Shown here one piece after another: positions 1 through 32,006 of a stretch of 32,006 nucleotides of DNA (position 1 is the first letter of the stretch; each line of letters opens with the position of its first letter). The DNA is from Halobacterium salinarum DSM 3754 (lineage in GTDB: Archaea > Halobacteriota > Halobacteria > Halobacteriales > Halobacteriaceae). The notes below the pieces were generated by a model, which was not told the DNA's origin, did not search any database, and saw only the letters and a list, made by a program, of their open reading frames with translations. The translations under genes were made by a program, and so were the position numbers. The DNA is taken from NCBI RefSeq assembly GCF_008124605.1, contig NZ_VRYN01000010.1, forward strand, positions 1 to 32,006, read 5' to 3'.

Positions 1-2
1 TG

Positions 3-164
3 CACTACGAATACGTGGCGACGCCGCGCCGAGGCGGGCGTCGCCTCTGGTGGTGGCCGTACAAGGAGTTCGTGAATATGGTTCGACGGGCAGCGTGGAC
101 GGCCCTCGCGGTGCGTCGGGCCGTCCCCGCGAACCGGCCACCAGACGACCGGTTCCACCGGTAG
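3..164 (+). CDS. 3' end of an unidentified gene (partial)
   Basis: A reading frame open from the left edge ends at a TAG at 162-164 and gives 53 residues. It begins HYEYVATPRRGG and contains an aromatic stretch (LWWWPYKEF) followed by an arginine/alanine-rich helix and a basic C-terminus. The start lies outside the window. I do not recognise the family. The frame has the codon character of a haloarchaeal gene and is followed by a strong hairpin, which fits a real 3' end. The opposite-strand frame over the same bases is very arginine- and serine-rich and looks like its shadow. A non-coding alternative cannot be excluded because so little is visible. Confidence 0.45.
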   Translation, partial: HYEYVATPRRGGRRLWWWPYKEFVNMVRRAAWTALAVRRAVPANRPPDDRFHR

Positions 165-200
165 TCACCCACCGAGTACGGCGTCTCCGCAAGTGGCAAC

Positions 201-240
201 GCTGTCGCGTCGGCGGCTGAGCGCCGCCGACAGCGACAGC
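201..240. terminator. Long hairpin, possible terminator
   Basis: Bases 201-217 pair with 223-240 in a 17-bp stem with one bulged A (232) and a five-base loop (TGAGC). It lies 37 bases past the stop of the truncated gene and 6 bases before the 94-bp inverted repeat. No T-run follows in the + direction, so it may instead be a structured boundary of the repeat. Confidence 0.45.
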
Positions 241-246
241 TCCGCC

Positions 247-340
247 TTCGATCAGCGTTGCTCAACCGTGATCGACGACTCACCACAACAGAACAGATGG
301 CTCAAGTCGGATTAGCCGGCGATGCTTTGTGAGGTACTGA
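247..340 (+). repeat. Left copy of 94-bp terminal inverted repeat
   Basis: These 94 bases are the exact reverse complement of the last 94 bases of the window (31913-32006). Identity stops at 340/341 on the inner side (GGTACTGA followed by T here, by G in the partner). On the outer side the partner copy is cut by the window edge, so the repeat may continue leftward through 246 and beyond. The pair encloses about 31.6 kb. It could be the ends of an inserted element, an inverted duplication able to flip the interval, or an assembly edge effect. Confidence 0.9.
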
Positions 341-490
341 TGATATCTTTGCCAGGCCACCATTCATTACCCAAGACAATTGAAATACGACCCAGACAAA
401 TAGCTCATAATACGCTTGTCAATCACTATGAACTGGTTGACTAGGGCTTGGGGAGGGGCTCTATCTCTGTTCTCCAGAGCGAGGCAAGCG

Positions 491-496
491 TTTATA
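491..496 (+). promoter_or_regulatory. TATA-like box for the 34-codon ORF
   Basis: TTTATA lies 30 bases before the ATG at 526, the spacing expected of a haloarchaeal leaderless promoter. The stretch 341-490 shows nothing else I can name. Confidence 0.45.
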
Positions 497-525
497 CAGT
501 AGAAGAACTAAGATTCGGTTGACCA

Positions 526-630
526 ATGAGTCTTGACCAAGCGGTTGACGAAGCGCTCGCGACACACAATATGTCGCGCAGCGAAGAGGCCGAGGAAACG
601 GGCCGAACAGTCGCCACGCTTCAAGACTAG
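526..630 (+). CDS. 34-residue hypothetical protein
   Basis: The ATG at 526 opens a 34-codon frame ending TAG at 628-630. The product is acidic and helical in character (it starts MSLDQAVDEALATHN and has a Glu-rich middle). A TATA-like box lies 30 bases upstream, which supports expression as a leaderless message. It converges on the Fic/Doc-like gene with only 9 bases between stops. No family is recognised. It could be a truncated antitoxin or regulator fragment, because its N-terminus resembles the first helix of small DNA-binding proteins, but this is inference and the ORF may be fortuitous. Confidence 0.4.
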   Translation: MSLDQAVDEALATHNMSRSEEAEETGRTVATLQD

Positions 631-639
631 TAGAGCCGC

Positions 640-1515
640 TTAGTCGAGATTCCGGATCTTTTCCGCGAATTCTGCTTTCGAGAGGCCAGACGTGTCTTTT
701 AGCTCCGGATAGCCGGCACGGTCGACAGCCTCCTCAACGAACGTGACCCAGAGATCCTCGTGCTTCTCCGCGTAGACGATTTTCGCCTCAGTTGGGTACA
801 TATCCAGCTCGTATTCAGTCAGGTCGATCTCAACTGCGTGTTTTCGCTCAAGCGTTCGCGCACCGAAGCTATACAGGTGCTTGAAGAGGACGTTCTTCCG
901 TCGAACGGTCAACAGTCGCTTCGATTCGTTGATGTACTGGTTCACCCATTCCCGCCAGTCGTAGGATTTTGGATCGGTCTCTACGGAGGTTTCTGGCATA
1001 GCGAAATCCGGATTTAGACGCCGGAGGTAGAACTGAACCAATGCAACAGCGGTTCGATGGTTGGCATTCGGAAGCGCGTGTTTGAGGATCAGATTCGAGG
1101 CGAGTCGGCCCGCTACATCTGTTGCTGATCCTTCCCACGACGTCCGGTCGAGAACGTCCGGCAGTGCATCGACGTCGATATTCTTGTACGCCTCAACGGG
1201 AGTTCCCTCTTCTTCTTCGTTCTGAGCGATAAGTGCGCGGTAAATCTCGAGGAGACGAACGACGATGGTACTGTTGTCGGCACTCATCTCTGAGAGCGAC
1301 TCGTTCAGGTTAAAATCAATCTCTTGGACAGGTCCACCGCCGACGCGGGATGTGTAGATAACGTAGAACGTTTTGTCAATATCGTATTTCTGGACCTTCA
1401 CTGCGACGTCATCGCCGTAGCCGACGATCTGCGAGACGATTTCGTCAGGATCTGGATGGACGAAGTCAAGAGAGAACTGCTTGTCACCAAGGTGGTGGTA
1501 GTAGACGTGGCCCAT
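640..1515 (-). CDS. Fic/Doc-like protein (putative toxin or nucleotidyl/phospho-transferase)
   Basis: This is a 291-residue acidic protein. Residues 146-154 read HALPNANHR, which matches the Doc version of the Fic catalytic loop HxFx(D/N)(A/G)N(K/G)R with Leu for Phe and His for Lys. A hydrophobic helix follows (TAVALVQFYL), as in Fic folds. Fic proteins AMPylate targets; Doc phosphorylates EF-Tu and is the toxin of a toxin-antitoxin pair. The N-terminal 120 residues and C-terminal 120 residues resemble nothing I can name, and the protein is about twice the length of Doc, so it is a Doc-like core within a larger protein. No classical antitoxin (Phd) is adjacent. The only near neighbour is the convergent 34-codon ORF. 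The ATG at 1515 is chosen because the sequence reads coherently from there. The class call rests on one motif. Confidence 0.65.
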   Translation of the reverse strand: MGHVYYHHLGDKQFSLDFVHPDPDEIVSQIVGYGDDVAVKVQKYDIDKTFYVIYTSRVGGGPVQEIDFNLNESLSEMSADNSTIVVRLLEIYRALIAQNEEEEGTPVEAYKNIDVDALPDVLDRTSWEGSATDVAGRLASNLILKHALPNANHRTAVALVQFYLRRLNPDFAMPETSVETDPKSYDWREWVNQYINESKRLLTVRRKNVLFKHLYSFGARTLERKHAVEIDLTEYELDMYPTEAKIVYAEKHEDLWVTFVEEAVDRAGYPELKDTSGLSKAEFAEKIRNLD

Positions 1516-1734
1516 CTGCGTGTGTATTACTACTCATCTATGCTTCTTAATCAAGTTCACGAGCGAGACTTTCATCGAAGAGTCAGAGAACTGCTTGATA
1601 ACGTCATTGAGCGTGCCGAAGCCAACGACCGGAAGACGGTCCAGCCCCGCGATCTGTAGGCCTGCGTAACGCAGCCAACCCCAGCACTCGAACGTAGCTT
1701 TTTGAGGGTCCTGTTCAGAAGTCAGGAAACGGAG

Positions 1735-2198
1735 ATGGCGGACGCACCGGATACCGAACGGCAGGCGGTCAACCCCGATTCGAGAGCGGTCCTCAGCGTG
1801 TCCCAGCTCAACGACCGGATCGCGTCGGCGTTGTCACTTCCCTCCGAGGGGACGCCCGGTACGACATTCAGAAAGCGATTCGCGAGCAGGACCCCACCGT
1901 CGACATCTTGGTGAAGGACACAACCGTCTAGGGGTCGGACGCGCCGACGTCCATCGTGAACGGCATTCACCATCTCGGCCGCTTGGAGGACGTCGATTCG
2001 ATCATCGTCGGTCGTGGGGGCAGGAGTGATTCGAACCTCCAAGCACTTAACACCGAGAGGGTTGCAGAGGCGATCTTCACAGCCAATATACCGGTGGTTA
2101 CGGCGATTGGACACACCGATGACCGACTCATCGCGGATCAAGTGGCGGACGAGTACGACCTCGACGAGGGCAGCGGCGAAGTTGTGGAGGTCGAGTAA
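1735..2198 (+). pseudogene. xseA: Decayed exonuclease VII large subunit gene
   Basis: The first frame (from ATG 1735) gives a typical XseA start including VLSVSQLNDRIA and is then cut. Around 1840-1857 the reading frame changes, and the OB-fold region of roughly 100 residues is missing. The next frame reads YDIQKAIREQDPTVDILVKD, meets a TAG at 1929-1931 where homologues most likely have Gln, and continues in the same frame with IVNGIHHL, IIVGRGG, SDSNLQ and IGHTDDRLIADQVAD. These are the exonuclease VII catalytic-core motifs. After that the protein stops early. Exonuclease VII digests single-stranded DNA. Here the gene has one large deletion with a frame change, one nonsense codon and a truncated C-terminus, so no working enzyme is expected. 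Confidence 0.85.
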
Positions 2199-2215
2199 GT
2201 GAATTTGCGCTGTTT

Positions 2216-2258
2216 CTTAACCAACAGGTGCTCACCAGCCTCCAGATTGTTGGTTAAG
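2216..2258. promoter_or_regulatory. Widely spaced dyad CTTAACCAACA / TGTTGGTTAAG
   Basis: Perfect 11-base half-sites at 2216-2226 and 2248-2258 are separated by 21 bases, placing their TTAACCAA/TTGGTTAA cores 33 bases apart. It lies between the dead xseA gene and the promoter of the transfer operon. A dyad with the same core and nearly the same geometry occurs at 24482-24523. It could be an operator or a replication or transfer site. Confidence 0.6.
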
Positions 2259-2334
2259 ACTGTTTTCTGTAGAAGCAACTCATAATTTGGTTATAATCTA
2301 CCCAACAAACTTGTATCACTTGATGGCCAGAAAG

Positions 2335-2342
2335 TATTTATT
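2335..2342 (+). promoter_or_regulatory. TATA-like box of the transfer operon
   Basis: TATTTATT lies in an AT-rich patch within otherwise GC-rich sequence. The predicted start of transcription, about 25 bases on, falls at about 2365, leaving a leader of about 40 bases before the ATG at 2407. A dyad lies exactly there. Confidence 0.45.
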
Positions 2343-2366
2343 CACTATCCAGCTACCGCACCAATA

Positions 2367-2389
2367 TGTACCGAGACTCAGCCGGTACA
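2367..2389. promoter_or_regulatory. Dyad at the predicted transcription start (possible operator)
   Basis: TGTACCG (2367-2373) is the inverse of CGGTACA (2383-2389), with nine bases between. It sits at the predicted start of the operon message, just before the regulator-like first gene, which suggests autoregulation. This is inferred from position only. Confidence 0.4.
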
Positions 2390-2406
2390 TACCCATACCC
2401 GCACGT

Positions 2407-2685
2407 ATGATTACGAGGTCAGTCACCATTGAGGACATCGATGACCTGTACCTGATGTGGAACGACCACATCAACGCCTCCGCCCTCTATCGCCGCGCCC
2501 TCCGCGAGGAAATGGAAGTCCGCGATGTTGATCCCGACGAACTCCGCGATCTCCTCGAACGGGCCCGCGAGCAGGGGTACACCCTCGAAGAGATCGCAGA
2601 GGACACCAACCGATTCGACGACCTCCAGTCGCTCGTCGAAGAGCAGCAGAACCAGCCACCGGCTGGAGACGCCACCGATGATTGA
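2407..2685 (+). CDS. Small RHH-like regulator, first gene of the transfer operon
   Basis: This 92-residue acidic protein has residues 1-40 resembling a ribbon-helix-helix DNA-binding domain: a short strand (TRSVTIED) followed by two helices (DDLYLMWNDH and ASALYRRALREEMEVR). The rest is a coiled-coil-like acidic helix and a short disordered tail. An in-frame start further upstream (2287) would add about 40 residues that do not look coding and would cross the TATA-like box, so I chose the ATG at 2407. Six bases separate its stop from the next gene. A dyad at 2367-2389 could be its binding site. Role as repressor of the transfer genes is inferred from fold resemblance and position; a structural subunit is possible. 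Confidence 0.6.
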   Translation: MITRSVTIEDIDDLYLMWNDHINASALYRRALREEMEVRDVDPDELRDLLERAREQGYTLEEIAEDTNRFDDLQSLVEEQQNQPPAGDATDD

Positions 2686-2691
2686 CCCGCT

Positions 2692-3111
2692 ATGTCACAG
2701 GACCAGAGTCCCTCCGACCCTGAGCGTAGCATCGACACCGAGTCACCGCTGACCAACACGATCCCTCGGCAGGCAGCGCTCACCGTCTTTCTCCTGAGCC
2801 TGTTCGCCGTCCAGCCGGTCGCCGCCCAAAGCAACGCCGTCTGTAGCGCGGACAACCTTCCGAGCATGATTGAGGGGTTCTTCCAACTGACCACCGCGCT
2901 GGGGATCGTCGGTCTCGCCATCGTCTGGCAGGCTGACTCCCTCATCGAGATGTTCACCCTCAATCCAGAGCAGAAGAAGGGCCTGAAGCGGCACAAGCGC
3001 TCGGCGATGAAGTCCGCGGTCGTCCTCGTCGTCCTCGGCCCGCTGTACACCGTTGCTGGGTCGATGATGGGCCTCCCGCTGGCGCAGTGTGTCGACCTCG
3101 TCCCCTGGTAA
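2692..3111 (+). CDS. Small two-helix membrane protein, VirB2-like position
   Basis: 139 residues. An N-terminal hydrophilic segment of about 25 residues precedes a hydrophobic stretch ending VAAQ, which looks like a signal segment. A second hydrophobic helix follows at about residues 60-80, then a basic loop (KKGLKRHKRSAMKSA), then a third hydrophobic helix (VVLVVLGPLYTVAGSMMG). Two cysteines lie outside the helices. Small proteins with a cleaved leader and two helices around a basic loop are typical of VirB2/TraA pilins and of membrane subunits encoded at the start of type IV secretion operons. No sequence-level homology is claimed. It is co-directional and closely spaced with the downstream transfer genes. 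Confidence 0.6.
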   Translation: MSQDQSPSDPERSIDTESPLTNTIPRQAALTVFLLSLFAVQPVAAQSNAVCSADNLPSMIEGFFQLTTALGIVGLAIVWQADSLIEMFTLNPEQKKGLKRHKRSAMKSAVVLVVLGPLYTVAGSMMGLPLAQCVDLVPW

Positions 3112-3139
3112 CCACCCCGTAGTCCCCATCGCGAGCCCT

Positions 3140-4873
3140 ATGAACCATCGAGAGCTCGCCGTGGTCATGGCCGGCTTGCTCGTGACGAGCCTAGTCACGG
3201 GTCTCGTCGCCGCTGACCCGCCGCGACCAGGTACGGAAGGGAATGGACTCTCGGAAAACGAGTCGGCAACGCTGTGGTCACGTGATGCGGACAGCTACAT
3301 CAGCCAGGAGGAGTACCGCCAGCGCTACGGCGAGAACCGTTCCGCTGTCCATCAGGTCGCCAACGGGACGGACGTTACGTTCAAACGGCCGCCCGCGACC
3401 GCGGCGACGTGGACGCGCAACGACTTCGAGAACCTCGACGCCGGCGGGGCAGATACGTCCGTGTATCCGCCGCACGCGGACCTTGAGGACGGGGTCTTCA
3501 TCGAAGACGCCCACGCAACGATTTTCGCGGTCCAGCCCTCTACTCGGGGGCACCTCGAGTCCGGTGAAACCCCACTCTATATCGCGCCGAATGGGACGAT
3601 GCGGGGGTTCGTTGATTACCGCGTTCGCGTGCCCAACGGGAGTTCCTCCGGCAACACGACTATCTCGTGGTCGCTCACGGAGCACGAGACCGAGGAAGTC
3701 CGGTTGAAGAAGGACGGCGAGACCATCGCCGAGCGTGCCGGGTCCCATACGCCTGCCCTCGACTACCAAATCGAGGACGACTGGAGTGCGGATCTCACGC
3801 TGGAGGCGGAGATTCGCGTTCGGCTGAAGAAGACTGTCAGGACCGAGCGTGGTAACCGGACGGACACCGACGTCACCTATCGGACGGAATCACGGAACGT
3901 CTCCGATTCGATCGCCGTCGAGATCTACGACCTCTCGGCGTATCCCTACTATGCGGAGTACCCGGACGGCGACGGCGGTGTGGCCATCTTCCAGTCGCGG
4001 CCGTGGCAGGGATATACGCTCACCGAGGACGGTGAGGCACGAGTCCGTGGCATCTGGCGGTTCTACACGGCTCGGAACACCAACTGGGACACACTCGTTC
4101 GGTCGAACCGGATGGATAGCGCCACCGTCGAGTCAGACGCGATTCCGGTGTACGTCCACGCGTATCCGTCACGCATCGGCCCGCGTGCTGAGCCGGTCCG
4201 GGACGGCCCCGAACTCATCGAGACATGGGGGACTGACCGCCCGTCCCCCGTCGGCACCATCGGCGAGAACATCAACATCGACATCGTCAACCAGTCGTAC
4301 ACGACGACGTACGGCGTCGCCGTTCGGGCGGAGACCATCGACCGCGAAGCGCTCCACGTTGCGGGGATCGTGCGGGGTGTGAACGCCTCGATTGTCGAAC
4401 CGGATGGGGGCTCCGAGCGCCAACTCCGGCGCAGCAACCTCACGGTCAAGGTCCTCGAACAGAATCAGTCACAGGCGACCCTCAGAATCGAGCTACGGGA
4501 CAATCAGACCGACGCCCCAATCACGCTCGACGATAGCCGTCAGTATCCGATTGGCGGAACCACCCGGAACGGGTACATCACCGTCGCAGATCAGCGCGTT
4601 GAGACCAACGAATCAGGCGTTGCAATCGTGACGATCGACGAGCCGGGGATCTACACGGCTCGGTACCATCCGGGTTCGTGGCTTGGCCATAATCCCGCGT
4701 ACGTAAGCGATTCCGCGACGGCACGCTGGCATCCACTTGGGACAATCGACGGCTGGCTTACGCTGGTGTTCGAGGTCGGCTGGCAGCTGCTGCCGTTCTT
4801 CGTGATGTTCTACGCCGGCAAGCGACTCTTGCGGATGCTCGGCCCCGAAGAGATCTTCCAGAAAAACCCATGA
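3140..4873 (+). CDS. Large secreted, C-terminally anchored protein of the transfer operon
   Basis: 577 residues from the ATG at 3140. This start is chosen because it gives a classical signal peptide (MNHRELAVVMAGLLVTSLVTG, with cleavage probably after VAA); an earlier start at 3089 adds a proline-rich stretch that spoils it. The body is acidic, rich in beta-type sequence and has many N-x-S/T sequons, as in haloarchaeal surface glycoproteins. The region at about residues 450-540 reads like an Ig/carboxypeptidase-regulatory-like domain (GYITVADQRV, GVAIVTIDEPGIYTARY). A single membrane helix (LPFFVMFYAGKRLLRML) with a basic stop-transfer lies near the C-terminus. It would sit outside the cell, attached to the membrane, perhaps in mating contact. 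The last four bases overlap the next gene. Function is inferred from position. Confidence 0.75.
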   Translation: MNHRELAVVMAGLLVTSLVTGLVAADPPRPGTEGNGLSENESATLWSRDADSYISQEEYRQRYGENRSAVHQVANGTDVTFKRPPATAATWTRNDFENLDAGGADTSVYPPHADLEDGVFIEDAHATIFAVQPSTRGHLESGETPLYIAPNGTMRGFVDYRVRVPNGSSSGNTTISWSLTEHETEEVRLKKDGETIAERAGSHTPALDYQIEDDWSADLTLEAEIRVRLKKTVRTERGNRTDTDVTYRTESRNVSDSIAVEIYDLSAYPYYAEYPDGDGGVAIFQSRPWQGYTLTEDGEARVRGIWRFYTARNTNWDTLVRSNRMDSATVESDAIPVYVHAYPSRIGPRAEPVRDGPELIETWGTDRPSPVGTIGENINIDIVNQSYTTTYGVAVRAETIDREALHVAGIVRGVNASIVEPDGGSERQLRRSNLTVKVLEQNQSQATLRIELRDNQTDAPITLDDSRQYPIGGTTRNGYITVADQRVETNESGVAIVTIDEPGIYTARYHPGSWLGHNPAYVSDSATARWHPLGTIDGWLTLVFEVGWQLLPFFVMFYAGKRLLRMLGPEEIFQKNP

Positions 4874-5727
4874 CTCGAAACAATCCCCACATCAGTAGAC
4901 GGACCGCCCTCCGAACAGTCGCCGGTACCGCTCTGGCGAGCATGGCCGGTTGTATGGATGACAACGGAAGTGCCGGCCCTAACGGTAGTTCAAGTCCAAA
5001 AGGTGAATCCGGTGTGTTCCGGCAGGTGACTGTCGAAGGAACAGAACTCATAGTCCAGTTCGATTCGGATTCGGAGTTCGACCAGATCAACCTCATCCAA
5101 CCGGACGGCGAACTGCTCGGACAGCGGGAGGTCGCCACAGGTTCCCAACAAGTCTCATTTGATATCGGCACAACGTACGCTCCTGGTGAGTACGAAATAG
5201 TAGCACTCAGCGGTGAGGAAACAGTTGGTGAGAGCTCGCTTTCTGTCCAGCCAAACCTCGGGATCGTCGAGATGGGCATCGGTAGAAACCAGCCCGAAGA
5301 GATGTGGGATGAATCAGAAAGCGAAATCGATGAAGAGGCTTACGTCACACTCGAAAACCAGGGAACTGGGCCCGATGCGGTTACAAAATTGCTCTTCATC
5401 GGTGATGTCCCCTATCCGTCCGACGAAGAGGGAACGAACTATGTCGATGATGAAGACGTAAGCGGGACTTACGACCCGGAATCCGATTCCGAGGTCAAGC
5501 AGATCATAATCGTGCCCGGGGAGCAAATTACGCTCTATAGTTCACGCTCCCCGTTTGCTTTCGTTCCTGGAGCAGGCACGTCCTGCTCGGAGGAGTCGAA
5601 GACTGGTGAGTTTGAACTAATACTCGAGACGCGGGTTAGCAGGGACCGAGTCACCAAAACGTACAGTATCCAGTATTCAGGCGCCCAAGAAACCGATAAC
5701 TGCGAAATTTCCATCAGTGAGACCTAA
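4870..5727 (+). CDS. Tat-exported lipoprotein
   Basis: 285 residues. The N-terminus has a twin-arginine signal (SRRTALRTVAG) followed by a lipobox-like MAGC at residues 25-28, so it is probably exported folded by Tat and lipid-anchored at Cys28, as is common in haloarchaea. A Gly/Ser/Asn-rich linker (about 30-47) leads into a beta-rich acidic domain. Two later cysteines (in the FVPGAGTSCSEES region and the DNCEIS tail) could form a disulphide. It overlaps the previous gene by four bases (ATGA) and lies two bases before the next, so it is translationally coupled to the transfer genes. The lipoprotein would be a surface partner of the conjugation apparatus, by analogy with VirB7-type lipoproteins. 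No homology to those is seen. Confidence 0.75.
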   Translation: MTRNNPHISRRTALRTVAGTALASMAGCMDDNGSAGPNGSSSPKGESGVFRQVTVEGTELIVQFDSDSEFDQINLIQPDGELLGQREVATGSQQVSFDIGTTYAPGEYEIVALSGEETVGESSLSVQPNLGIVEMGIGRNQPEEMWDESESEIDEEAYVTLENQGTGPDAVTKLLFIGDVPYPSDEEGTNYVDDEDVSGTYDPESDSEVKQIIIVPGEQITLYSSRSPFAFVPGAGTSCSEESKTGEFELILETRVSRDRVTKTYSIQYSGAQETDNCEISISET

Positions 5728-5729
5728 CC

Positions 5730-6791
5730 ATGGTTGATCTAATCGACGTCGTCCTTGAGGGGTTCAAAGAGGCCGTCGATTGGATTGTCGGCCTCTTCAT
5801 GCACGGCCTGCGTTCCGGCTATGAGACCCTCACCGAGGAGATGTTTGGGACACCAACGCCGGAGACGGATGGTGCGTTCGTCTTCGGAGAGCCCAGTAAT
5901 GCCCCGTGGCCGTCAATTCAGGACGCGCTTGTCGGTGGTGAGATCATGTTGATCTCGCTGCTCCTCCTCGTGATGTGCGTTCAGGGGCGTCACACGATCC
6001 GTATATTCAATATTGGAAGTGCATACGAGGCCAGACGCACCAAGAAAACTGCTTGGGTCGGCGCGTTTCTGATTATCAGCTGGTACTGGGTCAGTATTCT
6101 TGGACTCTACATCGTGGATGGGTTCACAATTGCCCTGATGCCGAGTCTGGGTTCTTTAGCCGATGCAATGCTCAACTTGCTCGAAGTCTCAATCACAAAC
6201 CCTGGGCTTTCACTCGTATTCGCACTTATTGGAGGACTCTCGATGTGGGCTTTGGAGGCCCTCTACTACATTCGCGAAGTCCTGCTCTACGTCTACGTGT
6301 ATGGGATGCCGATTGCGTTCGCGCTGGCCTACGGAAACATCCCCGTGCTCTCGGATATCGCGATGGGCTTTAGCAAGAAATTCGTCCCGTTAGCGATCCT
6401 GCCTCTGCCTGCAGCAGTGGTGTTCAAAGGATACGACTTGCTGTACTCTCAGAACGCCATCGCTCCGAGTAGTCCGTTTTTGCGGTATCTAGTCGCGGCA
6501 TCACTCCCACTGATCGCACTTTACCTGACTTGGAAGACGTTCAAATACGCGACCCCACTCACGGCGAAGGTTCTCGGCGGTGCGACCAAGGGAGCGGCTC
6601 TCATCGGCGGTGTCGCCGCTGGGGCCTATATCGGTGGCGCCGGCGTCGCGACGACGGCGGCCCGATGGGGACCGAAGGCCGCAGCGGGCCACGCTGTGGC
6701 GCAGAAAGCTGCATCTCGGGGCTCGAATAGCGACGAAGACAGCGGGACGCCGTCCTACCGGCGGACCGAGAACGACCCTGGAAGCTACTAA
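5730..6791 (+). CDS. Polytopic membrane protein, VirB6/TrbL-like
   Basis: 353 residues with an amphipathic N-terminus, then about six to seven hydrophobic segments (for example IMLISLLLLVMCV, AFLIISWYWVSILGLYIV, LSLVFALIGGLSMWALEAL, VLLYVYVYGMPIAFALAY and LVAASLPLIALYLTW). A Gly/Ala-rich stretch follows (AALIGGVAAGAYIGGAGVATT), then a hydrophilic Ser/Asp/Arg tail. This organisation, a multi-span protein followed by a glycine-rich helix and polar tail, is that of VirB6/TrbL channel components of type IV secretion systems, and its place just before the VirB3/VirB4-like genes agrees. The identification is architectural only. Confidence 0.65.
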   Translation: MVDLIDVVLEGFKEAVDWIVGLFMHGLRSGYETLTEEMFGTPTPETDGAFVFGEPSNAPWPSIQDALVGGEIMLISLLLLVMCVQGRHTIRIFNIGSAYEARRTKKTAWVGAFLIISWYWVSILGLYIVDGFTIALMPSLGSLADAMLNLLEVSITNPGLSLVFALIGGLSMWALEALYYIREVLLYVYVYGMPIAFALAYGNIPVLSDIAMGFSKKFVPLAILPLPAAVVFKGYDLLYSQNAIAPSSPFLRYLVAASLPLIALYLTWKTFKYATPLTAKVLGGATKGAALIGGVAAGAYIGGAGVATTAARWGPKAAAGHAVAQKAASRGSNSDEDSGTPSYRRTENDPGSY

Positions 6792-6797
6792 CAATCC

Positions 6798-7919
6798 ATG
6801 TCCATCGACCAAGACGCAGCCGCACGGCGCATCATGGACCAGTTCGGTGAGGAGAGTCGCATCCCTTCCCTCAACATCGAGGAAGGCGACGTTGGCGTCC
6901 TCATCGCCTTCCCGATCGTCGGCCTGTTTGTCGCGGGCCTCACCGGCATCGAATCACTTGCTCTCCCGTTCGTCGCAGGGGGGTTCGGGTTCGGCGTTGC
7001 AATCGTCTACGTCTCGCCCGACCACCTCAACGCGTGGACGTGGACGAAAGACGTCTATCGCTACGTCAAGCGCCCCCAGATCACGTTCAGTTCCCCAGAG
7101 GAGGCCAACAGTAGTACCAACGAGACAGAGCGCAACGAGGGCGGGCTCGCGAACTACACGCCGTTCAAGCCCGACGAACGAACGCAGGACCTCACGAACA
7201 TCGAACGGGCGTGGCCGGGGGCTGGTGCGATCCAGCGCGCCGACGGCACGATGGAGGCGTTCATCGAGATCGACCCGGACAACATGGACTTCGCGATGTC
7301 CGACGACTGGGCCCAGCTCCAGGACGCCGGCGAGGAGTTCGCCAACAAGGAACTCGACTCCGAGCTCAAACTCCACGCGACAACCCGCTCATTTCCGGTG
7401 GAGCAGATCACCGAGACCATCGAGGAGCGCCTCACTGACGAAGACGTCACGGAGAACCCGATCTTCCGGGAACTCCTCGAGGAGTACCGGGAGACACGGC
7501 CGAAGGAGATGCGTGACCGGGGCATCCAGCAAGTCCGGTACTACATCGGCGTCCAAGTCAGCCCGATAGAGGTCTACGACCGCTTCCGCGACGAGGGCAC
7601 GCCGGCCGAGAAGCTGACCCAGTTCCCCGTCATCGGATTCCTCTTCAATCCGTTCGTGACCCGCCGAGAGGACCTTACCGACGTCGAGCGCCGTGCCCAG
7701 ATGTTCGAGAAGCTGGACAGCCGAGTCAACGACGTGCGGTCGGAGTTCATCCAGCAGGCCTCGGGGTGGTCCGCCCGCCGGCTCGGCACGGTCGAACTCT
7801 TCGTGTTGAATATGGACTTCTGGAACGGCCGCGAACACGACTACGACGAAGCCGAGCGCGTCGTTCGCGAACAACCGATCATCGGCCATTCACGCCGGGA
7901 GGATGCCCACGATGCGTAA
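6798..7919 (+). CDS. VirB3/PrgI-like membrane protein with a VirB4-N-like extension
   Basis: 373 residues. A short cytoplasmic N-terminus is followed by two adjacent membrane helices (about residues 31-68: VLIAFPIVGLFVAGLTG and ALPFVAGGFGFGVAIVYV). A W-T-W-T-K-D-V-Y motif then leads into a long acidic soluble domain. Two helices at the N-terminus directly upstream of the ATPase gene is the arrangement of VirB3 and PrgI family proteins. The soluble domain (about 130-370) looks like the mixed alpha/beta N-terminal domain of VirB4-type ATPases, so VirB4 may be split here. The stop codon lies inside the start of the next gene (8-base overlap), implying coupled translation. Confidence 0.7.
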   Translation: MSIDQDAAARRIMDQFGEESRIPSLNIEEGDVGVLIAFPIVGLFVAGLTGIESLALPFVAGGFGFGVAIVYVSPDHLNAWTWTKDVYRYVKRPQITFSSPEEANSSTNETERNEGGLANYTPFKPDERTQDLTNIERAWPGAGAIQRADGTMEAFIEIDPDNMDFAMSDDWAQLQDAGEEFANKELDSELKLHATTRSFPVEQITETIEERLTDEDVTENPIFRELLEEYRETRPKEMRDRGIQQVRYYIGVQVSPIEVYDRFRDEGTPAEKLTQFPVIGFLFNPFVTRREDLTDVERRAQMFEKLDSRVNDVRSEFIQQASGWSARRLGTVELFVLNMDFWNGREHDYDEAERVVREQPIIGHSRREDAHDA

Positions 7920-10137
7920 CCTCGTCCTCCAGACGGGCAGCGGAGCCGTCGCCCAGCTCACGGAGTGGCTCACGAATCCGACGTCAGTCGAGGGTACAGC
8001 CCTCTACATTCTGCTCGCGGTACTGGTCGGAACCGGAAGGAAATTCCTCTGGGACTGGTACAGCGAAGACGACGAGGAAGAGGTCGAGTTCTCGGACCTG
8101 CTCGACGAGGAGACCATCGAACAGGGCGCGGCCGAACGCCAGCTCCTCGACGACATCGCCGAGTCACACAAGACGGTGACCGCGTCGGCGGCGATCGAGT
8201 GGGAGACGCGTGCGGCACAGGTCGGCGAGCAGTGGACGACGACGCTGTACATCGCCAACTACCCGGACTACCCCAACGACGGCTATCTCTCCGAGCTCTT
8301 CGAGATGACCGACGTGCAGTTCGACCTGACGGCCCACATCACGCCGAAGAACCAGGAGCGGGCCCGGAACGAACTGCAGGATATCGCTGACGACCTCCAG
8401 GTCGACGCCGACCTCGAACAGAGCGTCCGGAGCGCCTACCTGCAGGAGCGCGCCAACGAGGCCGCAGCGACGTACAAGGCCGTCGAGAACGGCGCGAACG
8501 TCTTCGACCAGGGGATGTTCATCACGGTCAGGGCCGACGAGAAGGACGACCTCCAGGATGCTGTCCAGAAGGTCAAAAGCGCGCTCCGTGACGACCCCGC
8601 GAACCTCACGCCAAAGACGGCGATCTGTCGGCAGGACCTCGCCCTTCAGTCCGCCGCGCCCATCGGCGACAACGAGTTCGGACGGACGTCGATTGCGCTC
8701 GGCGGCGCCGTCGGCGCGTTGCTCTCCTCGCCGCACAACGCGACGATTCTCGAGGAGGGCGGCGTCGAGTTCGGGATTCACAAGGACAACCAGAGCCCGG
8801 TGGTCATCGACCCGTTCGCCCGGGACAACGGGTACGCGATGTTCACCGTCGGCGATACGGGCTCGGGGAAGTCGTTCAGTTCGAAGCAGAACTTCATCCG
8901 CTCTGTCGAGCAGAGCAAGGGCCGCATCGGCATCATCCTCGAACCGCTGAACAACTGGGCCGGCGTCGCCGAAGCGCTCGACGCCAAACGCATCACCGTC
9001 GGCGGAACCCTCGGCCTGAATCCCTTGGAGATCCGGGAGACGCCTGAGCACGTCCAACGGGCGATGGGGGAAGACGCCAGCCCGTTCAACGAGAAACTCG
9101 ACGACGCGATGAGCTTCCTCACGAACTTCTTCGCGCTTCGCGGCATCTCGTTGGGTGACCGCCGGACGACACTGGAACTCGGGCTCAAGCGGGCGTACAA
9201 GCGCAACGGGATCACCGACGACATCTCGACGCACGACAACCCGAGTCCGACGATTCGGGGCATGATGGACGTCTTCGAGGATATGGTCAACAACCCCGAG
9301 GAGTTCGTCGTCCGGTCCGATGAGGAGGCCGGGAAGATCAAGGAGGACGCGACGTGGCTGCTTGACCAACTCCGTCCTTTCGAGGCGGACGGCCGCCACG
9401 CCAACCTCGGCCAAGAATCGGACTTCGACATCCGAGACGAGAAAGTCATCTACCTCGATCTCGCCCAGCAGGAGGGTAGCGTCGACAGCAGCACGGCGTT
9501 GACGATGCAGTTGCTCATCTCGCTGGTGTACGAGCGGGCGAAGGTCTCGGAGAAGGAGGTCGTGTTCTACATCGACGAGGCCCGCTACATCATGCAGGAC
9601 GCCGCGAGCCTGGCGTTCCTCGAGACGGTGTTCCGCCACCACCGGCATCACGACCTCTCGATCCGGCTGGTCACGCAGACGGTTGACGAGTTCTTCGAGC
9701 ACGCCGAATCCGAGGCGATCCTTGACCAGTGTGCGGTCAAGCAGTTCCATCGCCTCGACGGGATGGACGAGGAGTGGGCCGACGAGTTCGGGCTGAACTA
9801 CGCGCAGATGCGATTCGTCCAGGACGCCGTCCCCGGCAACGAGGACGCCGGCTTCTCCGAGGCACTGGTGGGCGTCGACGGCGAGTGGCGCGGCATCCAG
9901 GTCAAAGCGATGCCCAAAGAGAAGCAGGTCATCGACTTCGACCCAACCTCCCAAGTTCGGTCCTCGCTGCCCGGTGCCGGAGATGAAGCCGTCGATACCG
10001 AGATGCAGGAGTTCCAAGAAAAGCTCGAACATCGAACAACGAACGGAACGGACGAAACGAGCGAACTGAACGAGGATTCAGACGCCGTCGAAGCTGAGCC
10101 AGACGGCGGATCTATGGAAGAGACTAACGATGGCTGA
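7912..10137 (+). CDS. VirB4/TraC-like conjugation ATPase
   Basis: 741 residues from the ATG at 7912, preferred over 7903 because GGGAGG ends just before 7903 and gives normal spacing to 7912. A membrane helix lies near the N-terminus (LYILLAVLVGTGRKF). The ATPase core has Walker A GDTGSGKS at residues 314-321, Walker B VVFYIDEA at about 550-557 and a downstream TQTVDEFFE segment typical of VirB4/TraC/HerA-type motors. Such ATPases energise assembly of the mating channel. The C-terminal 60 residues are acidic and probably disordered. It overlaps both neighbours by eight bases. All motor motifs are intact. Numbering counts from the 7912 start. Confidence 0.9.
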   Translation: MRNLVLQTGSGAVAQLTEWLTNPTSVEGTALYILLAVLVGTGRKFLWDWYSEDDEEEVEFSDLLDEETIEQGAAERQLLDDIAESHKTVTASAAIEWETRAAQVGEQWTTTLYIANYPDYPNDGYLSELFEMTDVQFDLTAHITPKNQERARNELQDIADDLQVDADLEQSVRSAYLQERANEAAATYKAVENGANVFDQGMFITVRADEKDDLQDAVQKVKSALRDDPANLTPKTAICRQDLALQSAAPIGDNEFGRTSIALGGAVGALLSSPHNATILEEGGVEFGIHKDNQSPVVIDPFARDNGYAMFTVGDTGSGKSFSSKQNFIRSVEQSKGRIGIILEPLNNWAGVAEALDAKRITVGGTLGLNPLEIRETPEHVQRAMGEDASPFNEKLDDAMSFLTNFFALRGISLGDRRTTLELGLKRAYKRNGITDDISTHDNPSPTIRGMMDVFEDMVNNPEEFVVRSDEEAGKIKEDATWLLDQLRPFEADGRHANLGQESDFDIRDEKVIYLDLAQQEGSVDSSTALTMQLLISLVYERAKVSEKEVVFYIDEARYIMQDAASLAFLETVFRHHRHHDLSIRLVTQTVDEFFEHAESEAILDQCAVKQFHRLDGMDEEWADEFGLNYAQMRFVQDAVPGNEDAGFSEALVGVDGEWRGIQVKAMPKEKQVIDFDPTSQVRSSLPGAGDEAVDTEMQEFQEKLEHRTTNGTDETSELNEDSDAVEAEPDGGSMEETNDG

Positions 10138-13100
10138 GTACCTGCGCGTCACGCCGACATCCGAACGACTCGATCCGGAGAGTATCCCCCGAGTCCTCGA
10201 CAGCCTCCACAAACTGACCACGCCCGGCTCGTTGGGCCTCGGGGCGAAACTGAACCCGCTCCACAGTGAGACACCACCCCGATTCGAGTTCCTCGCGATC
10301 AGCGATGGCCCGGACGACCCAGTAGAGTTCATCTACAGGGCCGATGCGCACCTCGATACGCTCGAAAAGCGCCTCCGTTCCATCTATCCGGCCACGTTCG
10401 ACATCGAGCGCGTCGACGTCGACGTTGCCGCCCGGCTCATCCAGCCAGTCGAGCTCACACCGCAGGAATTCGTCGACCACTACGAGGCCGGACGGCTGCA
10501 GTACGAGTTTGGCCCGGCAGAACAGTACGACACCATTGACGAGGAATCAGTGGACGCCGAATCAGCCGAAGCAGACCCCGTCGTCGACGGCGGGACGGCA
10601 TCCACGAGAGTCCCCGATCATCACGTTACTATCGGGGACTCAGCCCTCGAACTAGCGCCGCCCGATGCACTTCCAGACGACAACGAAGAGCGACGGGCCA
10701 TCGAGAAGCCAACGATGACACCGGCAGGAACGATTCTAGCTCGCCCGGCCCAAGACGCTGTCTCGCCGCTCGGTGTCCGGTGGTGTGGCTCCACATCTCG
10801 GAAGCAGGACTGGATGACCTTGCTGACGCCGTTCACCGCAGAGGAAACGAACGGCGACCACTCGTCCGTCGACGAACCGGGCGCGGCGCTGGCGTCGCTG
10901 ATCGACCATCTGATGGAGGCGATAGCGCCGACCGCGTTCCAGGTCGTCTTCCAGCGGCGTGCCAGCTGGCAGTCCGATGCGGAGGTGCGGAAAGAGGGCC
11001 TCGTCGACGGCCGGGATACGTTTTTCGAGGAAGTCGTCGGATCATTGTTCGAGGTCGAGGAGCAGCGGAGCGATCAGGACGACCGGCAGCTCAGCGAGGC
11101 CGTCGAGAAGCGGATCGAGTACATCGACGCGAAGAACGCCAAACGGTCGTTCACGGTCAACATCCGGGCCGTCGGCGTCCCCATCGACGATACCCGCGAC
11201 GACCTCGATGGCCGGATGGACTCGCTTCTCCCGGTGTTCGACCCGCTTGATGGCCCGTTCTACGAGGTCGAGGGGCAACGCCTCCGGGACAGCGGCTTCC
11301 GTGAGAAAACGAAGGAGAAGAAGGCACGGGCCGCGCTTCAACGCCTCCTCAATCGCGAGTTGACGACTGGCCGGGGGAAGACCCGGCCCGAACTGGTCCT
11401 CTGTGGGACGGAGCTCGCGAACTTCGTCCTCGTCCCCTCCTCCGAACAGTTGACCGTCGAAGGGACACGGGGAACTCGTGCCGAACAGCAGAGCCGAAAT
11501 CCGCTGCCGTGGCCCAATCCCGACCTGATCCAGCAGTTCCAGGAGGGTATGGAGATCGGGTACGCCCTCGACGAGAACGGTGAGCCACGGCCGGACCCGA
11601 TCCAGATCCCGCCGGACCTGTTGCCGACGCATTACGGGCGGTTCGCGTCGACTGGTGGTGGGAAGTCGAAGGCCATCATCAACGACGCTCTCTCGCTCCG
11701 CGAGTCGACTGGTGGCCCCGTCGTCCTCGTCGATCCGAAGGGGGACGGCATGTGTGAGAACTACCTGCGCTGCCACTACGAGCGGTTCGAAGGCCTCGAC
11801 GACGTCTACCACTTCCGCGTGCCGGAGACCATTCCGGCCTTCTCCTTCTTCGACATCCGTCCCGCGCTCGAGGCCGGTCGCAACCGTGAGGACGCGATTC
11901 AGGACAAGGTCGATCACTTCCACGACATCCTCCGGATGATTATGGGCCGCGAGCAGTACGGCCAGGCGTTCGTCGCGAACGAGATTCTGAGCTACCTGAT
12001 CAAGGCGTTGTTCGACGAGGAGTACGGGAGTGACGTGTTTGGGCTGGACGACCTCTTCGCCGCCGCGCTTCGAATGCAGCGCGAGCAGACGATTCCCCTT
12101 GTCTCTGCGGACAACCAGAACATCGAGGAATCGCTGACCCGCCACTTCGCGAAGGACAACCACCAGTTCCAGGTATCGATGGACGCGGTCGGGAACCGCC
12201 TCGACAAGCTCAAAGAGGACGCGCACCTCCGGCGGATCTTCAGCCACGTCCCCAAGCAGAACGACGCCGGCGAGTACGTCGACAACCGCTTCGACTTCCG
12301 CGAATTCCTCGATGAAGATGCGACCATCATCTTCGATCTGGGCGACCTTCGCCCGGAGGCACAGCGAGCGATCACCCTGCTCCTGTTGAGTAACCTCTGG
12401 GACGCCGTCCAGGTGCGCCGGCGCGACGGTCAGACCGACTACGAGAAGCTCACGAACCTCATCATCGAGGAGGCTGCACCGGTGGCGTCGACGAAGCTCG
12501 TCTCCGAGCAACTCCTGCCGCAGGGCCGGTCGTTCGGCCTGAGTATGGGGCTCGTGATGCAGTTCCCCGAGCAGGTGCGGAATCGGAACGAGCGGGCCTA
12601 CGACGAGGTGTTGAACAACATCAAGACGAAGCTCATCGGGAACATCTCGATCGAGCGTGATCTCGCAGAGTCGCTTGCCCACGAGGACCTCAGCCCGACC
12701 GACCTCCGTAACCGAATCAACACGCTCCCGAGTGGGGAGTGGATCGCCCAGCTCCCGAGCCCGTCGTTCGGGGAGACTGGGCCGCCGCCGTTCTCGCTGC
12801 AGCCGCTCCCAATTGCGCCGGGGCATCCAGAAAGCGACCAGCCGCTCACAGAGCCCCAGAAAGACCATTTCAAGTCCGTGTCCCGGCCACGGATGGTCAA
12901 GCGGACACAGGCCCAGTATGGGCTAGCAGAGGCGACTGAGTCGAACACTGCTTCGGAGGAGACTGGCTGGGGGAGTACGGGAGCCGACACTGCAGGCTCG
13001 GCTGCCGACGGCGATGCAGCAACCGACCCGACGCAATCCGCGTTCATCAGCGAATCGACGACCAAGGACGCATCGACCACCCAGCCCGAGGCGGACAGCA

Positions 13101-13948
13101 ACCCAGATGCAGACGAGTCAGAGATGAGCCCCCTGTTCGGGCAGGCTACCGAGACGGACGGGGAATCAGCTGGTGACCAAGCAGCGGAGCCGAAAAACAG
13201 GGCAACGCCCGTTCAGGAAAGCAGCGTGCCCGTTCCCGATGACGAGCTCCGACAACGCGGGCTCAGTCGAGACGACGTCCGGTTCCTGAATCGCGTCCTC
13301 GATGTGGTGAACAGAGAAGACGACGAGTACACGCTGCTGGACAGGATGAGCCAGCTTCGGGACGAATACGAGGATCTCCACATAGAGCGGCTCACGGAGC
13401 AGGACCTCGTTGAAGCGGACTCCGCAGCAGGTCGCAAGTACTATACTGTCCTCCCGGACGGCCGCGACCTCCTTGGGAGAGAATTGAAAGCGGGCCCAGG
13501 AGCGGGCGATCTCGGCGAGAAAACGCCACACAAAGTGGGTGTCCGCCTCCTCGAGCTGTGGCTCCAGCAGCGGGACGACGTCGTTCGCGTGGAACCGTAC
13601 TACGAAACCGACGACGACACGGTACTGGACGTGGCCGGCTTCGACGAGGACGGCGATCTCGTCTGGGCCGGCGAAGCAGAGCTCGCGAGTAATAACCGGC
13701 ACGCCCCGGTCGAGGATTACGACAAACTCAGCGCGGCGGACGCCAAGGCGATCTGGGCCTTCAACAATCGCGAAACGGCGCTCGACGTTCTGGATAGCCT
13801 TGCCGACGTGGATCGGATCGACGAGCGAGTCAGCGGGCGGGCGGCCCGGTCGTTTGCGACTATCAGAGACGCCGTTGGAGACTTCGATGCTGCGGGCCTG
13901 ACCACCGTTCGAGGCTTCAAAAATCTCGATCAAGACCTCAACCAATGA
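10130..13948 (+). CDS. VirD4/TraG-like coupling ATPase with C-terminal winged-helix and nuclease-like domains
   Basis: 1272 residues, unusually long for a coupling protein. Residues 1-500 form a large N-terminal region without clear membrane helices. The motor has Walker A STGGGKS at about 507-513, a VVLVDPKGDG strand after it, FDLGDL at 735-740 and a second acidic strand LIIEEA at 777-782, the likely Walker B. A disordered acidic linker runs from about 930 to 1040. The C-terminal 180 residues contain a winged-helix-like segment and then a restriction-nuclease-like pattern: VLDVAGF (D1167) followed by WAGEAE (E1182, E1184), i.e. D...ExE, a variant of PD-(D/E)XK. Coupling proteins bring the relaxosome to the channel; no separate relaxase is visible, so the tail could help process DNA (inference). 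It overlaps both neighbours (8 and 4 bases). Confidence 0.85.
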   Translation: MAEYLRVTPTSERLDPESIPRVLDSLHKLTTPGSLGLGAKLNPLHSETPPRFEFLAISDGPDDPVEFIYRADAHLDTLEKRLRSIYPATFDIERVDVDVAARLIQPVELTPQEFVDHYEAGRLQYEFGPAEQYDTIDEESVDAESAEADPVVDGGTASTRVPDHHVTIGDSALELAPPDALPDDNEERRAIEKPTMTPAGTILARPAQDAVSPLGVRWCGSTSRKQDWMTLLTPFTAEETNGDHSSVDEPGAALASLIDHLMEAIAPTAFQVVFQRRASWQSDAEVRKEGLVDGRDTFFEEVVGSLFEVEEQRSDQDDRQLSEAVEKRIEYIDAKNAKRSFTVNIRAVGVPIDDTRDDLDGRMDSLLPVFDPLDGPFYEVEGQRLRDSGFREKTKEKKARAALQRLLNRELTTGRGKTRPELVLCGTELANFVLVPSSEQLTVEGTRGTRAEQQSRNPLPWPNPDLIQQFQEGMEIGYALDENGEPRPDPIQIPPDLLPTHYGRFASTGGGKSKAIINDALSLRESTGGPVVLVDPKGDGMCENYLRCHYERFEGLDDVYHFRVPETIPAFSFFDIRPALEAGRNREDAIQDKVDHFHDILRMIMGREQYGQAFVANEILSYLIKALFDEEYGSDVFGLDDLFAAALRMQREQTIPLVSADNQNIEESLTRHFAKDNHQFQVSMDAVGNRLDKLKEDAHLRRIFSHVPKQNDAGEYVDNRFDFREFLDEDATIIFDLGDLRPEAQRAITLLLLSNLWDAVQVRRRDGQTDYEKLTNLIIEEAAPVASTKLVSEQLLPQGRSFGLSMGLVMQFPEQVRNRNERAYDEVLNNIKTKLIGNISIERDLAESLAHEDLSPTDLRNRINTLPSGEWIAQLPSPSFGETGPPPFSLQPLPIAPGHPESDQPLTEPQKDHFKSVSRPRMVKRTQAQYGLAEATESNTASEETGWGSTGADTAGSAADGDAATDPTQSAFISESTTKDASTTQPEADSNPDADESEMSPLFGQATETDGESAGDQAAEPKNRATPVQESSVPVPDDELRQRGLSRDDVRFLNRVLDVVNREDDEYTLLDRMSQLRDEYEDLHIERLTEQDLVEADSAAGRKYYTVLPDGRDLLGRELKAGPGAGDLGEKTPHKVGVRLLELWLQQRDDVVRVEPYYETDDDTVLDVAGFDEDGDLVWAGEAELASNNRHAPVEDYDKLSAADAKAIWAFNNRETALDVLDSLADVDRIDERVSGRAARSFATIRDAVGDFDAAGLTTVRGFKNLDQDLNQ

Positions 13949-14829
13949 CCTGGCGACAGGCGACCCGCAAGGAGATTCACGCCTACTACGCCGAGGAGTT
14001 CCCCCGCTACCTGGATGATCTGCCGGAATTCATCACGGCGACCGGCCCGAAACAGTACGCCGTCGCCTTCCGGGATTCCTACCCAGTTCGCAAAGACGAG
14101 GTGCCGGACAAGGGCTTCATCCGGCGGGATACGTGGCAGACAGATGCGTCAGAGGATCGAACGACGCCCGAGTTCGAGGACTTCGAGGACGTCGTTGAGT
14201 TCATTCGGCATCCAGCTCGCAACGACCCGCTGGGGCGGAGTGAATTCGCGCTTGCTGATCCGGAGGTACTGGAGCAGCCGGACCCACGGCCCGACGCCGT
14301 TTACTACGCGCTGGATCACTGGGAGCGACCGTGGGTCCTCCTCGTCGATATCGACGCCAAGGAGATCGCCCGAGAACGAGCTGCGGATGCCGTCTCGGAC
14401 GACGTCGACGATCGAGATGATGAGGCGCTTCTTGACGCCGCCGGCATTCTCGACGCCGAGCCAACCGGGTATCCGTACGCCTTCGAAGACGTCAACCGTG
14501 CCATCGAGTACGGGTTCGAAGTGCGCGATATCTTCGAAGACGATTTCGATGCCGAGGAGACGATGGTCGTGTACAGCGGGCAGGGTGTCCACGTCTACCT
14601 CCTTGATACGGACCCGGCGCACCGGTACGATGAGCAGAGTCACGAAGTGTTGAACGACCTCCTCCTCGAGACGTACGACATCCCGATCGACCCCGTCGTG
14701 ACGGCCGATCGCCGGCGGGTCGCCCGACTGCCCTACTCGCTGCACGCCGACGTCTGTAGCATCGTTCAACCCATCGAGAGCCCGGCGTTCGACGTTCGCT
14801 CGGCGACACCCGAAGTGATCGACGAGTAA
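13945..14829 (+). CDS. PriS-like archaeo-eukaryotic primase
   Basis: 294 residues. Motifs of the archaeo-eukaryotic primase fold are visible: LLVDIDAKE with the D-x-D pair at 135/137, VVYSGQGVHVYLLD with the sxH-type His at about 216, and PIDPVVTADRRRVARLPYSLH with a third Asp at about 249 and basic residues for nucleotide binding. These proteins make RNA or DNA primers. The gene overlaps the VirD4-like gene by four bases (ATGA), so primase and transfer motor are made together, which suits priming of the incoming or outgoing single strand. It is shorter than chromosomal PriS (about 350-390 residues) and lacks its usual zinc-binding knob, so it is a plasmid-type relative. A TnpB element begins 12 bases after its stop. 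Confidence 0.8.
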   Translation: MTWRQATRKEIHAYYAEEFPRYLDDLPEFITATGPKQYAVAFRDSYPVRKDEVPDKGFIRRDTWQTDASEDRTTPEFEDFEDVVEFIRHPARNDPLGRSEFALADPEVLEQPDPRPDAVYYALDHWERPWVLLVDIDAKEIARERAADAVSDDVDDRDDEALLDAAGILDAEPTGYPYAFEDVNRAIEYGFEVRDIFEDDFDAEETMVVYSGQGVHVYLLDTDPAHRYDEQSHEVLNDLLLETYDIPIDPVVTADRRRVARLPYSLHADVCSIVQPIESPAFDVRSATPEVIDE

Positions 14830-14839
14830 GTTAGCTCAC

Positions 14840-16110
14840 TATTAGGACTGTGAACTTTCAGCATGGACTCCCGCTCTAACCGAATCCGGTACGGGTTTTA
14901 CACCGTTCGCGTTCAGCATCCCGCTGTTCAAGCGCACACCTACGGGTGCGCCTCCTTCGTCCCCGGTTTGGTTGCGAAGGAGTCTGTATCCGATATTCTT
15001 CGCTGCGTTGTAGTCCGCGTGGTTCTCGTACCCACAGGACTGGCAGCAGAACGTGTCCTGGGACGGGCGGTTTTCCGCATGGGTGAAACCACACGACGAG
15101 CACCGCTTCGACGTGTTCTTTGGGTTCACTTGTTCGACGCGGATTCCGCATTCCTCGGCCTTGTACGAGACGTATTCGTACAGGCGGCGGAATGCCCACT
15201 GGTGGAACATACGGGCGTCGGGCATCCGATCACGGATATCCGTCAGGTCCTCAAAGGCAATAACCGTGCAACCGCTCTCGGTGGCTTCAGCGACGAGATC
15301 GTTCGCGATACGGTGAAGATACTGCTCGAATCGTCCCGTCTCCTTGCGCCCGACCACTTGGACGTTCTCGTGGGCCCACCGCGACCCACACTCTTGAAGC
15401 GATGTCCGGCGCTCGACGTACTCCGTTCGCCAGTGGTTGAGTTCGCCAGCAGACCAGAACGCGCCGGTCGAGGTGACGGCGATGTTCTTGATCCCGAGGT
15501 CCACACCGAGAACCGTTCCGTTCTCGGCCGGTTTGGGATCGTCCACATCCGCCTTTATTCGGACGTGGAGGTAGAAGTCGCCACGACGGTAGTGGAGTGT
15601 CGCGCCTGTCGTCTCCCACCCATCAGACCGCAGATACTCCGAGTGGGGCGTGTCACGGGTTTCGTCGGGCAAGACGTACTCGACAGTGACGCGTCCATCG
15701 ACGGTAGACAACGCTGCGTGGTCGTCGTGGAACGAGGCGTTGCGCTGGTTATAATCGCAGAACGGCGAGGAGAACGTCGGGAGCGAGGCATACTCGCCCT
15801 TCTTCTACTTTGCGATGATGCTCTTGAGCCCATCAACAGCACGGTTGCGAGCCGATTGAACGTGGTTACTGTGGAGTCGCGTCTCCTGACGAACCTCGTC
15901 GTAGGTCATCTCATGCAGGACGGACGAACGGGTTTCAGCTCATTCGCCGTCCCATGCAGCGTCCACGACGTAGTTGGCCGCCCACAGAAACTCGTCAATC
16001 GTTTCGTGAAGCAGGTCCGCCTGTTCGTCAGTCACGTCGAGTTTGACTGGGACGGTCCGACGGACCTCCATATGACTCACAATACAAGCCATGCTTAAAT
16101 TGGTTAATAT
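14840..16110 (-). mobile_element. IS1341-type insertion (approximate ends) splitting the primase genes
   Basis: The element lies between the PriS-like stop (14829) and the PriL-like start (16216). The right end must be very close to the tnpB stop, since only 12 bases separate it from the primase stop. The omega-RNA of such elements overlaps the 3' part of tnpB, with the guide read from flanking DNA just below 14842. On the minus strand, upstream of tnpB, a TTTAAG box lies about 25 bases before the ATG and an ATATTAACCAATT stretch before that may belong to the left end. Exact ends are not defined by visible repeats. Confidence 0.6.
14842..16071 (-). pseudogene. tnpB: TnpB gene of an IS200/IS605 (IS1341-type) element with two in-frame stops
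   Basis: One frame of 409 codons runs from ATG 16071 (MEVRRTVPVKLDV) to TAA at 14842-14844, interrupted by TGA at codon 44 (15940-15942) and TAG at codon 89 (15805-15807). Both lie where homologues most likely have Trp (DGE-W-AET and IAK-W-KKGE). The catalytic part is intact: RuvC-type Asp in LGVDLGIKN (codon 191), Glu in [12 protein letters not shown] (codon 274), Asp in [11 protein letters not shown] (codon 353), and a zinc ribbon CSSC...CQSC. TnpB is an RNA-guided nuclease that helps the element persist. No tnpA is present. A downstream start could still yield a 289-residue C-terminal product from 15711, lacking the N-terminal domain. It is encoded against the surrounding + strand operon. 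Confidence 0.9.
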
Positions 16111-16215
16111 GATCCGGCGGGGGAACCAGTCCGCTACCGGCAACGAGAGTAGTATAGCCAAACGAATGCACTCCAGATCACGTTTGAACAGGTGGTTTTT
16201 CGCCTAATCGTAACT

Positions 16216-17739
16216 ATGAGTCCGAGTACCCCCACCGACGACGAGGACATGGCGTATCGAGTTGCGGCACTCCCGCTGGAGTACGGTGAGACTCGCGTCA
16301 ACCAGCTGTTTACGAGTGGTTACAATCGATACGTCGTCGACGGTGAAGACCAGCCTGAGGACCTCGTGAACGATATCGAGCGGTTCGGGACGGCGGCATT
16401 CAAAGAGCAGGTTCGTGCCGACGCCGCCGAGGAGCCGTTCGTCGACGAACCGGGCACGCTCGCCGTGCTCGCGACGCTGAGTGCGATCTGTGTGAAAGAG
16501 CACCCGAAGTTCGAGCACGCGTCGCCCCGGAACATCCAGGTCCTCTACGACATCCGGGAGCTGTACATCAACAATCTCGCCTCACTCATCCGCGCCCACG
16601 GTGATGGCTCGCTCCAGCAGGACATCGCCGACGTGCTGTACAGCAAGGAGCCCGGCGAGGATGGCCCACACCCTGGTCGGGTCTGTACGGGCATCACAGA
16701 GATGCCGGAGCTCGGAGATGGTCTCTCTCTCGAAATCCCGATGGCGGCGGCGTCACGGAAATGTCTCGTTCGGGAGGACGAGGCGTCGGCGGGGAGTAAC
16801 GATGGCGAGGAGATACTGACGCGAGTGAAAGACAACAAGCTGTACGTTCCGGTCGGTGATTTCGACAGCAAGTATCGGGACTACGCTGAGCGGGCGTTCA
16901 AGAAGCTCCTCCGGGTGCAAGAAGACGGGCTCTCCGACGATCAGCTGACGTGGCTAACTACGAACGAGTCGGCGATTACAGAGCGGATTGAGCGCTTCCT
17001 CGAGACCGGCCATCACGAGCGGATCTGGCGGAACTGGGACCGTGGCGAACGGACGATCCGCGTCCTCCGGCAGGCGCTAGGTGACGCCCCGGACGACGTG
17101 GCGCAAAAGGGTGAGTTCCACACGGCGAAAGAACTCTATCGAGCGGTTGCGGCGTACGACGCTGAAGATGACTGGGAATCCTCTGTAACGGACTGGATCT
17201 CGAGTCCGAGCAGTCTCGCGAAGACGCTAGCCGACCACGAGTCCCACTCGGCCGTTACGATCGATCGCGACGGGCGCGTCAATACGTACCGAATCGGGCG
17301 AGCCGGGACCGGCGCCGAACAGATCGAAGTCCGAGAGATCAAGGACCTCTTCGAACTCCCCTGTATGGCGAATATGGAAAAACGGCTGCACGAGAAGAAG
17401 CCGGTTCGAAAGGATCTCTACAACTTCGCGCGGATGGTAATGTGGCTCCCCCAGTATCAGGACAGCAGCCTCGACGAGATCGTCACAGATCTCAAGGACG
17501 TCTTCTCTCGGTGGCCGTGGTACGACGAGCAGGAAACTGAGTACCAAGTCCGCTACGAGTTCTCGAACACCATCGACGGGGACACCCCGTTGCCGATGAA
17601 CTGCGATAACGACGATCTGCAACGCTACTGCATCGGCCAAGACCAGTGTCCCTACTCGATCTGGGGTAGTCTCCCGTTTCCCGACGAGATGTACGAGCAG
17701 GTTGAGGAGGGATCAGCTGGTCCCACTGAGCAATTCTGA
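16216..17739 (+). CDS. PriL-like primase partner with probable 4Fe-4S C-terminus
   Basis: 507 residues from the ATG at 16216 (MSPSTPTDDEDMAYRVA); a GTG eight codons earlier adds residues that look non-coding. The N-terminal 330 residues are helical. The C-terminal third has four well placed cysteines: LPC at about 383, MNC at 463, RYC at 472 and DQC at 478, with a basic helical segment after the first. A gap of about 80 residues between the first two cysteines and a compact cluster after them is the pattern of the PriL iron-sulphur domain, which binds the template/primer end. With the PriS-like gene upstream it would form a two-subunit primase, separated now by the TnpB insertion. Overall identity to chromosomal PriL appears low. 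It lacks an obvious TATA box of its own after the insertion. Confidence 0.7.
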   Translation: MSPSTPTDDEDMAYRVAALPLEYGETRVNQLFTSGYNRYVVDGEDQPEDLVNDIERFGTAAFKEQVRADAAEEPFVDEPGTLAVLATLSAICVKEHPKFEHASPRNIQVLYDIRELYINNLASLIRAHGDGSLQQDIADVLYSKEPGEDGPHPGRVCTGITEMPELGDGLSLEIPMAAASRKCLVREDEASAGSNDGEEILTRVKDNKLYVPVGDFDSKYRDYAERAFKKLLRVQEDGLSDDQLTWLTTNESAITERIERFLETGHHERIWRNWDRGERTIRVLRQALGDAPDDVAQKGEFHTAKELYRAVAAYDAEDDWESSVTDWISSPSSLAKTLADHESHSAVTIDRDGRVNTYRIGRAGTGAEQIEVREIKDLFELPCMANMEKRLHEKKPVRKDLYNFARMVMWLPQYQDSSLDEIVTDLKDVFSRWPWYDEQETEYQVRYEFSNTIDGDTPLPMNCDNDDLQRYCIGQDQCPYSIWGSLPFPDEMYEQVEEGSAGPTEQF

Positions 17740-17756
17740 ACTACAGCTATCCGATT

Positions 17757-17873
17757 CTATTTGAAATCCTGAAAGACGGCTTCGAGTGCGGTGGCGTTCC
17801 CGTGGATATCCCCGAACACAACCGCTTGCGATGGCCGAGTCTCTTCCATGCTACGTCTATGCATAACGGCCAT
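17757..17873 (-). pseudogene. N-terminal fragment of a calcineurin-like phosphoesterase
   Basis: A 38-codon frame from ATG 17873 contains AVVFGDIHGNATALEAVF, the first metal-binding motif (GDxHG) of metallophosphoesterases related to YfcE and Ap4A hydrolase, and stops at TAG 17757-17759. Full-length proteins have more than 150 residues, so this is a truncated remnant. A TATATATA box lies about 20-25 bases upstream on the same strand (17891-17898), so the stub may still be transcribed. It ends just beyond the convergent PriL-like stop, consistent with a rearrangement junction between the primase region and the arsenic island. The 150 bases 17874-18022 hold nothing else I can identify. Confidence 0.75.
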
Positions 17874-18022
17874 GACAACCCTCGCTATGAGTTATATATA
17901 TCTCAGTACGCGAATTCGGCTCCGTCGGGCTCGAACGACACTGATCCGTCGTTCTAATACTCGTGGACAGCGTGGACAACAGAGGGAGCGGGCGGACAGC
18001 GACGTGCGACCGATTCGGCCGG

Positions 18023-18868
18023 TCAGTCGTCGCGGGCTGGTTTTCGGGCTTCGATGGTAGCGGAAACAAGGTACTCGCCGAGGTCGCGGTCGGCGTCCCA
18101 GTCGCTGATGAACTCGGTGCTCTCGTCCTTCGGCGCGATCTCGACCGCCTCGAATCCCGCCTCATCAAGCATAGCTTTGAGATCGTCGACGGTGGATGCG
18201 CCGGCGACGCAGCCCGTCAGGGAGTCCGGGTCCATCTGGACGTCATCGGGGAACGGTGCGGTCTGGACAACGTCGGAGATTGCAACGCGACCTCCGGGTC
18301 GCAGCACGCGATAGGTGTCGTCGAAGACGCGTTGTTTCTCGGGGGCGAGGTTGACAACGCAGTTCGAGATGACGACGTTGACGGATTCGTCGGCGACAGG
18401 GAGGTGACCGATCTCGCCGAGTCGGAACTCGACGTTCTCGGCGTCGTTCTTCGCGACGTTCTCTCGGGCCTTCGAGATCATCTCGGGCGTCATATCGACA
18501 CCGATGACGTGGCCGTCCGGTCCGACCTCTTGGGCGGCGAGGAAGCAGTCGAAGCCAGCGCCGGAGCCCAGGTCGAGAACGGTCTCGCCGGGAGCCATCG
18601 CGGCAAACGCCTTCGGGTTCCCGCAGCCGAGACCGAGGTCCGCGCCATCGGCGACCGACGCGACATCGTCGGCGTCGTACCCGAGGCGTTCGCTCCCAGA
18701 TGCCTCCGTTTCGTCGCTACAGCAACCACCGTCGCCAGAGACATCCAAACCGACGTCACCACAGCAGTCCTGGCCGCTCGTCGCGATTCCCGCGTAGCGT
18801 TCCCGCACCATCTCGCGAGTCTCCTCGGGATCGCGATCGGCGACCATCGTCTCGTTGTCATTACTCAT
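18023..18868 (-). CDS. arsM: Arsenite S-adenosylmethionine methyltransferase
   Basis: 281 residues from ATG 18868. The SAM-binding motif VLDLGSGAGFD lies at about 97-107, followed by VIGVDMTPEM, and the product-release strand GGRVAISDV at about 192-200. The three cysteines expected to hold As(III) are present: LGCGNP (C82), SNCVVNL (C170) and TGCVAGA (C220). Two extra CC pairs in the N-terminal region (35-36 and 49-50) may also bind arsenic. ArsM methylates arsenite to volatile or less toxic species in the cytoplasm. Its start overlaps the end of the upstream arsR gene by eight bases, so the two are co-translated. A larger frame starting at 19240 joins an unrelated shadow of arsR and is not the gene. 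Confidence 0.95.
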   Translation of the reverse strand: MSNDNETMVADRDPEETREMVRERYAGIATSGQDCCGDVGLDVSGDGGCCSDETEASGSERLGYDADDVASVADGADLGLGCGNPKAFAAMAPGETVLDLGSGAGFDCFLAAQEVGPDGHVIGVDMTPEMISKARENVAKNDAENVEFRLGEIGHLPVADESVNVVISNCVVNLAPEKQRVFDDTYRVLRPGGRVAISDVVQTAPFPDDVQMDPDSLTGCVAGASTVDDLKAMLDEAGFEAVEIAPKDESTEFISDWDADRDLGEYLVSATIEARKPARDD

Positions 18869-19220
18869 GGTTGCCTCGCAGGTCGTCGAGCGTTTCGAGC
18901 AGAACTTCGGTCGTCTCGGTCGGTTCGTAGTAGCGCCACGATCCTTCCTTGCGCCGCGTGACCAGGCCCGCGGTGTACAGTCGGGAGAGCGCCTGACTGA
19001 CCGCGCTCTGGCTGACGCCGACTGTGGCTTCGAGGTCGCAGACGCAGACGCCGTCGTCGGCGTTCGCGATGCGTCGGAGGAGTTCGTACCGGGTGTCGTT
19101 GCCCATGGCTGAGAGCACCTGGAGGTCCGTCGCCATCGCGTCCGAGTCGACGTTGCCAGGCGGGGCGCAGCAGGCGTCGGATGCGTCCATAACTCCATCA
19201 GCGGTTGCGTCCTGAACCAT
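18861..19220 (-). CDS. arsR: ArsR-family metalloregulator upstream of arsM
   Basis: 119 residues. A winged-helix core has the metal site GVCVCDLE (C59 and C61) at the start of the recognition region, then the DNA-reading helix VSQSAVSQALSRL (about 70-82) and the wing GLVTRRKEGSWRYYEP. An N-terminal CC pair (17-18) could be the third ligand source for As(III). ArsR proteins repress ars promoters and leave DNA when As(III) binds. It is coupled to arsM by an eight-base overlap. A start at Met11 (19190) is possible. A dyad GCTT-N8-AAGC lies just upstream at 19231-19246, a plausible operator. Confidence 0.92.
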   Translation of the reverse strand: MVQDATADGVMDASDACCAPPGNVDSDAMATDLQVLSAMGNDTRYELLRRIANADDGVCVCDLEATVGVSQSAVSQALSRLYTAGLVTRRKEGSWRYYEPTETTEVLLETLDDLRGNHE

Positions 19221-19230
19221 ATCAGCTCTA

Positions 19231-19255
19231 GCTTATACAATCAAGCACTAATACG
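19231..19255 (-). promoter_or_regulatory. Candidate arsR-arsM promoter/operator
   Basis: On the minus strand a CGTATTAG box (19247-19254) lies about 30 bases before the ATG at 19220, and GCTTGATTGTATAAGC, a dyad with four-base arms, lies between. Its complement includes GCTTATACA, which recurs in the arsD upstream region (22314-22322, minus strand). The other arsR promoter has a related GCTTAAATCAGAGC between TATA and start. Shared operator function is inferred. Confidence 0.4.
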
Positions 19256-19406
19256 TTGCCCTCGAAAAGGACACTTCCTCCGGTGTTCACAAACACTCCT
19301 CAAAGACCCTCAAGCACTGACGAACCACCGCGAGGAAACAAAGAAAGCCGAGTCCGTGACCTGTTTTGCTGGTCGAGAGGCCTCGATCGGACAGCGTGTG
19401 CCTGGT

Positions 19407-19595
19407 CTAGCAGCAGTCGCTACCAGCGTCACTGGCGTCGGTGTAGTCGACGCCGGTCACCTCAGTGATCGTCTCCGTACAGTCCTCGAGCAAGGCTTCG
19501 AAGTCGTCCCGGTCGCGTTCCGTTTTCGCCTCTGCGAGCGCCCCACCGAGGGATTCGGCCGCGGTCAGCACGCCGTCGACGTCGCTCAACAGCAC
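19407..19595 (-). CDS. hcsS: Small Cys-Cys-terminal protein (halo-CC-star type, small)
   Basis: 62 residues, acidic and helical, ending SDCC followed directly by the stop. Haloarchaeal ars operons are known to carry small proteins with a terminal Cys-Cys, which I recall as halo-CC-star proteins with small and large forms (HcsS and HcsL). The symbol follows that recollection. A vicinal pair at the C-terminus could bind As(III) and hand it on, by analogy with ArsD; that role is inference. It is the last gene of the arsD-arsA-hcsL-hcsS run and its start overlaps the previous gene by ten bases. The 186 bases beyond it, up to arsR, show no gene. Confidence 0.75.
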   Translation of the reverse strand: MLLSDVDGVLTAAESLGGALAEAKTERDRDDFEALLEDCTETITEVTGVDYTDASDAGSDCC

Positions 19596-19954
19596 CCACC
19601 TCCGAGCGACTGCGCGAACTCCTGGCCGATCCGCTCGCTGACGACGTCGTTCGTCTCCGCGAGTAGCTCCTCGAACGCCTCCCGGGCCTCGCGATGGCGC
19701 GTGACCGACTCGATTTCCGAGAGGTCATCTTGGATGTCCCGGAGGTCGCTCATGAGCGACGCGTCGAACTCGCCGTCCTGGAGTTCGCGCTCGGTCTCCC
19801 GGTACGCATCCAGCAACTCCTGTGCCTCGGCGTCTGCCTCGAGTGCCTCGCGTGCGTCGACCAACGCCTGGTACGTCTCGCACGCCAGGAGTTCGTCGAC
19901 GAACGCTTCGAGCTCGGTCTCGACGTCCGTCGTCTCGACAGGGGATTCGCTCAC
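19586..19954 (-). CDS. hcsL: Cys-Cys-terminal YlbF-like protein (halo-CC-star type, large)
   Basis: 122 residues, almost wholly alpha-helical and very acidic, resembling YlbF/YmcA (Com_YlbF) helical bundles (FVDELLACETYQALVDAREA). It ends LGGGCC before the stop, as does its smaller neighbour, and has one further cysteine (C30). The start overlaps arsA by four bases and the end overlaps the small CC protein by ten, so it is translationally coupled inside the arsD-arsA operon. An arsenic-binding or chaperone role for the CC tail is inferred. The symbol is from recalled nomenclature for haloarchaeal CC-ending proteins. Confidence 0.75.
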   Translation of the reverse strand: MSESPVETTDVETELEAFVDELLACETYQALVDAREALEADAEAQELLDAYRETERELQDGEFDASLMSDLRDIQDDLSEIESVTRHREAREAFEELLAETNDVVSERIGQEFAQSLGGGCC

Positions 19955-21885
19955 GACACCGTCACCTCCTCGCGGTCGTCCTCGCCCACGCCATCCAAGC
20001 CCGTGACGTCCGCGCCGAACTCGCGGAGGTCGTCGAGACCGACGGGCTCCTCCTGGCGCAGCGGTGCGAGCATCATCGGCACGTCGAAGCGCTCACTGAT
20101 CTCCTCGAGGTACTCCGCTTGCTGCGCGCGCCGATTCTCGAAGAACGCGTTATCGCCATAATCCTCGGGGAGCAGATAGTTCGCGACCACGACCGACGTC
20201 TCGATACCGACCTGATCCTGGAGGTCCATCGCGGCACGATAGGCCTCCATCATCGGCGTGAACTCGGGGTACATCACGAACGCAAACGAACTCCGACTCG
20301 GGTCCTGCATCGTCTCGATGACCTCGTCGTACTTCCCGCCGTTGGCCGGGGCAGCTCCCTTCGTGAGCGACCCAAGGTCCATGAATCCCTTCCAGTCCGA
20401 CGGCAGTTCCAGTAACCGAAGCGTGTGTCCCGTCGGTGCGGTGTCGAACACCACGATGTCGTAGCCGTCCTCCTCGAAGTAACTCACGAACTTTTCGAGC
20501 GCCGCCATCTCCTCGGCACACGGCGACTCCAACTCCTCCTCGACGTTCGCGACCGCCGCCTCCACGTCGATCTGCGTGTCGTCCTTCTCGTCGTACATCT
20601 CGCGGACGTGATCGAGGACCTGCGTCCGGTACTCTTCGAGTGCGCGCTCCTGGTCGATGCGGGCCGCGTCGAGATTCGCCTGTCCGACCGACGTGGGTTC
20701 GTGACCGACAGGTTGCTCGAAAATGTCCGCCAAGTGCGCAGCCGGGTCCGTCGTCACGACGAGCGTCTCGTAGCCGGCCTCCGCGAGCGAGACCGCCGTC
20801 GTGGACGCAATCGTGCTCTTCCCGACACCACCCTTGCCCGTGAAGAACAGGTACCGCGTCTCCTCGACGGGGACGAGTTCCTCGGCGACCGCGTCGGCAT
20901 CGGTGAACGTGTCGAAGTCCACGGTGTCTTCGTTGGTCGCCCGTCGCGTCGCCGCGTCCACGTCGACGGTCGCCTCTTCGCCGTCGTAGAGGACGCCACC
21001 GACGTCCGAGAGCAGCTCAAGGCCCGCGATCTCACCGGGCTGAAGCGGGTACGTCGCGAGCGCCTGCTGATCGAAGGTTGACTCCACACGGTCGATGACC
21101 GCCTGTTCGTCTGCGCGCTTGCCCTCGAAAAACGGGTCTTCGCAGACCGACTCCGGTAGGTAGCCGTTGACGACGAGGAGCTGCGAGCTGATACCGAGCT
21201 CGGCGAGGTCGCTCGCGCTACGTTCGATCTCGTCGATCGACGATGACTCCGGTTTCCCGACGAACGCGAACGACGTCCGGGACTCGTCCGAGAGCGTGTC
21301 GATGGCGCGCTCGTAGTCCGCCTTCTTGTCGTCCATTGACGCCGCGGGCCCGATGCACGTCGACCCACCCTTCTCGAGTTCGGCGTTCCAATCTGACGGG
21401 AGCTCCATCAAGCGGATGGTGTGTCCGGTGGGGGCGGTGTCGAAGACGACGACGTCGTACTCGGGGCTGTCCATGAAGTCGACGAAGTTGTCGAACGCGG
21501 CGATCTCCTCGACGCACGGACTGTTGAGTTGCTCTTCGACGGTCTGGATCTCCTCGTCGCCGAGGAGCGCCCGCATCGGCTCGATGGTCTCCTGGCGGTA
21601 CTCTTCGGCGGCGACGTCGGGATCGATCTCGATGGCCGAGAGGTTCGGGACGTCGTCGATGGCGGTGACCTCGTGGCCGATGTCCTGGTTGAAGATGTCG
21701 GAGAGGTTCGGCGCCGGGTCGGTCGTCACCAACAGTGTGTCATAGTCGTTGTCGGCCAGCCACGTTGCCGTGGCACAGCTGACAGTACTCTTACCTACAC
21801 CGCCCTTCCCGCTGAAGAAGACGAACTCCGTATCTTCGCTGTTCGGTTCAACAACTTCTTTCGCTGGCGTTTGTGTAGCAGTCAT
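19951..21885 (-). CDS. arsA: Arsenical pump-driving ATPase ArsA (two-domain)
   Basis: 644 residues, the length of a duplicated ArsA. Both halves have the deviant Walker A GKGGVGKST (26-34 and 350-358) and the signature DTAPTGHT with LELPSDW (about 149-166 and again in the second half). Conserved cysteines in SPCVEE (C124), STCIG (C177) and SPCAEE provide candidate As(III) sites. ArsA hydrolyses ATP to power an arsenite efflux permease, but no arsB or acr3 is present in this window, so the partner must be elsewhere or the protein acts otherwise. The gene begins one base after the arsD stop and overlaps the YlbF-like gene by four bases. Confidence 0.95.
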   Translation of the reverse strand: MTATQTPAKEVVEPNSEDTEFVFFSGKGGVGKSTVSCATATWLADNDYDTLLVTTDPAPNLSDIFNQDIGHEVTAIDDVPNLSAIEIDPDVAAEEYRQETIEPMRALLGDEEIQTVEEQLNSPCVEEIAAFDNFVDFMDSPEYDVVVFDTAPTGHTIRLMELPSDWNAELEKGGSTCIGPAASMDDKKADYERAIDTLSDESRTSFAFVGKPESSSIDEIERSASDLAELGISSQLLVVNGYLPESVCEDPFFEGKRADEQAVIDRVESTFDQQALATYPLQPGEIAGLELLSDVGGVLYDGEEATVDVDAATRRATNEDTVDFDTFTDADAVAEELVPVEETRYLFFTGKGGVGKSTIASTTAVSLAEAGYETLVVTTDPAAHLADIFEQPVGHEPTSVGQANLDAARIDQERALEEYRTQVLDHVREMYDEKDDTQIDVEAAVANVEEELESPCAEEMAALEKFVSYFEEDGYDIVVFDTAPTGHTLRLLELPSDWKGFMDLGSLTKGAAPANGGKYDEVIETMQDPSRSSFAFVMYPEFTPMMEAYRAAMDLQDQVGIETSVVVANYLLPEDYGDNAFFENRRAQQAEYLEEISERFDVPMMLAPLRQEEPVGLDDLREFGADVTGLDGVGEDDREEVTVS

Positions 21886-22212
21886 TTACGCTTCCTGTGG
21901 GTCTGGGGAATCCTCGAAAGTCGATGCGAGTTCGTCGTACGAGAGATACGTTTCTCTGGCGACGATCTCGTCGTTGACGACGGTAATCGGGAGAATTGAC
22001 GGGCCGTGCTCCTCGACCAGATCGGCGATTTGCTGGGTTTCGAGGAACTGCTCGATGTTGTGTTGCATATTCGCTCGCGACACGTCGACATCAAATTCGT
22101 TTTCGAGTTGGTCGAGGGCGGCACTGACTTCGACGAGTTCATCGTCCGGGTCTGGTCCACAGACGCCGGTGGAACAGCACATCGCTTCTTCGTACAGGGT
22201 GAGTTGAGTCAT
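21886..22212 (-). CDS. arsD: Arsenic metallochaperone ArsD
   Basis: 108 residues from ATG 22212 (MTQLTLYEEAMCCSTGVCGP), the usual ArsD start; a longer frame from a GTG at 22254 adds residues not typical of the family. Cys12, Cys13 and Cys18 form the CC...C arsenic-binding site required to pass As(III) to ArsA. The thioredoxin-like body follows (LPITVVNDEIV). It is first in the arsD-arsA-hcsL-hcsS operon and directly abuts arsA. ArsD also has weak repressor activity in some bacteria; nothing here speaks for or against that. Confidence 0.93.
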   Translation of the reverse strand: MTQLTLYEEAMCCSTGVCGPDPDDELVEVSAALDQLENEFDVDVSRANMQHNIEQFLETQQIADLVEEHGPSILPITVVNDEIVARETYLSYDELASTFEDSPDPQEA

Positions 22213-22552
22213 TCGTGGATCGAAGGGAGTTGTTCGATTGAGTAGGCGATACACCGAGTCATCTCCAGCACTGAGCTGAACCGGTTTGTCTCATTTTACT
22301 GTTTGTTCATATGTGTATAAGCGCTTTGGTCAGTATCTTCAAGACAGAAGATCAGGAGAAACGGTGTCTGTGACAGTGTGGTAAGACCAAAGGCGTCAAA
22401 ACACCGTACTAAGCTTCTGCTTTCTTCGAACGAACGATTGTCTATTCGTTAAGATGGGCGACCGTATACTAAGCAGCCAAATGTGCGATCTCAATTAGAG
22501 ACCCGTGGCTCCGTACACAACACTTACTTTATTATATGCTTAAATCAGAGCC
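22213..22552. promoter_or_regulatory. Divergent arsD / arsR promoter region
   Basis: No gene is seen in these 340 bases. For arsR (+) a TTTATTATAT box at 22528-22537 lies about 20 bases before the ATG, implying a leaderless or nearly leaderless message. For arsD (-) a TTATACA box at 22314-22320 implies a start near 22290 and a leader of about 80 bases. GCTTATACA on the minus strand at 22314-22322 matches the arsR-arsM upstream dyad. AACCGGTT (22279-22286) is a perfect eight-base palindrome within the arsD leader. Confidence 0.5.
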
Positions 22553-22942
22553 ATGTCATCGACCGAGCGGTTACAACGATATCTTACAGACGAACGCGGT
22601 GGCTGTGGTGATGAAGAGGTGGCACAACGGCTGGATGAGCTTGAAGAGCTTGACGCCGCAGCTGGTGGGCCTGCACTTGAGGCGGACGTAGGTGTATTAT
22701 CAGCCCTTGCTAACGAGACACGATACAAGATTATCCGAATCCTCCACATAGCCGGTGAAGAGCTCTGTGTCTGTGAGTTTTCACCGCTTCTGGATGTCAG
22801 TGACAGCGCGATTAGTCATTCACTCTCTCAACTCACTGAGGCTGGACTCGTGACTCGCCGGAAAGACGGGAAATGGCGAAAGTACCAGACTACCATGCGG
22901 GGCGACGCGCTCCTTGTCGCACTGAACGGATCCCGCAGATGA
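22553..22942 (+). CDS. arsR: ArsR-family regulator of the arsD-arsA side
   Basis: 129 residues. The winged-helix core spans about 45-125, with metal-binding ELCVCEF (C72 and C74), recognition helix VSDSAISHSLSQL and wing GLVTRRKDGKWRKYQ. It is paralogous to the arsR next to arsM (same GLVTRRK-G-W motif). It has a longer N-terminus with Cys18 (GGCGDEE), a possible third ligand. It is divergent from arsD and precedes arsC, so it probably controls both by leaving its operator when As(III) binds. The ATG is fixed by the TATA-like box about 20 bases upstream. Confidence 0.93.
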   Translation: MSSTERLQRYLTDERGGCGDEEVAQRLDELEELDAAAGGPALEADVGVLSALANETRYKIIRILHIAGEELCVCEFSPLLDVSDSAISHSLSQLTEAGLVTRRKDGKWRKYQTTMRGDALLVALNGSRR

Positions 22943-22991
22943 GACAGCGCCGCACGAGGACACCTGGCAAGTCTATTGAGGAAGTTGGTGG

Positions 22992-22998
22992 TATATAT
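22992..22998 (+). promoter_or_regulatory. TATA-like box of arsC
   Basis: TATATAT lies in the 102-base gap between arsR and arsC, about 50 bases before the arsC ATG. This suggests arsC has its own promoter with a short leader rather than depending only on arsR transcription. Confidence 0.5.
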
Positions 22999-23044
22999 AG
23001 TACTCATACGAGGCCTAAAGACCGCGACAAAGAGTCGAATAAGT

Positions 23045-23473
23045 ATGTCTGCTGATTCGACGACGAAATTCGGATTCGTGTGCGTACAGAACGCTGGGCG
23101 CAGCCAGATGTCGACAGCGTTTGCGGAACGAGAGCGAGAACGACGTGATCTCGAGGATAGCGTCGAAATTCTTACTGGAGGGACCCATCCAGCCGACCAC
23201 GTTCACGAGGAAGTGGTCGAAGTAATGGGTGAGGAAGGATTCGACCTCTCCGAGCGAACGCCGCGAGAAGTCTCGACTGATGAACTGGAATCGTGCGACA
23301 TCGTCGCGACTATGGGGTGCTCGACGCTCGAACTCGATGCAGAAACGGTCGATGTCCGTGACTGGGCGCTCGACGATCCCGATGGTCAAGAGATGGAACA
23401 GGTTCGGGAGATTCGGGACGATATCGAACAGCGCGTTGTAGACCTGTTCGACGAGTTCAATCCCGACGACTAA
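23045..23473 (+). CDS. arsC: Arsenate reductase, low-molecular-weight phosphatase type
   Basis: 142 residues from ATG 23045. The phosphatase loop CVQNAGRSQ (C13 to R19) begins at residue 13, the normal place for thioredoxin-linked ArsC. Two further cysteines, C84 (LESCDIV) and C92 (MGCSTLE), match the resolving pair. DWALDDPDG near 106-114 supplies the conserved Asp-Pro acid. The enzyme reduces arsenate to arsenite in the cytoplasm, which ArsM can methylate and ArsA/ArsD can handle. A longer frame begins at 22976 but would start before its TATA-derived transcript. Confidence 0.93.
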   Translation: MSADSTTKFGFVCVQNAGRSQMSTAFAERERERRDLEDSVEILTGGTHPADHVHEEVVEVMGEEGFDLSERTPREVSTDELESCDIVATMGCSTLELDAETVDVRDWALDDPDGQEMEQVREIRDDIEQRVVDLFDEFNPDD

Positions 23474-24031
23474 CAGCTAATCACGAATATTCAAAGAGCC
23501 ACACCTCAGTTTTTCTAGTATTAGATTGTAGAACAGAACCAGATTGTGTAGAATCCTCGTCGAGCAATTTTAACGGCTAACACGACCAGTATCGAGGGAA
23601 TCGGGGTTTTTCTCGATTCGAAGTGCCTCGCTGGGAGACCTCGAGGATCTCAGAACAGGTGACCTATCGAACCGGAGTAATCCAGATACGCCCGATATTG
23701 CCATCGTTACCCTGTCGTCGAGCAATTTTAGAGATCACGGGATTATTCCTGAACTCGTCGAGGTATTTTCTACGCCCTCAAATCAGCCCGACGGGGTTCT
23801 TCTGAGATTTGAGACCGTCATAACGTCTTGCATATCGCGGATTTCGTCCAAAGAAAGAGGCGATATGCAGTGTACGAAGGCCGCCGGCTCTCTCAGGCCG
23901 AGGGGCCGTCACAGAGTTAGCGGAACTACGGAAGTATCAGATTTAGTGCATAGATTGAGCGGGTGCGTTCCGGTGGTGTCTGTTGCCCCCGCGAGGGGGT
24001 GGTGGGGCGCATCAGGTCCCCCCGATAGACG
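23474..24031 (+). other. Gene-poor stretch with probable decayed coding sequence
   Basis: No complete gene is seen. The frame beginning after the TAA at 23571 is open for several hundred bases but has no early start. Between about 23640 and 23810 it reads like protein (PDIAIVTLSSSNF and IIPELVEVFST), and after a frame change the text continues HIADFVQRKRRYAVYEGRRLSQ to a TAG near 23920. This suggests a frameshifted remnant of unknown family. A 15-base direct repeat CGTCGAGCAATTTTA occurs at 23558-23572 and 23716-23730. A CCCCC-GCGA-GGGGG hairpin (23986-23999) lies just before the next gene. Confidence 0.4.
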
Positions 24032-24472
24032 ATGGCTTCGGAACGACGCAGCGAGACACAGTCAGCGCATCACGCAGAAACTATCCCCGACGACCAGGTG
24101 TCGTGGGCAGACCTTGAGGTGGTGGTCTCGACCGACCGGGATCACGCGTCGGTCGTTGCCCTCGTGGAGTGTACTCTCGTCGAGCTCACACACGAGCCGA
24201 GCGGCGCCGTCTTCGTCTCACGGCAGGTCGGGCAGTCGACGCGGACGCAGTACGTCGTCGCCGACGAGGTCGGCGAGCAGTTCCAGAAACGGCACTTCGA
24301 CGACCGGCTGGGCTGGCACGAGACCACCGTTCCTCGACGGAACGTTCGCGACGAGCTCATCGCCCAACTCACACAGTCGCCCTCGACGACGGCGGGACGA
24401 TCAGGTGAGGGAGCAGCCAGCGAGCCAGACACCTTCGTCGTGAAGCCAGTTCGAGAGCTCCGAACTCTATAG
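24032..24472 (+). CDS. Hypothetical protein with HEPSGA motif
   Basis: 146 residues, acidic, not recognised. The core (about 25-75) looks like a beta-rich domain with VSWADLEVVVSTDRDHASVVALVECTL. It is followed by THEPSGAVFVSRQVG, which resembles AHEPSGAAFDSST in the small protein at 25274, suggesting a shared domain. The C-terminal third is polar. A GC-rich hairpin with a GCGA loop lies about 35 bases upstream. No TATA-like box is clear. The next gene, a nuclease candidate, lies 182 bases downstream across a dyad. Confidence 0.6.
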   Translation: MASERRSETQSAHHAETIPDDQVSWADLEVVVSTDRDHASVVALVECTLVELTHEPSGAVFVSRQVGQSTRTQYVVADEVGEQFQKRHFDDRLGWHETTVPRRNVRDELIAQLTQSPSTTAGRSGEGAASEPDTFVVKPVRELRTL

Positions 24473-24481
24473 CGGCTAGTC

Positions 24482-24523
24482 TTAACCAATAGTCCCGGCC
24501 CAAACCGGCACCGTGTTGGTTAA
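24482..24523. promoter_or_regulatory. Second TTAACCAA / TTGGTTAA dyad
   Basis: TTAACCAA (24482-24489) and TTGGTTAA (24516-24523) are inverted with cores 34 bases apart, nearly the geometry of the dyad at 2216-2258 (33 bases). The intervening sequence is different. It lies 132 bases before the nuclease-like gene, as the first lies 149 before the transfer regulator. Confidence 0.55.
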
Positions 24524-24622
24524 CATTGAGGCTGGGTACACTCCCTCACCCCCGCCCACCGCCCTGATACTCGAGTGAGTGAAGCCTGGCGGCCGGTCGA
24601 CTCGAATGGCCGTCGCGACGGG

Positions 24623-24629
24623 TTTTATC
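24623..24629 (+). promoter_or_regulatory. TATA-like box of the nuclease-like gene
   Basis: TTTTATC centred about 29 bases before the ATG at 24655 fits a leaderless haloarchaeal promoter. Confidence 0.45.
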
Positions 24630-24654
24630 CGGCCGCTACTCCTCGAGAGTGAGT

Positions 24655-25200
24655 ATGGTCGTCGTCGAGGAGGTCCCCAAACTAAGCGGGCGCCGGACCC
24701 AAACCTCGTCCGAGGTGTTTCCGGATGAGTCGGTGGCGTCGATTCAGGCGGCCGTCGAAGCCGTCCCGACAAGCGTCTTCGACGGCTCGACGAAGCACAC
24801 GGAGGTCGGGGCGTTCGATGCCGAAATCGCTGACGGGCTCTCGCAGTACGAGTACGAAGGGGACGCCGCCGGCGGCTACAACCCAAACTGCAAGCTCTGG
24901 TCGCATCAGGGGTTTAACTACAGCGTCGACCTCTATGACGCCAACGCTCGCATCGCCATCGAGGTTGAGAAAAGCGAGCGGAAGAACGTCAGCGACGACC
25001 TCCTCAAGTTCCAGAAAGGGTACCGCACCCAGAAGGACGGTCGGCCGAAAATCGAGTTCGGCTGTCTGGTGGTGCCGGTGAACTACCTTGGCCGGCATAA
25101 CCTCTACCAGCACAGCCTGACCAAACTCGACTTCATGAAGGGCGTCCTGTTCATCGACGACGTCGCCGTCATCGGCTATCGCGACCCGCGACCGGACTGA
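24655..25200 (+). CDS. Probable PD-(D/E)XK nuclease (BglII/BstYI-like)
   Basis: 181 residues from ATG 24655, chosen because a TATA-like box lies 29 bases upstream; a GTG two codons earlier is possible. The centre has NYSVDLYDANARIAIEVEKSE: an Asp, then after a hydrophobic strand an E-x-E-K motif, which fits the PD-(D/E)XK catalytic core. A helix (VSDDLLKFQKGY) and a strand (IEFGCLVVPVNY) follow, as in BglII/BstYI-type restriction nucleases and related stand-alone enzymes. No methyltransferase is adjacent, so a classical restriction-modification pair is not evident. A role in defence, transfer or plasmid maintenance is open. Confidence 0.6.
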   Translation: MVVVEEVPKLSGRRTQTSSEVFPDESVASIQAAVEAVPTSVFDGSTKHTEVGAFDAEIADGLSQYEYEGDAAGGYNPNCKLWSHQGFNYSVDLYDANARIAIEVEKSERKNVSDDLLKFQKGYRTQKDGRPKIEFGCLVVPVNYLGRHNLYQHSLTKLDFMKGVLFIDDVAVIGYRDPRPD

Positions 25201-25273
25201 CGCTGTCACTCCTGACTGTTTGTCGGCGCCGGGAGGCGTGCAGCGCGCGACAGCGTGCGCGGCGTGACTTACC

Positions 25274-25564
25274 ATGCCTGGTCCCGATCCGCACGACGAC
25301 ACGAGTGCCGACCACGAACAGTTCGAGAAGGAACAGTTCGCCCAGGACCGCGACGCCGCCGGCGTCGACACGGCGGACATCGACGACGCGACGGCCCAGC
25401 GCCTGGTTAGCGACCTCGTCGACGCGGACATCGTTACACCCGTTCCCGAAGACCGTGTCCTGGCCCACGAGCCGAGCGGCGCCGCATTCGACTCATCGAC
25501 GCAGCTGGCCGTCTTCCACCGCGGCTGGACGGCCGGCCGCGACGCCGACGCTGGGGACGAGTGA
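25274..25564 (+). CDS. Small acidic protein with HEPSGA motif
   Basis: 96 residues, extremely Asp-rich. The N-terminal half is polar and probably helical. ATAQRLVSDLVDADIVTPVPEDRVLAHEPSGAAF-type sequence in the second half resembles the THEPSGAVF segment of the protein at 24032, so the two may share a domain duplicated on either side of the nuclease-like gene. The family is not recognised. Its stop TGA overlaps the next ATG by one base (TGATG), coupling it to the zinc-ribbon protein. Confidence 0.6.
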   Translation: MPGPDPHDDTSADHEQFEKEQFAQDRDAAGVDTADIDDATAQRLVSDLVDADIVTPVPEDRVLAHEPSGAAFDSSTQLAVFHRGWTAGRDADAGDE

Positions 25565-25890
25565 TGCAGCAGACGCTCGTTGGCTGTGCGTTCTGCGACG
25601 CCCCGCCCGGCGCCGAGGCTGGCGAGGCGCATACGTGGGGCCAGGACGACCGGGTCACCCACCCGATCTGCGTCGACTGCGCGATTCAGACGGAGCCGAA
25701 TCCCGACGAGCGCGATGACTACGCTTGTGACGGCTGTGGGCTGGTCGTCGACACGCTCGCGGCACTGACGCGGTTCCGCGTTGAACTGGGGCATCTGGAA
25801 GGCCCGTTGCAACTGTGTGCTCGCTGTAGCCCTGGTGGGCTCGCGACGTACTGGACGCGTGACCTCACGGAGCATCTCGTGGCCGAGTGA
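25564..25890 (+). CDS. Double zinc-ribbon protein
   Basis: 108 residues with four Cys-x2-Cys pairs: CAFC near residue 8, CVDC near 37, CDGC near 54 and CARC near 85. These can form two treble-clef or ribbon-type zinc sites. The pattern suggests binding to nucleic acid or protein. No catalytic motif is seen. The ATG at 25564 is used since it overlaps the upstream stop. It is the last of a short co-directional set that includes two HEPSGA-motif proteins and the nuclease candidate. Its family is not named here. Confidence 0.65.
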   Translation: MQQTLVGCAFCDAPPGAEAGEAHTWGQDDRVTHPICVDCAIQTEPNPDERDDYACDGCGLVVDTLAALTRFRVELGHLEGPLQLCARCSPGGLATYWTRDLTEHLVAE

Positions 25891-25904
25891 TACTTGTTCG
25901 AACT

Positions 25905-25960
25905 TGGCTCACATCGTACACACGAAAACGGCTAAGTGGGCTGGCTCACATTGTACACAT
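25905..25960 (+). promoter_or_regulatory. Two direct repeats before the antitoxin gene (operator candidate)
   Basis: TGGCTCACATCGTACACAC (25905-25923) and TGGCTCACATTGTACACAT (25942-25960) match at 17 of 19 bases with starts 37 bases apart. The second ends one base before the ATG of the RHH antitoxin. RHH antitoxins usually repress their own operon by binding such repeats. Confidence 0.65.
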
Positions 25961-25961
25961 T

Positions 25962-26264
25962 ATGAGCACCGAGAAGAAGCGCGTGCAGTTTCGGGCCCCC
26001 GATCGGCTCATCGATCGGGCCGACGCACTGGCCGCAGTCCTCGGGGAAGACCGAACAGATGTCCTCGTGACCGCGCTTCGGGAGTACCTCCAAGACGCCG
26101 CTCATGACGACACACTCACCCAGGAGATCGCCGCCGCTTATTATGACGACGAGATCAGCTTCGAGCAGCTCAAAGCCCTCGTCAGCGCCGAAGAAGCGGC
26201 AAACATCCGCGTGTTGAAACAGCAACTGGACGAGGACTTCATCGACGAGGTCGCCGACGCATAG
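25962..26264 (+). CDS. RHH-type antitoxin
   Basis: 100 residues from ATG 25962. The start is fixed by the operator-like repeat ending at 25960; an upstream in-frame extension from 25887 would translate those repeats. The N-terminus has a ribbon strand (KKRVQFRAPDRLIDRADALAAVLG) and then the second helix (RTDVLVTALREYLQD), as in CopG/ribbon-helix-helix regulators. The acidic C-terminus (ISFEQLKALVSAEEAANIRVLKQQL) resembles toxin-binding tails. Its stop is directly followed by the PIN-toxin ATG with no gap. It would neutralise the PIN nuclease and autoregulate the pair. Confidence 0.8.
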   Translation: MSTEKKRVQFRAPDRLIDRADALAAVLGEDRTDVLVTALREYLQDAAHDDTLTQEIAAAYYDDEISFEQLKALVSAEEAANIRVLKQQLDEDFIDEVADA

Positions 26265-26777
26265 ATGTCGCGGTGTATCGCAGACGCCTCCGCCCTCGTG
26301 AGTCTCGGCATCGTTGCTGACAACGACCCCGATCCACTCGCACTCTGTCTCTCCCGGTACAAGGTCGTCGTCCCAACGACGGTCATCGATGAGCTCCGAG
26401 AGATCGCCTCCTACGATGACGTCCATGGACACGCGGCGTCCGCCGTCCTTGACCGGGTGGATGCATTCACGACACAGTCGGTGGACCTCGATGCCGAGTT
26501 TCCGCTCGATGACGGCGAAAACGCGGCAGTCACCCTCGCGAACGATCTCGAGGCTGCGCTCTTCCTCTGTGACGAGTTCAATCAACTTGGCTTGATCCAC
26601 GCCTCACTCGCTGATACCCGACTCGTCACGACACCGACGCTGCTCTCGGTTCTCGTTCGAACTGAACACCTATCTGCTGCTGATGCGCGGGTACTCCTCG
26701 ATGCAATCAGCGACGCCCGTAGCTGGGACGCAAACAGCTACGTGCAACGGGCCCGATCGTTGTTCGAGGAGCCCTGA
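26265..26777 (+). CDS. PIN-domain toxin (VapC-like ribonuclease)
   Basis: 170 residues. Acidic residues of a PIN active site are present: D7 in CIADASALVSL, E43 in VIDELREIA, the acidic cluster DDGENAAVTLA (82-92) and D103 in LFLCDE. PIN toxins cut RNA, often tRNA or rRNA, when their antitoxin is degraded. The gene follows the RHH antitoxin without a gap, so the two form one unit. Length is slightly above typical VapC (about 130-150), with a helical C-terminal extension. Such a pair on a mobile replicon usually promotes retention. Confidence 0.82.
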   Translation: MSRCIADASALVSLGIVADNDPDPLALCLSRYKVVVPTTVIDELREIASYDDVHGHAASAVLDRVDAFTTQSVDLDAEFPLDDGENAAVTLANDLEAALFLCDEFNQLGLIHASLADTRLVTTPTLLSVLVRTEHLSAADARVLLDAISDARSWDANSYVQRARSLFEEP

Positions 26778-26808
26778 CACCGAGAAGGATACTTCGGAGT
26801 GAACAGGA

Positions 26809-27138
26809 ATGCCCGATAACGACGCTCTCTACGACGTTCGTGAGCAAACGGGGGATCCCGAGCACGCATCAGTTGACGACGTGGTCGAACTCGTCCTCGA
26901 ACGCGCACAGCACCCCCGGACGGAGCACCGGGACGCGCATCTCGACGAGATGATGGCGACTGTCGTCGATCGGTACGGGACCGATCCTGTCCGAACCGTT
27001 ATTCAGCGCGTCCTCGTCGACCACTACCCCTTTCGGACTGCCACGCACGACCTCGAGATGCACAACGTCGACGGTGTTCGTATCGGGACAGCAGCCAGCC
27101 AGTTCCTGACAGAATTGAACGCGCAGCATGACGATTGA
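26809..27138 (+). CDS. Hypothetical acidic helical protein
   Basis: 109 residues, helical and acidic, without motifs I recognise (it contains VVELVLERAQHPRTEHRDAHLDEMMATVVDRYG). ATG 26809 follows a weak ribosome-binding sequence (CAGGA). It lies 31 bases after the PIN toxin gene and in the same direction, so it may be transcribed with the toxin-antitoxin pair. Immediately after its stop begins the hairpin-rich stretch, so its message may extend through it. No function is proposed. Confidence 0.6.
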   Translation: MPDNDALYDVREQTGDPEHASVDDVVELVLERAQHPRTEHRDAHLDEMMATVVDRYGTDPVRTVIQRVLVDHYPFRTATHDLEMHNVDGVRIGTAASQFLTELNAQHDD

Positions 27139-27697
27139 AACACAATCTCTGAAAGCCCTCCGCCGCTCGACGTCCCGCGACCGCGCGAGACTACGTCTCG
27201 CTGGCCCTCGTTCGCGTCGCTCACGAGGACGCCGCTGCGCGCCTCGTGCCTGCGGTGCTTGCGGGGTTGGGGGACGTTCACGGCGCGAAGCGCCGTGGGT
27301 TCGGGAGACATCGTCTCCCGGTAACCGAAGCGGTCTCGCCCTTTCCGAGTTCGACAGGACTGTTGATTGCTCATCGGGCGACGTGGTCGGCTGGACAGGT
27401 GTGTACGTATCGGCCCGCCCCGCTCGCCGCTGCCGCCTTCCGGTGAGCTATGCTCACCGGCGTCCCGCTCACTCCGTTCGCGGGACCTCCGCGTCGCTCG
27501 CGACCGACCATTCCGGGCTGCGCCGAGCAAGCTCGGCGTTCCGGGCTAAAGTGCATGTGCCCTCGACGCCAGCGCTTCACCCGTTCGGGTCCTGCGGACC
27601 TCGGCGAAGCCGCCCGCGACGGACGTGGTTGCGTCGCGGCGAACGGGGAATGCGCTGGCCGCTTGCTCCGGGCGGGTCGGCGCGCGGTGCTGGTTGG

Positions 27698-27707
27698 GGA
27701 TCACCTC
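27698..27707 (+). other. Ten-base match to the 16S rRNA 3' tail
   Basis: GGATCACCTC is identical to the conserved 3' end of 16S rRNA (the anti-Shine-Dalgarno region). It lies seven bases before the 19-bp hairpin. Its TCACC can pair with the GGTGA ribosome-binding sequence of the OB-fold gene at 27853-27857. Confidence 0.5.
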
Positions 27708-27713
27708 ATGTAG

Positions 27714-27769
27714 GCGCGCTCTCGCTCGCGCCCGGTAGGGCGCTCGCGAAGGCGCGAGCGAGAGCGCGC
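27714..27769. repeat. 19-bp perfect stem, 18-base loop
   Basis: GCGCGCTCTCGCTCGCGCC (27714-27732) is the exact reverse complement of 27751-27769. The loop (27733-27750) includes a second small complementarity (GCGCTCGCG). It is the strongest hairpin in the window and lies about 95 bases before the OB-fold start. A terminator is unlikely because no T-run follows and a gene begins soon after. Confidence 0.85.
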
Positions 27770-27852
27770 AGATGGTTCTGTCGGTCGTTGTCGTCGGAAA
27801 ACCGCGATGTAGGAGCATCGCGGTGGCGGCGCGTGAGCGCCTTCACAGGTAC

Positions 27853-27857
27853 GGTGA
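27853..27857 (+). promoter_or_regulatory. Ribosome-binding site of the OB-fold gene
   Basis: GGTGA, seven bases before the ATG at 27865, is complementary to the 16S tail. It decides the start: an upstream frame from 27772 would translate the hairpins. The presence of a Shine-Dalgarno-type site agrees with a leadered message. Confidence 0.55.
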
Positions 27858-27864
27858 GTACCCA

Positions 27865-28764
27865 ATGTCTAGTAACAACGCTAGCGGAAAGGTCGTTTCG
27901 GTCGATGAACAGGCATTCGAGAACGCGGGCGAGCAGGCGGCCGATGAAGACGGGTTCCCGGTCGTCGACGAGACGCCGGAGTTCGAGGCGGCGGTCGAAC
28001 AGGAGACCCAGGCGAAGGTGGATGCGAACCACCCGGACGGGATCGCGGACACGAGCGAAGACCGGATTCACGGCGTCACCCTCGAACAGGAGGAGCGCAT
28101 TCGGGCGCGGGAAGCCGAACTGGAGCGCATCAGTGCCCAGGCCGAGCTGGGAACGCAGGACGGTCGGGAGCAGCGCACGCGAGATATTGCAGCGAAGCGG
28201 AGCGCTGTGCGGCGTGCTGAGTTCCAGACACGGGCTGCGAGCGTGGACCCGATGGCCGACCCCGAACGAGATGATCCCCGAGCGGAGCTCACGCAGGAGC
28301 AGTTGGCGGCGGTGAACAAGCAGTCGATGCGGTTGGCTGAAAAGCTGGATGGCTGGTCGCGAGCGGCGATTGGTCGGCGGCTGGGTGAAGCCGTCGTCGG
28401 TGGGAAGGACGTGACGAGTGCGGTCGTCGGCGTGTTCGAGGAGTTGCAGACGGCACCTGGGACGGTGATTCCCATCGGGAAGCTCGAGGACGTCAATCGT
28501 AAAGAAGTGAGCATCGAAGGTACTGTGACCCGGTTGTGGAAACCGTCGAGTGCAGCCATTTCTCAAGTGGGACTCATCGAGGACGAGAGCGGAAAAACGA
28601 AGTTCACCAGCTGGGTTGCGAGCGAACAACCCTGGATTGAGGAGGGCGAGCACGTTCGTATTCACGGAGCGGCGAAGAATTGGTACAACGGACGCGTCTC
28701 GGTGGCTCTGACCGGCTGGAGCACAGTTCACTTCCCCGAGCGCGGCCGCTGGTGGGAAGCATAG
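27865..28764 (+). CDS. OB-fold (RPA-like) single-strand DNA-binding protein
   Basis: 299 residues. The first 190 are acidic and charged, with helical repeats (EERIRAREAELERISAQAEL and ELTQEQLAAVNKQSMRLAEKL), probably interaction or coiled-coil parts. The C-terminal 100 residues form an OB-fold-like domain: EVSIEGTVTRLWKP, AISQVGLIEDESGKTKFTSW, EGEHVRIHGAAKNWYNGR and VALTGWSTV, typical of archaeal RPA/SSB-type domains. It would coat single-stranded DNA made during replication or transfer, alongside the primase genes. The ATG at 27865 has a GGTGA site; the hairpin-rich leader precedes it. A six-T run follows the gene. The function call rests on fold resemblance. Confidence 0.75.
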   Translation: MSSNNASGKVVSVDEQAFENAGEQAADEDGFPVVDETPEFEAAVEQETQAKVDANHPDGIADTSEDRIHGVTLEQEERIRAREAELERISAQAELGTQDGREQRTRDIAAKRSAVRRAEFQTRAASVDPMADPERDDPRAELTQEQLAAVNKQSMRLAEKLDGWSRAAIGRRLGEAVVGGKDVTSAVVGVFEELQTAPGTVIPIGKLEDVNRKEVSIEGTVTRLWKPSSAAISQVGLIEDESGKTKFTSWVASEQPWIEEGEHVRIHGAAKNWYNGRVSVALTGWSTVHFPERGRWWEA

Positions 28765-28781
28765 CCAACTGACGCAACCTC

Positions 28782-28787
28782 TTTTTT
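28782..28787 (+). terminator. Poly-T terminator after the OB-fold gene
   Basis: TTTTTT lies 17 bases after the TAG stop, the usual archaeal transcription stop signal. The GC-rich stretch that follows (28790-28880) has no gene. Confidence 0.6.
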
Positions 28788-28921
28788 GCTGTGGGCCGGG
28801 CCGACCCAGACCCCACCGCCCCACCCTCCGCTCCGTGCTCGCTTCGCTGCGCGCGCAGCCACGACCGTGGTGTATGATGGGGGGTGAGATGGCCTCCTCT
28901 GGGTGACCGATGAGTCGCAAG

Positions 28922-28930
28922 GAGAGTTTA
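28922..28930 (+). promoter_or_regulatory. TATA-like box of the LAGLIDADG gene
   Basis: GAGTTTATC lies about 30 bases before the ATG at 28957, the spacing of a leaderless promoter. Confidence 0.4.
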
Positions 28931-28956
28931 TCCGCGTCACCGATGGGCGCAGCGCG

Positions 28957-29550
28957 ATGTCCAACAGTTCACCCGAGACCCACGATTTCGATGCGTGGTT
29001 CCCTGGCGTCTTCGACGGCGAAGGCTGTATCCGCATCGCAATTGCCGACCGAGAGCGGTACAGCACCGGCTTTGAACTTGCACCAATGCTCCGAATCACC
29101 CACGAACAGTTGACTGGAACCCTTGACGCAGAAGGATGGATTGGCGTGAAAGTAAACCAGAATAGTGAGTATCGAGTCGACCATCGACTTCAGCCGAGGA
29201 TCGAGGTCACCGAGACGTATCGTGATCATTTGATGCAGGCACTTTGTGCGTACTGTGATACTCACGACGTGAACTGCCATGTATCCAGTCTCGAGCCCAA
29301 TGAGGACCGGAGCGATCAGTACATTTGGGGCGTACGAGGCATCAATAATACAAAGACAATCCTGACGCCGCTTCGGGATCAGTTCATCGTCAAGCGCGAG
29401 TAGGTCGACCTCCTCCTCGATGAGATCATTCCACGGATGGAAAGAGGCGTCCGCCACGACAGGGAGGGCTATCGTCGTACTGTCTGGACCCTCTGTATCG
29501 GTCACACCGTTACTGAGGGCTGTTTGAAGAATTCGGCTTTGTTGAAATAA
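28957..29550 (+). pseudogene. LAGLIDADG homing endonuclease-like gene, contracted and with a premature stop
   Basis: From ATG 28957 the product has a first LAGLIDADG-type motif FPGVFDGEG (15-23) and, only about 37 residues on, a second LTGTLDAEG (52-60). Normal spacing is near 90-120, so the first domain seems to have lost its middle. The second half (residues 60-148) looks complete as a single LAGLIDADG domain. A TAG at 29401-29403 ends the frame after FIVKRE, but translation beyond it stays in frame and reads VDLLLDEIIPRMERGVRHDREGYRR, the usual C-terminal helix, so the TAG has probably replaced a Gln codon. The frame then runs into a possible IS-end remnant near 29535. Such enzymes cut intron-less or intein-less alleles. 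This copy is probably inactive. Confidence 0.7.
29535..29548 (+). repeat. IS-end-like sequence GGCTTTGTTGAAAT (left)
   Basis: This 14-mer is inverted with 12 of 14 matches at 31428-31441 (GGCTCTGTTAAAAT on the minus strand). The two face each other across 1.9 kb holding two membrane-protein genes. Similar GGCT-TGTTGAAAT ends occur in haloarchaeal insertion sequences as I recall them, so this may be a remnant terminal repeat. Confidence 0.35.
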
Positions 29551-29645
29551 TCAGAAAGTGATATATCTGACCTGGGTTCTGGTCCGTACAGGGGACTCAC
29601 CTGCCAGGAAGGCTTAACAATACTCCCTGACAAGTCTCTAATAGA

Positions 29646-29849
29646 GTGGTTGTGGATTATTTTGATAGCGAACTGGCTCGGTATTCTGCTCTGTTTCTCG
29701 CCTGTATCGTAATCGGTCTCCCACCGTGGGTGTTCATTCTGTACCCAACAGAGGAAGCTCTGACCTACATTAGTAGCCCGGGTGCGTGGGTGCTTGCAAT
29801 CGGCACATGGTTGGTGATGGTTACCGCTGCTGCGATTGCTCAACGGTAG
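29646..29849 (+). CDS. Small two-helix membrane protein
   Basis: 67 residues with two hydrophobic segments (ALFLACIVIGLPPWVFIL and AWVLAIGTWLVMVTAAAIA) and short polar ends. It begins at a GTG at 29646; another GTG follows two codons later and the true start is uncertain. It is not recognised. Its position 165 bases before the larger membrane-protein start suggests a related unit. No catalytic motif. The opposite-strand frame over this region lacks a convincing composition and is rejected. Confidence 0.5.
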   Translation: MVVDYFDSELARYSALFLACIVIGLPPWVFILYPTEEALTYISSPGAWVLAIGTWLVMVTAAAIAQR

Positions 29850-30014
29850 CAGTACTCCGCACTCTTCAGCGACTAGATGTTACAGGAAAGAATGTGTCAG
29901 AAGGATAGAGTTTCAACAGAGCCACTGGATAGAAATAACAGGTGTGAGCCGGAGAATATATTCCCCACTAAGCAAATAGTTACACATATTCGCTCTGCGA
30001 ACATCAGGCCTCTG

Positions 30015-31187
30015 ATGGACCGAACTTGTCCCCTCGAATTCATTTTCGCCTCGCATCTCGTGGTCGTCGCTATCGCTACACTTTCTGGAAGTCGCTTGAC
30101 TGTGGCGTGTCTCTTCATCATAGACGCAGCCCTCACCATGATCCGTATCCTCTACGAACGCTTGGCCGCTGGCCGCCCCCAGACCGGCTCTCCTCCTGCG
30201 ACGGACCCGTACAATCTCTTTAAAGATCTCCACGATGCGGTCGTGGACAAGCGCGGTCGGGTCCCAGTTCCGGGTTCAATGCCGCCGGTGTATCCACGGA
30301 ATATTCCGTATGTCGTCGAAAGTTGTGTTATCCTCTACCCATTGCTTGTCGTGGCGTTTCCGGTATGGTTGTTCTCCCCCTCGGGCACGCTCAGTGTACT
30401 TGCCATACCAGGAATTGGCATCATCGCCGCGAAGCACTTTGTCTTCATTCAGGCGCGTGAGTCGGCAGGAGTCTACGAAACCGCGTCGTCACGGCGGATC
30501 CGTCGTAACCGCAGCCTCCTCTTGGTTGCTCTCCTCTCAGGTGGCGCTGTTGCCGTCCTCTCGGCGGTATCTACCCCTGCCACGACGATGGTCGCAGCGA
30601 TGGCCGTAGCCGCACCGTGGGTGCTCTTCGACTGCCGGCAAGCTGGTCTCGGACCGTGGTTCCCAGTAATCGAGGGCGACGCGGTAGACCGCCCGGTTTC
30701 GGCTCCCCGTGGACAGCCATACACAACTTTCGCTCATGACAAACGAGGCGTGCGCCAGCATGCCTTCGGTGGCGGCTTCGCTTACGCACTCGACGCTGGA
30801 TTCTCAGTCATGCTACTTTCCGGGATACTCGCGATCTCGGCTCGCGCTGTCTGGCTCGTCCTTGTGATGGTTGTCCTGCTTCCCGTGTTCCTCATCCTAC
30901 CTGCGTCGGCGCTCGTCATGTGGATCGGGGAGAGCCACGTTGAGTATCGTCTCTACGACAATGGTATCGTTGCTTATGACACGTACCTTAACACGGTACA
31001 ATGGGTCGCTCCTGTGGAGGATATTCGCTCCGTTTCGGCGACCGATCCGACACCGCTGTGGCGCTCGTCGCTCGGACTGCCCGACAAGGACCTCATCCTC
31101 CAAATTGAGCGGGCAACGGGAGAGACCATTGAAATTCGGCGCTTGACCGACACGAAAGGGTTCGAACGAGCTTACCGAGATCCCTGA
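30015..31187 (+). CDS. Polytopic membrane protein with C-terminal PH-like domain
   Basis: 390 residues from ATG 30015, chosen because the 46 codons before it read as non-membrane, low-quality sequence and a TATA-like AATATATTC lies about 55 bases upstream. Two hydrophobic segments are near the N-terminus (FIFASHLVVVAIATLSG and VACLFIIDAALTMIRILY), then a conserved-looking soluble loop (DPYNLFKDLHDAVVDKRGRVPVPGSMPPVYPRNIPY). At least six more membrane segments follow. The last 75 residues (VEYRLYDNGIVAYDTYLNTVQWVAPVEDIRSV) resemble a PH-like/YokE-type beta domain. No function is known to me. It lies between the two IS-end-like repeats. Confidence 0.65.
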   Translation: MDRTCPLEFIFASHLVVVAIATLSGSRLTVACLFIIDAALTMIRILYERLAAGRPQTGSPPATDPYNLFKDLHDAVVDKRGRVPVPGSMPPVYPRNIPYVVESCVILYPLLVVAFPVWLFSPSGTLSVLAIPGIGIIAAKHFVFIQARESAGVYETASSRRIRRNRSLLLVALLSGGAVAVLSAVSTPATTMVAAMAVAAPWVLFDCRQAGLGPWFPVIEGDAVDRPVSAPRGQPYTTFAHDKRGVRQHAFGGGFAYALDAGFSVMLLSGILAISARAVWLVLVMVVLLPVFLILPASALVMWIGESHVEYRLYDNGIVAYDTYLNTVQWVAPVEDIRSVSATDPTPLWRSSLGLPDKDLILQIERATGETIEIRRLTDTKGFERAYRDP

Positions 31188-31538
31188 GAGCGGTTCGTGA
31201 GCGAGTTCCACGGACGGATCCATGGCTAGAACCTCACCAACTGGTTTGGGATCGTTCACTCATTGTGTTCCTCCCGCTTAGGTGTCTCTTGACAGCTATA
31301 TTCCTCTCGGGTAGGTCTACGATAGAAGGGGTCTCTTCCAGCATTCTGTTCGCTACGACGTATGTATTGAGCGATCCGTGATTCACCTGTACTGACCACA
31401 GGCGGTCAAAATGTATCTTTCCTGGGGATTTTAACAGAGCCGAAGCGGTCTTCACCGCTTGATATCCCGCAAACTCTCCCGGCTAGTGAGAACGTCTTTG
31501 ACCAGTATCATAATAGGACTCCTGACTGTGGTGCACGT
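31188..31538. other. Intergenic stretch with IS-end-like repeat and a small hairpin
   Basis: No credible gene is seen in these 350 bases. GGCTCTGTTAAAAT lies at 31428-31441 on the minus strand, paired with the 29535 copy. A hairpin AAGCGGT/ACCGCTT (31443-31449/31454-31460, loop CTTC) follows directly. An opposite-strand frame of 73 codons (31234-31455) begins inside the possible repeat. It could be a decayed transposase end, but I cannot support it. Confidence 0.35.
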
Positions 31539-31973
31539 ATGGGCTCCAGTCTCAGTCGCACCGCCCGCGAACAGCTCACGACCCGATACGTGCTCTCGCT
31601 CGTCGCGTTTCTCGCCCTCGTCTATGGCGTCACGAATGATGTCGGGACAGTACTCGTCATCGCTTTTGGCCTCGCGTTCGTGGAGGCGATCTCGATTCTC
31701 AGAGAAACGCCGACTGTCGATGGCCGCTGGGTCGGCGTTGGCCTTGGCGCGTTCATCACGGTCGCCAGTCTCGCGTGGCTCGGCTGGGAACTCACTGCGA
31801 CCACCGGAACAGGCGGTCCAGTATGGTTCCCGGCGCTGACCGCGCTGATCGGCGTCTGGTTCCTCTTCGATGCCCGCGCGGACTTCGCCGATAGCACTAG
31901 TAGCGACGAACCTCAGTACCTCACAAAGCATCGCCGGCTAATCCGACTTGAGCCATCTGTTCTGTTGTGGTGA
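31539..31973 (+). CDS. Membrane protein whose C-terminus runs into the terminal inverted repeat
   Basis: 144 residues with about four hydrophobic segments (YVLSLVAFLALVYGV, GTVLVIAFGLAFVEAISIL, WVGVGLGAFITVASLAWLGW and WFPALTALIGVWFLFDARA). It is not recognised. From 31913, in the codons after DEP, the sequence is the 94-bp inverted repeat, so the last 19 residues (QYLTKHRRLIRLEPSVLLW) are encoded by repeat DNA and probably do not belong to the original protein. The gene may therefore be a truncated 3' end created when the repeat arrived. A GTG or ATG start at 31539 is accepted because the first helix follows soon after. Confidence 0.55.
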   Translation: MGSSLSRTAREQLTTRYVLSLVAFLALVYGVTNDVGTVLVIAFGLAFVEAISILRETPTVDGRWVGVGLGAFITVASLAWLGWELTATTGTGGPVWFPALTALIGVWFLFDARADFADSTSSDEPQYLTKHRRLIRLEPSVLLW

Positions 31974-32006
31974 GTCGTCGATCACGGTTGAGCAACGCTG
32001 ATCGAA
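31913..32006 (-). repeat. Right copy of 94-bp terminal inverted repeat
   Basis: This is the exact reverse complement of 247-340 and reaches the window edge, so its true outer end is unknown. It contributes the C-terminal codons of the membrane-protein gene. Confidence 0.9.

Follow-up and report, generated by a model that had tools for sequence, protein, structure and literature searches.

The contig NZ_VRYN01000010.1 of Halobacterium salinarum DSM 3754 carries two primase-like genes at the end of a DNA transfer operon, which raises the question of whether a primase of the archaeal replicative type works there in plasmid transfer. The window, i.e., the whole stretch of DNA that was analysed, comprises 32,006 nucleotides. 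We consider that the two genes probably encode the PriS-like catalytic and PriL-like Fe-S subunits of a plasmid-specific primase, which acts as a single unit with the type IV transfer system's coupling ATPase. The finding touches the question of how archaeal plasmids move and in which form, as single-stranded or double-stranded DNA.

Organization of the transfer operon

VirB4, a TrbL/VirB6 protein and a coupling ATPase, the components by which a type IV conjugative transfer operon is recognised, are all present and lie upstream of the primase gene in a single operon (Table 1). Relatives of the coupling ATPase match the TraD/TrwB/TraG coupling-protein models. The 577-aa and 373-aa proteins have no match in Pfam or NCBIfam. 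A search of 15 genomes with the relaxase model PF03432 recognised no relaxase beyond one borderline match, and archaeal relaxases may escape recognition; rolling-circle endonucleases of archaea are the subject of a recent description (PMC13107129).

The PriS-like ORF starts at 13945, inside the end of the coupling-ATPase ORF at 13948, confirming the four-base overlap described in an earlier note on this DNA. A TnpB element of 1390 bp separates the PriS-like gene from its partner gene in the window. The stop codon of the PriS-like gene lies at the left end of this element, whose tnpB contains two in-frame stops. The boundaries of the element were obtained by comparison with uninterrupted relatives and with locus L018. 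In annotated plasmids without the insertion, among them pCBA1232-01 of Halorubrum trapanicum, the PriS-like and partner genes overlap by 4 nt.

Table 1. Features of the transfer operon and its primase-like genes in the window.
Feature	Position	Strand	Remarks
Predicted exported protein, 577 aa	3140..4873	+	First long gene of the transfer operon; upstream of VirB4 also in relatives
Transfer-operon protein, 285 aa	4870..5727	+	4-nt overlap with the preceding 577-aa gene
TrbL/VirB6-type membrane channel protein	5730..6791	+	PF19590 TrbL_3, E 1.4e-140
Transfer-operon protein, 373 aa	6798..7919	+	Conserved among relatives
VirB4-like ATPase	7903..10137	+	NF045975, E 3.6e-36; TIGR02746, 5.8e-18
HerA/FtsK-superfamily coupling ATPase (VirD4/TraD-like), short form, 1272 aa	10130..13948	+	PF01935, E 0.0029; NF040819 HerA, 2.3e-5
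PriS-like catalytic primase subunit (archaeo-eukaryotic primase), 294 aa	13945..14829	+	
Catalytic D-I-D motif, Asp135 and Asp137	14347..14355	+	Invariant in 18/18
S-G-Q-G-V-H motif	14575..14592	+	Gly212, Gln213, Gly214 and His216 invariant in 18/18; Ser211 in at least 90%
Third catalytic Asp249, in I-D-P-V-V-T	14689..14691	+	Aligned with chromosomal I-D-E-P-V-T
IS200/IS605-type element, 1390 bp, broken tnpB	14826..16215	-	NF040570, E 6.5e-48
NF038197 primase-associated protein, PriL-like large subunit, 507 aa	16216..17739	+	
Predicted 4Fe-4S domain	17362..17649	+	Cys383 17362-17364, Cys463 17602-17604, Cys472 17629-17631, Cys478 17647-17649

The PriS-like gene

The PriS models match the product of the first gene weakly, but in the correct place. 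The match to TIGR00335 (E 3.7e-8, 33.1 bits) lies below the curated cut-off of 143.5 bits, and that to PF01896 (E 1.5e-5, 25.9 bits) below the cut-off of 26.8 bits. A PDB search with the profile of the PriS-like family retrieved the DNA primase 1g71, PriS of Pyrococcus, at 2e-8. The protein contains the catalytic motifs of PriS, namely Asp-x-Asp, S-G-x-G-x-H and a third Asp, and D135, D137, G212, G214, H216 and D249 are invariant in all 18 PriS-like proteins and aligned with chromosomal PriS. The phylogeny against chromosomal PriS, which the earlier note had called for, places the plasmid PriS-like genes in a clade of their own (support 100/100), the stem of which measures 3.3 changes per site. 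Since the scores fall under the curated cut-offs and the genes form their own clade, the product is classified by its sequence as PriS-like, with no assignment to the cellular PriS family. A recent capture of host chromosomal primase genes was rejected on the basis of the tree, in which the clade is deeply separate from host PriS.

The partner protein and its homology to PriL

The partner is a full-length member of NF038197, scoring 847.4 bits (cut-off 100), with residues 14-508 of 515 aligned to positions 1-493 of 495. This family, the "primase-associated protein", is already known, with its function unstated; a literature search found no paper using that phrase together with 'haloarchaea', and a function for the family is proposed here. 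Cysteines 383, 463, 472 and 478 of the partner are spaced by 80, 9 and 6 residues, so that the PriL-type four-cysteine pattern with a first gap of 80, read earlier from the sequence, stands. The four cysteines are invariant in 78/78 members of the plasmid partner family, 69 of which have the same spacing, and they align with the four cysteines of 57/57 PriL proteins. In 57 archaeal PriL proteins, among them the one encoded by this genome, the first step spans 68-73 residues, the second 9 and the third mostly 6-7. The partner thus differs from archaeal PriL only in its longer first gap; the last two are ordinary archaeal gaps, contrary to the earlier note, which had thought them tighter than in chromosomal PriL.

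A first profile comparison of the partner with PriL, made from shallow alignments, gave a probability of 11.6%. With deep alignments, hhalign compared the partner family with PriL at a probability of 90-92% (E 5e-7 to 1.5e-6), with the four cysteines in register. A search of 176 whole genomes from the phylum with the partner-family profile gave matches in 18 that lie outside the order, and in each of these the match fell in the chromosomal PriL gene. No match to PF04104 or any other Pfam family was found for the partner in the window, and one divergent member of the partner family matches PF04104 (E 3.5e-4, 20.4 bits) just under the cut-off of 22.4. Based on the PriL matches in all 18 genomes, the hhalign result and the aligned cysteines, the C-terminus of the partner is judged to be homologous to the Fe-S domain of PriL. 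The product is described as PriL-like and not filed as PriL, because the PF04104 cut-off is not reached.

It is very improbable that the partner is an unrelated Fe-S or zinc protein sharing only the four-cysteine pattern with PriL. Such a reading could draw on the extent of the alignment, which is confined to about 100 C-terminal residues and leaves the N-terminal ~370 residues unaligned, with no counterpart aligned to the PriS-binding N-terminal domain of PriL, on the length of the partner, which exceeds PriL by about 150 residues, on the shallow profile comparison and on a Foldseek search of the weak partner model against PDB, which returned nothing at E 0.001 or better. The choice of chromosomal PriL in every matched genome outside the order, the deeper profiles with the cysteines in register and the near match to PF04104 argue against it. 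A structural second look with VIA adds little weight: the human primosome chains 5exr_B (Z 3.9) and 8d0k_E (Z 3.5) appear among unrelated rows of equal Z, with residue 380 of the partner model on residue 284 of 5exr_B. The AlphaFold2 models of both proteins, built from limited alignments, were too poor for a test of the fold. The mean pLDDT is 35.8 for the PriS-like protein and 40.5 for the partner, in which block means of 60-82 are reached only at residues 371-450. The idea that the middle region of the partner corresponds to the Pox_D5-like end of the long coupling ATPases described below is unsupported (probability 0.1%).

Pairing and linkage in haloarchaea

The partner, PriS-like, VirB4 and PrimPol genes were surveyed in the same 392 genomes, drawn from the larger order. 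The earlier note had proposed a two-subunit archaeal-type primase encoded in a conjugation operon, to be refuted if the genes failed to co-occur where no insertion separates them. A partner gene was found within 3 kb downstream at 88 of 89 PriS-like places, 86 of them with at most 256 nt between the matched parts; with the transfer genes upstream and the C-terminal PriL homology, this supports the proposal well. The count uses 89 of 94 PriS-like rows, leaving out five short pieces, and 105 partner rows, leaving out the 16 shortest fragments. The partner in G212:C34 was scored as lacking PriS, though two of the left-out PriS-like pieces, a remnant, lie just upstream. Among the fetched loci, the coupling-ATPase gene adjoins the PriS-like gene in 40/40 and VirB4 lies upstream in 36/40; co-occurrence with VirB4-like genes had been proposed as a check in the earlier note. 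The triad of Haloarcula sinaiiensis has the same gene order, with a partner 34% identical. Pairwise distances over 32 loci correlate between the PriS-like protein and the partner (r 0.97), the ATPase (0.94) and VirB4 (0.79). Chance neighbourhood was rejected on the basis of the pairing and the ATPase adjacency.

Three divergent partners (L054, L166 and L167) have no PriS-like gene beside them within the fetched stretch. In Halovenus, a divergent partner lies near a UvrD-type helicase gene. The genomic place of the H. volcanii partner copy, a control match in the genome survey, was not found. No phage or IMG/VR relatives of the pair were found and neither protein has a PHROG match; a viral origin of the pair was rejected on these grounds.

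The pair is plasmid-borne, and the plasmids of this group encode an Orc1/Cdc6 initiator of their own about 15 kb away. It could accordingly be asked whether the pair is a replication primase for vegetative copying of these plasmids (about 70-700 kb), placed in the operon for regulatory convenience. The primases of the archaeal plasmids pTN2 and pRN1 are described as replication proteins in passages of PMC5862659 and PMC4158269. We regard this role as unlikely, given the constant adjacency to the coupling ATPase and the situation in H. salinarum NRC-1, where the catalytic gene is on pNRC200, the partner is on pNRC100, IS elements interrupt the transfer genes upstream, and yet both plasmids persist.

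Exchange with an NrS-1-type PrimPol

In sister operons, a primase from a different subfamily takes over from the PriS/PriL-like pair. These transfer operons are otherwise near-identical, but at the corresponding place they encode an NrS-1-type PrimPol (named from PF22763) and a coupling ATPase of greater length. The ATPase of these operons carries a C-terminal Pox_D5-type domain, and this domain and the PrimPol match opposite ends of a single phage primase family, phrog_1829. Of 150 VirB4 places, being those listed at 806 bits or more with two first-look candidates scored per genome and not all VirB4 genes, 54 have the pair downstream, 57 the PrimPol, one both and 38 neither. As the PrimPol list reaches down to 406 bits, weaker PrimPols count as 'neither' unless fetched; 24 fetched loci, which represent 25 of the 38 'neither' places, include four with a weaker PrimPol and 13 that lack both a coupling ATPase of this type and any primase match. 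Locus L198 has a long ATPase without a primase. The 'neither' places indicate that VirB4 alone does not demand a primase.

The exchange of primases in the same slot suggests that primer synthesis belongs to the process by which these plasmids pass from cell to cell. It also speaks against the replication primase, as the replacing PrimPol likewise tracks the transfer operon. Still less probably, the enzyme serves as a primase-polymerase that repairs plasmid DNA or fills gaps in it when the DNA is incoming or damaged, instead of priming the transferred strand as such. Passages of PMC7776575 link archaeal PriS/L to gap filling and to strand displacement apart from replication, and some divergent partners lie near other genes, such as the one in Halovenus. 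The close coupling to the transfer ATPase, in adjacency and in distance correlations, and the PrimPol swap are at odds with a repair role.

Proposed role in transfer

Most likely, the primase is coupled to the transfer motor and acts on single-stranded plasmid DNA. We infer that the subunits form a complex with an Fe-S cluster and primase activity, that transfer is single-stranded, and at which step the enzyme acts. The coupling ATPase would drive the plasmid through the VirB4/TrbL channel in single-stranded form. With the Fe-S subunit holding and assisting it, the PriS-like subunit would lay primers on the strand retained in the donor and/or the strand arriving in the recipient, and synthesis of the complementary strand could then begin with no delay until the host primase acts. 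Priming of transferred strands is made more likely by the PrimPol swap at this position of the operon. The link between primase and coupling ATPase, together with the swap for a second kind of primase in near-identical operons, points to a single-stranded step. The single-stranded substrate is presumptive, as no relaxase was recognised with PF03432 beyond one borderline match. The ATPase-primase linkage can be tested directly by genetics in haloarchaea that grow in culture.

More tentatively, haloarchaeal transfer systems may possess a dedicated and exchangeable 'priming module', in which the ATPase is tied either to the PriS/PriL-like heterodimer or to an NrS-1-type PrimPol that lacks its C-terminal domain, with this domain carried by the ATPase instead. 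The motor might then form one machine with the primase, priming the DNA strand during pumping; conjugation in archaea would in that case be single-stranded, with the complement made by a self-encoded primase and not by that of the host.

Comparison with known systems

NF038197 was named by NCBI after the neighbouring primase, and the name states association only; it conveys neither the homology to PriL nor the linkage with the coupling ATPase, nor that a PrimPol can take the place of the pair. RP4 TraC and ColIb Sog are bacterial conjugation primases, and in these systems, as in RSF1010 (RepB'/MobA), the primase is encoded with transfer genes, like the pair described here. However, the bacterial enzymes have other architectures and are not heterodimers of the archaeal replicative type, and no relaxase was recognised here. 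The PrimPol of the sister operons matches the NrS-1 phage PrimPol (structure 6k9a, E 2.1e-38), but differs from it in being a stand-alone protein (about 420 aa), with the Pox_D5-like end located on the neighbouring coupling ATPase.

The pair resembles the cellular PriS/PriL of archaea and eukaryotes in having two separate subunits, the PriS catalytic motifs and a PriL-type four-cysteine C-terminal domain with the 9 and 6 spacing. It differs in its own clade, the longer PriL-like subunit, the unmatched N-terminus and the scores under the curated cut-offs. PriS-type and PriL-type Fe-S domains also occur together in a mobile element, in the PolpTN2/PrimPol-PV1 supergroup (passages of PMC5862659). 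The domains of PolpTN2 are fused in one chain, whereas the pair consists of two genes in the window and the fetched relatives. PMC5862659, whose main text does not contain the terms 'halo' and 'VirB4', states in one passage that PriL occurs nearly exclusively with chromosomal primases and that PriCT domains are exclusive to mobile elements. Measured against that passage, the haloarchaeal plasmid pair is an exception to the nearly exclusive chromosomal association of PriL.

Genomic context of the primase-like pair

The PriS-like gene and its partner gene (the pair) close an operon on the + strand, with genes for a TrbL/VirB6 protein, a VirB4 ATPase and a HerA/FtsK-type coupling ATPase upstream. 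Genes on H. salinarum plasmids, e.g., pNRC200, encode a protein 100% identical to the window's PriS-like protein, so the window is most likely a piece of an H. salinarum plasmid. In uninterrupted relatives, the start of the partner gene lies within the stop codon of the PriS-like gene. Despite a TnpB insertion at this junction in the window, the PriS-like gene retains its 294 codons and the partner retains its ATG at the corresponding position. In genome G183 (L018), this site holds the same element (92.5% identical). The tnpB frame of the window's element is broken by two in-frame stops.

Features of the window and of related loci in other contigs and genomes
Feature	Position	Strand	Remark
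TrbL/VirB6 protein	5730-6791	+	PF19590, E 1.4e-140
VirB4 ATPase	7903-10137	+	NF045975, E 3.6e-36
HerA/FtsK-type ATPase	10130-13948	+	1272 aa; family-model matches
PriS-like gene	13945-14829	+	4-nt overlap with HerA/FtsK-type ATPase gene
TnpB element	14826-16215		1390 bp; PriS-like/partner junction
Partner gene	16216-17739	+	507 aa
NF038197 piece (L004, L261)	G000:C8:38447-38563		Other contig of the window's genome
Halovenus salina plasmid locus	L292:2743-10554		
Second PriL-type match (L256)	G399:C1:944959-945255		
Short second PriS-like genes	G392:C7:64156-64587; G401:C26; G410:C34; G419:C30; G439:C1		

The PriS-like protein

The PriS-like protein scores under the curated cut-offs of the two models that it matches, TIGR00335 (E 3.7e-8) and PF01896 (E 1.5e-5). 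A profile of 18 PriS-like relatives matches the archaeal primase small subunits 1g71 (E 2e-8) and 1v33 (4.9e-8) in the PDB, and haloarchaeal chromosomal PriS is matched by the family profile with a probability of 93.7%. The D-I-D motif, Asp249, and the glycines and histidine of S-G-Q-G-V-H are invariant in all 18 proteins. The phylogeny against chromosomal PriS called for by the earlier note comprised 66 sequences (18 plasmid proteins, 19 chromosomal PriS from haloarchaea and 29 further PriS from the phylum). The plasmid proteins are set apart from the other 48, with a branch support of 100/100 and a stem length of 3.3 changes per site. The PriS-like protein belongs to a separate, old plasmid family and did not arise by recent copying of the host's PriS gene. 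Five genomes from one family outside the order contain short second PriS-like genes in frames of 288-340 aa.

The partner protein

The partner matches the NCBI family NF038197, 'primase-associated protein', with 847 bits; the family and its association with primase are therefore already known to NCBI curators. Three tests show a PriL-like C-terminus. A profile of 16 partner members, run against 176 whole genomes from the phylum, found matches outside the order in 18 genomes (E 2e-5 to 9e-4), all 18 in ORFs that a PriL profile also matches, with E values of at most 1e-46. Profile-profile comparison of 78 partner members with 57 PriL gave a probability of 90-92%, with all four cysteines aligned cysteine on cysteine. 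In L166, a divergent partner, residues 375-473 match PF04104 (E 3.5e-4, 20.4 bits; cut-off 22.4). These four cysteines are invariant in 78/78 members, with steps of 80, 9 and 6 in 69, compared with 71-73, 9 and 6-7 in most PriL. The last steps of 9 and 6 had been considered unusually tight, which by these counts is wrong for archaea.

The N-terminal ~370 residues gave no match in the PriL profile comparison. Cysteines 92, 157 and 183 in this half are kept in 74/77, 74/77 and 75/78 members, are absent in some divergent ones, and possibly form a second metal site. A ~40-residue piece of the NF038197 protein lies within an open frame of 294 aa, on a different contig of the window's genome, and recurs in other H. 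salinarum plasmids (plasmid list rows H118-H120). One genome outside the order has a second match of the PriL-type Fe-S domain, in an 879-aa frame reminiscent of fused plasmid primases.

Co-occurrence of the pair and the coupling ATPase

Among 392 genomes of the order, NF038197 was found in 94 and the PriS-like protein in 81. The two genes do co-occur: the partner lies ≤3 kb downstream in 88 of 89 PriS-like places. The gap between their matched parts is 14-256 nt in 86 places and 1404 nt in two (the window and G183). Of 105 partner places, 17, mostly fragments, have no PriS-like match by this count; the divergent partners L054, L166 and L167 have no adjoining PriS-like gene in the fetched stretch, and L167 starts at a contig end.

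The ATPase adjoins the PriS-like gene in 40/40 fetched PriS loci. VirB4 lies upstream in 36 of these loci. In the other four, L052 and L174 stop at contig ends, and L170 and L183 look degraded. Two quite different VirB4 types accompany the pair, and a divergent triad in Haloarcula sinaiiensis keeps the order ATPase-PriS-partner, with no annotated VirB4 in the fetched 4 kb upstream. Across 32 loci, PriS-like protein distances correlate better with those of the partner (r 0.966) and the ATPase (0.939) than with those of VirB4 (0.788). The unit is ATPase-PriS-partner. On a Halovenus salina plasmid, a 171-aa C-terminal half of a PriS-like protein, without the Asp-x-Asp half, precedes the partner gene; a UvrD-type helicase gene upstream places a different motor beside the pair.

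A one-part primase in sister operons

VirB4 relatives are present in 237 of the 392 genomes. Operons that lack the pair but encode a VirB4 with 88-93% identity to that of the window have the same upstream genes. Their ATPase is longer (1433-1505 aa, 7 annotated loci), with a C-terminal Pox_D5-type match in the two scanned (3.6e-6 in L164, 0.0055 in L152). It is followed by a ~420-aa protein (PrimPol) with an NrS-1 polymerase HBD domain (PF22763, 1e-32), matching NrS-1-type primase structures (6k9a, 2.1e-38). Downstream of 150 listed VirB4 places, the pair was found in 54, PrimPol in 57, both in one and neither in 38. PrimPol lies 4.5-5.2 kb past VirB4 in 50/57, leaving space for the ATPase, and directly after VirB4 in 7/57.

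From the 'neither' class, 24 loci covering 25 places were fetched. Four contain a weaker PrimPol (L190, L191, L203, L206); that of L200 is remote (38 bits), and L199 has a trace (27 bits). The contig of L192 ends within the ATPase, and L196 and L197 have an ATPase match only, at the far edge. Two loci have an ATPase but no primase: L198 carries the long form, and L165 a relative of that form scoring 116 bits. The remaining 13 lack both a primase and this type of ATPase. The primase thus goes with the DNA-coupling ATPase rather than with VirB4 as such. These 13 VirB4/TrbL loci (L162, L168, L169, L193-L195, L201, L202, L204, L205, L207-L209) may be transporters of protein instead of DNA, users of a different ATPase, or remnants.

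Distribution on plasmids and possible role

The PriS-like protein was found in 78 plasmid records and the partner in 90, the named organisms being haloarchaea; neither was found in phage records or IMG/VR contigs. All of these plasmid records were typed non-mobilizable, and several opened records were typed MPF_T (mating-pair formation). Mobility typing does not recognise these transfer systems as mobile.

In H. salinarum NRC-1, the catalytic gene is on pNRC200 (L086) and the partner on pNRC100 (L293), and the upstream transfer operon is interrupted by IS elements. An intact module is thus not needed for a plasmid to persist, and this counts against a replication role that is essential. The strongest case for linking primer synthesis to transfer comes from the swap, in which a single operon slot is filled by either of two different AEP subfamilies and hardly ever by both. 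The pair is best read as a plasmid-specific primase tied to the coupling ATPase, which would make strands during or just after transfer. The sequences point to the identity of both subunits, and we infer their complex formation and the activity, cluster and timing of the primase. A search of 15 genomes with the relaxase model PF03432 gave one borderline match and no recognised relaxase; single-stranded transfer therefore stays a prediction.

None of the literature searched combines 'primase-associated protein' with 'haloarchaea', and, judged by titles and the beginnings of abstracts, this arrangement is not described there. Fusexin-bearing elements carry VirB4, HerA and VirD4-type genes, the word 'primase' being absent from the passages concerned (PMC9259645). 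Mobile-element primases have been described, with PriL stated to occur almost only with chromosomal primases (PMC5862659), and a VirB4/D4 region of H. volcanii is presented as a possible DNA secretion system (PMC2841640).

Follow-up and report, generated by a model that had tools for sequence, protein, structure and literature searches.

Autoregulatory leaders, such as those of ribosomal-protein mRNAs, are structured 5' leaders that carry a hairpin at the ribosome-binding site (RBS) and precede genes whose products bind nucleic acids. Large ornate RNAs constitute another group of long structured transcripts, represented by OLE, ROOL, and GOLLD, whose members come from bacteria and phages and have open functions. 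These RNAs, together with a megaplasmid lncRNA, have been described in previous reports (PMC12286853, PMC5643018). Haloarchaeal mRNAs are mostly leaderless (PMC3986360), and a long leader stands out where most mRNAs lack any leader. In this paper, we analyze a hairpin-rich stretch of a Halobacterium salinarum plasmid and propose, at about even chances and on the basis of sequence comparison, that it represents, in Halobacterium, an undescribed structured RNA of haloarchaea, and that this RNA would serve the following gene as a 5' leader of exceptional length.

The stretch lies in a window of 32,006 nt (H. salinarum DSM 3754, contig NZ_VRYN01000010.1), which is of the pNRC100 plasmid type; positions 26800–28900 of this window correspond to pNRC100 146033–148133 with 100% identity. 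Coordinates below are those of the window, and all features of the RNA, its gene, and the 3' domain are on the + strand. The original prediction had placed an array of short hairpins at 27139–27864, and this holds: using a perfect stem of at least 5 bp and a loop of 3–8 nt as criteria, we counted 12 non-overlapping hairpins against 6.4 ± 2.0 in 300 dinucleotide shuffles (maximum 13), and seven stems of at least 7 bp where 0.65 were expected (shuffle maximum 3). The 19-bp hairpin noted at that time is present as well, with arms at 27714–27732 and 27751–27769. The hairpins listed previously are thus real in the window; several of the most perfect ones (27185–27201, 27279–27297, 27302–27320, and 27440–27460) are insertions found in the window copy or in a few copies, and they fall outside the conserved core. 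The suggestion that the region codes for nothing credible agrees with two observations, namely that small indels among close homologues ignore the reading frame (803, 415, and 297 indels with lengths of 1, 2, and 0 modulo 3, respectively) and that open frames barely exceed the length found in shuffled sequences. By these measures, the hairpin region is non-coding.

The conserved structured element begins at 27151, not at 27139 as supposed before, and ends at 27864, the base preceding the ATG. Its 5' boundary, GAAAGCCCTC, is sharp; in 51 distinct loci, the information content per position rises there from about 0.3–0.6 bits to about 2. The RNA 27151–27864 has a predicted folding energy of −403 kcal/mol (z = −5.2 against 20 shuffles), and the length of the element in homologues ranges from 527 to 781 nt. 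A search with the downstream OB-fold protein alone yielded 80 loci in many haloarchaeal genera, in which the upstream region is conserved. When loci found through the protein and loci found through the RNA were combined, the element was present at 148 of the 148 related OB genes examined, always on the same strand and abutting the ATG. Among 391 haloarchaeal genomes from 86 genera, a 206-nt piece of the RNA matches 222, representing 67 genera; some of these matches are weak, and strong ones occur in about half of the 391 genomes. The covariance model R1, built on the 3' third of the RNA, gave matches in 38 of the 345 genomes sampled from the phylum; all 38 belong to the order of the window, and the other archaea of the sample gave none. 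This 3' third is duplicated in tandem at L055 (Natrinema gari), G091:C84:45682-45973. The RNA copies can be 95–97% identical over 190–206 nt next to proteins that are about 65% identical, and several copies may occur on one replicon. No viral contig among those searched encodes the OB protein, and a viral origin of the unit was rejected on that ground.

No family match was obtained when the window stretch and seven divergent homologous loci were compared by cmscan with all 4227 Rfam families; for the same sequences, there was no match to OLE, ROOL, or GOLLD at E values up to 1 and none to the group I and group II intron models. Matches to mir-H3 (E 0.11 and 0.66) scored far under the gathering threshold and are due to the 19-bp hairpin alone. 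As no description of the element was found in the open-access literature either, the statement that no described family has this layout is upheld within Rfam and the literature searched.

The predicted fold is organized around a long-range stem, P1 (27416–27692), in which 27416–27497 pairs with 27661–27692. In 91 homologues, 95–96% of P1 cells are Watson–Crick, compared with 26–52% paired when the strands are slid, and six pairs show double compensatory changes, with seven compensatory events on the tree. Within this stem, helices P2/P3 (27498–27566; 27498–27516 with 27541–27566) include the conserved segment CTAAAGTG and contain fixed as well as polymorphic G-U pairs; P2 shows 25 Watson–Crick-to-GU events and 6 to AC. 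The apical hairpin of P3 (27521–27538 in the window) is variable and is substituted by unrelated hairpins in other loci. Helix P4 (27568–27659; 27568–27575 with 27652–27659) shows 56 double-change cells and closes a hypervariable domain, for which at least four unrelated alleles, each with a complementary stem, are present in alignment A1. The 19-bp hairpin belongs to helix P5 (27714–27769), which has inner hairpins P5a (27728–27733 with 27738–27743) and P5b. It is followed by the small hairpin P6 (27770–27779; AGA/TCT in the window and AGC/GCT elsewhere), in which two of the three pairs are changed on both sides, and by hairpin P8 (27802–27823, CCGCGATG..CATCGCGG), with seven compensatory events on the tree and a GC-to-AT change in nine sequences. 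Hairpin P9 (27828–27841, GGCGC-GUGA-GCGCC) carries a GNRA-type loop in 54 of 91 distinct sequences, the loop being GUGA in 53 of the 91; its 3' strand, GCGCCTTC, is almost invariant, and its 5' strand is either GGCGC or the unrelated GAAGACGC.

Taken over the 91 aligned homologues, the proposed helices are 78–97% Watson–Crick, against 2–76% in the slid control, and most are at least 90% paired when G-U is counted. The original prediction had called for covarying stems to be sought in homologues, and 27 double-sided Watson–Crick swaps were found on the tree, compared with 7 summed over six slid registers. The covariation tool's own control on 34 sequences gave six double-change cells against 0.9 in shuffled data (0 of 500 shuffles), with 97.5% of cells paired against 25–63% when slid. 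Beyond single columns, entire segments are exchanged with pairing retained, as in the P4 domain, the P3 apical hairpin, and P9. An unbiased scan of all columns with a tree-based null had too little power: few columns vary much, and the alleles of the variable domain are not correctly aligned with one another. P4 alone supplied pairs that stood out in it as canonical, and helix-wise tests were used instead. Comparison of the homologues thus demonstrates a conserved element, on one strand, with covarying predicted helices: the long-range P1 around a core and hairpins P5–P9. This class-wide conservation with compensatory stem changes supports the idea of a large structured RNA. Arms changing without compensation, loss of conservation, and a conserved protein read from the region had been named as findings that would speak against it; all three were looked for, and none was encountered.

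The orientation of the element relative to the ORF is constant, and the G-U pairs in P2/P3, together with the GUGA loop of P9, favour an RNA read from the + strand. Wobble asymmetry as such was rejected as a proof of RNA; P2 alone is clearly asymmetric, and the total over all helices is symmetric, with 73 G-U and 79 A-C intermediate events. The main grounds for reading the element as RNA are therefore its position against the start codon and hairpin P10.

Hairpin P10 (27848–27862, GGTAC GGTGA GTACC) abuts the start codon, and its loop, GGTGA, is a partial Shine–Dalgarno (SD) sequence. Of 81 distinct tails, 74 have a P10 stem of 4 bp or longer. The mean stem is 4.70, compared with 2.76 in shuffled sequences and 3.32 when arms are swapped between sequences, and the arms themselves vary (GGTAC/GTACC, GGAACT/AGTTCC, GGATC/GATCC, and GGAATC/GATTCC). 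A conserved structure on the same strand as the gene and directly upstream of it, present at all 148 OB loci and also at loci with another gene (see below), and a covarying pre-ATG hairpin that involves the RBS support the translational control leader that had been suggested. A linker at 27698–27712 resembles the 3' end of 16S rRNA and is a weak candidate for an anti-SD: GGATCACCTC (27698–27707 in the window) is identical to the archaeal 16S rRNA 3' tail, and 68% of homologues have a CCTCC-, ACCT-, or CACC-like sequence there. The complementarity of the linker to its own RBS is borderline (4.71 against 4.50 ± 0.08 when permuted), and SD/anti-SD sequestration by 27698–27707 was not retained. 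For a leader that holds the SD in a hairpin, the sequestration step is weakened by the finding that 5'-UTRs of Haloferax volcanii show no dependence on SD pairing (PMC3986360).

The ORF at 27865–28764 encodes a protein of 299 aa with a disordered acidic N-terminus, a helical middle, and a C-terminal OB fold of the RPA/SSB type (residues 206–288). The OB fold claimed previously is corroborated by homology to haloarchaeal replication factor A and the MM0293 OB domain and by an AlphaFold model in which this fold is confident and the N-terminus is disordered. In at least nine loci (L125, L152, L160, L166, L213, L214, L218, L225, and L226), the RNA precedes a TFB gene and not an OB gene; it abuts the start codon there too, the arrangement before the ATG is the same, and the OB and TFB ORFs share similar first codons (MSSNN..). 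Independently of this replacement, OB genes often have a TFB gene downstream.

Conservation continues past the start of the ORF, so that the unit comprises the ORF as well as a 3' domain ending at 28866. Its order is 5' RNA (527–781 nt), ORF, T-run, and 3' domain, and its size is about 1.5–1.7 kb for most copies. The conserved, terminator-like T-run (28780–28787) lies just past the stop codon and is followed by the conserved 3' domain (28788–28866), which also occurs behind TFB ORFs and ends sharply at GCAGCCACGACC. In 106 distinct copies, conservation at this right border, GCAGCCAC(G/A)ACC, drops from 2 to about 0.2 bits within three bases. The 3' domain also comes in a second class (GGTCACCGCCACCTCCCACCACC...). 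Pairing of the 5' GGGTCGG with the 3' CCGACCC was considered and rejected, as it shows no covariation. The alignments establish that the predicted 5' RNA belongs to a discrete unit of RNA, ORF, T-run, and 3' domain. The replacement of the OB gene by TFB, the 3' domain, the sharp borders, and the reassortment of flanks had been overlooked in the original prediction.

Upstream of the unit, at 25887–27138, lie three small genes, for a ribbon-helix-helix-like protein, a PIN-like protein, and a conserved protein of 109 aa that recurs on many haloarchaeal plasmids with or without the RNA unit. This module, for which no Pfam match was obtained, is probably toxin-antitoxin-like, by resemblance. An ORF similar to LAGLIDADG endonucleases (28903–29403) is found just past the 3' end of the unit on H. 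salinarum plasmids. On a Haloprofundus plasmid (L172), a gene for the peptide chain release factor aRF-1 (4486–5562), in opposite orientation, separates the upstream module from the RNA-OB unit.

If the RNA is a leader, the unit would be transcribed from promoters in the flanking DNA, none being conserved at the unit's own 5' end in the aligned loci. The RNA would then fold, with a hairpin holding the RBS, and the fold would set the translation of the DNA-binding protein. The OB protein itself would most likely bind the RNA as feedback, and TFB copies under the same leader would be co-regulated with the OB gene. This reading is supported by the obligatory linkage to an ORF, the compensatory changes, P10, and the higher conservation of the RNA than of the protein. 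Points against it are the missing conserved promoter at 27151 (no TATA-like signal at −25 of this border in the 51 distinct loci), the mixed orientation of the upstream gene (37 vs 53, a noisy ORF-based estimate), and the overall equality of G-U and A-C intermediates. The conserved 3' domain past the T-run is not obviously needed in a leader.

Two serious rivals to the leader have to be weighed. The first, which we consider unlikely, is a large trans-acting non-coding RNA working, like OLE, ROOL, or GOLLD, as an RNP; the leader would be processed off or read alone, with the OB or TFB protein as its partner and not merely as the regulated product. Its length of 527–781 nt with long near-invariant blocks goes beyond the usual needs of a leader, its conservation exceeds that of the protein, a single RNA is obligatorily linked to a family of nucleic-acid-binding proteins, and a comparable ROOL RNA is found on a megaplasmid of Ligilactobacillus salivarius (PMC5643018, PMC12286853). 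Such RNAs, however, usually also occur apart from their partner gene, whereas no high-scoring intact copy was seen here without an ORF, the ORF-less copies being truncated or degenerate; moreover, the ORF is exchangeable for TFB, and the element continues into the RBS and the first codons.

The second rival, likewise rather improbable, places the function at the level of DNA: a 1.6-kb mobile or recombination element whose structured left and conserved right ends would form folded single-stranded DNA, bound by the SSB-like OB protein, with plasmid modules exchanged there. The unit has sharp borders on both sides and unrelated flanks; pairs of loci from different genera, such as L219/L220, share the unit but no other part of their sequence. 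Among 90 distinct two-ended copies, 31 left and 38 right flank families reassort in many combinations, one left family being joined to 10 right families and one right family to 15 left ones. Multiple copies per replicon, decayed copies (with the ORF decayed, the RNA lost, or the RNA truncated), an OB fold of the SSB/RPA kind, and wobble intermediates without overall strand asymmetry also fit such an element. However, ordinary homologous recombination at any repeated 1.6-kb gene gives reassortment as well, and the covarying RBS hairpin calls for an RNA explanation. Transposition found no support: the common-repeat length (3.19, with 3.11 expected by chance) gives no sign of target duplication, no clean empty site appeared in the searches made, where joined-flank probes gave occupied, degenerate, or one-sided sites, and the unit contains no transposase, HUH enzyme, or integrase, its ORFs being OB-fold or TFB only. 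The proposal of a replication or transfer origin was abandoned, since annotated neighbours within 4 kb on the plasmids viewed include no replication initiator (Orc1/Cdc6, RepH), relaxase, or oriT, and since there are several copies per replicon. On the simplest reading, the unit is functional, occurs in several copies per cell, and is used as a joint by homologous recombination; autonomous mobility of the unit is possible.

Plasmids of different genera repeatedly carry two units in the same orientation at a distance of 8.6–10.6 kb (L036/L043 contig NZ_BMOQ01000011.1, G147:C3, G380:C11, and G269:C42), which is what an exchange of modules between copies of the unit would produce; in Halorubrum, paired units enclose genes for lactate use. 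Three loci (L045, L076, and L080), from Halobacterium sp. KA-4, Halorussus marinus, and Halorubrum salsamenti, are 96–98% identical over 6.9 kb, which, judging from this near-identity, is recent transfer between genera.

An intron-like ribozyme, with the ORF in a loop between the 5' and 3' domains, is very improbable. The RNA-ORF-RNA layout, the sharp ends, and the exchangeable ORF would suit it, but no Rfam intron model matches, the ORF is not a reverse transcriptase, maturase, or homing endonuclease, the tested pairing between the two domains lacks covariation, the element is located between genes, and the unit ends are unlike those of group I or group II introns. Ordinary GC-rich intergenic sequence with chance hairpins, of which 6.4 are expected in GC-rich haloarchaeal DNA, has a negligible probability, being contradicted by class-wide conservation, compensatory changes, and sharp borders.

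A bolder and tentative possibility is an undescribed class-wide archaeal RNP or mobile unit, in which an exchangeable ORF, coding for either an SSB-like OB protein or TFB as the DNA-binding product, would sit between an ornate RNA of 550–750 nt and the 3' domain. Such a unit would influence the transcription or recombination of plasmids and would be the joint where their modules are shuffled. The haloarchaeal element would be an archaeal counterpart of the large ornate RNAs; it is present in H. salinarum NRC-1 and about half of haloarchaeal species and has a defined protein partner, which makes it genetically testable. The unit is linked to the construction and expression of haloarchaeal plasmids in two respects: its ORF can give way to one for a basal transcription factor, and plasmid modules are shuffled across it.

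Among the known systems, OLE RNA with OapA/OapC in extremophilic Firmicutes is similar in being an ornate RNA of about 600 nt, in extremophiles, beside the gene of a partner protein; unlike the haloarchaeal element, it is restricted to bacteria, its partners are a membrane protein or a kink-turn binder and not an OB-fold protein or TFB, and only the haloarchaeal RNA extends into the RBS. ROOL and GOLLD, including the L. salivarius megaplasmid lncRNA, share a length of 500–800 nt, a highly structured nature, an association with mobile replicons, and an open function, yet they occur in a phage or tRNA-island context with no obligatory downstream gene, whereas the haloarchaeal element is always accompanied by one ORF. 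Group I and group II introns with internal ORFs resemble the unit in having conserved RNA that flanks an ORF and sharp ends; the unit differs in its intergenic position and in carrying neither intron motifs nor a reverse transcriptase or endonuclease ORF. On the protein side, the C-terminal OB fold is homologous to that of haloarchaeal RPA (PRK07217; E 5e-16 in NCBIfam), and the best Foldseek match of the window protein is an archaeal SSB, the MM0293 OB domain (2KEN), while the acidic disordered N-terminus and the helical middle are not shared. With autoregulatory leaders, the haloarchaeal element shares a structured 5' leader, an RBS hairpin, and a downstream gene for a nucleic-acid-binding protein; in contrast to them, it is several times longer and class-wide, its ORF is exchangeable, and it is accompanied by a conserved 3' domain.
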